In this document: one piece after another, positions 1-64,000 of the stretch | How positions within the stretch are numbered: position 1 is the stretch's first letter | How the letters are laid out: each line of letters begins with the position of its first letter | Source: Liolophura sinensis | Lineage: Eukaryota; Mollusca; Polyplacophora; Chitonida; Chitonidae | Direction: 5' to 3' | Length of the DNA: 64,000 nucleotides | Assembly (NCBI RefSeq): GCF_032854445.1 | Contig: NC_088300.1 | Span: forward strand, 63,834,984-63,898,983 | Translations under genes and position numbers: made by a program | The notes under the pieces: generated by a model | Told to the model about the DNA's origin: nothing | Databases searched by the model: none | What the model saw: the letters and a program-made list of their open reading frames with translations, nothing else

Positions 1-46
1 CACTTCCATTAATGACATATCGATCCTTGATCTTTCAAGCACAACT
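1..46 (-). repeat. Partial duplicate of lectin exon-3 end with mutated donor
   Basis: Bases 1-23 repeat 70-92 (the end of the lectin exon 3 and its 5' splice site) with one clear mismatch. That mismatch turns the donor GTAAGT into GGAAGT on the minus strand, so the copy should not splice. It sits downstream of the exon in the following intron. Confidence 0.5.
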
Positions 47-76
47 ATCTAACTCGCTGTATTAGACAACACTTAC

Positions 77-1066
77 ATTAATGACATATCGACACCATAC
101 TGATCTTTCCAGTACCAGTAGCTTTCCTGGCGCACTAAGGCCGTCCAGAAGCCGTCAGTTGGGTATACATCCAGTTCATCTGACAAAAAGTCCTGTATTT
201 CAAGAGCAACAAGATGGTCATGTGCGTGCTATATGCTACACTATATAACTATACACAGAAAACTGATATTCAAAAGAGTGCGATGATTTGATAAAAGATT
301 TGAACGATAACACAGTAAACATTTGCAAAACCGGGGAAGCTATGTTTTTGTTTATGATTGAAGTGGTATTTAGATTTTTTTTGATATTTGGATTCGATCA
401 TAGCAATCTGGTAAATTCTGATAGTTTGAGAAGAACATAGGCCCTATATTTGCAGACATGACCCACCACATCATCCTGGGTATCGATAACCAGTAGAGTT
501 GCTTGCTGCTCGTTACACTCGGTAACCGCCTCTTCAAAGGTTATCTTCTCCGAGGTAACGAACAGGTAACATTTGCTGTTTGCATCCACCCAGTTGGCGG
601 GACATTGGTTTCCCTCCATAGGCGTTAATTCTCTGTACTGGCCCAAACACGTACCTGTAGGTTGACCCAGTTTAAATGTAAATTATTTAAAATGCAAGAA
701 AGAAGCTTTATTGACACGATAATACTTGGCATAACCAAATAAATTCATTAGAAATGTATATTTATCCAGCCATGGAAAACCATGTGTTTAAAACTTAGGT
801 CAGCCGTGTAGAAGTGTTGGCAATATCACAGTCGGCTGTTGCACTTGAGACAGGGTAGTAAGAAGGGACGGCTCTAAAATTATAAAAAAACAACATCCGG
901 TAGATTCATTAAGTTAAACAATAACTGTTAGTTATAACAAAGAAACTTATTCTAAAATAAACAAATTTACTTAAAATTATAGCTGAAAATTAATGCCTTG
1001 TGAATTGGCCATCTTACCGAGTAGTGGAAGCAAACAGGTCAAGCCAAATATTAATCGAGCCGCCAT
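77..1066 (-). CDS. C-type lectin domain protein, 5' part (runs off left edge)
   Basis: Three exons join in phase: 1066-1018, 654-467 and 192-77. Exon 1 starts at ATG 1066 and encodes a short hydrophobic signal peptide (MAARLIFGLTCLLPLLG), so the protein is probably secreted or lumenal. Exon 2 opens a C-type lectin fold: CPANWV, then KCYLF, TFEEAVTEC and a buried LLVIDTQDDV strand. Exon 3 continues with DFLSDELD, the conserved core DGFWTAL and WYWKD. The donors are GTAAGA, GTGGGT and GTAAGT; the acceptors end CTACAG and ATACAG. The C-terminal half, which would hold the EPN/QPD and WND calcium/sugar motifs, lies beyond the window, so ligand type cannot be judged. Such lectins are typically expanded in mollusc immunity; a role here is inference. 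The family call is firm, the exact exon ends fairly firm. Confidence 0.8.
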
Positions 1067-1561
1067 GATGCCTGTTATGTTTTAGTGTCCTTGGCCAGTA
1101 ACATACGCGCGTCAGAGGAAGGTATAGGGACGGCCCATATGTGCACATGAGCGCACATTATGAGCTGACGCTGTTATCACCGTGTTCTTTGATCATCGGG
1201 GTCCATATCACTGATAAACTTTATCAGCAACATTTCATCCAAGGGAGGTGACTCTCAAAATATTTGTAGGCATGTAGAAAGATGTGGCTGTCAGAGTTAT
1301 CCTTCTTTGATGGGAAATTATATAATATCGCCGTACTAAAGAATATTTCACCTTTATGACGACCGACAGGTTAACGGATGGGCAAAAAAATAAAAGGAGA
1401 GCCTAAAGTTAACCACCTCACCTTGCTATAATTAATTCACCATTGATTAAAGTGTTTGACGAACAGCTGTGGATACATCGAGTATATTTTAGGATGGTTC
1501 GTTAGCTACCTGTCACACGTGTAAGCGCCTGAAGGTCTTCCCGCAACCTGCGGGTGATCGT

Positions 1562-1615
<54 letters not shown>

Positions 1616-1631
1616 ATCTGTTCTTACTTCC

Positions 1632-1689
<58 letters not shown>

Positions 1690-3630
1690 CACTTATTTCA
1701 CTAGTGTTTTATTCTGTAATATTTCACTGAGACGATGACGATTAGCTTAACGGGGTGGAGAAGACTATATACGTAGCCTAAGCACGGCATACAAATTAAA
1801 CGAGGGCCAGAGAACCTCACCAGAGATGCCAGACACCTGACCCGAAGCAGCCGAGCCAGAGGGGATGAATCTGAACACGCAAGTTTGTGGCCTTCTAGCA
1901 ATTTTATGCTCGGCCAGTTTGAGGGCTATATACATACATAAATTTGCAGGATTCTTCCATGCTAAAGTAAGTTAACTTATTAGGTAGATTTAAACTTTAA
2001 ACTCACTAACTGGTTTAAGCAAACAAAAACGATAATACGGTGGCAAACCTGTGTAGTTTGTCACGGCACCAGTGTAATGGACAACAGCTTAAGGACTTCA
2101 TATAAGACTACATCAATGTGGCTAATATATTAGCGAAATAGATAGTTTTACAAGCCTATACATATGCGTACCATATAAATTAATTAAGGAAAAATTTAAT
2201 ATTTAGAACAAAATGTCAAATTATAGTTGCTAAAACGGCGATATCATAAAAGGGATGACTCAAAGAGTGAAACCAATGTGTGAGTCAGTTACCGCCTTTG
2301 GTTTCAGTGTCCAACCTAGTTGATAAGCCAGTCTTGGTCGTCTTTTGTCAGGGATCATCTGTGATCTTGAACACCTCAACCTCAGGCGGTAACTGTAACG
2401 TACTTATGCTGGCAAAGCGTATATCCCTCAACAAATATACCCCTAACTGAAAAGCTATAATTAGAACTTTTGTGAGACACATGCACGACAAAACAAGCGC
2501 AGATGTAGCTGTGTATATGTCGCTGCATATTATAATATTATATATTATATTATATGTAACATGTTCAGAGACACATAACCATCGACACCTATTGCGAAAT
2601 CAATCGACCATGCATTGTTCCTGTTTTCTATTTTAACAGCTCTTATATATGTTGTGATGCAACGGATATAATTCGAGGCGCCAAGTCTATTGTTTAAATG
2701 TTGCTACTTTTAATGTCGACATACAGGCCTACTTATACGTGTAAAACATGCGCCATTATTTATAGTTACAGAGAAAAACGTGAAGACATTGAGCTTCTTG
2801 AATGCAGGGTAAACGGGCTATACCTGTATACCGCTAAACGCTGAGTCGCATCTACACTTATACCCGCGAGAGAAAAGTTGCAGATAATCTTCGTAAGGCT
2901 TGGACTGATCGTGCGATTAGTGGTTAGGAATCTGGATGAATCTGACGCTATCTGCAGTGATCGCTAGTGACTTTTGTTCACTTCATCCACAAAAACTATG
3001 CAGCTGCGATCTTACTAACCTGGCTTTTGTCCTACAAGCTACCACAAACGATCTTCGTGAACCGCAGATACACTCAAATGATAGTCTGTTACATTTAATA
3101 CAAAGTCTGTTGCCTGAGTGATGCTAGAATGTATTCTGCTATTGCAGCTGATTATTTTGTTGAATATAACACACTAATTACACTCATAAGATATTATGTT
3201 AAATGTGACAGAATATTATGTTATAATAACAGGATACAATCACTCAGACAACATATTTTTTTGGTTAAATGAATAGATTAGGTTTTTGAATGTGTACTTT
3301 GTCACAGATGTGCCTTTGCTATCGTGCGATCACTAGATTAGTGATCAAATCCTTGTGTTTCAATGTGTGTAAATCGGCCGCGATCGACCACGTTCAAAAG
3401 ATAGCAACGAATGGCAGAGATTGCATAAGCTGTTGCTGAAGTTCTGGTGTGACTGGATCTGAAGGAGGACTACTGTTTTGAATGAATCAATTTATCACAC
3501 AGAAAACATACCTGATGTTTCTGTGTGTATGTTCACAACAGATATAAGTCTCAGTACTTCGTTAGTACTAGTATATAATGACTGGGCAGGGCAGCACCAT
3601 AGGCCTATGGCCAACATCGCACATGTATAC
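1067..3630. other. Intergenic, no gene seen
   Basis: No reading frame with family similarity or credible splice structure was found. It holds a SINE fragment near 1528-1565, two TA runs (1566-1687), and an AT-rich palindrome-like stretch near 2529-2560. Confidence 0.5.
1566..1687. repeat. (TA)n microsatellite, two blocks
   Basis: Two runs of alternating TA (about 1566-1612 and 1633-1687) are separated by a 20-bp unique spacer. The first run follows directly on a SINE fragment (GCAACCTGCGGGTGATCGTG), as if it grew out of the retroposon. Confidence 0.9.
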
Positions 3631-3879
3631 ATGTATGTGTATGTGCTTGGGCTTTAACGTCGTACTTAACAATATTTTAGTTATATATAGCGACGAGAAG
3701 TCATAAAGTCTGTGTACATTTAGAATTATGGTGAGAGGGGCATATCTTAGTTTATAATTTATGTAAAGATGAAAGCATTTCGTGAGCACGTATAGGTAAT
3801 GGGAATTCCATAATATATGGCCATAGCTTTCTAGAAGAATTCCCAATGACGAAAAGGGTCGAGTCTTAAGCTGGCTTTG

Positions 3880-4920
3880 ATGACGTCTGTAAAGACATTG
3901 TCCTTTCAGCGTTTGAAAACTTTTCAAAGAAATGACCTAAACGTACAGGAGAACGCAGAACCTTTAGTCCTTGACACTTGGCTTGAACTAGTAAAGAAAA
4001 AGGTTGTGTATGCAATCATGAGATATAAAAATGCTCATGAGATAGCCAAACAAGTTCCTACCATTGGAAGGATCCTACCATACGAAAGATACTTGACCAC
4101 TTTCACGGGAAATACGTCATTGTTCCTGCGGACAAAGCACCTAATAATATTATGTTTGTCGGCAAGAAGTATTACCATAAAGTTCTTGTACAGGAGTTTA
4201 ATATCACTGCAAGAACTGCTGCAACACCAACGTATTCAATAACAACCTATTCTCAAGAGGAACTATTTAAAACACATCAGTTCTTTCTCTAACAGGATTC
4301 CTTCACTATCTATACTACTATTCTTCACACGGATTTAATAGCTAAATTATCATCACCAATTGTATTGATGTTCGATAAAACCTATCACCGCTACATTAAC
4401 GTCAACGGCAACAAAGCCTTCTTGAGTTCCACTACATACAGGGGTAACCATTCATGGGATGTTTCGATGTTCATCCGGTTGTTTGAACTTCTCATAACAT
4501 CTATGTGCAATTTGGGAAAACCACATATCAACAGTGTATAGGAACTCAAATTGGTACAAATTGGTTGGTTCGTTGGTAGTTTGTGTTAAACGTCGTTTGG
4601 AAATCGGCCTTGCAATCATTGACCTAGAAAGTCCATCTTGGTTGACGAATGGTAGACGAATATCCGTTCAACGCATATATTCCACGAGCTTAAGTGTTGT
4701 CTCATTGCCACTATACCATGCCCTTTTCCAATGCAACCGCATATTCGAATCTATCTCTTGCTGTTTTGGGCTTGTGCGAAACGTAGAGAATTAGGATCGG
4801 TGTTTTATAGACCTCTATATGTACCTCTGTCCATAAACCTGATGGCTGTCGTATATGCATGTGAAAAATTCAACAACATGCTACTCGTTAATCACCATGC
4901 AATCAATGAATGAGTATAAA
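3880..4920 (+). pseudogene. Decayed Penelope-like retroelement reverse transcriptase
   Basis: In shifting frames the plus strand recovers blocks of a retroelement polymerase: KYVIVPADKAPNNIMFVGKK near 4107-4165, then YYHKVLVQEF, SQEELFKTHQFFL, a YTTILHTDLIAKL block near 4310-4350, and a MCNLGKPHINS block near 4500. These resemble the ADKAPNNI, YTTIPHDKL and FGxxxYxQxxGIPMGT regions of Penelope-like elements. Internal stops and at least one frameshift break it, and no full polymerase active site (YxDD) is readable. It is an inactive relic. The superfamily call rests on remembered motifs; a related reverse-transcriptase lineage is possible. Confidence 0.6.
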
Positions 4921-4947
4921 TACGTTCTTTAAAACTTCTTCAAATGT

Positions 4948-5018
4948 TTGGTCCACCGTTGTATAAGCGAAATATTCCTGACTACGGCGAAAAGCACCAA
5001 TCAAATAAATAAAATAAA
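4948..5018 (+). repeat. SINE family A, 3' tail fragment
   Basis: The stretch matches the 3' end of the SINE at 60327-60594: GTATAAGCGAAATATTC, then CTACGGCGAAAAGCACC and a CAAATAAATAAA tail. The tRNA-like head is missing. Confidence 0.75.
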
Positions 5019-5139
5019 TTAACTGTTTGGAAGGATCCCGATGAAATGTGCATATTCATCATCTAATTGTTTGCCTCTAGCCATTACAAAGTGCTTGAGA
5101 AAATTTTTTCACCGGCTGACGTCATAAAATGTCGTTTTG

Positions 5140-5322
5140 GGAGCGGGCTGTGGTCTATAGTTTGTCTTACACTCGCAACAGGACACAGGGTTCAAACCCG
5201 GCGTTGGACCGGGAATTTGTATATCCCCCCCCCTCTTGCTGCTTATTTGACCTTGGTGACAATATTAAACGGTCAACGACATTTACATGCAGAGTCCAAC
5301 ATTTAGATGAATAAATAAAATC
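5140..5322 (+). repeat. Probable tRNA-derived SINE, second type
   Basis: A GGTTCAAACCC box at 5189-5199 matches an RNA polymerase III B box. A weak A-box-like TGGTCTATAGTTTG lies about 40 bp upstream, and the element ends in AATAAATAAAA near 5322. The layout is that of a tRNA-derived SINE rather than a working tRNA, because no cloverleaf closes. A similar B-box (GTTCGAATCC) occurs at about 6188-6197. Confidence 0.4.
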
Positions 5323-8300
5323 TCGCTTTGAACTCAGGCTCATGTGAGGATGATATGGATTAAACCAGCCGCATTGTTCGTTGACTTATTACTGTCTATG
5401 CACATGTCATTATACCAATGCACGGTGTACATATAGGAAAAGAATATTATGTAATATAAAGTTAAGCATACACCTATACAATACAAATTAGTGTGTATGG
5501 TCGATTTCAAAGCCGAAATCAGACGAATGTTAAGATTAGAAAACGGGCTACTTTATGCTTCGAGTATATGATAGCTAACTTCAATGGCATGATGTTCACA
5601 GATACAAGAGTGTCTAGATACTCTGGCGACATCCTGCCTTTAGGCTTAGAACCGCCAAGCATTGCACGCTCACAAATTACAAATGTACAAATGAAAAACA
5701 CCACATTGGCTTGATAAAGGTGGCCTACATATAGCAGCCCAGTAAGACCAGGCTTCTGTTCAGGGCAGTCCGATCTGGCTCTTTATTGAGCCTAGCTGCC
5801 TCTGTATGCCGGTGATATAAATACCAGCTACATAAACAATATTATCTATTAATGGTATCCAAGAGCGAAAGAACACACATGCAGTAGGCCTTATCAGACT
5901 GTGTACTGCATAACATTTGAGGTGAATGTCCAGGTCGGGCGATGTCGGTCGTCACAAAGTTATGTAAACAGCTCATTTTGACCACATTTCTGGGGCACAT
6001 CGGCGAAAGATTCAAGAACACATTTCAACAGTACGGGTGCATTTACATAGGCATGTGTTGGTGTGTATACATATGTTGGCTCTAGACCTTCGTTATATAC
6101 AACATTTAGGGCCTCGACGCATAAGTGGTTTTCTATCTCATTAGGTTACATTAGCTACCACACATTTTAATCAATAAGGTCACGTGTTCGAATCCAGTCC
6201 CGGTCGTTTCTGTTGAGGCAAAAAGGATAAATTTACGTATAATTTACATCTACTTTCGAGAAGAAAATGTATACAGAAGGTTTGCTTGTGTTTCTTAGGT
6301 TCGGTGGGGTTTATGGCACTGTGAAACCCTCAATTTCGCAGCACACTACATACGTTCACATTAATACGGTAGCCTACATATGCAATCATCAGATTTATGA
6401 AAGACATTAATTTTGACTTAAAAATAACGCATTCCACACGTACACGACGTCGATACATTAAATTATCAGTTAGTTCATAAAAAAGTAAACTGCTCCAAAC
6501 ACACGATCGAAGAGAGCCAGTTTATTTACATCTGTATATAATGAAACGTACACACGATTTGTTTCAAGAAGATTTAGTGCATGAATTGCTCTGTTACGTA
6601 ACACAAAAAAGCCACTCTTAACGCTTCTCTACGAAAAAAAGCAGCAAACGCACTGCACCATGTACAGGCATAATTACTGCATGTCGTCCGTTAAAAGTAG
6701 TTCAATTTCTGATGCTTATTATTTCTGATGTATATTAACTCGCAGCTATTACAATGCATGTCACACAGTTGGAGTCCTTAACAACGGTCATAAGCTTCAG
6801 AGTGTTTCATGTAAAGTCTGCACATATCATGTTTCACCGCAGGAAAAGTGTCAGGGAAGAACCCACCTGATCACAATCTCGCCTCGGCACGTATGAAGAG
6901 GAAATGCTAGCAGGCGTTCAGTGCGACACACAGGGGCCATATGAAGTAATCGCTTGTCCGTATATAGACCCCCATCACGTGCGGATATGTAAGAATGAAT
7001 GTAAACAACGTCAGACGATGCGCATTTCTTGTTGTCATTGTCTGTATATAAGTTTTGAGGACGGGCCTTCCGCCTGGAGGTAGCAGTTGTCATTTTGAGC
7101 AAGTCATTTCTTACACAGAAAACCTTCTATTGTTAACAACGTGGTATTCGTCCTGTTGTTCTTAATAGAGGCATGATCTCACAGATCACAAAAATAGACA
7201 ACTTACACAAGGAGAGAAATGCATTACAATAAGAAATGACGTAAATGTCGGTAAAAAGGCTATTTTCAGTTTAATCGCTTACCGTACGAGACGTTTCAAG
7301 AACGACAATGGCTTTTTGCTACAGTATATTTCCAGTTTTTGTAAACGCCGCATGCGACCTAACACACAACTCCAAGAACTACATATGCCACATGTTTAAT
7401 TTCAGCCAAAAAGTCGATCTGTCACATATACGCCTATATTTACATTTTTATGTTGATCTCATAAATGAGGTGTTTTGGAGTTGTGCTCAGTTAGTATGAT
7501 TTTCCACGCACCCATGCATGTAGATGTTTGGCATACCTGTCAGTAATGTACCATATATTGTGACGGTATGCAGCCATAACACCAGCTGACGTATGTAGGC
7601 ATATGCACCAAAATCTGGCCACCAACATCTGTTACATGCAGTCGTCACTACATGATCTTGGCTTGTTGATGAGAGATTCATTTGAAGACACATTCCATAT
7701 AACATACATTCATAATTCCCTTTACACCAACGAATGCCAACTTTCTCAACGTGACGAAAATAATGCGCTCTTAATACAGGGCAAATCTTGACATTTGACA
7801 AAAAGTAAAAACGTGACAGAACAATCTATGGTCTAAAATGTGTATTGTTTATTTTTGTCTGATCTTTCGTTGTGAAAGAAAAAAAGTGGAATACATTCAG
7901 GATTCATACTGTGAGATTGAATAAACCGAGTTTTCTGCATGGAATGCATGCTTTTGTATATATGCCTAAATGCCGATCTAGACATTTAATTTAATTTAAT
8001 TTAAACATTTCAATGTTTCTGACTAATACTTCATGATTATTAGCGGATAAAGTGATTTTTTTTCTGGGCATACATACACGTACCTAACGCTTTTCTTCTG
8101 TGTATTATAGAAAAAAACCTTCGTTTTATGCGCTTCATAACACGATGTAATCTCCAAGACAGTGGGTCAGAACCGCATAATTCTTAAACACTTGCTACAT
8201 AGTGATAGGGCATAAGACAAGACTTCATGAAAGGAATGACGTGACACACGGTAAAATGCCCAATACAAATTATCACAATGAATAGGACTTGTGCGGACTA

Positions 8301-10826
8301 TAGTCCATACACCGGATCTTCCATGGGGTTCAATATAAATATCCAACACTACCGTGAACAGACATAAACAGTTTCACTTGGGATTTATTACAAACAGTAT
8401 TATCAGCTCCTTGGTAACCTCCACAGCTGTGCTCCATGAAGTTGTGTTAGTCGATGAAGGCCAACATAAACTATGTCACCAAGAAATAAGATCCCTACAT
8501 AATCCAGCAATCTGTGACTTGCAGCCTGTCCCACAATGTTATTTAATGGGAACAATACACCTATGTCAAGTTTCGGGTCACACTGGTCCCAGTCTCAAAA
8601 GAAGAGATGCGAGTATCCGTTCTATATACACACCACAAAACCGTATAAAAATCAGCGAGTCCTTGACACCTCTTTTGAACAAACACATGTTGTTTACTAT
8701 CCAACAACTAAAAGTGCATTCAACTACAGGCCAAACCGGCACGGACTCTCAAAAGCGCATTGAAAAAGTGAAGCGACTTGGTATTATGGTACAGCCCTTC
8801 ACTTGTAATATACTCTTTTACTTTCCGAATTGCGCTCCGTTATACAATGCATATATCTGAAATGAGCACTTACTACTGCTGCTTAATTCCATTCTTAGAG
8901 ATAAAAAGCAGACTATATTTAAAGAAGAAATCATATCGTACAGCTGGCAGACTTTGCTATACGAGGGAAAAACAGTTACACTACAAATGCCACATGTGTA
9001 CAAGAAAAATAAAATATCATTCATGTATAAGAAAAATAAAACATCATTTTCGTGGATGTATTCAACATTTCTTCCGATAAAATCCCACTGAAACGATGGA
9101 GTACCTAAACAAATGTGTTTACGATGTATTATGTATTTCACAGAACATGTAAATGTGTGAAAATCAATGTTTCTTTATCCCGGAGTTTGTCTTTATATAA
9201 CCTAATTACCAATTACTAGCACCACTAGTTGTTCCTGGATTTGGGAGCTTTCAAACTGGCATGACTAAATAAGTAATTGTACGAATACTTGAAAGTTAAA
9301 TAGACACGTTTCTGTACGCGTTTCAATACACAAGGAATGCCTCAGTACTTACAGGATACCTGGAATAGTGAACCCATATGTGGTCTGGTAATATCTCTGA
9401 CAAGACACAACTGTTCTAAGATACATACATAAAAAGTCTAACATAATGGGTCCCCCAGAAGCCTTCGTCAGATTGCCATCTAGAAGCTGGTATGTTTTAA
9501 TACTGCATGCACAAAAGTTTGTAAGTCACATTTCTGGTAACATTTTTCGTAAAAGGTACTGTCTAGGTAACAGTGCCGTGAGGCCACGTCATTTAAGACA
9601 AGAGTTACGAAAAATTAATTTATGACGTTTTGTGAAAGTGGCACAGAGTAGCAGTGATGGAACTCATTTTGAATCAACATTAGCTCTCAATACATACAGA
9701 CACTAATATCTGTTATAAAAGTGCAGTAATGTTGAAATCCCTGAACAGTCTGTAAGGATAATCATGCAAGACCTAATGAACAATTATCAGTATTCATATC
9801 TTGCATATAACTACTGACATATGTAAAAGAAAATGCTAATGTACTCATCATCACATGGTACATTGATATTAATGATATAAATGTTGGCACATAACAAGAA
9901 GAAAACTTGACACATCTGGTACATCTGTACCCCTGAGAAGAAATCGGCTTAGTAAATCACCATATATGGCAGCTGCAATAATATACTAAGGACTGGGAAT
10001 TATTTGCATAAATATAGGGTTTGACAACTGACAGGCCATATATATCAGAAACTGTACTGAAAATCATACCTACATGACAGATCCACTAACATATCCACTT
10101 GAATTTACACACATACAAATGGATATAGTTTTTAAAAAGAAGCACACCTACCTGAGCACCGTACCTCAACAGCCATAGCCCTTTACATACCGTAGATGGT
10201 ATATCAATATGGCATACACAGAAGAAAACTTAAACAAGTATAATTTTCAACCTGATGATACTAAAATGTACAGGTTTTCACACTAATAATACAGCACAAG
10301 GAAAGCTTCATTTCTGAAACATGATATAACAACAAAACGCTCCCAAAAAACAATCAATACTCCTGTGATCTAACCAAAACATTCCCGTTTTCTTTGGCTT
10401 TAAATAATTTCAGAAAAGGGGTACTAAAAAACAAAAACAGAATGAGATACATGGACATATCACAAAAAGAAAACATACAAGTCTTATGACTATATAAATA
10501 CAAAATGTGCTCATGAACACATTGGCCTACCCATAGCCTGGACCGGAACGATGTGATGACCAAACCTTGTGTAATTGTCATCATCTGTATCTTGTGCCAA
10601 TCAGATTGGACCAATTTCTACATATAACATAGTACTTGGTCAATATCATGAAAAATTATTTACAAAACTGCACATAAAACTATGTACACCGATTAAGAAA
10701 AAGAACTCCTTTGAAATAACATATCTGCAGTTTTAAATGGCAGAAAATGAAAACTTTTTCCTGGAACCCGAAAGATTAAGAATGTGTGCTTGCAGCAGTC
10801 AGTTACATCGTCAGTTACATCATCAG
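5323..10826. other. Gene-poor intergenic stretch
   Basis: Several open frames of 60-170 codons occur (the longest is plus 8354-8860), but none shows a recognisable motif, biased composition or splice context. A SINE-like B box lies near 6190. The right end (about 9,000-10,826) is AT-rich and is a plausible 3' UTR or downstream flank of the minus-strand gene ending at 10827. Confidence 0.4.
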
Positions 10827-12648
10827 TTACATAGATGAAGGTGCCATGGCATTCACATCAGTATTTGTCATGGTTGCAGCCCGTTTCACGAGATATGACT
10901 TTTTCACGTTTGTTACGGGGGATACACCATCCACTTCACTAGAAGGGATTTTTGTGTTAGATGTGCTGTCCGATTTGAAAAAAGAAGCCATTCTTGAAGC
11001 AAGAAAGCCAGGCCGTTGCTTCTTGGCCCCTAATTCAGCTGCTGGTAAAACAACATTTGGAACAATGGGATTTCCACTTGACTGCACCACACCAACACTG
11101 TCTGTAGCATCGGTTACATTATACTCAATCTGCTCATCTATTACTGATGGGGATCTCTGTTTGCTCTTAATACCTGCAGGTGGGGTGAACTTGTCCAGCA
11201 CTGTCTGAGAAATAATGCTCGGTCTTTTAGTCATCAGCCGACCTCTTTCTTGGGGAGCCACACTAAACTCAGGGATGTCAAAGTTTGGACATGATGCTCT
11301 TCGACTTAAACCTGGCAATGAAAACAAACATTACCTCATTACTACAAATTGAGCATGCACTAAAATCCAACACTACTTGACTTGTTTTAGAAGTCTTGTA
11401 ACTTTTCCGTTCCATGAGTAACATCAGTGGCAAACCATGCAAATAAATAATACGTTTGAATATCTGGACACCCACAAATTAGGTTTATGTATGGCGGAAA
11501 ATTCCCAACCTTCTCCTTATGTAAAGTCACACCTCAACCACTGAGAAATGAACTAAAAGCTGCAAGCTTAATGGTGAAGGAACGACCAGCTGTGTGGGGT
11601 GAGAACAATGCTGTAACCAAATATATGAGCCATGTTGCTGATTTGTACATATCCTCTACCTGACTGGTCACTGCAGGAAGGTATGAAATTGTGTTCATAT
11701 GATATAAAGAGCTTTGAGTTAAATATTGATATGTCTACATCCTGAAATTGATAATAGTTCATTTAGGTTGATTTTCAGAGAGATCGATATAGAACCAAGT
11801 TGTTCCAAACACATCGAAACAGAATGAGGATTTCCAAAAAATACTGATATAGACCCAAGATTTTCCAAACACAATGGAATTCCACCATCACCATGTTAAA
11901 TACAACAGGATACCAGCAGAAATCTGAAGTCCAAAGTGGATCATTTCAATGGCACTGAATATTCTACTACAGCATCAAGCCACAGTGAATAGACAATATA
12001 AAACATAACTGACCCATAGCACGCAACATGTTTGATGTTGCATGAAAAAAAAAGACTCTCAACGTGAAAGTCCAAAATTACTGCAGCGCCACCACCAAAA
12101 TTCACTGCAGCTTTGAGTAAGAAAAATCAGCAGAAGGATCATTTTATTCTTCAATATTTAATGAATTCTACCACCCCAATATACATCTTAATCTTTTTTG
12201 GGGGGAAACTTCACAAAGAGTGATACACAAAGACATTGCCCAATGTTCAATAACACAAAACAGTCACAAAGCCAAAATTCCTTCAAACCTACAAGTACAA
12301 AAACAAAGACTAAGCTACACATAATTTTTACAATAAACATGATCACTTACCAGGTGATACATCTGGGACACTTAAGCTCTTTGACGCAAATGAAGGATCT
12401 GGAGTTTTGGCTTTGATCCGTGGCGGACTGATGTCACGATGAACCGTCAGCTTCCAGGGACCCCCAGCTGAAGGAGGAGAGGCTGGGATACCAAAATCAT
12501 CTTCTGACAGCGTCATCCCCACAAAAGACCTCTGTGTGAACCCGAGGGCTTTGGTTGGGTCCTTGGTTTGACTCATGCTCTCTGATGAGCACAACAACTT
12601 GTCAACCTGTCTGTGTCGTTTGCTGCTACCTCTGCTGAATCCAATGTT
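10827..12648 (-). CDS. Unrecognised Ser/Pro-rich protein, last two exons
   Basis: Two exons on the minus strand join in phase 1: 12648-12351 and 11311-10827. The acceptors are CATTTCAG and TTGCCAG and the first donor is GTAAGT. The 260 residues seen look largely disordered and basic, rich in Ser, Pro and Lys, with phosphosite-like stretches such as RGSSKRHRQVDKLL, SPPRIKAKTPDPS and LSRRASCPNFDIPEF; the join falls at VSPG/LSRRAS. RRAS resembles a basophilic kinase site. The protein ends in MAPSSM before TGA at 10827. Upstream exons must exist because exon 12648 opens in phase 0 without its own start. I do not recognise the family; a signalling or scaffolding tail is only a guess. The splice structure and clean frame make it a real gene rather than a chance ORF. 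Confidence 0.7.
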
Positions 12649-14430
12649 CTGAAATGACATGCAAATATCGTTCACACACAAATCAGAGTAACTAACCCTA
12701 TTTGGCCCACATAACAGTAAATCACTACTTATAACTTCATGGAATTTTTTAACAGCCGATTGCCTTGCTCACTCCTGCACGAAATGCGATACAGAAGGTT
12801 GATTATAGTTGCTGAAAAACCATGTGAAGTTACACCTGATTTAATATTTATCTCATCAAAGTTCATATGATTTTTCTTCAACATACAGCAAAGAGATTAG
12901 TCATTGAAAAAGTCCATCAAAGTATAATTATGATTTACTGTATGAATGATTTCTAACAAAACCTGTAGTCCTGTATATGCACCTCTTCAAAATCAAACTA
13001 CAAGGTTTGCAGCTAAATGCAACAAATTCACTTTTATCACAAGAATTTTTTCAGAAATACAATTATGTCAAAAGCACATAATAAACAAATTCATGAAACT
13101 GTACAAGGAAATTTCCCACAAAAAACAGCATACATAACAATTTCCTTGTTGAACTATAGATGGACTCCTGATGCATTCAATTTTCAAAGGATTAATAAAT
13201 CTGAACAACAGTGTTTAATGCAAAGAACACAAAGAAAAAAACATCAAAAAAAACTGATCTTACAGTGTTTGGAAAGAGTGAGCAAGTGCTTGGTGTTTAA
13301 CGTCGTACTCAACAATTTTTCAGTCATATGTGTACAAAGGAGTCCTTAGAGTGCATGTACGTGTAATATGCCTCCTTGTGTTTGCAAAGACAGAGAGATA
13401 TAGACAGTGATGAAGGAAGCCCATAGACACCTAGACCTGTTACTGGTTGAAACTCTATCCTGTCAAACAAAGCCTTCTACCATTATGGTTATAGGTGTGT
13501 ACAAGTAAGAAGCTAAGTCATGTGACTCTGACCTGCTGTTAGATCTTGACACTAACCTAATTGTACCAAATGTCAGCTGAGACATGCGATCAGAACAACA
13601 CTTCTCGTTACATAGGACAGTGTGATGTAAAATTTATTTCAGTGACACACTTTTACTCCTCAAAAAGGCAAATATCCATGAAGTTCAATCACAGTTTGCA
13701 AATTCTCAAGAACCAATGTAAGCTGCACATTAGCTTTTACCGGAATAGTTTAGCAAGAAACATATATGACAAAACCACATGTAATTTTGACACCTTTGCC
13801 AATCTAAATGTTAACTTAAAAAGATACAGAATCAATTCGGATTAGCTGATGTGAGAGATGGGCATGTACAGGCTATGCCTAGCCTAAGCTGAATTTTAGG
13901 TATGGCAGATTCAATCAAGGGTGACCAAGCTTACATGGATTAACCCGGGAAACCCAATATTCACTGTCAGCCAATCAGTGTCGATTCTGTATCCCTTTAA
14001 GATAGGGATTAAACCAACTAAAAGTTACTAGTAAACAACAAGTCTTTACCTGTCAAGCCTACTTCAAACAGGAATTTTATGCATACAATTGAAAGGTAAT
14101 GAGATGAATGTTTTTTTTACTTTTATTTTCCTTTGTTTTTTTGTTTTGTTTTCCAAAACAGATTTTCAAATTTGACAAAATGTAAAAACTAATCCCAAAT
14201 AATAATGATTGTAAGATCTTTGTTTACTGGCATATATATACTTGTTCCTTTCATAGCTTAAAACACCCCACTTAGCCACTACAGTCAGTGTACATAAGTA
14301 TTTGTCACTTCCATAACATTGTGTCATTGTGCTTCGCGAAGTGGATGTGTTTATGTTCAGCTCTATTTACAGACAGAGATATATGTCAATTCTTTGACAT
14401 GAAATAGACTATAACTTGTCATAAATACAT
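12649..14430. other. Intronic or intergenic, SINE tail inside
   Basis: This is probably intron of the minus-strand gene at 10827-12648, but no further exon could be placed. It contains a minus-orientation SINE tail at about 13284-13375 and short low-complexity A-rich tracts. Confidence 0.35.
13284..13375 (-). repeat. SINE family C, 3' end (minus)
   Basis: The reverse strand reads CATATGACTGAAAAATTG, then TTGAGTACGACGTTAAACACC. These match the end of the larger element at 52690-53045. A more decayed relative lies at about 3640-3700. Confidence 0.55.
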
Positions 14431-14479
14431 TCACGACATCATTTCGTCATATGCTCTTACGGTTTGTTTGTAAACTGTT

Positions 14480-14928
14480 TGACAAGATGGGTTGGAAAGG
14501 CAAACAGCCAAGTATGAGGGAGAAAGAAATGATTGTAAAAGTATCATTTGATACTCCATGTATATCAGAGTTGGCACGTATGTTACAACTACCAACATTT
14601 TAAGTAAATTTCGAGAAGACGGTAACGTTGAAAACAAGCCCTGAAGCGAGGGGGTGGGGGAAAAATGTTCACAGTAAGAAATCACACATCTCTTATTCGG
14701 CTTGTGAAATGTTACAGAAGATTAAGTTTGACAGATGTGACCAACAAGCTAAATGAGGGGAAGGGTCATCAATTTTGTCAGAAAACCGTGTCAAGAAAAT
14801 TACAGCAAGCAGGGTACAAAAGACGAGTTGCAAAGAAGAAAATGGTGGTTCGTTAGGTCAACAAGAAAAAGCATGTAAAATGGTGTAAGGAAAGGAGGAA
14901 CTGGACAAATGATCGCGAGTGGAAAAAT

Positions 14929-14935
<7 letters not shown>
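14480..14935 (+). pseudogene. Broken Tc1/mariner-type transposase
   Basis: Plus-strand frames recover the N-terminal DNA-binding half of a Tc1-like transposase: a first helix-turn-helix (REKEMIVKVSFDTP..ISELARML) near 14510-14590, then KTVSRKLQQAGYKRRVAKKK near 14780-14845 and WCKERRNWTNDREWKNV near 14882-14932. There are at least two stops (TAA near 14600 and TAG near 14857) and a frame change, and the catalytic DDE half is absent. The coding relic ends exactly where a TA run begins at 14932, so the break probably arose there. It is inactive. Confidence 0.7.
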
Positions 14936-14968
<33 letters not shown>

Positions 14969-15082
14969 GGTGGCTGGTATATGGCATATATAGGGTTTAC
15001 GGGCTGGTAAGAACTTCTTGTATACATGTAGGTGGCTGGTATCAAGCGTTTATAGGGTTTACAGGCTGGTTTCAAGCGCCTG
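14932..15082 (+). repeat. TA run followed by a ~60-bp tandem duplication
   Basis: (TA)n at 14932-14965 is followed by two copies of a unit starting GTAGGTGGCTGGTAT (14966 and about 15029), each also containing TATAGGGTTTAC and GGCTGGT. The copies differ at several bases. Confidence 0.7.
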
Positions 15083-16311
15083 TGGTATCAGTATATGTAA
15101 GCCACCCTTAGACCTTGGTCTCTGGCTATGTGGGGACGCCCGTAATTACTTCTTCGTTATTAACTTCGTTTTATTAATAAAGTTCTTACATTTCCCATTA
15201 TCTGGCCCATGTAAAAAGTATCTTCCTGTACGAGGGAGTGTATACGATTTGTCACAGCCATTCCATTCTGAGACTCAGAGCTCGCAAATGTTTTGACACG
15301 ATGTTGTGTTGTGAATGTGATCGGCTTACTTTTCGGTGTTCTGCACTATCCCTCACTAACCTACCATACTCTCTCATCTCCCACTCTCACACAAACGGTT
15401 CTGGTCAAATCAACAAAAATCTGAGGTTCTGTAAACACGACAAGAATTACGACAGCAAACTTACCACGGAAAACTAAAACTTGCAGCTTGTGTGTCCCTT
15501 AAACGTCATAACCTAAATGCCATCTTCGTCCTTTGTCGCTAAAACCTTGCTGTGGCGGAGCTCGTCGACGACAGTGATGCAAGATGCAATGAGCGAACGT
15601 TCCTACAAGGTCGTTTCAGGTCATGGACGAGTCCATATTGAATCACATGGGGGAATTAGGTCGGCAAAAGCTCGTCTTTATCTCATAATTCTTATGTTTG
15701 CCATAACATCGTGATAGCAATTAAAGCGTGGCATTTCTATAGTATTATAGAATTTTTACACCGCAGCGAGTGATAAGAAATTGTAAATTCTGAAATTGTG
15801 TCATCACTTATCATTGGACGTTTCTGCCTCATTTTGGGCCATAAGATAAACTGTTCTTTTCGGAGAAACTCGTGGTTCCCCGCGATGACGTATCTCAGCT
15901 TTGAGCAAATCTGAACGAACATCCTGCTCCCATGTTAGATTAAAATAACCCCCTTGTCGTGTACCACTCTATACCAGTGATATGTAAAGGTAACTCCAAT
16001 CCGTCATTGTTTACGGATGTGCAAGACATATGCTGGGAGGAATGTATAGCATTAATTCCAGATATATGTCGCATGTATTCATGCACTCGGCAATAGGTCC
16101 TAAAATAAAACTAAGACCAAAAAAGTAAATAAACAAATAAATCAAGCATTCAATGTTTTGTCAGAAATAATGACGTCTTCAGAACATTATTATTATAGAC
16201 GTTGGGGAGATGATGAAAAGTGCACCACGTACCCAGTGGCACTTTTCGTAGTTTATGACGACACAATATGTCACATGGGTTTATGGTGAAGTGATAGTAG
16301 CTGTAAACAAC
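15083..16311. other. Intergenic, upstream flank of ARL10-like gene
   Basis: No supported gene. Short frames here lack motifs. The right part is the likely promoter side of the ARL10-like gene starting at 16312. Confidence 0.4.
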
Positions 16312-19300
16312 ATGGCCGCCATGTGGTACACAACAGCAAATTTGAGCAGGACCTCTGCCTTGCTGTTTGTGACGGGGGCGGCGGTTGGTATAACAGCTTA
16401 TATCATTTACCGATTGAGGAAGTTGTCGGAAGAAGAAGAGAATGTCAACACAGAGTCAGACCAGGTTAATACATAATACTATGTTGTTTGACATAGGCCC
16501 TAACGCGATAGTCGGCTCAGTTTCATTTCAATCGTGTGTGTTGTTAGGTGTGGGCCTTGTCTGACATTCCCCCTGACATTCAGGCTAGACATTAAAGTGA
16601 TGTATGCTGTTCTAGTTAAAAGGAGACTGAAAAAAGGAAAGGATAAAATGATAACGATGATATATTTTCCCTAAGAGCTGTGGATGAGGACTGGTTGACC
16701 TCTTCTGGATAATGGATCGAGTTCACCATGTTCATGGCATGCAAATTAATATATATGGTGGACGAATTTGAGTCAAGGGCCTGTGTTGTAATACTTCATA
16801 CAGATTGTCAGTATGAACAGTTTCGTGTTAATACATTGCAAATGTAAAAGTCATAAAAAATAGCTGAGAATTACAATATGTATAGGCACCAGAACAAGTC
16901 CAACAGTGGACTGTATGGGACCAAGAATACCAGAAATTTCTACTATTGATAATCATAATAGTTTGGTATTGGCAGCAGATTTTTTGCCATCGTTTTCTCT
17001 TATTTTCCTCCTTGGTGGAAATCAATATATATAAGTAGCATTGGCTAATAAACTAGAATTTTCGTTTTTTTGATTAGATTGGTGTTTGTATTTGTTTCTT
17101 TGATTGGTGCATTTTTCATTTTTGTAAATTTGTAACTAATGTATTAAATAATACAAGAGATACCTTAACAGCTCTGTGTTCTGACAGGCACAAGGAAGTG
17201 ATGAAGATGAACGGAGAATTGTTGTCTTGGGGCTAGATGGTGCTGGAAAAACTAGCTTACTATCCTTCATGTCTAAGCAAGAAATTGTCCACCAACCAAC
17301 ACCTACAGATGGTTTCAATGTCATGTGTATTCAGAATGAGAACAAAGCCATAAACATATGGGAAGGTAAGACGTTTGAAGGAGCATCTTGATTGGCTATA
17401 GGATGACAAATTTTATTTGTGGAGACCACATTCACACTGTTGCTTGACCAATAAAAGTTGTTTAAACCCTCCACCCTCCACCCACTCCAGTCTCCTCTTG
17501 CTGCAGTTCACTTTAGTTCCATTATATTTTAAATGTCTTTTTAGTACAGCACTTATCGCTAGTCAAATAATGAAATAAATTAAGAACACTGTAGGGAAGG
17601 CTTTCCTTACATGATATTTGTTTTCTTCTTTCAGTTGGAGGATCTGAAAATATCCGAGCATACTGGAAAAACTTTATACAGGACACCAACATCTTGGTGT
17701 TTGTAGTGGATTCTGCCGATAGGAGCAGGGTAGAGGAAGCAGGGAATGCCCTGAAGAGTATACTACGTGAAGAGAAACTAGCCTCTGTCCCTGTCTTAGT
17801 TATCGCAAACAAGCAGGTACGGCAGTGACCTGATAGCTTTACTTCAGACCTTCATTAAAGTGAACATAAAGTCTGCCACTACATATACATAGAAAAAATG
17901 ATATAGGACACAGCTATCGCAGAAAATATGTAAAACATTCTATAAAAGTTTGAAAGCTGAGAAGTTGAAGCTCAGTATTTGGGATATGGCTCTGATGGAC
18001 AATTCACTATCAGTAGCCATGTTGTAGAAGCCCTTATGAACTTGGCCAATCACTAGTGCTGAAAGTGTCGTGTGATAATAGACTCAGGTCAGTGTGGATT
18101 ATTATAGTGGATAGACAGATATCGATGCAATAAATTGGATTCTGCAGTTTTAGTGTTAAACTGATGCATTTTGAACCACACATGTATGAGCAGGGAACTG
18201 AGAACGGCTACTCGTGTAACAATGCGTACATGTTGGCCAGGATGCTGCAGTAACTTGTTAGGGTGAGCTGACAAGAAAAGCAAAGTCAGATTTATTTCAA
18301 AAATATCTTCCCAAAATTTGAATAAAACGGCCCGTTATCAATCAGAAGGTCCTGCTATGTTCAGTAAATTCCGCGAAGTTGGCGCAGCCAGCTTAGTCAA
18401 ATGCTTACAACCATGCAGGACGAGTTTGTGTCCATGAACATCGCCCTGAGCGAGCGAATAACTAAAAACAAAAATCGGTCCTTTGAACACAGAACAGAGC
18501 TGAAACTCTTTGGTTGGGTATCAGGCGTTTTTGTTTGTGTTTTTCTCAAAAGAGGCTAGGTACTTACAATTGTTGGATATTTATGTTGTTAATAAGTGGT
18601 GTCGAATTTTTAAAATATTTTTAGAATATTTCTGGAATGCTACTTTATTAATTAATTGAGCTTTAGTGGCTGACTTTATGTTCACTTTAAGAATATATGT
18701 TCTTTGGACATAACCCAGTCTGAAGCTCCTAAAATGGGGCATAATCTATTGTTTAAATTGAGATTTGATAGAAGTTGCCTTATTTTTATAAAATTCATAA
18801 CTTTTTCATTACCTGGGTTAAAAAATACAAATTCCAAAGGATATGAAAACATGCTTTATTTAATCAACACTTACTCATACAAAATTTCAATACTTTGAAA
18901 GTGCGCGTCATTTGGACACATTAAAGGTCAGTTGTATCTCAAGCATTTCTGTACGACAAGTTATTTGGATATTTTTCATGATTCCAATTAGGTCATTAAT
19001 GTACAAAGGGCAACATTCTGTTGTTACTTACACATTTCTTTTTTCTGTGTGTATTTTTGTTTTATGGGCTTTGTATGAAGATTGAACCTAATGAGTTCTT
19101 GCTATAATACAATGGTGCTATTGCTGCTTGAAGCTACTGTGGTACACAGAATGCTAAAAAAGTACTGGATCACTGTTGGACTGGATATCATTTAATTAAT
19201 ATTTCCAAAATAGAAAAGGTATAAAATTTGTCTTAGAAAATAATATAATATTGCCAAACACAAGCCTGGAAATAAAACTTGGTGCAGGACATAATAGCAA

Positions 19301-19720
19301 GTTTTTCGGCTATTCACATAATTAAAAAAGTTACAATTTTATTTATGTGACAGTTATGTCCTGTATTAGACTTGTCCTGCTGGTAGTTTCCAGGTTTGAA
19401 ACACTGGTGCATTATTGTGGTCATCTGTAAACGATTATCATATTGATGAAAGCCGAGTCTGAGAATCAAACCAAAATCGTTGTTTTACATTTCCATGAGC
19501 AAAACATATTAATACATATATATATTAATCCTTTGGTATTTTTCAGGATGTACCACAAGCACTCAGTAAAGACATTATCATTAAAAAAATGGGACTAAAT
19601 GAAATTCCCGAGAATCACTGCCTGTCTGTCTTGGAGACACAAGTTCCACCAAATGGGGATATCAAAGGTGTTGAAGACGTTAAGCTTCAGCTGCTCTCGA
19701 TATCATCAAGGACTGGTTGA
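16312..19720 (+). CDS. ARL10: ARL10-like membrane-anchored ARF-family GTPase
   Basis: Four exons join in phase: 16312-16464, 17188-17365, 17635-17816 and 19547-19720 (228 aa). I chose ATG 16312 for its strong context (AACATGG); an in-frame ATG at 16255 would add 19 residues. An N-terminal membrane segment (ALLFVTGAAVGITAYIIYRL) and an acidic linker precede the G domain, as in vertebrate ARL10. G1 is GLDGAGKT, the switch-I threonine is in PTPTDGFN, G3 is WEVGGSE and G4 is ANKQD. As in ARL9/ARL10, the usual catalytic Gln after GG is Ser, so hydrolysis is probably weak or altered. The C-terminus is short; another frame across the same bases encodes a better-looking helix (see findings). ARL9 is the alternative name. 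An AATAAA at 19790 could end the message. Confidence 0.88.
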
Positions 19721-20050
19721 AATTTGAAGAGTGAAGTATAAGTATAAAGAAAACTTGGACGAGTGAAGCATGAATCTTAAGGATTATTTAATAAATTAGG
19801 TGACACAAGGTTACATTTGACTCGTAGATCATGACGAATATGAAGAAATTATGCACATTATGTAGTTTCTATTTCCATGACTTTTTATCTGTTTAAAGAT
19901 TCAAGTTTTGAGAACTTGCGTCACATAAATTTACCCGTTGTTTAGTATATAAAATGTGAGGTCACACTAGTACTGCATGCTGCAGCATTTTGAAGTAGGT
20001 TAAAAAATTGGTCTTGCTTTCATACAAGTTTTCTATTTATTTTTGTAAAA

Positions 20051-20173
20051 TATTATTTATTGTTATTTTTGTGGGGTGGAGTAATGGGTTTTGTCTTGTT
20101 TTCAAACAATTTTTGTACTTTTTGGAAAGCAAGTATTATTTATTGTTATTTTTGTGGGGTGGAGTAATGGGTT
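20051..20173 (+). repeat. Direct duplication in ARL10 3' region
   Basis: TATTATTTATTGTTATTTTT followed by GTGGGGTGGAGTAATGGGTT occurs twice, 83 bp apart, with near-perfect identity. It is likely a recent local duplication, possibly in the 3' UTR. Confidence 0.85.
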
Positions 20174-20805
20174 GTTTTGTGCTAGTTTTTAGGGGATTTA
20201 CAAATATAAACTGTGATGTGAAGGTCTTGTGCTCATTATTTTAAAAATATTACATAATTTTCTTATTTGTAAACAAGTAAATGGTTACATAATCTATAAT
20301 ACCATTCCATTCCCTGTGGACACTATAACTTGTGTTCTTTTTTCACAAATATTAATATTTTTTTTAAATTAAAAATATAGCTTACTAATTTCACGTGCTA
20401 TTAGTATTCCATGTTTTTTTCATTGTATATCGGTTTACATGTACTGGTATTAACCTGTACCAATAGGTCAAAAGGGGAGAGTAGATACGAGTTCTCTCTA
20501 GCCAAAAGCCTCATACCGGTAGGTAGTTTTGAGTGAAAGTAAAGACAAATCTCGGCTGAAGAAGTAATACACGACATTTGTTTCCACACCAATTGAAATG
20601 TTCAGATTTTTCTTAGTGTATTAATTCTCTGGAGAAATTAAAAATACTGTTAAGGACTCTTACACTTCACTTAAAAATTGGCAGGTCTACATTAGAATAT
20701 GGTGCGGATATCGTATGATAATTTTACAGCTCTTTGTGGCTGAAGAACAGATTTTGTTATGCACACTGGGAAAATCCAATGAATTCTTTGCCAATAGGTG
20801 TAGAA

Positions 20806-20938
20806 ACGTGTGAATGATCGTGGGTTTTCCTCAGGCTCATTCCGGTTTCCTCCTACAATAATGCTGTCCGCCAACGATGGTATAAGTGAAATATGCCCGA
20901 GTACGGCATAAAATACCAATCTGTCAAATGAATAAACA
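20806..20938 (+). repeat. SINE family A, 3' half
   Basis: Shares ATCGTGGGTTTTCCTC, a CCGGTTTCCTCC block, GTATAAGTGAAATAT and GTACGGCATAAAATACCAAT with the full element at 60327-60594. The head is missing. Confidence 0.75.
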
Positions 20939-23900
20939 CGCGCATATATTTCTCTCTCGTGTAGATATTTTCCAAGCCACATGTCATATTCCGTCATGGT
21001 CTCAAGTCCTGTTGGTACCTGTCGGCCAGTTGAGGACTTTTTGGCTGAAACGATGGCCGTGAGTTTTATTGATGGAGAAAAACGGATTTCCAAGTGCACC
21101 GACCGTTGGCAAATTACTGACAAACTCTCCGCGTTCATGTGAAACTGAGATTTGTTAACAAGGCCGGAAGACAAGTGGTCTTCGGTGAATGTAAGTCTGC
21201 ATAAGCACCCCGAGAAACAGTTCGGCGTCATCAGAGCTCCACAGATATTAAGAGCCGAGAATCGAGAAAAACTGTGCTGCGTGGTTCATTGGTGGCTGGC
21301 AGTCGTAATGTATACATTGTATCGGCCTTCTAATTCATGGAGCTACATCCCGTTACCATCCTAAAGACAGTTCAATGAATCACTCATGCCATGTTAAGAC
21401 TGTACTTAATGTTGATAATAAAAAAAAAACGGATACATGCACACCATGAGAGATCCACGACCAAAACGTTTTGAAAGGATAACATAGGACAAAAATCTGG
21501 CCAGCGTCACGATAGTGTAGTATACTTCATATTTTGCTGGCTGAACGCAATAATGGCTTCTCTCGAAAGTCAATGTCTTTTACCAATGGGAATAAAGCTC
21601 TAGCCCAACGATGAACGGCCAGTGCGTAAAATCGTTCGAAAGTCAGTCATATTCACCAATATTCATAGTCATATTCACGCATATATAGTGGAACCCTCAA
21701 CTCTTGGTGATATGTTTCCTAGCCGATATAAAGCCATATCTTCCCTTTTAACTTTAATCAAGTTTGAAATAAGACTTAACGAGTTTTATTTTCGAGCCTT
21801 TTGAATCAAAGTATGCAAGTCAAAATTTCGACTGACAGTACCGAAAACTAAGTATTGTCAAACGACGTTACCCCATGCAGTTGTTTAGGTACACGCTTGT
21901 TAGGTGTACAAAAACCCTTTCCTTCAATATATGGCAGACGCAAACGGTTTCAAATGCCTTCAAGCTTTGTTCTATATAAAGTCAAGAATAACTTACACAT
22001 ATAAGCCTACATACACATTTGCACGTGTCCAGCACATTCACGATATTTATCCCAGTTTTCTTAGAAGGCCTATTCTCGTTTTAAAAATCATGTTATCCGT
22101 GAAACGTTTCTCATCCGTTTCAGTACCATATACACATTTGAACATGCTGTTTTATATTCGACATAATTTAACTTGCAGTGAACACCTGTGTCACCTTGAA
22201 TGCCCATTGCTCCCATGGACTATATATACCGCTGGAAATTCGCTGAGTAACTCAATGTGACGTGTTATGGTTTAACAGAGACAACTTTCACTTGAAAGTC
22301 CGATCAACTCACCTCAGCTAGGCAATTAACACCGTCATTGGGTCAAAATTAATACAATGGGTCAAAATCTACATATTGTGCAAGGCTGGAAATGAGTAGC
22401 AGGATAAGAACAATGTTATGCACCAAGACGTATTTTGGAAGAACTGTTCGGTAGTTTTGACCTGTATTTAACACTGTTTCAGACGCTCCCTATGCTTAGT
22501 GTAGGAAGGATTGATTACATGCAAATGTACCCTGGCAAGCGGAAAAGCTGAGAAATTGGTTAAGTCCAGCATCAGTATAAACGAAAAAATTACAGCACAA
22601 TTCGATAGTATATACAAAGCGCAAGGGAATAACATGTCAACATCATGTTAAAGAAATGGACACAATGTGAAGTTTAGCATCAGTAAAACATAAGGAAATA
22701 TTATTTGGGGTTCAATTAGAAGATATTAGCACAGCATAGAAGTGTCTATACGTCTAGTTTTCACGTTTCCATTGCCTACTGAAGGAGTTGACGACACAAA
22801 TTATCCAACTTAATCGGGACGGACAGACGTCCGTCATTCCCAAACTCCTGCCCCATAAAATTTTAGCTTTGTTTATATCACTAAGTAAAAATGTTATGAT
22901 TCGACATTATTCGGGCTACAGTAACGATAATTCATATGCTAGGGGACATAACTATGCTGTATACCGAGTTTCTCCTAGCGCAGTTGTCTCCCATACATTA
23001 CTCTGTTGTGCCTAGGATTGCGACAGACCAGTGCGTATGTAAATTTATCAAAAATAAAGTTTTTCAACCCAATTCTAGGTAGCTAACACAATCATTATTG
23101 CTGCTTAGTTACCATAAAATTAAACAGAAATAATTTGCTTAAAAAAATCGGCGTCTATAGTTTATTGGTGAGTGAAAATTCGTAATCAGCTATAACATCC
23201 CACAAAATGTCTGACGTCTTGCACTTGGGTCCTTTGTTACGTGAATGGCTGAAGTTAAAAATACACGGTGAGAAAATAACAACGTGAAGCCCAATTACTG
23301 GTAGTTACCTCAGATCCAGTCCAATGTATTACATGTTATTGCAAAACACAATACAAGTTTTCAATATCTTTTACTGTGTACCTCAAATCTTCATTATATC
23401 TCATTGCCCTATTTCTTCTAATTTTTGGGAAACCGGGTCTGCTCATTATAGCCAATATTTATGTAATTGTAGCAGGAATATTGAGCATCTTTTTTCTCCC
23501 ATCGTTAGATCACCTAATGAACAACGTATTCATATCTTTACATTTCCGAATATATAATATGCAATATTCTATTTTCCTCACTACTAACACTAACTAACTG
23601 TCCCAAAAATTGGAAGAATTAGAGTATATGTACTATGGGGTTGCTAAAGAAATCAAAATTGTTGACATTAGAATTCTATTTGGGTAAGTCCCTGTTCAAA
23701 GAACTCCACATTTTTGTTTAAGTACATGTGAAAGAAAGCAATTTGTTGTCTCTTTGCAAAGGGCTTAGTTGTATCACATACAGTCTCATAACAGTACATA
23801 CTTATTTACACACTATAATCTTGATAACATGATAATCTGAGACAAAATAGGATACACACACAAATACACACACATTCTTGTAGAATTGTGCATTGATTAT

Positions 23901-24042
23901 TAATGCTGGCTAACCAGATCGCGCTTGACCTGTCTTTCACGGACAAAGCACAAACAATGCTCAATTCAACACACTCATTTACATATGCACACTTCTAACA
24001 AACTCTTGGCAGAATTACGCCCAGGCTAAGAACGTACTTTCG

Positions 24043-25384
24043 TCATTTTTGCTTTCCTGTGGTTCCATACATAACTCCAGCTAAAAGTGCTACAACAGTA
24101 AATCCTTGGCCAAATATACGCAGCCTCATCAGTTTCTGTGAATTCCTGCTGCGACCAGCTTTCATCTCTTTCAAACCAAATCCCAGGGCTCCTGCAGTCA
24201 CTAACACACCTACAAATACCCCATAACAACAAAGTATTAGCAACATCAATGTATTAGCAACAACAATGTATTAACAACAACAAAGCATTAGCATTTATTT
24301 CAAGTCTGAATTACCATGTTCTTTATAAATACCAAACAAATGCCTGTATTCAGAGTACAAGAATCTGATATTCAACAGAGCATTCTTCCTCACAAAGAAT
24401 TTACTTGGAAAAATAAAATCTTGACTATTTTTATGCAGGGCCATATCTAGAAGAACACTGAAGGTTCTGATCCCCAACTTTACAGGTGACATTGTAGCCC
24501 TGCAGAAACACAGTTTACAAAGTGCAACTCAAAATGATGGTTTCTGAGAGCTTCTAAGTCTGTGAATGAAGGAAATCAGTATGAAAACTAAATCTTTGTT
24601 GGTAAACCACCATACTTTTGTTCAATTTAATTTACTTGTTAGATTTAATACAGCTTGACTAGGTTGGAAGTAAGAACGTTTTCCAGAACTAAAATAGCTC
24701 TAGATATGGCCCCATTATGATCACTGTATTAATAACTATAGAAGCGTGATCTCTTGTCTGATTTTCAACTTGTTTGCTCTGAAATGAATAATATAATATA
24801 AAGCGAAAGTACGCTTATGTATATGAGTAAGTTTTTCCATGCAGGGGTATATTAATTTTGACATATAGGTGTAATTTTCCACATGTAACCATTAACATGG
24901 TGGAAGACAGTGTGCTTGCAAAATGACCATGCCCAATCATACTGGGTACAGAAATGCTGTACTCATGGAATATTCACAGGGCAAATATACCATTTAGGTG
25001 GAAACTTCTGTCTGGAAAAGTGCTCAGAATGAGTCACGATAGTTTCATTAATCTACTGTACTGAACTTAAGGAAATGACATGCACCAAATCCGCACTTCG
25101 CCCATTTAGTCCTATGTTATTTATTACCCACTCCTCCTTACGAGAAACCCGGATGCTCGAGACTAAGAATACATGACACTAAAAATACAGGGGTATATCG
25201 GATCATGAAAATCATGAAATTTTGGTTACCGGTATATTACCAACTAACCAATGGGAACAAATGGATTTTCCTTCGTTTTGCGGAGCAGCTTTTCCTTCAG
25301 CCCTTCCTCCCTGTACAGTTCTGCCGATGTTGGGGGTGGTAAATACACCAGCTCACTTTGCGGAATATTCCCATCTTTCGACAT
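24043..25384 (-). CDS. HIGD2A: HIG1 domain protein, HIGD2A-like
   Basis: Two exons join in phase 1: 25384-25249 and 24209-24043, giving 100 aa, near the usual ~106 of HIGD2A. Exon 1 (ATG 25384) encodes a short polar N-terminus ending KEKLLRKTKENPFVPIG, the typical entry to the HIG1 domain. Exon 2 gives the first membrane hairpin helix (VLVTAGALGFGLKEM), the conserved RSRNSQKLMRLRIFGQGF loop and the second helix (TVVALLAGVMY). In the family this is an inner mitochondrial membrane protein that helps assemble cytochrome c oxidase and respiratory supercomplexes. The loop pattern NSQ..MR.RI..QGFTV favours HIGD2A over HIGD1. Donor is GTTAGT, acceptor TTTGTAG. It lies head to head with NOP16, 521 bp between start codons, so a shared promoter is likely. 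Confidence 0.9.
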
Positions 25385-25905
25385 CTTTTACACTTACACG
25401 CCGACAGGTGCTTGAGTTGAACACGGGACAGTTCTCAGTTGTAGCCGCTCATCTGACTAACTGTGGCGTGAGCTGTGGCTTTTAACACTGAAGTTATCAG
25501 GTTCCTCAAACGCTTTGCTTGAACAATTTGTTACAATGCCTTTATTACTTTTGCACTGGGGGTTTTAAAACACACACCAGTTAGTAATGTCAAAATTGTG
25601 TAAGCATCATAAAATAACAACACAGTCTTACAAAACCATCACAACGGTGGCATTGAAAACCAAAACTTGTAAAAGAACTTGCATTGCATTATGACAATGG
25701 ATGCCCGTGTCCCAAAAAAGCCTCAGAAAACTCATTGTCTCTGGCTCACACTTGCACTGCTCTTGTCAGTCATAGTTTGTATAATATATGAAATTGTAAA
25801 GAAAGAAAAGAAAAAGAAATAATCGTGTCTATTTTAAGTTATGGTTTTTGCTCTAACCGGCTCAGTTCCTCGGCATGAGTACGTGGTCAAATATCCACAA
25901 CAAAC
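25385..25905. promoter_or_regulatory. Shared intergenic region of HIGD2A and NOP16
   Basis: The two start codons point away from each other across 521 bp, so this interval must hold both 5' UTRs and promoters unless each has a distant upstream exon. No obvious TATA box was seen at a fitting position. A short open frame with one membrane segment lies inside (25691-25822). Confidence 0.55.
25691..25822 (+). CDS. Possible 43-aa single-pass membrane micropeptide / uORF
   Basis: ATG 25691 to TAA 25820-25822 encodes a basic N-terminus (RVPKKPQKTH), one hydrophobic segment (LWLTLALLLSVIVCIIYEIV) and a lysine tail (KKEKKKK). It ends 83 bp before the NOP16 start on the same strand, so it would be an upstream ORF of the NOP16 message or a separate small protein. 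The membrane-plus-basic-tail layout is that of a tail-anchored or small integral membrane peptide. No family is recognised. With AT-rich DNA a chance origin is quite possible. Confidence 0.3.
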   Translation: MTMDARVPKKPQKTHCLWLTLALLLSVIVCIIYEIVKKEKKKK

Positions 25906-28900
25906 ATGGGGAAGCCAAAGAAAAGCAGAAAAAACAGATTCAATTACAACAAGGACAGGCGTAAGACGTGGAAAAAATCCAAAAAGCTCCCTTCTATTCC
26001 CTGGTAAGCAGAACACAAAATGATTCACTATCGTATGGATGAATTTTAGACCGTTCTCTGTTGGTTCCCACGCTTCGTTTCAAAATGTCGTTGTTGTTGT
26101 TGTGTCCACTGTTCTAATGATCGCAGATATCAAATAATTCAAGAACTTTGCGCTTCGTGTTTTTGTTCTGTATGATTATTAGGTGGTTAGGGTTGCATTG
26201 ATCAATGGCAGTATGCGTGATTTTGTAGGATAGATTGACAGGTCATGCCTATGTGCTTTCATTTGCTATGTGAAAATCAGTCACGTATTACTGGTCATTC
26301 GTGTTTCTGACAAGACACACTGATATTGAGTAAGGATGATATTTATGCCATTGTCAGTGACACCACTGTCAATCCGCATTAATATGTTTTAGTAGCGTGT
26401 ATTCTTAAGCTTCTGTAGGAAGATGTGGTGGGCTAGTGGCTATGACATCACTGCAAAACTATGAATTAGTGTGAAGTTTCTGACTAGAACTTGCACCAGA
26501 CATTGCGACAGGCCTGACGGAACTCTGCAGTTATAGTTAGAAGTCTCTCCATTTGAAAAAAATCAAGTCTTCAAAGAAGGTTGTGGATGCTAAAGTACCT
26601 TATCCCCATATTTTAGCTACATTAGAGCATGTGTTGCCCTTCTCTCCTCATCTGCAGTCTTATTTCTCACTTGTTTGTCCAGTCAAAGATATTTTGACGA
26701 ATAAAGTTTCCCACACTTCTCCCCTGTTCATGCTTTCACTCTTACCGGGAAGGCCTGCTGCTTACGTCATGCGCGTTGTACACATTGCCCCAAGAACATC
26801 CGGACAAAACACAAGCCTTTCCCACTTTATCTTTCCTAGAGTTGTTGATGGTGATTTGTTACACTTCAGTAGTCTGTCTCTGTCCATCAACATCTTTTTG
26901 TTGGCAGTGCTGGTGTTTGTTGGTAGTGCTCGTGTTTAGTCAGTAGTGCTCATGTTTGTTGGCAGTGCTCGTATTTGTCGGTAGTGTCGGCAGTGCTTGT
27001 GTTTGTCAGCAGTGCTCGTGTTTGTCCATTTAATCAGTTTAATATTAAGTGATATCACTGTCATTATGGTGTCGTTTATTTCTGGCTCACTAATTAGCTA
27101 GTCCAAGTAGTTTTGAACATTGCGAAGTGCATTACTGGCATCCGTGAATTAGATACCCTTCCACTATCAGGCCCACCCACTATTTGGCCCACCCATCCCC
27201 TGTACTTACAACCCAATAATTCATCTGACCATTTCACTTTTTGTCATGTTGTCCAGTAAACCAATTAAGCGGGCATGGGATGAGAGCAAGTCTGCAGTAC
27301 AGAATCTTTTGGACATGGGATTGTCAGCTGACCCTAACAAATCACTGAGCATAACAAAAGCAAAGGTTAGTGTGTTCTCATGTCTTCATGGACCGATGGA
27401 AGTTGTGAAGTTAAATAAGGATGTAAGAACGGGAGAGTTGAAAATACAGTATGATTTACCCAACAGTAGTTCTAAACTATTAGAGCTGGAGATTATTAGA
27501 ACTTCAGTAGTGTGTGTCTTAGTATTACTTTTATTGAAAACTCAACTTGAAATTTGCTAAGCTGCCATTTTTTTGAGTACTGTAGCAGATATGTTGACTC
27601 AGCAAAACATGACCTTGTATTTGGTAAATTTACAGGCTTTTACACATGATGTAGAAGGCACTCCTAAATGGAAACACTCTAAAGCTACGAAGTCCCATGT
27701 GGCTGAAGGTATGATATTTAGACCTACTTATTTGATTTTTTCTTCTCTCATTCTACATCCCAGATATCGAGGCATTTGCCATTTTGCTTAAGCCTGCTTG
27801 CATTACTCGTGCAGACAAGACTGTGAATATATTGTCTAAATAACATTGATACAAAAATCTGCTTCATGCTTACATGAGACTAAATCTGACGCTAGGTGAC
27901 ATTCACAGTTCATATTTGATGTTCAGATTGGTGGCTCACCTTCCTGCCCTTTGGCAGTAAAGCATAATAAATATAAAAACCTGTTATTTCTTGAAATTTT
28001 AGCCATATTGGTGTCCATGGAAACACAGTAGAAGACATCGAAGTGAAAGCTGCCCTTAATAAATGAGCAACTAAAATTAAGATCCTTTATACGGATTATA
28101 GGTCTAATATCCTTAAATATGTTCAGGGCCTTTGGCAGGGTGAATGGGATTTACAGGGGCATAATAAACTTCACGCAGCTCACCTTGTCATATTTCTATA
28201 TTTCTTATACACATGGTATGTCTCGCAGAGACCAGGTAATTTTAACAAGGTGCCGTATTGGGCATTCTTGTTTGACACACATTTATTCTTGATGGGGGCA
28301 CTGCCCCACAGTGTATTGGATTTGATGCTCAATACAGTATCAAACATATCCTTATTGATGTGTAGACTTTGCTCATGTTCGGGAAAAATTCTACAGAGTC
28401 AAGACTATTTTCAATATATTTGAGAGCTTTGCTGGCGATGCTGTCACAAATTAGTCGAAGGCCATTGGCCTATATCATAAAATATAGTTCTTAATAATTA
28501 TATATAAATAAATTATATATACATACGATTTTCTACATTGTTATAAGTATATTGTGGTTTTCAAATTTTAACAAAAGGTTGGTTCTTTTATAAAGCGGTT
28601 TTAAACATGTTTGTCTATTTTGGTTTTTTATTAAGAGTTCTCCATTCTATCGAAAAACATTCACTGGCTCCTGTTTTAACCTGTTCTCGCCACGATATAG
28701 GTGCAAAATTGCCGATGTGGTGTGAAGCCATATTCATTCATTCATTCAAAGGTAGCCTGTGAGTCCTAGCTGTCTCTCTTCATGTAGTTCTTTTATTGAA
28801 ACAAGGATGCGTTTACCTCGTTTTGAGGACACAAGCGGCAATAAATTCCTGAAAAAATACCGTGGCAAGGGTAGAGTAAACTTAGTATTAGGGCATCAAA

Positions 28901-30465
28901 TGGTACATCGTAACAAGGCAGTAGTTTATTTATTTATTTGATTGGTGTTTTACACCATACTCAAGAATATTTCATAGTGTGGGGAAGCCGAGAAGAGCCT
29001 GGGGGAACCCATTACCATCCGCAGGATGCTGGCAGACCTCCCACGTACGGCCTGGAGGGGAAGCCAGCACAAGCTGGACTCTCAGCGACTGCATCAACAA
29101 CTCAGTAGGAATTAGGGACAAAAGAAAGTTGACCTTATAATGTTCAACAAGTGGGTGGTGCATTCAGTTTTACTGAAGTTAATGTACAGATAGAGCAAGT
29201 TTGGGATTCAAGGTCTACTTTTAAGTTGTTTGTTTATTCTTGCACAGTGTATAAGTGTAATTTTCACACTATCAGTTTTTGTTAGAAAAGTCATCTTTGC
29301 GTTCCTCTCAAGAGCAGTAAACAAATGAGACTGTGATGTGAATATGTATAGAAGTCTATACATAAGTACACAGTACAACATGAAATTTAACCCCTTCCAA
29401 AAGTTCAGTTTTGGAATTTCGGTTTGTAAAATTTTGACTTCTTTGAATCCCTGTGACGTGTCGTGAACACAACTTCAGGTCCATATTATAACGTGCAAAT
29501 TTATCTCCCCTGTAAGAGCATGATTTCGCCTTACAAGAATTTCATACGTGAAGATATGTCTCTGTTTCAGAGCTGGAGCAGGAAGCCAATCAGCCGCACA
29601 TAAGCACAATGAAACTTTCAGACCCCATGGTACAGTACTGTGTGTATATGATGAACAAGTATGGAGAAGACTATAAGGTAACAAACACTTTCTGTATGGA
29701 AACATACCCCTCTAATCAAATATGGCGTAATATGTATTATTTGGAGTTGAAAAGCAAAAATCAGAGGAAAATGGCATTTCCTATGAAGTGTTATATTTTT
29801 CAGCTAATTGTAATGTCCATGCAGGTAAGATAATGTCATTTCAGGAGCATGTGACACTAGGTGTTTGGTCAACGCCAGACTCATAGGGAATTTGACAGAT
29901 TCATCCCTGTACTCTTTTTCTATAGGCCTTAGTGTCAACTTCAACTGGACAGTGTTCTTAAAAGTGAATTATCTTTGAGTATGGCATTAAATCAGTAAGG
30001 CCAAATCAGGTAAATCAATATAAAGCCAGTTTGCTAACTTTTTATAAACAGTTCATTATTTATACCAAATGTCTTGTATTTATGATCGTGACAATTATTC
30101 TCAGTAACTCCCAATGTTCTTCAAACATTCAGAAGTGGCTAGTCTGGAAATTTTGAGCTCTTGGTTAATGGTGCTCAGTGTTCATGGGTTTCACATGAGA
30201 AATTTTCTCAGGTTTTTGGTAAACAGAGACACCAAGTCAAATATTCTAGTAGATAAGAGGATAACTGTGGTCTGTTATCTAATCTCCATTGATGAGTTGT
30301 TTTTTATTTTCTGTTATGCAGGCAATGGCGAGAGACCCAAAGAACTATTACCAAGACACACCAAAACAGATAAGAAGGAAAATCCTCACTTTCAAAAACA
30401 CCCCAACACAGTATAAAGCATATGTAGCATCATTGGAAGGTGAGGGTAGTGCAGAGAAAACATGA
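25906..30465 (+). CDS. NOP16: Nucleolar protein 16 (ribosome biogenesis)
   Basis: Five exons join in phase: 25906-26003, 27257-27365, 27636-27708, 29571-29677 and 30322-30465, giving 176 aa (human about 178). The basic N-terminus MGKPKKSRKNRFNYNKDRR suits a nucleolar protein. The family signature follows: IKRAWDESKSAVQNLLDMGL with SADPN, then YMMNKYGEDYKAMARDPKNY and YQDTPKQIRRKI near the C-terminus. NOP16 acts in the nucleolus in 60S subunit assembly. Donors are GTAAGC, GTTAGT, GTATGA and GTAACA. Exon 2 stays open past its donor, but only splicing at 27365 keeps the family alignment. Intron 1 carries a TTTGT.GGCAGTGCTCG tandem repeat. An AATAAA at 30581 could end the message. It is divergent from HIGD2A. 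Confidence 0.92.
26897..27030 (+). repeat. ~20-bp tandem repeat in NOP16 intron 1
   Basis: About seven degenerate copies of GTTTGTTGGCAGTGCTCGT (with CGG/CAG and GTAGT variants) lie in a row. They fall inside intron 1, 230 bp upstream of exon 2. Confidence 0.8.
28684..28750 (+). repeat. Short interspersed repeat, type B
   Basis: CGCCACGATATAGGTGCAAA, then TTGCCGATGTGG and a (CATT)n tail. Other copies are at 43043-43101, 62128-62190 and, reversed and partial, at 31524-31565. The shared core is CCACGATATGGCTGAAATAT. Confidence 0.75.
28925..29108 (-). repeat. SINE family A, partial, minus strand
   Basis: Starts with a TTTATTTATTTATTTGATTG tail at 28925, then runs backwards through the family A body (AGAGCCTGGGGGAACCCA, CATCCGCAGGATGCTGGCAG, GAAGCCAGCACAAGCTGGAC). 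The tRNA-like head is mostly lost. Lies in NOP16 intron 3. Confidence 0.85.
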
Positions 30466-32282
30466 TGCAGCATTTGGCTGTGTGTGTACATGATCCATGT
30501 TGTGTCAACTTCTTGTCACATTGTTTCTTGTAAGCTGACTCCCAGTAACCTATCAGGTAATCATCCGACTGTACTACAGTAATAAAATGAGTAATTCCAA
30601 AAAGCTTACAAGTTTTCATATTGTTTTCTTTCGATGAAAAAGCCTTACTCAACAACTTAAAACATAATTCTTACAAAGATTTCATTATTCACCTGTAACC
30701 CTTGTGGCCATTTTCTGAATCTGGCAGTTGAAAATATGGCAGGGCATTATCATGCTGAAAGCTTTCATGGAGATTTGAACAAGTGAATCCAGGTCACATA
30801 CTTCATTGTTGTTGCTAGTGGTATTCAGGTCTGGATAAGGTCGCTGGGATTCAGCCATACAATAACCTGGCTCTTTTGTTGTATTAAAAGGACTTGGCTG
30901 ATAACTTATCAGCAGGTGGTGTAAAGTATACGCTAAGCCGTATAGAGAAGAAGATGTTGCACATAAGGTTTAGGTTCTGCCTCTGCTTTGTGCAGGGAAT
31001 TTCTACATTTCCCCTTTCATACTGGCTTCCTCTTCGGCCATACATGGGAAGGTCTGTCAGCAACCTGCGGATGGTTGTGGGTTTCCCCTGGGCTATGCCC
31101 TCTTTCCTCCCAACATGATGTAGGCCGCCGTCATATCAAAAAAATAAATAAATTCCCCTTACATCGTTATTGTGAGAATAAGAGGTTTTTGGCAATCATT
31201 CGTTTCATCATGATTCATTGTCTTGCACTGATACGACCTGCAGGTCTGTACGTTTCACGTGGGAAAGTTCTTCTGTAACTTGCCCAAGTTTGTTGTGGTT
31301 TTACTCCAGACACACCGGTTTCCACCCCATAAAACTGACTGCCACTGAATGTGAAAAATTCTCACCTGTGATGAATTGACTTTTTTAGGTTGATATGAAA
31401 GAATGTTTTGTAAATATACGTTGATTGCCCATATAACGTGCCAGTAGAGGTTTACAAGGTAGAAGCCGGTGGATTTATTTTGGAATGCTAAATGAATGAA
31501 TAACTTACAGAAAGATCATGACTTTACGCCACATCGACAATATTGCAGTCATATCGTGGCGACACTAATAGATTCACCATGTAACTTTCCCACAAGAAGC
31601 ATGCATACCTAGGAAAAACCAGTTTATTGTGAGGTCAGTGACGGATAGTGGAAGACTGGTAGGATGTTAGCACAGGGGCACAGTTTTCATATGTATTTCC
31701 CCTTGGATATTATGCTTGATGTTAAAGGGAACACTGGTTCGTTGCAAAATATATTGATATAGTACTGCCTTGCTCTTCTTGGATGCTCCACAAGTGTATG
31801 TTATAACTGGACGAAGTCAAGAAAAAATAATAAGTGAAAAGGGAGACAACATTACGAAGGGAAAGATGAAAAGATGGTTTAATACTGTTCACATATTCGT
31901 GGCAGTTTTACACACATACATGATGGAATATAACAGAAAACTGATTCGGTACGTAACAGGCATAGAATATATACTGGAAAACAGCCAGCTCAACGCCAAT
32001 ATTTTGGTATGATGAATCATTATGACATAAAAAAAGAAAGACTTTGGCTGGATAGTCCACAGCGATAAGTATCATTCCATCATTTGGTTAGCTAAGAATT
32101 GCAAAGACCGGTGGCTCTTTTACACCGAAGCGATCTGAATATCACAGATAATGTTGGCCACCATGGTCGTTAGGAGAACTTCTAAGATACTCGGGATGTC
32201 TTCACATTGCCCGTGGGCTGTCGTCTGTGTTCTGCCATATTAGGAGCTTCCAATGAATGTTAAGATCGGAATGATCCTTTCC
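30466..32282. other. Intergenic between NOP16 and the THEG-repeat gene
   Basis: Contains a partial SINE A (31030-31155, plus) and a reversed type B repeat (31524-31565). No coding region is supported. The tail-to-tail layout of the flanking genes means both 3' UTRs lie here. Confidence 0.45.
31030..31155 (+). repeat. SINE family A, 3' half
   Basis: Reads GGGAAGGTCTGTCAGCAACC, TGCGGATGGTTGTGGGTTTC and CTTTCCTCCCAACATGATG, ending in AAAAAAATAAATAAA. The GTATAAGTGAAATATTC segment is largely deleted. Confidence 0.8.
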
Positions 32283-35200
32283 CTACCGAACAACAGGCTG
32301 GGCTAGTTCAGCTACGCGCCGTGAAATAGTACCCTTGAGAGCGTTCTGTTTTACCAGGAAGGCATCCGGGTTAAATTGTACGTGGTCCATGGAGGCTCTG
32401 ACGATTGGCTGAGCCAGCTGACTTATTCTGGTGGTCGCCACAGCCCTCTTGGCGGATCGGGACACCGGCCACTGGACCTCCCTCTCGAACAAGTAACCTT
32501 CAGCGAAACCTTTTGGTTTGGCCAGTTCCACAGAACGACTGGATGCGTTAGCAGTTTTTGCCGATTCGCTCACCTGAAAATATCAACAGAAAAGAATTTG
32601 ATTGTGATAGCATCATCAATATTGGTACAATACAAGGATTATGCATGTTTGCTTGCGGTTTTTACAGTACAAGGATAGTTTCTTAATAAGATTTCACTAA
32701 AACAAACAAGTCTTGAAAGTCTTAATCTATAATACCAAAAGGTAAAGCACAGCACTTAGCCTCGAGTGCGAGGCTTGTGCTGTTTTCTTGTGGATTTGAA
32801 CGCTGTTTTGGTAGTTGAATTGACCTTTCAAATCCAAAAGGGACCGTCCGAGTGCTTGAAAGTAACTTGAAATTAAACATTATCTGATGTTTAATGTGAT
32901 TACGTATTTTAAGAAACAGTCTGCGTAAAATGTATGAAATGGTCGGGAAAATAAACATCTTTCGGATGTTCAAGGAGATAATGTATTTAAAAAAAAACAA
33001 TATGCCTGCGTAAAATGTTCTGGTCTATCTCTCATCGACAGCAACAGATGGGTTCTATTTTAGAATGTCCATTGATCTTAGTTTCACTCTGGCCGCCTTT
33101 ACAAACGTTGGTTTTGTGTCTATCCCGGTGAAAGCTGGGAATATAATCGAGTTTATGTTTTTAAGCGTGTGCGGTAGAGAGCACAGAGGAGCTGCTTTCT
33201 TCGCTTAAGCGGTTTGGATCTCGGACTCAAGCTGAGAAGACAAAAAGAAATGTACATTGTTCCAAACGAAAACACCCTAGACTAAAGTGAAGCACTGACC
33301 TGCCATTCTGGATCTCTGTACTGCCCACTGTCTCTCACTTTGGCTTGAGCTAGATTCTCTGTATGGGGAGAAGCCTTAGCACTCAATGTCGCTGGGCTCA
33401 CTACGCTCTGTACCTCACGTGGACGCTGGTATTGGCTGTGGACGTCTTTATAGCGCGCTAAATACAGCGTTCTCTCTCGGTCTCCACATTTCATGGCGGG
33501 TTTACTGACTTCCCAAAGCACACTGGAGCGACCGCAACTGTACTCGAACTGCCGCCTTCCAAAAAGAAAAAAAAGACGGAGTTCATGTTACATATTAAGA
33601 CTTTCAACGAAATCAAATTGAATTGGACTCACTGTACAGTATATATCCGATGTTGTAAACCCCAGTGTTTTGCTCAGACGCAGAATAATGAAGTGTGTAC
33701 CTGTTTTCTGTAAATTGAGGATGTGTTGACTTCGGTGTGGCCAGGGCTTGAACTCTGGCACTTGCCTCTGCTTTTTGGGCCGTTGGGCTAGTTTCCAGAA
33801 GTTGTGAAGCTCGCCCACAGCTGTAGAAGTACAAGGGTCTGCAAGAAACAAGTCACAGTGTCGCAGTGCTTTGAAAATACCGACTTCCATGCATGCACAT
33901 ACCACATCGATTATGGGCAGTTATCAGTATGCAAAATCTACTAAATGATATGGTGTGCACAAGGTGGATTTTTTTTATACACTTTTAACGAAATCGTACG
34001 AAAGCACCACATTTTGATTTTCTACGACAAAGTCTTGACTCAGTGTGAAGGTATTTACAGATTTTTGTTACCAATGTAGCCATACCTGTTCAGTTCATCT
34101 TCTCCTTGATGATTGCGCTTTGGCGTGGCCAGGTATCGAACTCTCTCCGATGCCTCTGCTTTGAGGGCGGCGGACGAGATGGGCTCTATTGTGGACTGGT
34201 CACCCCAAGTTACCCGCGGCCTGAGCATTAAAAACATGTACTTGTAGCTGATAATAGGGTTAAGACCCAAATTATGCATACAGTCGAATTTTTGCTAATA
34301 TTTTAGAATAGCCCAAATAGTTAAGGTTTGCAAAATATCAGCGTCGTCTGTGCATGTGTTACTGTTCAAAATCGATTCTAAAGTTCGTAAAATTTATAAT
34401 GCAGGTCGCATTTCAAAATTTCGAATCATTTTAATACTGATGTTTTCTGAAAAGCAATAACTGGTATTTGTTAATAGAGAAAATTTGATTTGATAAGCGA
34501 ATATCGATTTTTAGCCAAAAAAAATCTGTTATAATATCTTATAGTTAGTGATGCATGAATGGTACTATATCGCAGTGTTAAGACGTACTCACCCAAACCG
34601 TGTCCACCATATTGACTTCTCAGGGCGTGGCCTAGATAGCTCCTGGAACCTATGAGATAGGAATTAAGTTCTGACGTACCGACATGATGGACAGGTATAC
34701 GAATGCTGTCGAAGGAAAAATGGGGGACCTATGGACCTAACCTAGTGACCAAGTAGGAGAATAATTATGAACATTTGCATGATTAACTTTTTTTAAGGGG
34801 GAGGGGGGGGTTAGAGAGAAATCTGTTTTTGCTCAGGAACGGATAATTTTGCAACTATTGCTTGGGACTAGAGTTTTAAGTGAGAAAGTATTGTGCTATT
34901 GGAATGCTACAGGTCTATATCTGAAGGTTTTTGTTTCACAAAGACGTGTAGTTACATGTATTATGAAAATAAAGTATGGAGTATTGGTAGTGTCTTTGAC
35001 CTCATGTGATTTTTTACAGTATACAGTTATTGGGCGTTCTGATCGTAAGAGTTACCTTCCGAATCCGTCGTCGCTGTAGGAAACTGAAAAAAGAGTATTT
35101 GAGATCAGTTAAGACTTGTTAAGGAGACTGGTTCTTGCAGTAAACGTCGTCTGCTTGGCATGACAGCCGTATAAATTGGGAAGCAGAAACTTTTAAGCAT

Positions 35201-37290
35201 TAGTATATATGTACTGTATAGGTAGCTAACACACAAGCAGGTTTTATGAAGCCAAACCAAAACCAATATGGACGGTACGTCCCAAGAATATTACAGGGTG
35301 TTAACTGAGTCATGTAAACTGTAAGCTGTCATCGTTGATTTCTTGTTAGAGTATCAGCTCTTCGTTCTTCACCTGTAAAGCATGATCATAATGATATAAC
35401 AAAAGAAAAACAAAAAAACAAAGTTCAAAGCATATGCATGGAGAAATTATGCGGGCCATTTTCAGAAGTTAAAAGTGGATCCAGCGATCCCATCGAGGTA
35501 TCGAGAATCGCGGTCAACCTTACACTGTGTGTGGTTTAGGGACCTGTATTTCTTTTAGTCTGTATGGACTATACTTTGCCTCGAATGTGACTTTATCACA
35601 TATATATTATACCTTTGTCGGCACTTCGCGACCGTCTGGGAAGCCGGTGGTTGGGATCAGGAGTGCTCCTCTGATGGCGCCCGGGTCTAGCCGAGTGAGA
35701 TTGCGAGTTGTTTTGAAGCTTAGCATCAGGATCAGTTTTGTTGTTGCCCTGTGCACTGCCCTGCTGACCTGTCCGGTCAGAACCAACTTTGTCTTAAATG
35801 CGAGGGGAAAGTAGAAGGCATGGGGTTAAAATTAAAGCCATATGTAAGAAAACGTCATACCTTCTGTTATACATGTAGCTATATTAGAATGTTAGGGGGG
35901 GGGGGGAACGACAATATGCTAGTCCATGTGTTATCAGTTATAAACATTGGAGACATTTAGTTAGAATTTACGAGTTCAACTTGTACCTTGTAACTTCAAA
36001 CCAGAAAAGGTAAACTGATTGTAGTTTATAGTTAGAAGATTCTAACTAAAGGTCTCTAATTGAGACGTTTAGCTTTGAGCTTTTGATCTTCGTATTTGCA
36101 TACTTTAGATACGTTATCTTAGTTATTAAACCATCAACATATTGCATGTAGCACGGTTGAATGATAACATATATGTCATTACTGTTTGTATGGCAGTTTT
36201 CTGTAGAAGATGTATGGTTCAGTGGGCTTTTTACGTGTCGCTTTTCCCGTGCTATATATATGTACAAAAGCAGGTTATACCCATGTGCATGGCATAATAC
36301 GAGCTGTGGGCTACCTTTTTGTGACCTTGCAATTGGCTGCCAATAAGGTCTTGTTAATTATTAATCTGTGCATTATCGAGCTGTTCAAAACAGCTGTGGC
36401 GCAGCCGAGCTTTACCTATTAAAAACTTAATTCCCCACACAGCCGAAGTAATCCTGCTGTAAGGGATTAAGTCGAGATTTTGGCGTGTCTTCGGTGAGCG
36501 CGCATTACCTGTCCCGTCATAAATACCACTACAGTTCAAGGGGATTCTAGCGAACCATTGTCACATAACTATTCAGATAAATTTCTTTTAGCTTTCCATT
36601 TTTTTGTTTGAAATAAACATTAAATTATATGAAATAATGGTACGCTTTACACCCATTGCACCCCAAACTTAAGACAGTTGATGTGAACGGTCCTGGCGGT
36701 AAATATTATATATAAAACATATTTGTATTGATGGAAGCCGAACGTATATCTGAAATACTGCAACAAGCCAATACAGGGGTAAAGAAGTGAGTGTAGGATT
36801 TATAAATTAGATACGCCTTTAACGCCAAATATAAGCATAAGCTGCAGATCAAATACTTTACTTAACATGGGATTAACACATATACGTCTGCCATGTCAAC
36901 ACATATCTATACCAGAGTTCTACTTCCATATATATACCTTGCCTGGGTACTTCATGGCACGTGTCAAGTGATATTCATTTCTTGGCAACACGACACTGTC
37001 TGCTCCTTGGTTCTACTCGGTCACCTCTATTGTCTCAGAACAAGTGCTATGTCAGTACCCCCTATCACATTCCCAGCCCTCAAACCATCCCTGGGGGTCA
37101 TATATTGGCAATTACATTATTATAATTCAATATAGGACCTAGTAGGCGGCATAATTTTATATTCTTAATTATATAGAGGCGAGAAACAACAAAAACCGAA
37201 ACAAAGTAAACCGAACAGAAAGTATGTTATTACGTACTGGTTAGCAGACAAGACAGATAAATGAAACTAACCTTCCTGAGCAGTCGACAT
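32283..37290 (-). CDS. THEG-repeat protein (sperm microtubule-associated protein 2-like)
   Basis: Exons seen, 5' to 3': 37290-37272 (MSTAQE), 35792-35613, a possible 18-bp exon 35073-35056, 34649-34593, 34220-34086, 33838-33701, 33555-33300 and 32573-32283, about 364 aa, close to the family length. The N-terminal third is polar and disordered. The rest carries eight THEG-type repeats with an R..EL..PK core: FQELSRPRPEKS, RVRYLATPKR, RVQALATPKS, RTLYLARYKD, HTENLAQAKV, RSVELAKPKG, RISQLAQPIV and RVAELAQPVV. THEG proteins are testis proteins of the sperm axoneme. From 34649 on all joins are in phase. The join before 34649 does not fit: 35613 and the 18-bp exon leave phase 1, while the repeat frame needs phase 2, so one small exon or boundary is unresolved. 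Confidence 0.8.
35056..35073 (-). CDS. Possible 18-bp microexon of the THEG-repeat gene
   Basis: A strong acceptor (TTTCCTACAG) is followed by CGACGACGGATTCGGAAG and a strong donor (GTAACT). It is symmetrical in length (18 bp) and would fit phase 1, adding ATTDSE-like residues. The next exon's repeat frame needs phase 2, so the exon is unproven. Confidence 0.3.
36731..36778 (+). CDS. Possible first coding exon of the plus-strand gene at 37464
   Basis: ATG 36731 opens a 16-codon frame (MEAERISEILQQANTG) ending at GGG/GTAAAG in phase 0, which fits the phase-0 acceptor at 37464. If real, the first exon of the opposite-strand THEG-repeat gene lies inside this intron. No other start was found for the downstream exons. 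Confidence 0.35.
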
Positions 37291-37395
37291 GTTGTTGTGG
37301 TAGGTGGATGCAGTATAGTCAACGTCCGCGTGTACCCAGCGCTGTCTGATCTACCGTCTGTCTCATTGCAGCGGCCGGCCTGGTCTGTCACTGGG

Positions 37396-37409
37396 GCAGC
37401 CATAGCAAC
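37396..37409. promoter_or_regulatory. RFX X-box-like site
   Basis: GCAGCCATAGCAAC matches the RFX X-box (GTNRCC, spacer, RGYAAC) with one mismatch. It lies 106 bp upstream of the THEG-repeat gene start. RFX factors drive ciliary and sperm-axoneme genes, so the position is apt, but the site is a motif match only. Confidence 0.35.
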
Positions 37410-37463
37410 GCGTGAGTACGTCATGTGACTGTTTGTAACGACGTCTCTCTCTTTTACCCCCAG

Positions 37464-40400
37464 AGCCCTAGCCAGCCTGCGAATAATCGGATTCAGACAT
37501 TACATAAATCCGTAACAAACTACTTCTCAGGTATTGAATTTGTCGATAGGGATCAGCGAGTGTATATACATAGATTTAACGAAGATTTATGGTCGAAGCC
37601 AAGATCTTGATATACCCAATAGTACCGAGATTGTGTAAATTGGTCAATTAATGCCAATTTGTTATGGAAGATGCGCACAATTATTTTCATTGAAAACAGT
37701 GTATAGCTTATACATATTTTGTTGAGAATTTTTCAAATAGAAATAGCCGCAATCGTACCAGCTATAGTTCTTTTAAATATATATATAGGGTGCCAAACCA
37801 AAGACGCTTTTGTGGAGTTTTCACCTGTAAAAATCTATTTTTCTCAAACGAATTTAAACCGGTGTCATCTTCAGCCAAGTCACGGAATGAGACTGAGAAT
37901 GATTAATCTTGAACTTAGCGGCGGAATTCCGCTCAGTCCTGACACCATGCCACAAGAGGAGGTTGCTCTGTAGTGTCACCATCGTGTTTTGACTATATGT
38001 GCTTCTATTTTGAGAGAGTATATATTTTCCCGCCAATTTTCATATGTCCATATACTTGTGACCAAACAGTTGACCTCCAGAGTAACAATTTCTCTCATTA
38101 GGGTTGGGAACATCATATATGATTATCAGAGGCCAAAAACAGGAAATAAGATATAGAAAGGATGTTAATTCATTTGTCTGTCACATTTGCAATACGAAAG
38201 AATTCGCACACGACAATGATTTTCTTGTAAGAGTATAAATCCCTGTATGAATAATGGAAGGATATGCTGATCAGTTTGCTACAATACTATATAACATGTA
38301 GCATACAGTCGTCATATAGCGTTAATCGATCAACGTTCAGGGTTTTCATACACGCGCATGTATGTATTCGTGAATACGAAACCAGAGATCAATTCTTGAC
38401 TTGAGCCAAAATTTAAGAGTTAATTTAGAGGCTCTAAAAATTCAAGATTTTGACACTCTTAAGTGCTGTTTTCTGACAATTGAGTCCAATTTCATTTTTC
38501 AGTACGAAAAGCAGACCACTTTGATTAGGTTTTTGATTTTAACTGAAGTCACAAATGGTTTTGTGGAATCTGTCACAGAACGTCTGGAAGGTATTTTAAT
38601 TGTGTATTCTGTATGTTTTAAAACAGGTTGTGTGACACCAGTCAAGGTCGGTGATACCGCCAAAAAGTGTATTGTTCCCCGACGGAGGATGCCAACTCGG
38701 GGCTTTGAGGCCGCCTTGCGGAATGGTCATTTCCCTTCCCTTTCTCCTGTCACCGTTACACAGCCCGCACCGAGAAAAGTTGATGAGTCACTTCTGGGTG
38801 AGTTTTTAGCAAGCTCATTTCAAACAGCATTCATGGATTCATTGATTCATTGATTTATTGTAACTGTTACCGCGTTCTGCCAAATCTGTGCACAGCCCGC
38901 AGTCGGAAAATTCGATGAGCCACTTCTGGGTGGGTTTTGGGTGAGCTCAGTTCGAACAACATTCATGGATTTATTCTTTTATTGTAACTATTAGCTCTTG
39001 TTTTAAATCATTCAGTTTGGACATTAGATGCATATAACGCACCCTGCAGATCAGTGGATTTATAGTGTAAGGTGATCCTTTTCTCCACTCAGACATACAC
39101 TCAGAAGAGCATAGCCTATATATCCACTTCATTGCAGAATAATAATAATAAAGCAAATAAAAGTGTGTAAAAAAAAAACGACAAGTTTGGGCATGATTTA
39201 ACCATTGGTGTTGGCGTTTTCAGCGGCTTTAGTTCGAGTGAGACGTCGATTACGGTTTGGGCGGAAACCTCCGAAAGAAAGGAGCATTGTGACTCAGACA
39301 GATGTGTTACAGGTAATGTCTGTCGAGATTGAACAGATCACTTAGGTTAGCAGTTATTGTCTGATACTTACTTAGGTCAAAATTTAAAATACGGTTTTAG
39401 AGCTTATTAATTGAAGTAAATTTCAGTTTCCTATGCCAAAAACTAAGCATTTATTGCGACGAGACTTACAATGTAAGGAAAAGTTTTATAGAATCCTCCC
39501 CATGTAGAAGCCAGGTTGTAGGAATGCGAGATCGACCCATTGTATTGGTAGGCCTATTATAGCTAATATGTGTGGTAGCTCAGAGAATTTTCGCACATTT
39601 ACGTAGCCTAACCAAATAGAAGATTACCGTTCACGTATAGTAGTGACGCATTTAAAACTATTTTTCTTCATGGCCACAATACTCCCGAAGGTACAAAGCC
39701 TGTAACTAGTTTAAGATCGGTTTGATGCAAAGAGAAGGCTACTTTCTTAGTTTACAGTCTTCTCTTTAGTGAATATTCGTAGTGGATATACGGAACAGGA
39801 AATTTAGAGGAATATTGCTGTTGTTCAACCATGAGCATAGTCTGGAGTCAACCATTGAGACATAGGGTGTTCCTACTTACGTGTATGACAGGCGATATCT
39901 GTTGCTATGGCACGCAGAAGAGTGTACTGAGAAAACACAAATAGTGATGACGTGTCTGTGACGTGGCGAACCTTCCCCACGTGACGCCACATGAATTACG
40001 TTGTAACCAAATAACGCTATAAACTCGGTAGTTTCACTAAGAATTTTAACGTACAGTAGAATGTTAATCCGAAAAATGATATTCTGTACTCATTATTTCA
40101 AAGTTTTATTATACCATCGAAAACAATGTGGTCTGATGGTTGGATTTTTATACGTTGTTGTCATCACAGACGTCAAATCGGCGTTAGGCGTATTTTAGCT
40201 GGTAGAAATTTGATATACATTTTTTTTTTTGATATACATATATTTTCCTCTCACAACATATGGTGGCGTTACGGTGAAGTCTTTTGTTGCGCGACATGTT
40301 ACTACTACAGTTTTATGGGCTTGTCAAGCATTATGACGTCACACTGTGAAAACTGCAGTAGAGCTTTCAGCGTCACTAAAATTACTTAATATGTCTCAAT

Positions 40401-41391
40401 CCAGCATTCTGCTGGTATGATCCAGTTAAAACATGCAGGGGCGGGTTTTATTAAGCGTACTTAGTATTAAGTATCCCTTAGCTAAGTGCACTTTATACCT
40501 CTACAACATACGTTGGCATGATAGTTAAGGGCTTAATTAAGTGCGCTTCATGAAACCGGCACCCTGGACCTAATAAATCTGAAATATGTTTCTTCTCTGT
40601 TTAGCTTTCAGAATTAATCTGGAAACTGAACTGGAACATGGCCAACCGATCTCAGAGCTAAGGACCTGGTTAAAAATACGCCCGCTTACTAGAGAACAAC
40701 ACGCATGCTCTTGATTTCGCCCATTTAACGCTGAATGCTACAGCCTGTCCATCATTTGTGACCGTTGTGCCTGGCCTACTGGTCAGATCGAGGCTTCAAT
40801 TGGCAGTCCTGTGCTAGTTGCTGGTTTGGTTTGGCTATCCCACACGTTTTAGGGCATGAGTTAGGGCATGTAAATCTTTACATGTACATTTCTATTGATT
40901 TGTGCGTCATAAATTCATAGGGGCATTGTTTTGGCACTCTGTATATGTATATAGGTCTATGTAAGCTCTCAGTAGCCTTGGGGTCATACACAATGTGCAG
41001 TGGGGGCCTCCGCCATCGTCTAAGTGAAATGTTTTTTAGTACAGCGTAAAACATCAATCAAATCAATAAGCAAGTTAAATAAATAACTTCTACATTTGTG
41101 TGTCCCCTCCAGGATATTCGAGAAAAGAAGCCATCTGAATATAATGTGTCTGAAGACGAGCGGAGAGTGTCAACAGCTACACCTCCATGCGACAAAGACG
41201 ACGATGGTGTGAACCCTAGGAGTACGTCCAGACCGACAGGACTGTGCGCAGCCCTCAATAAACTGGGGGACCACAGCGGCAAGTGTTCATCAGACTGTTC
41301 ACAGACTAGGCGATCCAGGAAGAAGCTGGACATGTCGGATTCTGGGTCCATTATCAAACTAGAGAGTCCCTTGCCACAGAGAGAAACGTAG
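37464..41391 (+). CDS. Unrecognised basic/disordered protein
   Basis: Four exons join in phase: 37464-37530, 38627-38797, 39224-39312 and 41113-41391 (202 codons with the stop). Acceptors are CCCCCAG, AAACAG, TTTTCAG and CCTCCAG; donors GTATTG, GTGAGT and GTAATG. The start lies upstream, possibly at 36731. The protein is basic and low in hydrophobic residues: CIVPRRRMPTRGFEAALRNG, a VRVRRRLRFGRKPPKERS block and a Ser/Asp-rich tail ending ESPLPQRET. RRLRFGRKPPKER could be a nuclear localisation signal. I know no family for it. It is interlocked with the divergent THEG-repeat gene, so joint testis or ciliated-cell expression is a reasonable guess. An alternative last exon may exist at 40605-40661. 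Confidence 0.65.
38760..38985 (+). repeat. Duplicated exon-end plus donor site
   Basis: The last ~38 bp of the exon ending at 38797 and about 60 bp of the following intron (38760-38860) recur at 38892-38985 at roughly 80% identity (CAGCCCGCA, ATGAGCCACTTCTGG, GGGTGAGCTCA, ATTCATGGATT). The copy keeps a GT donor (CTGG/GTGGGT) but would hit a stop if spliced in, so it is a pseudo-exon. Confidence 0.7.
40605..40661 (+). CDS. Possible alternative terminal exon
   Basis: After a CTCTGTTTAG acceptor the phase-0 frame reads LSELIWKLNWNMANRSQS and stops at 40659-40661. Joined to the exon ending at 39312 it would give a shorter protein with an amphipathic tail in place of the Ser/Asp-rich tail. Confidence 0.3.
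   Translation, partial: LSELIWKLNWNMANRSQS
41000..41071 (+). repeat. SINE family A, 3' tail
   Basis: Matches CATCGTCTAAGTGAAAT, then GTACAGCGTAAAACATCAA and CAAATCAATAA of the family A tail. It ends 41 bp before the last exon of the plus-strand gene. Confidence 0.7.
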
Positions 41392-43042
41392 AGCTGAACA
41401 ACCTGTTGAAAACAGGATGTGCGAGATCTGAGACCGAATTCACAAATTAACTATGACTGAAAGACCTAAGTCAGAATTTGAAGCCTCGTCACAATGCTTA
41501 GTTTTAGGTACTGTAATTTGGAATTTTTACATATTTGTGTTAATATCAGGCTAATAAGGATTTCAAATTTCAACTTAAGTCATAAATAGTTTTGTGAAAT
41601 CGGTCCTCTGCTGTGCTTGAAGATGAACTGATGAACTGATGAGCAGTGCAGATAAAGCTATTATATAGTTCAACAACTGTTTTTGACGGTGCTCGCAGTT
41701 TTGTTATTTGGACGTTGATGTTTTTGTTGATGTTTATAAAGTTTTGATTTTCAGACGTTATGTTCTTTGTGGATTCGCCACAATCATGTGCTGTTTGATG
41801 TCATTGATTACAGTTGCGATATAATAATCGTATTTTGACTAATCACGCATAGACCATTCTTATTGTAAAAAATCGTTACTGTTCTAACGGCTTAATCATC
41901 TACAGTTAATTACTGCTCTTTTGTAACAAAACCATCGCTGAATCATTGAGAAACATTGCCATCTTTTTTAACCAGTGAGGACAAATCATGAGACTTACAA
42001 GTGGATTGAATTCTGAATGACTTAATCATGTACACATCGCAAAATAGCAATAAAACTCATCAATGAAAGGTTTTGCCAGTTATGTGATTTTCGTTTCTGT
42101 ATGACAGGTTCAAAAATTTTACCGAAAGGATCGAATCGATGATCTTATTGGATCATCAGAGGCTTATGGTAAAGACACGTGGTGAGGTACCACCCTTGAT
42201 TAGCTGAACGCTTATGGCAGTTGCGCGGTTTTAAATTTTGAAGGGCGTGGCTGTTGATTAGCCGAAGAGGTCAAAGAAGCCTTGAGATACTTGGAGAGTT
42301 GAGGTGCACGTGACTGCTGATTACCTGAGACTTGTTGCCAGCAATTAAAGTTATGAGCTACCTATCCTTTGGGAAGTGCTGTCTCCGATTAACTACAAGG
42401 CTTATTTTCAGATATATTTGTGAGGTACTTGGGGAGACGTTGTCTCTTGATTGGCTAGGGTTTTACATCCGATATATACAATTGTGAGGGACGGGTGCTT
42501 TGGGACATGTTGCCTCTTGATTAGCAAAACTTGATGTCGCATTGGCTAATGCTATTTTTAAAAGACAACTGCGCTGTACATTAAGGGATTTTGTGTCGTG
42601 GTAAGTCAGGGCTTTTAGTTACAGGCACAGTTGCGACGTTTTTTTTTAACGGAAGCTTTACGTCAGATAGTTGATGTCTCTGAGAGTCATTGACGGTTCA
42701 GCGATGCTTCTTCAAGAAAACATCATATTAATCGACACATGGAATAACTATCCTCTTATATTTGTGTAAGTTAGAATAGAATTCAAGATCATACCGGTTT
42801 CCAGAGAAAGCTTTAGGGCCGACACTCCATGCGTTGTCTCCAAGATGTTAAAATGTTCGCCTTAGACCGGTAATACATCAGCGCAGGACCTCGTCCAACG
42901 CAAAATTCTCGTAAATGTTTCTCGAAAATTAAGTCGCCCTGTGGCATATTAATGTGGACAACGTCACTTCCGTTAAAAAAGTTCCATCGGTTTGTCGCCA
43001 GAGTAAAAGAGTCGGCAGTTCTCGCAGAGTGTATTTATTAAT

Positions 43043-43101
43043 TCGCCACGATATGGCTGAAATATTGCCGAGGTGGCGTTAAGCCATAATCATTTATTAC
43101 T
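43043..43101 (+). repeat. Short interspersed repeat, type B
   Basis: CGCCACGATATGGCTGAAAT, then ATTGCCGAGGTGGCGTTAAG and CCATAATCATTTATTA. It is the best-preserved copy of the type B core in the window. Confidence 0.75.
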
Positions 43102-46100
43102 CCACAGTTCTGATGAAGACCACTGGAAACAACTGAAAAGGGACATAAAACCTAGCTGTGAAAGAACATGTATAACCGCTTTTAGCTCAGATTCGAAGGT
43201 GTAAACACCGACACATTATTTCAGTTATTCAGAAATAAACCATTAAAAAGTACAAAGCACAAAACTGAATAGAGCGAATGTACCCTGCTATAGTGTTTTA
43301 ATGTTCTCAAAACATTAAAAAGGACTGGTTCAACCAACATTTCAATTTGGCCGGGTGTCTTATGAACTTATTTCTGAAGTAACCAAATACGTCTGAATTC
43401 TGTTAAAATATGACACTTAATGACATACTTAATAATAAGAACTCAAATATTTCATCACAAAAGTTAACATTACGCGGGTGTAATTTGCATTTACATGTAC
43501 TTTGACGGAATTCAGTTTGTTCTAAAGTATACTTTAACCATATATACAATTCCCGTTTCATATTTGGTATGCAGGTTTATATTGAGATGAATTACAGACT
43601 TCTATAAACTGGGGGTGTTTCTATGAAATTTCTGGTTTCCATGGCAACCTGCTGGACACAGCAAGTATGAACGATATGTGATCGCAATAGAAGTCAAAGC
43701 GCTTCAGATAATTATTTCATTTTTGGTACGTTTTCTCATATATAGGTGAACTAGCTTGTTGATTTAAAGAAATAACTGGCCCCGCAGTGAACGAGATTTG
43801 CAGGAATTACATGGTCTAAGAGAGATAACAGTGCAAAGTACAACGCATAAAATATGAAATTGAGTTATTTTGCTTTTGCATGTATATAAGTGGTCTTAAA
43901 TGGGCCATGTTGTGCAATAAATATTTTAATCCACCCACTTCAAACTTCTACAGTAGTTTAAAACTCTTGTAAAACGTGAATGAATACCTTTGCCTATCTG
44001 TGATTTGCAACATCAATTGGTGTCATAGGCCTATATAGACCTAGCAGTATGTTGGATACAGAGATATTGACTGTTACGGTTGTAGTCGCAACAAATTGAA
44101 ACGGATAAAATTTCATTTTATGTTCCTAAAGATGAGAACCGCCTGGATATAAGTTTCAAGGACTTGATCACAATTCTAAACATTTCGGGTAATGATTTCA
44201 TTTTATGTTTATAAAGAGGTGAATCAGAAACTTGGAAAGGTTTGAATGGTACGAATACAGTATAGTAGTCATTCCGTTTCACACAGGGTTACTGGGCCGA
44301 ATTACATGTAGCCTGTCATATTTCTGGTTTCCACGGCAACGGAATGAAAATAGCCAGTTTAAACGACGTGAACACGTATAGAAAATTAAATCACACGGTT
44401 TCACATAGGGATTCCACCTTTGGCATAATGTATACACATGTACGAACAAATATACAGATTCAACAGTGTAGGCTTAGTCCCTGTTTTTCACTATTTTATT
44501 TATCTTGCAGCCGATCACATTTAGCAATTAAATTTCCAAGTTTTGCATTGTATGCACATTTACAATACGGCTCAATCCACCGACTGGCATGACGGGATTG
44601 TGTAGACCACACTTACTTCTAATTAAATGATGTAGGCCTACTGGTAAAATTAAAAACACCATTTACTGTCGATGGCGACTCTTTTGTGACATGGACGTAT
44701 AAATCTAAAATATGTAATCTACGTACTCCGCGAATTTTCAAGAAACTTACCCTCTATGTTCTCACGGGTAATCATGATAAAGCCATACGAGTATAGCTTA
44801 CTATAAATCATTCCATGAAACGAATGCCAAATGGCAATACCTTTGGGATGTTAGACGGTTGAAGATGTCCTGAAATGGCTTTTCGAGTTTTTCATGCTTC
44901 ACACAGATCCATTATAGTTTTATGAGCTTAATAGTTTACAACGCACATGTGTATTGTTAGTTGCCATTACACTGCTTCCACTTCACTTTTGATGTATTAT
45001 ATTTATTTATTATTATTATTTTTTTATGTTAATGAAATGTGGTACGGTTAGGGTCGTACCGGTCGTACTGCTTCCGACGCCACTATACACGTAGCACTGG
45101 TTAACATAATATTAATATCTTTTTAAGAGTTGTAGGCTATACATGTACAGTACATGTAATGACAGATACATGAGAAACATCAAAAACACATGGACAGCCT
45201 AAAGGGTACTGTTACACTTCACATGCATAGGTGTTCCCTTTCGTGAACATCGTTACTCAGCTAGATCCATGTAGAGATATTGCATGAAAGAATAGCAATT
45301 GGCTTGTGAGAAGACAATTACCCCACCAGTACGACTAGATAAATACAATTTCTCATTTAGTTTGCAGCTCAAAATAGTAAACCGGATATACCTCATGACC
45401 CGTATTTGTTAAACGATTCATGATTTAAGTAAAAAAGCCAAACTCAGAACAAGAAAGCAACTACTATTTGTCATCGGTGCAACATTCTGCACGAAAGAAT
45501 CAGTGTACAAACTTTTAACTTCCAAGAGCAAACCATTTGAATTGTGAAGGTGTTGAATTCTTGATGTATGCCTTTTAAGACGTTTGATAAATTTGGGCCC
45601 TTTCTATTATACTGCAATTCTTCATTTTTTTCGCATCTTTGCAAGAGGTTTATTCAAGCAAATTCTGAGGGCATTATTCTGTGTAGGCTAATAAACATAC
45701 TTTTATCAGATTATACTTTTTAGAATGCCCTGAAATTGGCCAATCCAACCAATGTAGGAAACATCTCCAAAGTGGTAGTTGCCACGTGTTGCCATGGTGG
45801 TTGTGCTGAACTGGTTCCATTTATTAACAGCTTTAAGCCATAAACGTTAAAAGAGGTAATTTATAATAAAATTATTTATTTGATAGCACCAAGTAATCGA
45901 TAATCAACAATAAGGAAAATAACATTTTGTCAACAAACACAGACATATCCACTTACGTTATTGGGTTTCCATACATGGAAATAAATTGTGCCATATGCAT
46001 ATACAAATAACTGACACTGTATTACCAGTTGACATGATGGGCATGTTGATAAACACATCAAAAATTTTGAAAAACACAATGTGTTTTAAGTTGTATTCAA

Positions 46101-46477
46101 ATTACATTAAAAATGTGTGAAAAATAAGACTGGTCTAAAGCATAAATTTTTCAATGTTGCATATGGCTGTAGACGTCACAACTCACATAAACACCCAGGC
46201 TCTCCTACATCCTCGTCTGACTCATGATACGTGGAGCAATGTTTTAGCTAAATGCAATACCGGCTAAAGTACCGATTGTTTGAAATCATAAAAAGTTCAA
46301 ACATTGATGTGTAAAAAAATAACTTTTAATGATCACATTTTGTTTTAACGTGCCATACCCTCACAACAGCCTGATCAAAATCTCCACCTGTTTCCACATC
46401 TGACTCACACTGAATCAAAATACATGTATACACATATTTATCTCTCTACTGACAACTTGGGGGGATCACAGAGACTA

Positions 46478-46844
46478 CAGCGTTCATGTACTGCAATACT
46501 TGATAAATTCTATGACTTTCTGAGACCTTTTCAGAATTTCATGGCTTTTCCAGGGTTTTCATTATTATGCTATGCTTTCCACCTTCTTATTTGACCATTT
46601 AGCTATTTGCAAATCTTCTGCACTGCTATCATGCATTAACAACAAATTAAAACCTTGCTTCTTTTAAATGTAAAGAACCTGAAATCTAAACCAAGCAGTC
46701 TATATCCAGTTTGGAAAGTTTTTTGTCATTTTAATAAATTTTCAGAATAGACATCCAAAAAATTCAATGACCTTTACACAAATTTCAAGGTCTGGAAATT
46801 TTAATTTCAAATTCAATGACTTTCCAGGAATACATGAACTCTGG
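46478..46844. mobile_element. Probable MITE with imperfect inverted ends
   Basis: The left end (CAGCGTTCATGTACTGCAAT) and the reverse of the right end (CCAGAGTTCATGTATTCCTG) match over about 14 of 18 bases. The inside is AT-rich, non-coding and partly self-complementary (TCTATGACTTTC versus GGAAAGTCATTGA). This is the layout of a non-autonomous DNA transposon. Confidence 0.5.
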
Positions 46845-46849
46845 GTGAG

Positions 46850-46935
46850 GATAAAATACAGAGAATATATTTTAATACATACATGCATCAATGATAAAAT
46901 ACAGAGAATATATTTTAATACATACATGCATCAAT
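46850..46935 (+). repeat. 43-bp perfect tandem duplication
   Basis: Two identical head-to-tail copies of a unit beginning GATAAAATACAGAGAATATA (46850-46892 and 46893-46935), immediately beside the MITE. Confidence 0.95.
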
Positions 46936-47140
46936 GATAACTCACTTTAAGGCATCCAATAGCATCCGTCTGGAATCAGTTCAAGTCCAGATCAGTAAAT
47001 GGTTTAGTGTTGAGAGTACCCGATAATACGTTTGAACTTTCATGGCTATTAAATTTGTGACAGATCTAGTACTAGATCTAGTACCAAAATGAGCTCCGTC
47101 TTTGTTACTTTGTTTTTCAAAGGTCATAAAACTCTAAATT

Positions 47141-47178
47141 AAATGTACGGCGTAAAATACCAATCAGATAAATAAATC
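47141..47178 (+). repeat. SINE family A, tail fragment
   Basis: TACGGCGTAAAATACCAATC followed by AGATAAATAAATC; the rest of the element is absent. It lies in the 3' flank of the heparanase gene. Confidence 0.6.
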
Positions 47179-47312
47179 TAAACTAAATATCGGGTCCAAG
47201 TCAAATGTCAGGACCTCTAGATCTGATTTATTTAAGAGTTCCTAATTTATGCTCGGAAATGCCATTAAACAGTATGAAGAACAAAAACTGTACAATTCAT
47301 GATGATGACATG

Positions 47313-50300
47313 TCACATGCAAACAGTTACATTTGCATCAGGTATAACCACAAAACCAAACGTCAAGGCTTCCATGTGTACAGGATTTCCAGCAGGCCAC
47401 GTCTGAGGCTCTAACCTGGGTAGTTCACTGTCACTGAGCATCTCCAGTACCTGTCCATTCAGTCTCACGTTTCTAAAATACAAGATAATTATCATAGAAA
47501 CAGATTTATAACAGTTCACATGGGCAACGGGACTGGAGCGGTAATTCTCCATGACTCACTCAATGATCTTTAGTATATCTCCAGTACCAATCTAACACTT
47601 CTGAAATACAGAACACACCACACTACATTACAACGTCATCCTGTACAATACACTGTCCTGTCCACTTTATAAATTTATTCCAAGATACAGCGTGTTAAAG
47701 TGACATAAAACAAAATTTGAGGTTTTTCTGATAAAACTGTGTCTACACTAAAGTAACAAAACTTTCATTTCCTTGAATTTTTCACAAACCAATCATGTTG
47801 CTGCAGAGAGGTAAAAAAGTATGTGGAATTCAATTCAATTCAATTCTATACAATTATTACAGTAAATTAAAAGCAACTTTCCACCAATCAATCACCTTCT
47901 CCATTACAAGCTGTATGACTGGGTGACTAGATGGTAAAAAATTCCACGTTAATTACTGTATTTTCTACTTAATTTTATGAACTTTTACTTTTACTGAATT
48001 GCAATTATGAATTCTAAGGTGACGTTTTCCACTTTTATCTTCGCCTTAAGAATAAATTCTTTTGATGTCGAGTTTATCAATAAAGATCTATCAACTTCTT
48101 TTTTCCTTTCTTTCACTCTGAATTTGTATGACATATATTAAACCTGATTCATTTTGATCTATTTTATTTAATTGATTGTATTGCCAGAATGAAGAGTTTT
48201 TCACTCACGCGATGGCTGTCAGTTTCACGGGTAGAGAAGTGAAGTGAAGTCTGGAAAGTTACTGAAAAACTTTGCCATATGTCATGTACAGATATGCACA
48301 TCGTATTGGATATAGTACAGATATGCACATCGTATTGGATGTCGTACAGATATGCACATCGTATTAGATATCGTACAGATATGCACATCGTATTGGATAT
48401 CGTACAGATATGCACATCGTATTGGATATCGTACAGATATGCACATCATATTGGATATAGTACAGATATGCACATCATATTGGATATCGTACAGATATGC
48501 ACATCGTATTGGATATCGTACAGATATGCACATCGTATTGGATATCATACAGATATGCACATCCTACTAGATATTGTACAGATATGCACATCGTATTGGA
48601 TATCGTACAGATATGCACATCGTATTGGATATCGTACAGATATGCACATCGTATTGGATATCGTACAGATATGCACATCATATTGGATATCGTACAGATA
48701 TGCACATCCTACTGGATATCGTACAGATATGCACATCGTATTGGATATCGTACAGATATGCACATCGTATTGGATATCGTACAGATATGCACATCGTATT
48801 GGATATCGTACAGATATGCACATCGTATTGGATATCGTACAGATATGCACATCGTATTGGATATCGTACAGATATGCACATCGTATTGGATATCGTACAG
48901 ATATGCACATCGTATTGGATATCGTACAGATATGCACATCGTATTGGATATCGTACAGATATGCACATCGTATTGGATATCGTACAGATATGCACATCCT
49001 ATTGGATATCGTACAGATATGCACATCCTACTAGATATCGTACAGATATGCACATCCTATTGGATATCGTACAGATATGCACATCGTATTGGATATCGTA
49101 CAGATATGCACATCCTATTGGATATCGTACAGATATGCACATCCTACTAGATATCGTACAGATATGCACATCGTATTGGATATCGTACAGATATGCACAT
49201 CGTATTAGATATCGTACAGATATGCACATCGTATTGGATATCGTACAGATATGCACATCATATTGGATATTGTACAGATATGCACATCCTACTAGATATC
49301 GTAGAGATATGCACATCGTATTGGATATCGTACAGATATGCACATCATATTGGATATCGTACAGATATGCACATCATATTGGACATCGTACAGATATGCA
49401 CATCGTATTGGTAAAAGTTCAGTGACATTCAGTGCCTTCATACAATCTGCAAATGGCGTCACAACTGTCATCTACCTCTTTTAGAAATTACCTCGAAAAT
49501 ATACCAGCTGCCCCGTCTGGTGTCAGCAGATACAAATGAAGGTCGTACTTCTGGAACTGGGGGAGCTTGACCTCCACATCTGTCTTGTACAAATTCAGAA
49601 TGTACAGAGTTACTGCCCCTGGTTGGTACTGGGATCTGAAAAATAGAAAAAAAATGACTAAAGTGGAATCAGGAAACAAAATACACTCTCTGAAACTTTC
49701 TCTTAACAAAAAAGAAACAAAGTCACTTCTGTGAAGTGCAGAAAATGTCTTCATCTGAGCTTTGTTTTATAGCCTAGACACATGATGTGAAAGGACGTTT
49801 CATAAAGTCACATAATAATTGTTTGGCATCCGTCATTTCACAAACATGTGTACCACTAATGAAGGTCCAAAACTGGGACCTGTGATATCAATGAAGGTTT
49901 ATATGAACCCACTCACAAAGATATCGTCTACACCTCATACAGTGATCCTTCTGACACACCTTACCTGCTCTGGCTACAGGCACAATGAGCATACACCCTG
50001 ACCCACCGTGACGAGTTGCTAGTGGCAACCTGAAGAACTCGTTGACCCACAAGCCTCTTGTAAAGTAACATCAGCCAGTAATCCTGTGAACAAAGTCTGG
50101 AAAATAACAAATGTATTTTGCCCTTACCCCTAACTTATTAAGAGAGTTGACTATTAGTATTAGGAACAAAATAAATCTGAAGTCATCAAGACAGAAATCA
50201 TGACCATGCTGAGCAGAACCTTTTGATATTCCCTAATGTTTCAACTGATGTTCACTCCAGATCTTATAGCAGCATCCGTGCTACAAACTGGAGATATTCC

Positions 50301-53193
50301 CTAATGTTTTATCTGATGTTCACTCCAGATCTTATAGCAGCATCCGTGCTACAAACTGGAGATATTCCCTAATGTTTTATCTGATGTTCACTCCAGATCT
50401 TATAGCAGCATCCGTGCTACAAACTGGAGATATTCCCTAATGTTTTATCTGATGTTCACTCCAGATCTTATAGCAGCATCCGTGCTACAAACTGGAGATA
50501 TTCCCTAATGTTTTATCTGATGTTCACTCCAGATCTTATAGCAGCATCCGTGCTACAAACTGGAGATATTCCCTAATGTTTTATCTGATGTTCACTCCAG
50601 ATCTTATAGCAGCATCCGTGCTACAAACTGGAGATATTCCCTAATGTTTTATCTGATGTTCACTCCAGATCTTACAGCAGCATCCGTGCTACAAACTGGA
50701 GATATTCCCTAATGTTTTATCTGATGTTCACTCCAGATCTTACAGCAGCATCCGTGCTACAAACTGGAGATATTCCCTAATGTTTTATCTGATGTTCACT
50801 CCAGATCTTACAGCAGCATCCGTGCTACAAACTGGAGATATTCCCTAATGTTTTATCTGATGTTCACTCCAGATCTTATAGCAGCATCCGTGCTACAAAC
50901 TGGAGATATTCCCTAATGTTTTATCTGATGTTCACTCCAGATCTTACAGCAGCATCCGTGCTACAAACTGGAGATATTCCCTAATGTTTTATCTGATGTT
51001 CACTCCAGATCTTATAGCAGCATCCGTGCTACAAACTGGAGATATTCCCTAATGTTTTATCTGATGTTCACTTCAGATCTTATAGCAGCATCCGTGCTAC
51101 AAACTGGAGATATTCCCTAATGTTTTATCTGATGTTCACTCCAGATCTTACAGCAGCATCCGTGCTACAAACTGGAGATATTCCCTAATGTTTTATCTGA
51201 TGTTCACTCCAGATCTTATAGCAGCATCCGTGCTACAAACTGGAGATATTCCCTAATGTTTTATCTGATGTTCACTCCAGATCTTATAGCAGCATCCATG
51301 ATACAAACTGGAGATATTCCCTAATGTTTTATCTGATGTTCACTCCAGATGATGTAGCAGCATCCGTACTAGAAATCGGATTTGAACACACCACATCCTC
51401 AATGGTCAAGGGCCTGACCATCTTGAACCATCTAAGGCCCCTCACAGAACCCCACAGTGTCAAAAAGTTACCTACAGTTGTACTGGAGATCAGACTACTT
51501 ACTGGGAATGGTGTATAGTCCAAACGGTCTATCACTGCATAGTTGCCCTTGTAGAAAGACTGTCTGATTACCACATCTACCCTATTCACTGCTGATAATC
51601 CCATCCTGTCTAACCACCTGTAAACAGGAATTCAAATGAAAATTTATCTTGAAAATCTAAAATTTTCAAGATAAAAATAAAAAAAAAATATAACTGATTT
51701 ATTTATTTGATTGATCTTTTACGCCATACTCAACAATATTTTTTTCACTTATACAATGGCAGCCAGCATTATGGTGGGAGGAAACCAACAGGTTGCTGGC
51801 AGACCTATCCACGTACGGCCGGAGATGAAGCCAGCATGAGTTGGACTTCAACTCTCAGCAACCACATTGGTGAGAGGCTCCCGGCTCAATACGCTGCATT
51901 AGCGCACTAACCGAGCCACGGAGGCCTCTCCTACATAATTGTGTCTCATTTAGTTATCTGTGCATTATCTCACACATTTTTTTTAAAATATTTTTCACAG
52001 ATTTCACCCGTCACCTGATCAGCTGCGAGTGGGACACTTTAGCAAAACAAGTCAGTGTGATGAACCTTAATACACTTCAGTGGAAATACATGTATTTGTC
52101 AGTAACAAACCAACATGTTATGGAGGGATATGTCTCTTTGTTTGTTTTTTTGTTTATTTACTTGATTATTGCTGATGAACTTCCCCACATGTCAAGCAGA
52201 CATGTCCCATGCTCAGCTTACTTACGTGAAGCCAGCTATGTATCTGTCTGAAATGCAAGGGGCTCCACTGCCAGATGACGACCCCGCCTCCCCAAGCCAT
52301 AGACGTTTGCCACCAGGTGAGGTGGAGTTGATGATGGACTGAGCCAGAGTTATCTGCCCCTGCAGGCTGTCCAGTATTGTAGGATCTACATAGTCCTCAG
52401 CCGTGGCTGTCTGGCTCCTCACATAGTAACTTGCAACAAAAATGTTTTTTTCTAATTATTCCTTTGATTGGTATTTAACAGTCAAGAATTTTTAACTTCC
52501 ATGATAGTGATCAGGTTTATGGCTTGAGAAGTGCCCGGAAATCCACAACCATTTGAAGATTCCTGCCAGACCTTCCCATGTACTGCTCGACAGAAGGCCA
52601 GCATGAGCTGGACTTAAAATTCACAGTGACCATATTGGCTCCTGGGTCATGAAGTTGGTAGTTTAAAATCCGCACTGGGCCAGCATATTTTCAATACCAG
52701 ATTCTAAAGCATCTGCTTCAGGAGGCAGTTGATCCAGGGTCAATCCTGGGTCCGCTCACACCAAAGACCTTAAAACAGGAAGTTATAACTTTTTCGCTTG
52801 GCGTTCAACATGATGGGGATAGTGGAACAACTTGGTTAACCCATATCAGTACAATGGCTTGGGTGGGGCGGCTTACTTGGCTTCGGTAAGGCATCTCAGT
52901 GAAGCTGCACTAGATAAAATAGTGGTGGAAATCTGTCCTGCAACAAGGGGGCACATTACACGCACTCTAAGGACTTCTTCATAGTCATATTACTGAAAAA
53001 TTGTACTACATTAAACCCCACGCACTCACTGACCCACTCACTCGCTCAATACTAGGTTCTAAGTTATATAAAGTTTTAGCCAATGTGGCTATTCTTTTGA
53101 ATAAAGGTGTATATAAAAAAGAAGTTTTTACTTAATCAGCTAAGTTATATCAGTAGGAAACTTAGCTCAGTAAGTAGGAGTGAAAAGGAAATT

Positions 53194-53251
<58 letters not shown>

Positions 53252-56200
53252 TACATCAAGAAGGGGTTGGGCTGGAAAGACTTACTGATGAAAGGAGATG
53301 ACATCCACAAACTGAGCACCTGTGTGGAGGAACCTGTATAACACAGGACAGTTATCACATACTGTAAATTTTTAACTTTTTCGACCTCTAAAGCAATTTT
53401 TTCAGTTGAATTTATGTGTGCACTTATTGTGAAAATGACGCTAAAATTGACCTGTTTGTGTCACCAAAGATGCACAAAATCATTTCTCTACACCCCATAG
53501 TTCACCCAGGATGTTTCACCTAATTGGTTGCAGAGGTGGTTGGAAAGGTTCAAGACTTGTATGTATGGCTCTCATCAACTTCTTAAAGAGTAATAAAAAA
53601 TAGGCTCCAATACTACAGAAAATGAAATACTGGTAAAATTCTACCAAAGATTAATCTCCACACTTTGCCTGGTTCTGACAGTTCTATTGATCTTATTTGC
53701 AAATATGGTGTTAATGTTTTTTCTTTAATTTTTTTTTCAGGAGAAAAGAGTATATTGAAAATATTTTTATGAGGTGGGTATTTGGGACAACCTTTAGGTA
53801 TGTATCGTCGTTGCATGATAATGTTCTAAAAAAAATGATGTATGTCACATAAATTTATTTGAATATAAATTTGTTGTTTATACCCAAACATAGGCATGAA
53901 TATGAATTATGATAATATTCAGAATCATATTAAAAATGTAAATATGATCATAATCCTGGATGAACACATATTAACTGAAAATATGAAATTTTAATGGAAA
54001 TATTAATATTATTTATTAAACATGTTATATCTTCATGCATAACATTATTACACAAAGACTATATGTACCAAAAGATGGTCCCAAATACCCGCCATACAAA
54101 CACTATTTCCAAGAGTCTTTTTCTCTTGAAACAAAAATCTAAAAAGAATATTGAAGACCAGATCCACAACTAACTTTTCGCACTCTTCACTTGAAGTTTG
54201 TTACTTTTATGCTTTCTCTACCCATAAACTGGGTATTTATAAGCTAGTGATGAATTACTTCTCCTTAGGCTCAGCAGTAGCCTTTGGACCATTTTCAAGG
54301 TTCTCTAAGCCAACATGCCAACATTAATGTTCAATTAGTGACTACATTAAACTTAATCCAAAGCTTAACAAAAAAAGGTTTCCTTTGACACTAACATGAC
54401 ACCTTCGTTAACACCTGTGTCACAGTTTCATCTCTCCTTTTCTCTCACTAAAGGTTGGTTTATACTGTACAGTGTGAACAGGTAAAAAATTTTTTTAGGG
54501 CGTCATGCCTCATATTAAAGTATCTTACCCTTTTAAATAATCCACACTGCTGATTGACAGCCTGTTTGCATACTCTGTTTTGATTGGTCTTGTCACATCT
54601 GGGCCAATCAGAAGACTGCTTTTATAAGAAGGTATGGTTTGCATAAGTGTTCGCAGAATACCAAAATCTCGCCCTGCTTGCCTAGGGTTCACAGTGGTGT
54701 TAAATTCGTGCTGGAACAGATCAGGCTCTGGGACAATTAGAGGAAAATAAACACAGAATTAATTAAAGGCCATTTTATCTGAATTTTTTTCGATTCGATT
54801 CGATTCTGAGTTGAACTTTATAAATTTGAGATTTCCTTCTATCTATGTCATCTTTGTAAGAGATTCTTCTGAAGTTCACCAAGGCAATCTGTACTTATGC
54901 ACATAAATGAAATACCCAAACATTAAATACTGAGATTGTGGAGAAAAAAATTACTGGCATGATATGTCAAAGTTCCATATGGTAACTCTTATCATTTGAA
55001 GAAAAAAAAATGAAGAAATAAGAGTAACTTCAACAGTCCTCAGTTATCTTTACACGCAGCCATTTTGAAGTTTTGACATCTTTCACTTCAACCCTGGTAC
55101 TTGTTTACATGTATGTTAACATTTATGTCCAACTTAAAGTTATTCTGAATGCACTGGCAGGGAAACGGTTAAAAGATCAAGTTACATTTCTAAGGTAAAC
55201 GACCAAAAATTTCGCCCATGGCTAAGTCACACATTTTGCCTGAATCTTAGAGATTTGTGGATCTTAGAAAGGTATTTTGAGGTTTTGTTGATAAGATGAT
55301 GCATGTAGGTTACTAGAAATACTAATATTTCTTTACCTCTAAAAAGTCAATTTTTGGGGTGAAATTTTACGTCATTAACCATAACCACCCATCTACCTAT
55401 TCACATATCCTACCATTTCCCAACTCCAAATGCATTTGATATCCTTTCTGGTCGGAGTATTTCATCAGTGCCTCAGCATTAGACGGATCCCACGAGGAGC
55501 CATTTCGTAACAACAGGTTCAGTCCAAACACAAGGTGCCAACCAACATCAGACACAAATTTGTTGATCTGATCCCATTCTGAAAGTGAAGTCACATGAGA
55601 AACAGATCATGCCTACTGACCAATTTCCCTGAGGTTCAATTTTATGCAGTGACAAACCACTCTGAAAATGGTGGCTCTCATAACTTTCAAACACTTGGAA
55701 TGTGATGAAGTTTTACTGATCTGTAATGCTCGTGTTTTGCTATTTTGGGGTGGGGGTGGTTTACTGTTTTTTTTATTTTTCGAATAATATCACCATTGCT
55801 TTATCCCAGAAAATTTTAATTATTGCTATAAGCAGATGTAGTCCGTGTTGCTTTTTGTTTTTCTTTAAAGTTAATTTAATTCTTGAAACATGTGTGACAA
55901 TGGAGAAAGCTGAAAACAAAATGTTTAAGCACATTATTCATGGAAATTTCTATAATATTTTTGGGTCAAAATTCAGCATACATGTATCAAAACTAGTTAT
56001 AGAATGCAACATTTTATCTGTTGTCTTGTACTTCTTTGAAAAGAGCATGCTGTTTACATCAATAGACATAATGTGTTAACAGATGTGAACAGGTGATAAA
56101 ATCTTCGAAAAAAAATTAACATATCAACCCGAGTGACATGATTTGAAACCATTAAGTCAGTGGGTTATGGTGCCCAGGCAGACATTCAATCAGCAGAGTT

Positions 56201-59200
56201 TAGGTGTCTGTAAATGTGCATAACAGTCCATACCTGTGACAGTGAAGCTACCAGATTCTGTACAGCCATGTCCTGTCCACTTTAGGCCACTTACCTGTCG
56301 CAGTCAAGCTACCAGATTGTCTACAGCCATGTCCTGTCTGCTTCAGGCCACTTACCTGACGCAGTGAAGCTACCCGATTGTCTACAGTCATGTCCTGTCC
56401 GCTTCAGGCCACTTACCTGTAGCAGTCAAGCTACCTGATTGTCTACAACCATGTCCTGTCTACTTCAGGCCACTTACCTGTCGCAGTCAAGCTACCAGAT
56501 TGTCTACAGCCATGTCCTGTCCGCTTCAGGCCACTTACCTGTAGCAGTGAAGCTACCCGATTGTCTACAGCCATGTCCTGTCCGCTTCAGGCCACTTACC
56601 TGACGCAGTGAAGCTACCAGATTGTCTACCACCATGTCCTGTCTGCTTCAGGCCACTTAACTGTTCCGGTCAAGGTATTAAATTGTCTACAGCCATTTCC
56701 TGTCCGCTTCAGGCCACATTACCTGTAACAGTGAAGCTACCAGATTGTCTACAGCCACGTCCTGTCCACTTCAGGCCACTTACCTGTAGCAGTGAAGCTA
56801 CCCGATTGTCTACAGCCATGTCCTGTCCGCTTCAGGCCACTTACCTGACGCAGTGAAGATACCAGATTGTCTACCGCCATGTCCGGTCTGCTTCAGGCCA
56901 CTTAACTGTAGCAGTGAAGCTACCCGATTGTCTACAGCCATGTCCTGTCCGCTTCAGGCCACTTACCTGTAGCAGTGAAGCTACCAGATTGTCTACAGCC
57001 ATGTCCTGTCCGCTTCAGGCCACTTACCTGACGTAGTGAAGCTACCAGATTGTCTACCGCCATGTCCGGTCTGCTTCAGGCCACTTAACTGTAGCAGTAA
57101 AGCTACCAGATTGTTTACAGCCATGTCCTGTCTGCCTCAGGCCACTCACCTGTCACAGTCAATTAAGCTACCAGATTGTCTGGAGTCATGCCCTACACGC
57201 TTCAGGCCTCTTACCTGTCGCACTGAAGCGACCAGATTGTCTAGAGCCAAGTCCTGTCCGCTTCAGGCCATTTCCAAACACAAGCCTATCTTCATCTGTA
57301 CCTCCAAATCTTACATAACATGGTCCCAGTGCCTTGGCCAGAGTGAGCAGCTTAATAGAGCTGTAGTGTGTGACCAGAAAAATAAAAACTTAAATACACA
57401 TACTTTAATCAACCAGTTATGATAATGATCTAACCTAGACTTATATTTATTTATTTATTTATTTGATTGGTGCAGGAATATTTCACTTATATTACGGTGG
57501 CCAGCATCATGGTGTGAGGAAACCGGGCAGAGCCCGGGGGAAACCCACGACCATCCGCAGGTTGCTGCAAGACCTTCCCACTTACGGCTGGAGAGGAAGC
57601 AGTCTTATATTACAGACATGAAAATACTTACATGTAATAAGGATGCAAACACCCTGATTCTCCAACTTTGCACATATGAAAGAGCAACTTTCAGTACTAT
57701 TTATGCACATTTTTAAAAGTATAATTTTATGAGTCGACTCAGAAAATTGCTTTCAGAATATGCTTGAATAAACACCCTGTAAACATGCGAAAAGGTTAAA
57801 GAATTACAGTACATGTACTACTTCAACTATATATCCTTGCCACAAAATAGCTTGCAACATTGCCTATTTGATGTTAAACCATAATAATCGATTCATTCTT
57901 TCAACTATGAAATCCAAAACAGCTCAACAAACACATGCAAAATTTTTACACTAAAATTTTCTCGTGAAAAAATTATTTATTTTCAATATAGAGGTCAGAA
58001 CCTTGGACATGTATTTATAAAAATCTAATTACAAATTTGATTAAAATGACACATGAACAGTTCCGAGCTACTAGAAGATCATGCTGCATACAGTACTACA
58101 GCTGATATACATCTAGAACAGCTAGAAAGCCTTATGTAAATGTATATCACTGTTGCTGTCGTAAATCAGCTTTGCAGATTTGCAGATACTGTGCACAAAA
58201 AATAGCATGCACTCACAAACTTAAATTTATCTATAATTTATAAAGCCAATAATTAAGTTTTTTGAGCTTGTTTTCTATCAAAATAAAAGTGAAAACAATG
58301 TACATCAATCTTCATGCCCATAAGCATGTACCTCGGCTGTACCTCAGATACACCTCCTCAGCTGTACCTCAGGCGTCATATTTTTTACCGAAAATTTACA
58401 GACTACCAGTACACCTCCAGTGTGGTGTACTATAGGTACTAATCTGCATAACTGGCAGTACCTCAGATACACCTTCAACACACCTCACATACACCTCAAG
58501 CATACCTGAGACACACCTCAGTTCTGATATGCTACACCCCAATTGTACACCTCAGATGTACCTCAAGTATATCTCGATCCAGTACAACTTATAAGGGTAA
58601 GGGAGTGCATCTCGATGGATTCAGTTTCATCAATTAATGTCATACTTTTAAATATCCCACATCAAGAAATGAGATGAAGAGGGGCTATGAGGTGTATACA
58701 AAAGTGTGCTGTCTCCACTAAAATATTAAGCCAAAGATACCAGACATGATGCTCTCGCCAGTCACATGATACCGACACTGGGTCAACCAGTCCTGCTTCC
58801 TTGCTCTAACCTCTTAGCGCTGATTGAGCTCCAAGTCAGGCAGCAACAAGTACCATTTTTAAAATCTTCGGAGTGACTCGACCGGGGTTTGATCCCAGAT
58901 CCGATGAACTAATACACAAATATGTATGTTATAAGTTTATTTGTATTTTGACATATCTGTAGATCACCAGTATATTACCGGTACTATAGTACCTTGTGTT
59001 AAAATATTGCAGTTTCTCCAAAATAAGAGATGCATCTATGCCAACGCTTGCATAACGCGTATCTGTAACGTGAAGTATTGTTTCCTTCCTGACAAAAACA
59101 GACACACTGACGTTGTCATCATTTACAACTGTACTTCTCTTATAATCGACACTTTTGCTTCTCAACTTAATTGGAAATGATCGGTACGTTTCAAATTCTG

Positions 59201-59351
59201 CTGCAGAGCAATCCCGATAAGACAGGATGGCCATCGCAAGAAACCCAAAGCTCAGAACCAACGCAATGGGCCGTTGGTTGCATTCCACATCATCCTTCCA
59301 AAACTGAGACATTCTGATCCCGTCACAATGATCAAATTTAATATTGTTCAC
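47313..59351 (-). CDS. HPSE: Heparanase (GH79 endo-beta-glucuronidase), complete
   Basis: Ten exons join in phase: 59351-58993, 57360-57215, 55578-55414, 54727-54529, 53333-53286, 52429-52226, 51617-51503, 50083-49965, 49635-49492 and 47472-47313, giving 552 aa (human 543). Heparanase cleaves heparan sulfate in lysosomes and outside cells. Residues about 29-46 form a signal anchor (PIALVLSFGFLAMAILSY). Core blocks follow: LGPCYVRFGGTDED, FGLNLLLRNGSSWDPSNAEA, LELGNEP with the acid/base Glu split across exons 3/4, IGPDVTRP, RLWLGEAGSSSGSGAP with the nucleophile Glu, GFTWLDRMGLSA and DYWLMLLYKRLVG. Both catalytic Glu residues are present. The ~50-residue linker that is cut out of human proheparanase has no counterpart, so a single-chain enzyme is likely. 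Introns 2, 7 and 9 hold large tandem arrays. Confidence 0.9.
48283..49412. repeat. 29-bp minisatellite, ~39 copies, in heparanase intron 9
   Basis: The unit GTACAGATATGCACATCGTA plus TTGGATATC repeats head to tail for 1.13 kb. Variants at the CGTATTGG position (CATATTGG, CCTATTGG, CCTACTAG) recur in order and suggest larger repeat blocks. The main unit has no stop codon in any of six frames, so it makes long spurious ORFs on both strands. Confidence 0.97.
50225..51362. repeat. 68-bp minisatellite, ~16.5 copies, in heparanase intron 7
   Basis: The unit begins CTGATGTTCACTCCAGATCT and continues TATAGCAGCATCCGTGCTAC, AAACTGGAGATATTCCCTAA and TGTTTTAT. Copies are nearly identical apart from a TATAGC/TACAGC switch. 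The array ends 140 bp from exon 7. Confidence 0.97.
51693..51928 (-). repeat. SINE family A, nearly full length, minus strand
   Basis: Reads backwards from a TTTATTTATTTGATTG tail through ACGCCATACTCAACAATATT, CAGGTTGCTGGCAGACCTAT and ACGGCCGGAGATGAAGCCAG to the tRNA-like head (TAGCGCACTAACCGAGCCAC then GGAGGCC). It lies in intron 6 of the heparanase gene, 75 bp from exon 7. Confidence 0.9.
52462..52660 (-). repeat. SINE family A, degenerate, minus strand
   Basis: Recognisable blocks are TTTGATTGGTATTTAACAGT, ATTCCTGCCAGACCTTCCCA, AGAAGGCCAGCATGAGCTGG and ATTGGCTCCTGGGTCATGA. It is much older than the 60 kb copy. Confidence 0.65.
52690..53045 (+). repeat. SINE family C, long copy
   Basis: Contains GGCTTGGGTGGGGCGGCTTA, CTTCGGTAAGGCATCTCAGT, GTCCTGCAACAAGGGGGCAC and TCATATTACTGAAAAATTGT, and ends in a CACTCACTGACCCACTCACT tail. 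The layout (body, CTGAAAAATTG core, CACT tail) resembles repeats I associate with gastropod genomes. Shorter relatives are at 13284-13375 and about 3640-3700. Confidence 0.65.
53196..53251. repeat. (TA)n microsatellite
   Basis: About 25 TA units in intron 5 of the heparanase gene, with a CATATATACAT end. Confidence 0.9.
56229..57275 (-). repeat. 61-bp tandem array of exon-2 end plus 5' splice site, 17 copies
   Basis: On the minus strand each unit reads GGCCTGAAGCGGACAGGACA, TGGCTGTAGACAATCTGGTA, GCTTCACTGCTACAG, then GTAAGT. The copy nearest exon 2 (57260-57210) is the actual last 43 bases of exon 2 and its donor. The others lie downstream in intron 2. Fourteen of 17 copies keep a CAG/GT donor (GTAAGT, GTAAGA, GTGAGT or GTATGG); copies near 56660, 56910 and 57090 have lost it (GTTAAG). 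The unit is 61 bp, not a multiple of three, and using the second donor gives an early stop, so only the first donor (57215/57214) keeps the frame. Confidence 0.9.
57446..57602 (-). repeat. SINE family A, partial, minus strand
   Basis: Begins with TTTATTTATTTATTTATTTG and continues AGGAATATTTCACTTATATT, AGAGCCCGGGGGAAACCCAC, CATCCGCAGGTTGCTGCAAG. Located in intron 1 just upstream of exon 2 of the minus-strand heparanase gene. Confidence 0.85.
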
Positions 59352-59768
59352 GTTGTTGTTGCAGTGAATTGGGCTTCACATGGTACTCTGTTTTTAGTGT
59401 GACATCTGAAGATGCTGCGAAGATTCAGTTCAGTCTGGAATTTAATATACACTGAAATCTGCATCTCATGTTCTATCAATGTTTGCCGCTTCCGACATCC
59501 AACAGCCGACAGGTGACGTCCGCTTTGCCGTCACGTGACAGCCATGTGAGTTGCCAAACCGAAAGCGTTGGACGGCAAAAGACGATCTTGACCGCAGTTT
59601 AAATCATCTTGGGATAGTTTGTGAATTAGTCATATATTTAAATGCCTTTTTGAAAATACAGCGAAAAGTTATAACTCACTCAAGCGCACGTCCAGCGTTT
59701 TCATGAAAAGTATATGATGTGCCTGAATCTCAACTGATGCCGTCAGACAACAACAACAGCATTGCAAA
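59352..59768. promoter_or_regulatory. Bidirectional promoter region of the two heparanase genes
   Basis: The start codons of the divergent heparanase genes are 417 bp apart. The interval has CpG-containing segments (CGCTTTGCCGTCACGTGACA) and no clear TATA box. A perfect CLEAR/E-box lies inside at 59530-59539. Confidence 0.6.
59530..59539. promoter_or_regulatory. CLEAR/E-box palindrome GTCACGTGAC
   Basis: The ten bases are the exact consensus bound by TFEB/MITF-type bHLH-ZIP factors, which switch on lysosomal genes in animals. It lies 178 bp upstream of one heparanase start and 229 bp upstream of the other. Binding is inferred. Confidence 0.5.
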
Positions 59769-62700
59769 ATGATGCTGTCCTGGCGGTGTGATAATGCTGT
59801 TCATGCTTCATGTTGCCTACGGGTGACCCTATGTTTAGCCGTTCTTTTATTTTTCGTTATTATTCTGACGACCTTACAGAACTGTTTTGTGATAGATGCC
59901 GGAACACTGTCGGTATCTGCTACCGTAAACAAGAAAAGAGTCCTCCACGTCATCGACGACCGATACGCCAGCGTCGGCATCGACGCATCCCTCGTTCAAG
60001 AGAAATTTAAGAACTTTGACACGAGGTACAGTCTACACCACTGTTTATTGAAATAATAATTATTGTATTTAGAAATTCATAAAAGTCCGAATCTGTTACC
60101 AGGCTAGTCTAAAAAAAACTAGTACCAGTACATTTATTTATTTGTTTATTTATTTGATTGTAGTTTTATGCCGTACGCAAGAATATTTCACTTATACGAC
60201 GGCAGGTTGCTGACAGGCCTTCCCACATACAGACGGAGAGGAAGCCAGCCTGACACTGGTACATGAATAAGTTCTTGTTACATTTCACTTCTTTTTCTCC
60301 ACATATATTCAATTTCACAACAAACAGGGGCCTCCGTGGCTCAGTCGGTTAGCGCGCTAGCACAGCGTAATGACCCAGGAGCCTCTCACCAATGCGGTCG
60401 CTGTGAGTTCAAGTCCAGCTCATGCTGGCTTTCTCTGCGGCCGTAAGTGGGAAGGTCTTCCAGCAACCTGCGGATGGTCGTGGGTTTCCCCCGGGCTGTG
60501 CCCGGTTTCCACCCACCATATAATGCTGGCCGCCGTCGTATAAGTGAAATATTCTTGAGTACGGCGTAAAACACCAATCAAAAAAAAAAAAAAATTTCAC
60601 AACAAGGCTCAGACACAAAGCTACAGCTGTTATAACTCCCTATGCCAGGCAAATAATTCATTGCACATGTACATTGCAAGAACAAATTAGTTAGCCTAGC
60701 CTATGTATGTCCAAGGTGTTTTGTTTTCAAAATATCTTACTATTTATTCATAGTTTCTTGTATTGAGGCTCTTTGTAAGGAGAAGGAGGAGATAAATAAT
60801 GAACTTTGAGATGAACGGAAGAAATGCTGATTTTTGCACATTTCTAAAGTTTTATGTACTGTAGGGCTCTGAAAGTATCATATTTGAAGATTAGACAGCT
60901 TGTGTGTCTAAGCAATGGGAAGTTTTGACCTCTAACTCTTATGTCGTTAAATTTAAAAACAATCCAACTGTATCATGTGAATTGGGAAAAGTGTTAGGGA
61001 ACTTACAGCCAATTCATGACATCAATTTACCGATCAACTTGTCTCACTCGGTTTCAGGGGCACAAATGACACCTCTCAATTGGAACTTCTTAAGTTTTAT
61101 CAAATGTTCTGCTCTTAAATCTTCTCCATCGTTCATCTACTCTAAACTACTTTTTGTGAAACTTTTTCAGATGTCCATCTAAGGGTATGGTAAATGTATT
61201 CAAACATAGTTGCCTAACTTTTTTGACAGGTCACACGATACAATTTTTTTTTTACCTTTAAAGGAGAAGAAACCTTTAAAGGAGAAGAAAATTTAAATAT
61301 CAATCAAATACCATTGAAAAGAGTATGCATTTCCTCGCAGGTGCATGCCAAAAAAAGAAAATTCTAATATGTACCTCAAGTTGATATATTATAAATTAAG
61401 TCAGCGTCAAAATCCGCTGTGGGCAACTCCATTTTGCCTAAGAACTAGTCCTGAAGTCTTCTGTGTTAGGAGGAGAATTGCCATTGGAAACCACCAAAGT
61501 GCAGTTCGTACATTTCCGGAAGAACTCCTCTTCCCAGAAGGTAGTTGACAGTATAGGTCGTTTTCCATTTGACGATCGGGAAACCGGAATGTTGGACATA
61601 GGTTACGAGTTTACACAAACAAACCGGCAGTTTTAACGACTCTCATTGGCTGAGAGGCAACACACCCCCAGCATAAATTACAAGGTGTTAAAGATGTAGG
61701 ATGCAATGGACCCAGAGATTTATGCCAGCTTTGCCTTTTTCAGGCTTTCCGTGTATGGCAAGGAAAAATTGCAAAATAATGCAACAGGCACCACCAGATA
61801 TCAAAAAAAATGTGCTGTTTTCAGCCTATAGTGTCATGTTTTTAAGTTTTCTTCTCCTTTAACAATCAGAAAGTTTAAACTCCTATATTGAAAGACAAAC
61901 ATATTAACAGCAACACCATGATCCCTCCCTACAATTTATATCATGGTACATAGGATAAGTGATACCAATACAATTCATATTGAAAGCTTTTGTCACTGTT
62001 AATACAGAAACCTACTATAGATAGTGCCTTTAACACTGCATGTTCTCAGAAATCTGACAGTTTTTGAGCTTGCGAAAGATTTCACGTAAAGTAAGATAAA
62101 TTTTTTGTCATCGTACTACATGTATTGATCGCCATGATATGGCTGAAAAATTGCCGATGTGGCCTAAAGCCATAGTCATTCATTCATACATGTATTGGTT
62201 TCTGTTGCTTTCAGTTCAGTAAAGTTGCTGACATTGTCACAGTCTTTAGGTCCATGTTATGTGAGGGTTGGAGGAACAGCTGAGGATTTACTGGTATTTG
62301 ATGACAAGCTACTTGACAAAGATTCCCCATTCAGAAAGCCTCAGCATGTTTTTGTAATGACAGGTGTGTGAATTTCATATTTAGACATCAGAGCCCAGTT
62401 GTTCAAAACTGTTTTAAGACTAAGTACTAAATTTAAGTTTAAGCCAAGCATTCAGGTTTGTACATAGCCCAAAAATAATTATGTAAGGGTATATTAAATA
62501 TGAACTAAATCTACTGCTCTTAAACTTTGACTTTGGACATCTGCATTGGCTGCTGAATTTGGCTGAAATATGACTTCATACTGGTATTAGCTAATACACT
62601 TTCGAACAGCTGGGCCCAGTATATTAAGACATTTCCATGTTCAAGTACTGTCTGGTTTATTCAAAGAATGAATATGTATATCAATGCTGCCCTACATGTA

Positions 62701-63948
62701 TTTATATTGGACATTAATTCATGTATGAATTTGAGGCCTTCATTAGTTCATGCAAGTGTAGCACCAATAACTAAAGTCTGTTAGTATGCTGTGGAATTTT
62801 CTGCAGTTTTGAAAATTTGTAATGTTTGTGAAACATAGCATCTAAGGTCACCCTAATAAAATTGTGAATGTGATGTCATACTTTTGGGATGTGGTTTAGT
62901 TGCAGACTGGGACAAAATCAACAAATTTGTGTCTGATGTTGGTTGGCACCTTGTGTTTGGACTGAACCTGTTGTTACGAAATGGCTCCTCATGGGATCCG
63001 TCTAATGCTGAGGCACTGATGAAATACTCTGACCAGAAAGGATATCAAATGCATTTGGAGTTGGGAAATGGTAGGAAATCTTAGATGCCATTAATGTTTT
63101 TTAGGCCAAAAGTTTTTGCTTAAAATATTGTGTTCACAGTGCTGTATGTGATGCTGAGTTTTTACCTTGTAAGACTTGAAGTCTTGATTAATAATTAATA
63201 ATAGTCTTATTTGTCTTCTTTTTTTTTTTTTTTAATTTTATGGTCTTATTTTCAGAACCCAATTCATTTAAACATGTCTTTCAAAAGACTGTGGATCCAA
63301 GCCAATCAGCAAAAGACTTCCATGTGCTTAGAAATTTGATGCAAACATTTTCAACTTTTAAGTCAAGCCTTCTGATTGGTCCAGACGTGACACGGCCAAT
63401 AAAAACAAGCGATGAGGATGAACTGACTACCAGCAGTAAGGATTACCTAAGACGGTTAGAGACAGTTAATAGGTCTTTTATCTGTTGGGGGTTATTGAGG
63501 TTAGTTTGCATCACAGTTAAACATGGCCGGCATTGTGAAGTTACAAGAAGACTACCTTACAGAAAAAGATTATGTATGCATGAAGTTAGCACCAGGATGA
63601 AGACCATTGAAAATTGCATCTGAATACTTTAATTCTATTCAGTCATTTTCTTTTTTTTCTTTTTGTGTTGAAAATGTAGTTGAATGTTTGAATGGTAACG
63701 TGAACCATATTGACAACGTATATCACCTATAGTATCACCAATAAAAAGACTATTTGAATGAGGTAAAATACCTGTTTTAAGACTAGACCTGTCATTGGCG
63801 ATATACCAAGATATCAATATGGCCTATAAAACCCATCCCACAACTTTCATATTTATGCTGTATTTGAATTTAATAGTAATGCATTTGTGTGTCTCTACAG
63901 ATTCCTGAAGACAGGCAGCCCTTACGTGGATGTTGTAACATTTCATCA
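59769..63948 (+). CDS. HPSE: Second heparanase, 5' part (runs off right edge)
   Basis: Five exons join in phase: 59769-60025, 62215-62363, 62906-63070, 63256-63454 and 63901-63948; the rest lies outside the window. A signal anchor near the N-terminus reads VTLCLAVLLFFVIILTTLQN. Core blocks are RYASVGIDASLVQEKF, LGPCYVRVGGTAEDLLVF, FGLNLLLRNGSSWDPSNAEA, LELGNEPNSF with the acid/base Glu, IGPDVTRPIKT and FLKTGSPYVDVVTFH. The nucleophile exon is not in view. Exon lengths 3, 4 and 5 (165, 199, 48) equal those of the divergent minus-strand copy, and intron phases match, so the pair arose by inverted duplication. The exon 4 donor is weak (GTTAGA). As in the copy, no human-type linker segment is present. 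Confidence 0.88.
60132..60250 (-). repeat. SINE family A, partial, minus strand
   Basis: Reads TTTATTTATTTGATTGTAGT, ATGCCGTACGCAAGAATATT, TCACTTATACGACGGCAGGT and GAAGCCAGCC; an inner segment is deleted. It lies within 80 bp of the full-length plus copy, in opposite orientation. Confidence 0.85.
60327..60594 (+). mobile_element. Full-length tRNA-derived SINE (family A) with target-site duplication
   Basis: The head GGCCTCCGTGGCTCAGTCGG matches a tRNA A box (TGGCTCAGTCGG), and GAGTTCAAGTCC fits a B box. The body (GGGAAGGTCTTCCAGCAACC, TGCGGATGGTCGTGGGTTTC) ends in GTACGGCGTAAAACACCAAT and a poly-A run. The 13-bp AATTTCACAACAA occurs on both sides (60311-60323 and 60593-60605), the target duplication left by retroposition. 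This is the reference copy for the other family A pieces and one of the youngest. It lies in intron 1 of the second heparanase gene. Confidence 0.93.
62128..62190 (+). repeat. Short interspersed repeat, type B
   Basis: CGCCATGATATGGCTGAAAA, ATTGCCGATGTGGCCTAAAG and a CATTCATTCATACA tail, 25 bp upstream of exon 2 of the second heparanase gene. Confidence 0.75.
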
Positions 63949-64000
63949 GTGAGTCAGTTCTGTTTGAATGTGTGCAATTTGCTAATGACTTCTGTTTTGA

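Follow-up and report, generated by a model that had tools for sequence, protein, structure and literature searches.

A minisatellite repeating an exon end and its 5' splice site in a heparanase gene of the chiton Liolophura sinensis, with further arrays of this kind in the same genome

In heparanase A, one of two neighbouring heparanase genes of the chiton L. sinensis, the end of exon 2 and its donor site have been amplified into a minisatellite of 17 tandem units within the 64,000-nucleotide window (the whole stretch of DNA analysed here). We read this array as a splice-junction minisatellite that is almost neutral and is removed with the intron, and we put the probability of this reading at about two in three. 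Taken by itself, the heparanase A array adds one more animal case of an arrangement on record in the human CBS gene; the wider set matters more, since one genome carries several such arrays where exons of identifiable conserved genes end. The chiton was first reported as Liolophura japonica, and its name was later corrected to L. sinensis (PMC12441733).

A full parse of the array along the minus strand, from 57269 to 56228, yields the 17 units, and TRF run on the window reports 56231-57270 with a period of 61, 17.0 copies and 86% matches, which bears out the 17-copy, ~61-bp minisatellite that an earlier sequence-only reading had placed in a heparanase intron. The head-to-tail arrangement and the unit length, within about 10-100 bp, are those by which minisatellites are defined. 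Unit 1 measures 65 bp, unit 8 measures 62 bp and all others 61 bp, the end of unit 16 having been set by us at 61 bp. Each unit joins 55 nt of exon end to 6 nt of intron (BLAST gives the exonic part as 51-59 nt), a longer exonic share than the last 43 bases of the exon that had first been proposed. Unit 0 consists of the final 55 nt of exon 2 followed by GTAAGA, and units 1-16 are intronic. Chance clustering of donor words was rejected on grounds of density: the genome searched (609,464,459 bases, 632 contigs) holds 9,807 copies of CAGGTAAGT on both strands of its 609 Mb, or ~0.016 per kb, as against ten within ~1 kb of array, these being the only ten in the 64-kb window.

Table 1. Features of the heparanase A array, of its two host paralogues and of other donor arrays next to recognised exons
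Feature	Position	Strand	Basis or remark
Minisatellite, 17 x ~61 bp (55 nt exonic + 6 nt donor)	56228..57269	-	TRF and unit parsing; GT kept in 14/17
First donor GTAAGA (CAG/GTAAGA, 8/9 to U1), ancestral place, sole frame-keeping donor	57209..57214	-	Place and phase as for the one donor of B exon 2
Unit 1 (65 bp), least like the consensus (78%), carries in-frame stop GCA TGA	57144..57208	-	Unit alignment
Heparanase A exon 2 (146 nt, phase 1 at its end), of which the final 55 nt form unit 0	57215..57360	-	Open frame SIKLLTLAKALGPCYVRFGGTDEDRLVFGNGLKRTGLGSRQSGRFSAT; partial alignment to solved heparanase chains
Heparanase A exon 3, acceptor TTTCAG at 55584-55579, then donor GTAGGA	55414..55578	-	PF03662 match
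Later heparanase A exon (...DYTPFP), single donor GTAAGT	51503..51617	-	Unexpanded here; 74-bp donor array at this exon in B
Paralogue B exon 2, 149 nt, one donor GTGTGT, no array	62215..62363	+	Homologous to A exon 2
Paralogue B exon 3, same length as in A (165 nt)	62906..63070	+	Comparison with A; 95.6% identical over a 180-nt match
FAA hydrolase (FAH-like)	L022, 2634-3258		Pfam, E 1e-4, just under curated cut-off
MH2/SMAD-like exon	L024, 832-1385	-	Pfam
UDPGT (UGT)	L026, L027		Pfam; neighbours, near-identical flanks
PTHB1	L029, from 3044		Pfam; short degenerate array, three donors, uncalled by TRF
NUB1	L030, 2878-3432		PDB search
b(0,+)-type transporter, SLC7-like	L032		PDB search

The host gene was identified from exon 3 of A, which scores over the PF03662 cut-off, and from the exon 2-3 peptide, which matches a solved heparanase with an E-value of 1.5e-12. 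Exon 3 begins at 55578 after TTTCAG, exactly where the sequence-only reading had set its acceptor. A genome search returned seven GH79-domain matches, all on contig C6, which also carries the window; one of them belongs to the neighbouring gene, paralogue B. Pfam applied to X-filled frames over 51400-55502 gave no match. Paralogue B lies on the plus strand, 5 kb from the array of A, and continues past the window end into a flanking segment (L053). Seven homologous stretches are open and collinear between A and B, a comparison that leaves out the first exon, most borders and the 3' end. The exon 2 donor has the same position and phase in both genes (donor 0 in A, the single donor in B), the exons being 146 and 149 nt long. 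Because B has a single donor at that place and phase and carries no array there, donor 0 is the ancestral exon end. Invasion of the exon by the array was considered and rejected, as exon 2 of A differs from that of B by only one codon in length. Human heparanase can be aligned on either side of the exon end, with a long insert separating the two matches (query residues 27 to 40; chain residues 72 to 129), so the amplified end falls in a part of the protein that varies in length.

A BLASTN comparison of A with B revealed one A exon end that matches B repeatedly. The match corresponds to a donor array in B beyond the right end of the window (L053:1617-2191), for which TRF gives 74 bp and 7.8 copies; its unit comprises about 45 nt of exon end plus the intron start, and it follows the exon ...GNYAMIDCLDYTPFP/GTAAGT. 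This array is independent of that in A and stands at a different exon, one that in A has a single donor. With A expanded at exon 2 and B at a later exon, each gene is the other's unexpanded control, and neighbouring paralogues with arrays at different exons make donor choice by the spliceosome testable in living animals.

Other features of the two genes were recorded alongside the arrays. Exon 3 (55584-55405 against 62900-63079) and a late exon (47550-47291 against L053) are 93-96% identical between the inverted paralogues, whereas the remaining exon matches reach only 72-89%; gene conversion between A and B at these two exons is possible. Heparanase A also contains two further large minisatellites, at 50225-51375 (68 bp x 16.9) and 48286-49411 (29 bp x 38.8), the former beginning about 130 bp past an exon end and excluding that end. 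Just upstream of exon 2, at 57600-57444, there is an interspersed repeat with more copies near paralogue B, which we take to resemble the tail of a molluscan SINE.

Listed by unit, the donors of the heparanase A array are GTAAGA (unit 0), GTGAGT (1), GTAAGT (3, 4, 6, 7 and 10-15), GTAATG (8) and GTATGG (16), while units 2, 5 and 9 carry TTAAGT in place of a donor and have lost the GT. The parse therefore upholds the idea of a unit made of exon end and donor, and of a row of usable-looking donors; the earlier count of fourteen stands for the GT, retained in 14 of 17 units, and 12 of these 14 donors are strong. Over the nine positions of the U1 consensus, ten units reach 9/9 with CAG/GTAAGT, and the other three of the 13 later GT donors score 8/9 (one) and 7/9 (two), compared with 8/9 for donor 0. 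Translation of all 17 exon ends confirmed that the first donor alone keeps the reading frame, which stays open and continues into exon 3 (...RFSATEWDQINKF). Exon ends 1-16, those of the GT-less units 2, 5 and 9 being hypothetical, all translate to ...SATGKRPEACRA followed by a stop. That stop is shared by every later exon end: it is the GCA TGA of unit 1, the tenth codon past the normal exon end, in agreement with the stop within ten codons that had been predicted.

According to the passenger reading, a short segment across the exon end and its donor would have been duplicated in tandem, the upstream copy being kept in the exon with its donor and the extra copies falling in the intron. The intronic copies would then have grown to 16, probably via slippage or unequal exchange, and the rest of the array would be lost when the intron is spliced out. 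Splicing from any later donor would place the same stop codon in the message and leave the transcripts open to nonsense-mediated decay, so that mis-spliced messages are presumably degraded. Tolerance would follow from the ancestral donor being the first of the row and the first to be transcribed, and from its closing an exon of normal size, 146 nt; since the later donors add a stop codon, their transcripts should be of low value. Ten later donors fit U1 better than donor 0, and passive use of donor 0 is therefore not obvious; of two equal donors, competition work often favours the downstream one. Given the good U1 fit of the later sites, we infer that productive splicing, which would use donor 0, depends on where donor 0 lies, on exon definition or on the order in which the sites are transcribed. 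The array opens the question of whether distance, transcription order or U1 fit decides among near-identical donors of defined spacing and strength.

Sequence variation among the units bears on whether the donors are maintained. Across units 1-16, the mean number of mismatches per column is 1.0 for GTAAGT, 0 for CAG and 1.27 for the other 52 columns, and the 9-column donor window, with a mean of 0.67, ranks 10 of 61 overlapping windows for conservation. The donor columns are thus kept above the rest of the unit as a weak tendency at most, and the invariant CAG and the rank of the donor window are, at that strength, part of the evidence against the passenger reading. The units differ among themselves, with identities to the consensus of 78-98% (78% for unit 1, 84% for unit 9, 87% for unit 16, and 84-98% over units 2-15). 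Decay towards the edges is not clean, because the internal unit 9 is more decayed than unit 16 at the edge. Next after each of the GT-less units 2, 5 and 9 comes a similar variant unit, as though a single lesion had spread blockwise. Overall, slippage or unequal exchange with no particular regard for the donors would account for the divergence of the units, a fit that falls short of proof.

The ten of 16 later donors that score 9/9 to U1, better than donor 0, and the early stop to which every later donor leads would also suit a splicing rheostat, in which decoy donors divert some of the transcripts into stop-bearing messages and the yield of productive heparanase depends on array length; the human CBS VNTR, in the available part of PMC1395315, is tabulated with raised homocysteine. 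We consider this unlikely, as the donors are not clearly better kept than the rest of the unit, the GT is lost in 3 of 17 units, and comparable arrays in unrelated genes speak against a heparanase-specific device. To judge by the title of Lievers et al. 2001, the CBS VNTR has reportedly been linked to reduced CBS activity.

Intronic U1 sites might instead help to define donor 0, which is weaker in U1 fit than ten of the copies, or suppress early polyadenylation, the topic of PMC3826338 so far as its available part extends, and would be mildly useful whichever copy binds. The excess of donor-word over acceptor-word arrays described below would suit such a benefit, but the donor columns are at most weakly inclined to be kept, and we regard the proposal as improbable. 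Still less can be said for a chain of mini-introns, in which each unit, running from GT to a CAG that abuts the next GT, is removed singly or a wrong choice is re-spliced from donor 0. CAG does close 17/17 units with GT next in 14, and introns derived from AGGT-containing tandem duplications are on record (available part of PMC4974935). However, the unit ends contain 56% pyrimidine at -20 to -5, a value close to that of background CAGs (51%, n=62; 40%, n=9) and short of the 70% seen at six real acceptors of A and B, and in 14/17 units a TAG ending 14-18 nt before the unit end intervenes between the CAG and any farther-upstream branch site; the weak pyrimidine tract and this TAG led us to reject the chain as a main reading, leaving it very improbable. 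An assembly artefact is the least credible explanation, since, although a single assembly stands behind the array, its HiFi reads (14X, mean 8.3 kb; 609,495,693 bp in 632 scaffolds, from the available part of PMC11068029) outspan the array, whose units have diverged from one another and whose sequence is free of N.

The sequence-only reading had held a minisatellite that amplifies a donor site to be undescribed. This claim of novelty falls, because the kind is already known from the human CBS gene, where a 31-bp VNTR of the same anatomy, c.1444_1467+7(16_21), lies across exon 13 and intron 13, with 24 exonic and 7 intronic nt in 16-21 copies (available part of PMC2630376). In both cases the unit runs from the 3' end of an exon into the intron and so repeats the donor (24 + 7 nt in CBS, 55 + 6 in the chiton), copy numbers are comparable (16-21 and 17), and substitutions distinguish the units. 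The two differ in gene, animal and unit length, and the CBS VNTR is polymorphic, whereas the chiton array is known from one assembly. The same source, in its available part, describes CBS 844ins68, a duplicated splice junction that is spliced around to give a normal mRNA (PMC2630376); this too is a short tandem duplication of a splice junction, but with one extra copy and on the acceptor side, at the intron 7/exon 8 junction. Intron gain by tandem duplication offers another parallel, with the Rogers model, ATP2A1, potato RdRp and the 24-bp repeats of fission yeast as examples (available part of PMC4974935). There as here, tandem duplication of a segment bearing AG/GT creates new pairs of GT and AG; the chiton array, by contrast, lengthens an existing intron at its donor. 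A literature search, mostly without subscription papers, found no donor-site minisatellite besides that of CBS and no genome-wide class, and a repeated donor was not found in the available parts of PMC12783039, on intronic minisatellites of earthworm metallothionein, or of PMC3039753, on MSY2 upstream of DDX3Y. The new element is that the heparanase A array is not alone, having counterparts at paralogue B and at a number of further exon ends in this genome.

Genome-wide, three copies of CAGGTAAGT at 46-76 nt spacing occur in 370 windows, and the pattern read backwards in 148. The 100 donor-word windows listed lie on C1-C4 and on C5 as far as 11.75 Mb, a span of 189 Mb or 31% of the assembly, and resolve to 19 loci further to the heparanase A array. 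Over the same 189 Mb, the backwards word gives 4 loci, the acceptor word TTTYNCAGGT 12 and the second donor word AAGGTAAGT 8, the last being a weak result, with 125 windows versus 98 for its backwards control. Set against single-word counts of 9,807 (donor), 4,854 (backwards) and 22,178 (acceptor), arrays per word are commoner for the donor than for the acceptor (19 of 9,807 vs 12 of 22,178, p = 4e-4), which plain neutrality need not predict, while the donor and backwards (scrambled) words do not differ significantly (19 vs 4 loci, p = 0.08); these comparisons use one scrambled word, counts that include words inside arrays, and windows merged into loci by hand. The weak outcome for the second donor word, the non-significant difference from the scrambled word and the existence of acceptor arrays speak against donors having a special role.

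At 7 of the 19 listed loci, a homology-supported exon end lies at the first donor or within two or three residues of it (Table 1); since L026 and L027 are neighbours with near-identical flanks, these represent six independent cases. Like A, paralogue B and the loci L022, L024, L026/L027, L029, L030 and L032 have an array at or near an exon end that repeats its donor, and the units of the other donor arrays are unrelated, ~31-74 bp long, with exonic parts of 5 to about 45 nt or more. Pfam, run on 30 ORFs representing 22 of the 23 loci retrieved (L010-L032), identified five of the 19 (L022, L024, L026, L027 and L029), and PDB searches on four loci added L030 and L032; L015 has no ORF, some second-frame ORFs were left out, and at L010 two farther-upstream ORFs were tested and the short one adjacent to the array was left out. 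For L032, the best-matching PDB chain aligns up to some 16 nt short of the exon end; this end recurs as a copy, with its donor, 25 nt downstream. The remaining 12 listed loci and four extra clusters of the donor word (L011-L014) gave no exon-end homology in these searches. Among the loci, L016, L017 and L021 are coding-like by eye only, with nothing convincing from PDB searches for L017 and L021, and an upstream ORF of L012 matches NOD2_WH (E 3.9e-8) and two weaker models and ends some 460 nt before the array. Single matches with E near 0.04 (L032, L040, L043) were treated as chance.

For the control words, a recognised exon adjoins 2 of 12 acceptor arrays, namely L037, with a HIT domain found by Pfam, and L044, recognised by comparison with L032, to whose exon its own is 64% identical; this group was searched with Pfam only, on ORFs of 9 of the 12 loci (L033 and L035 have no ORF, and L041 was left out). 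Beside scrambled-word arrays, Pfam recognised an exon at 0 of 8 loci, with ORFs from 5 of the 8 (L045 and L048 have no ORF and L046 no flank) and 4 of the 8 inside the 189-Mb span. As testing effort was unequal between the groups, these exon fractions are no fair contest.

Because the heparanase array is one among many in the genome, a mutational habit is favoured over a device specific to heparanase. More tentatively, and with the balance somewhat against it, the splice-junction minisatellites of chitons could form a genome-wide, donor-biased class at perhaps hundreds of exon ends, tolerated since the original donor lies upstream and is transcribed first, whereas amplified acceptors would put decoys before the true site. 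If so, such arrays would act as a natural mutagenesis experiment on how 5' splice sites are chosen, and array copy number could be a widespread source of expression variation.

Two acceptor-side arrays deserve mention in their own right. L037 (C1:59468191-59471177, minus strand) holds ~42 copies, estimated by span, of a 71-bp unit that combines the acceptor TTTCCAG with the start of the HIT-domain exon, and is an acceptor-side counterpart of the donor arrays. L032 and L044 lie about 20 kb apart on C5 and contain related SLC7-like exons, the former with a donor array and the latter with a diverged array on the acceptor side.
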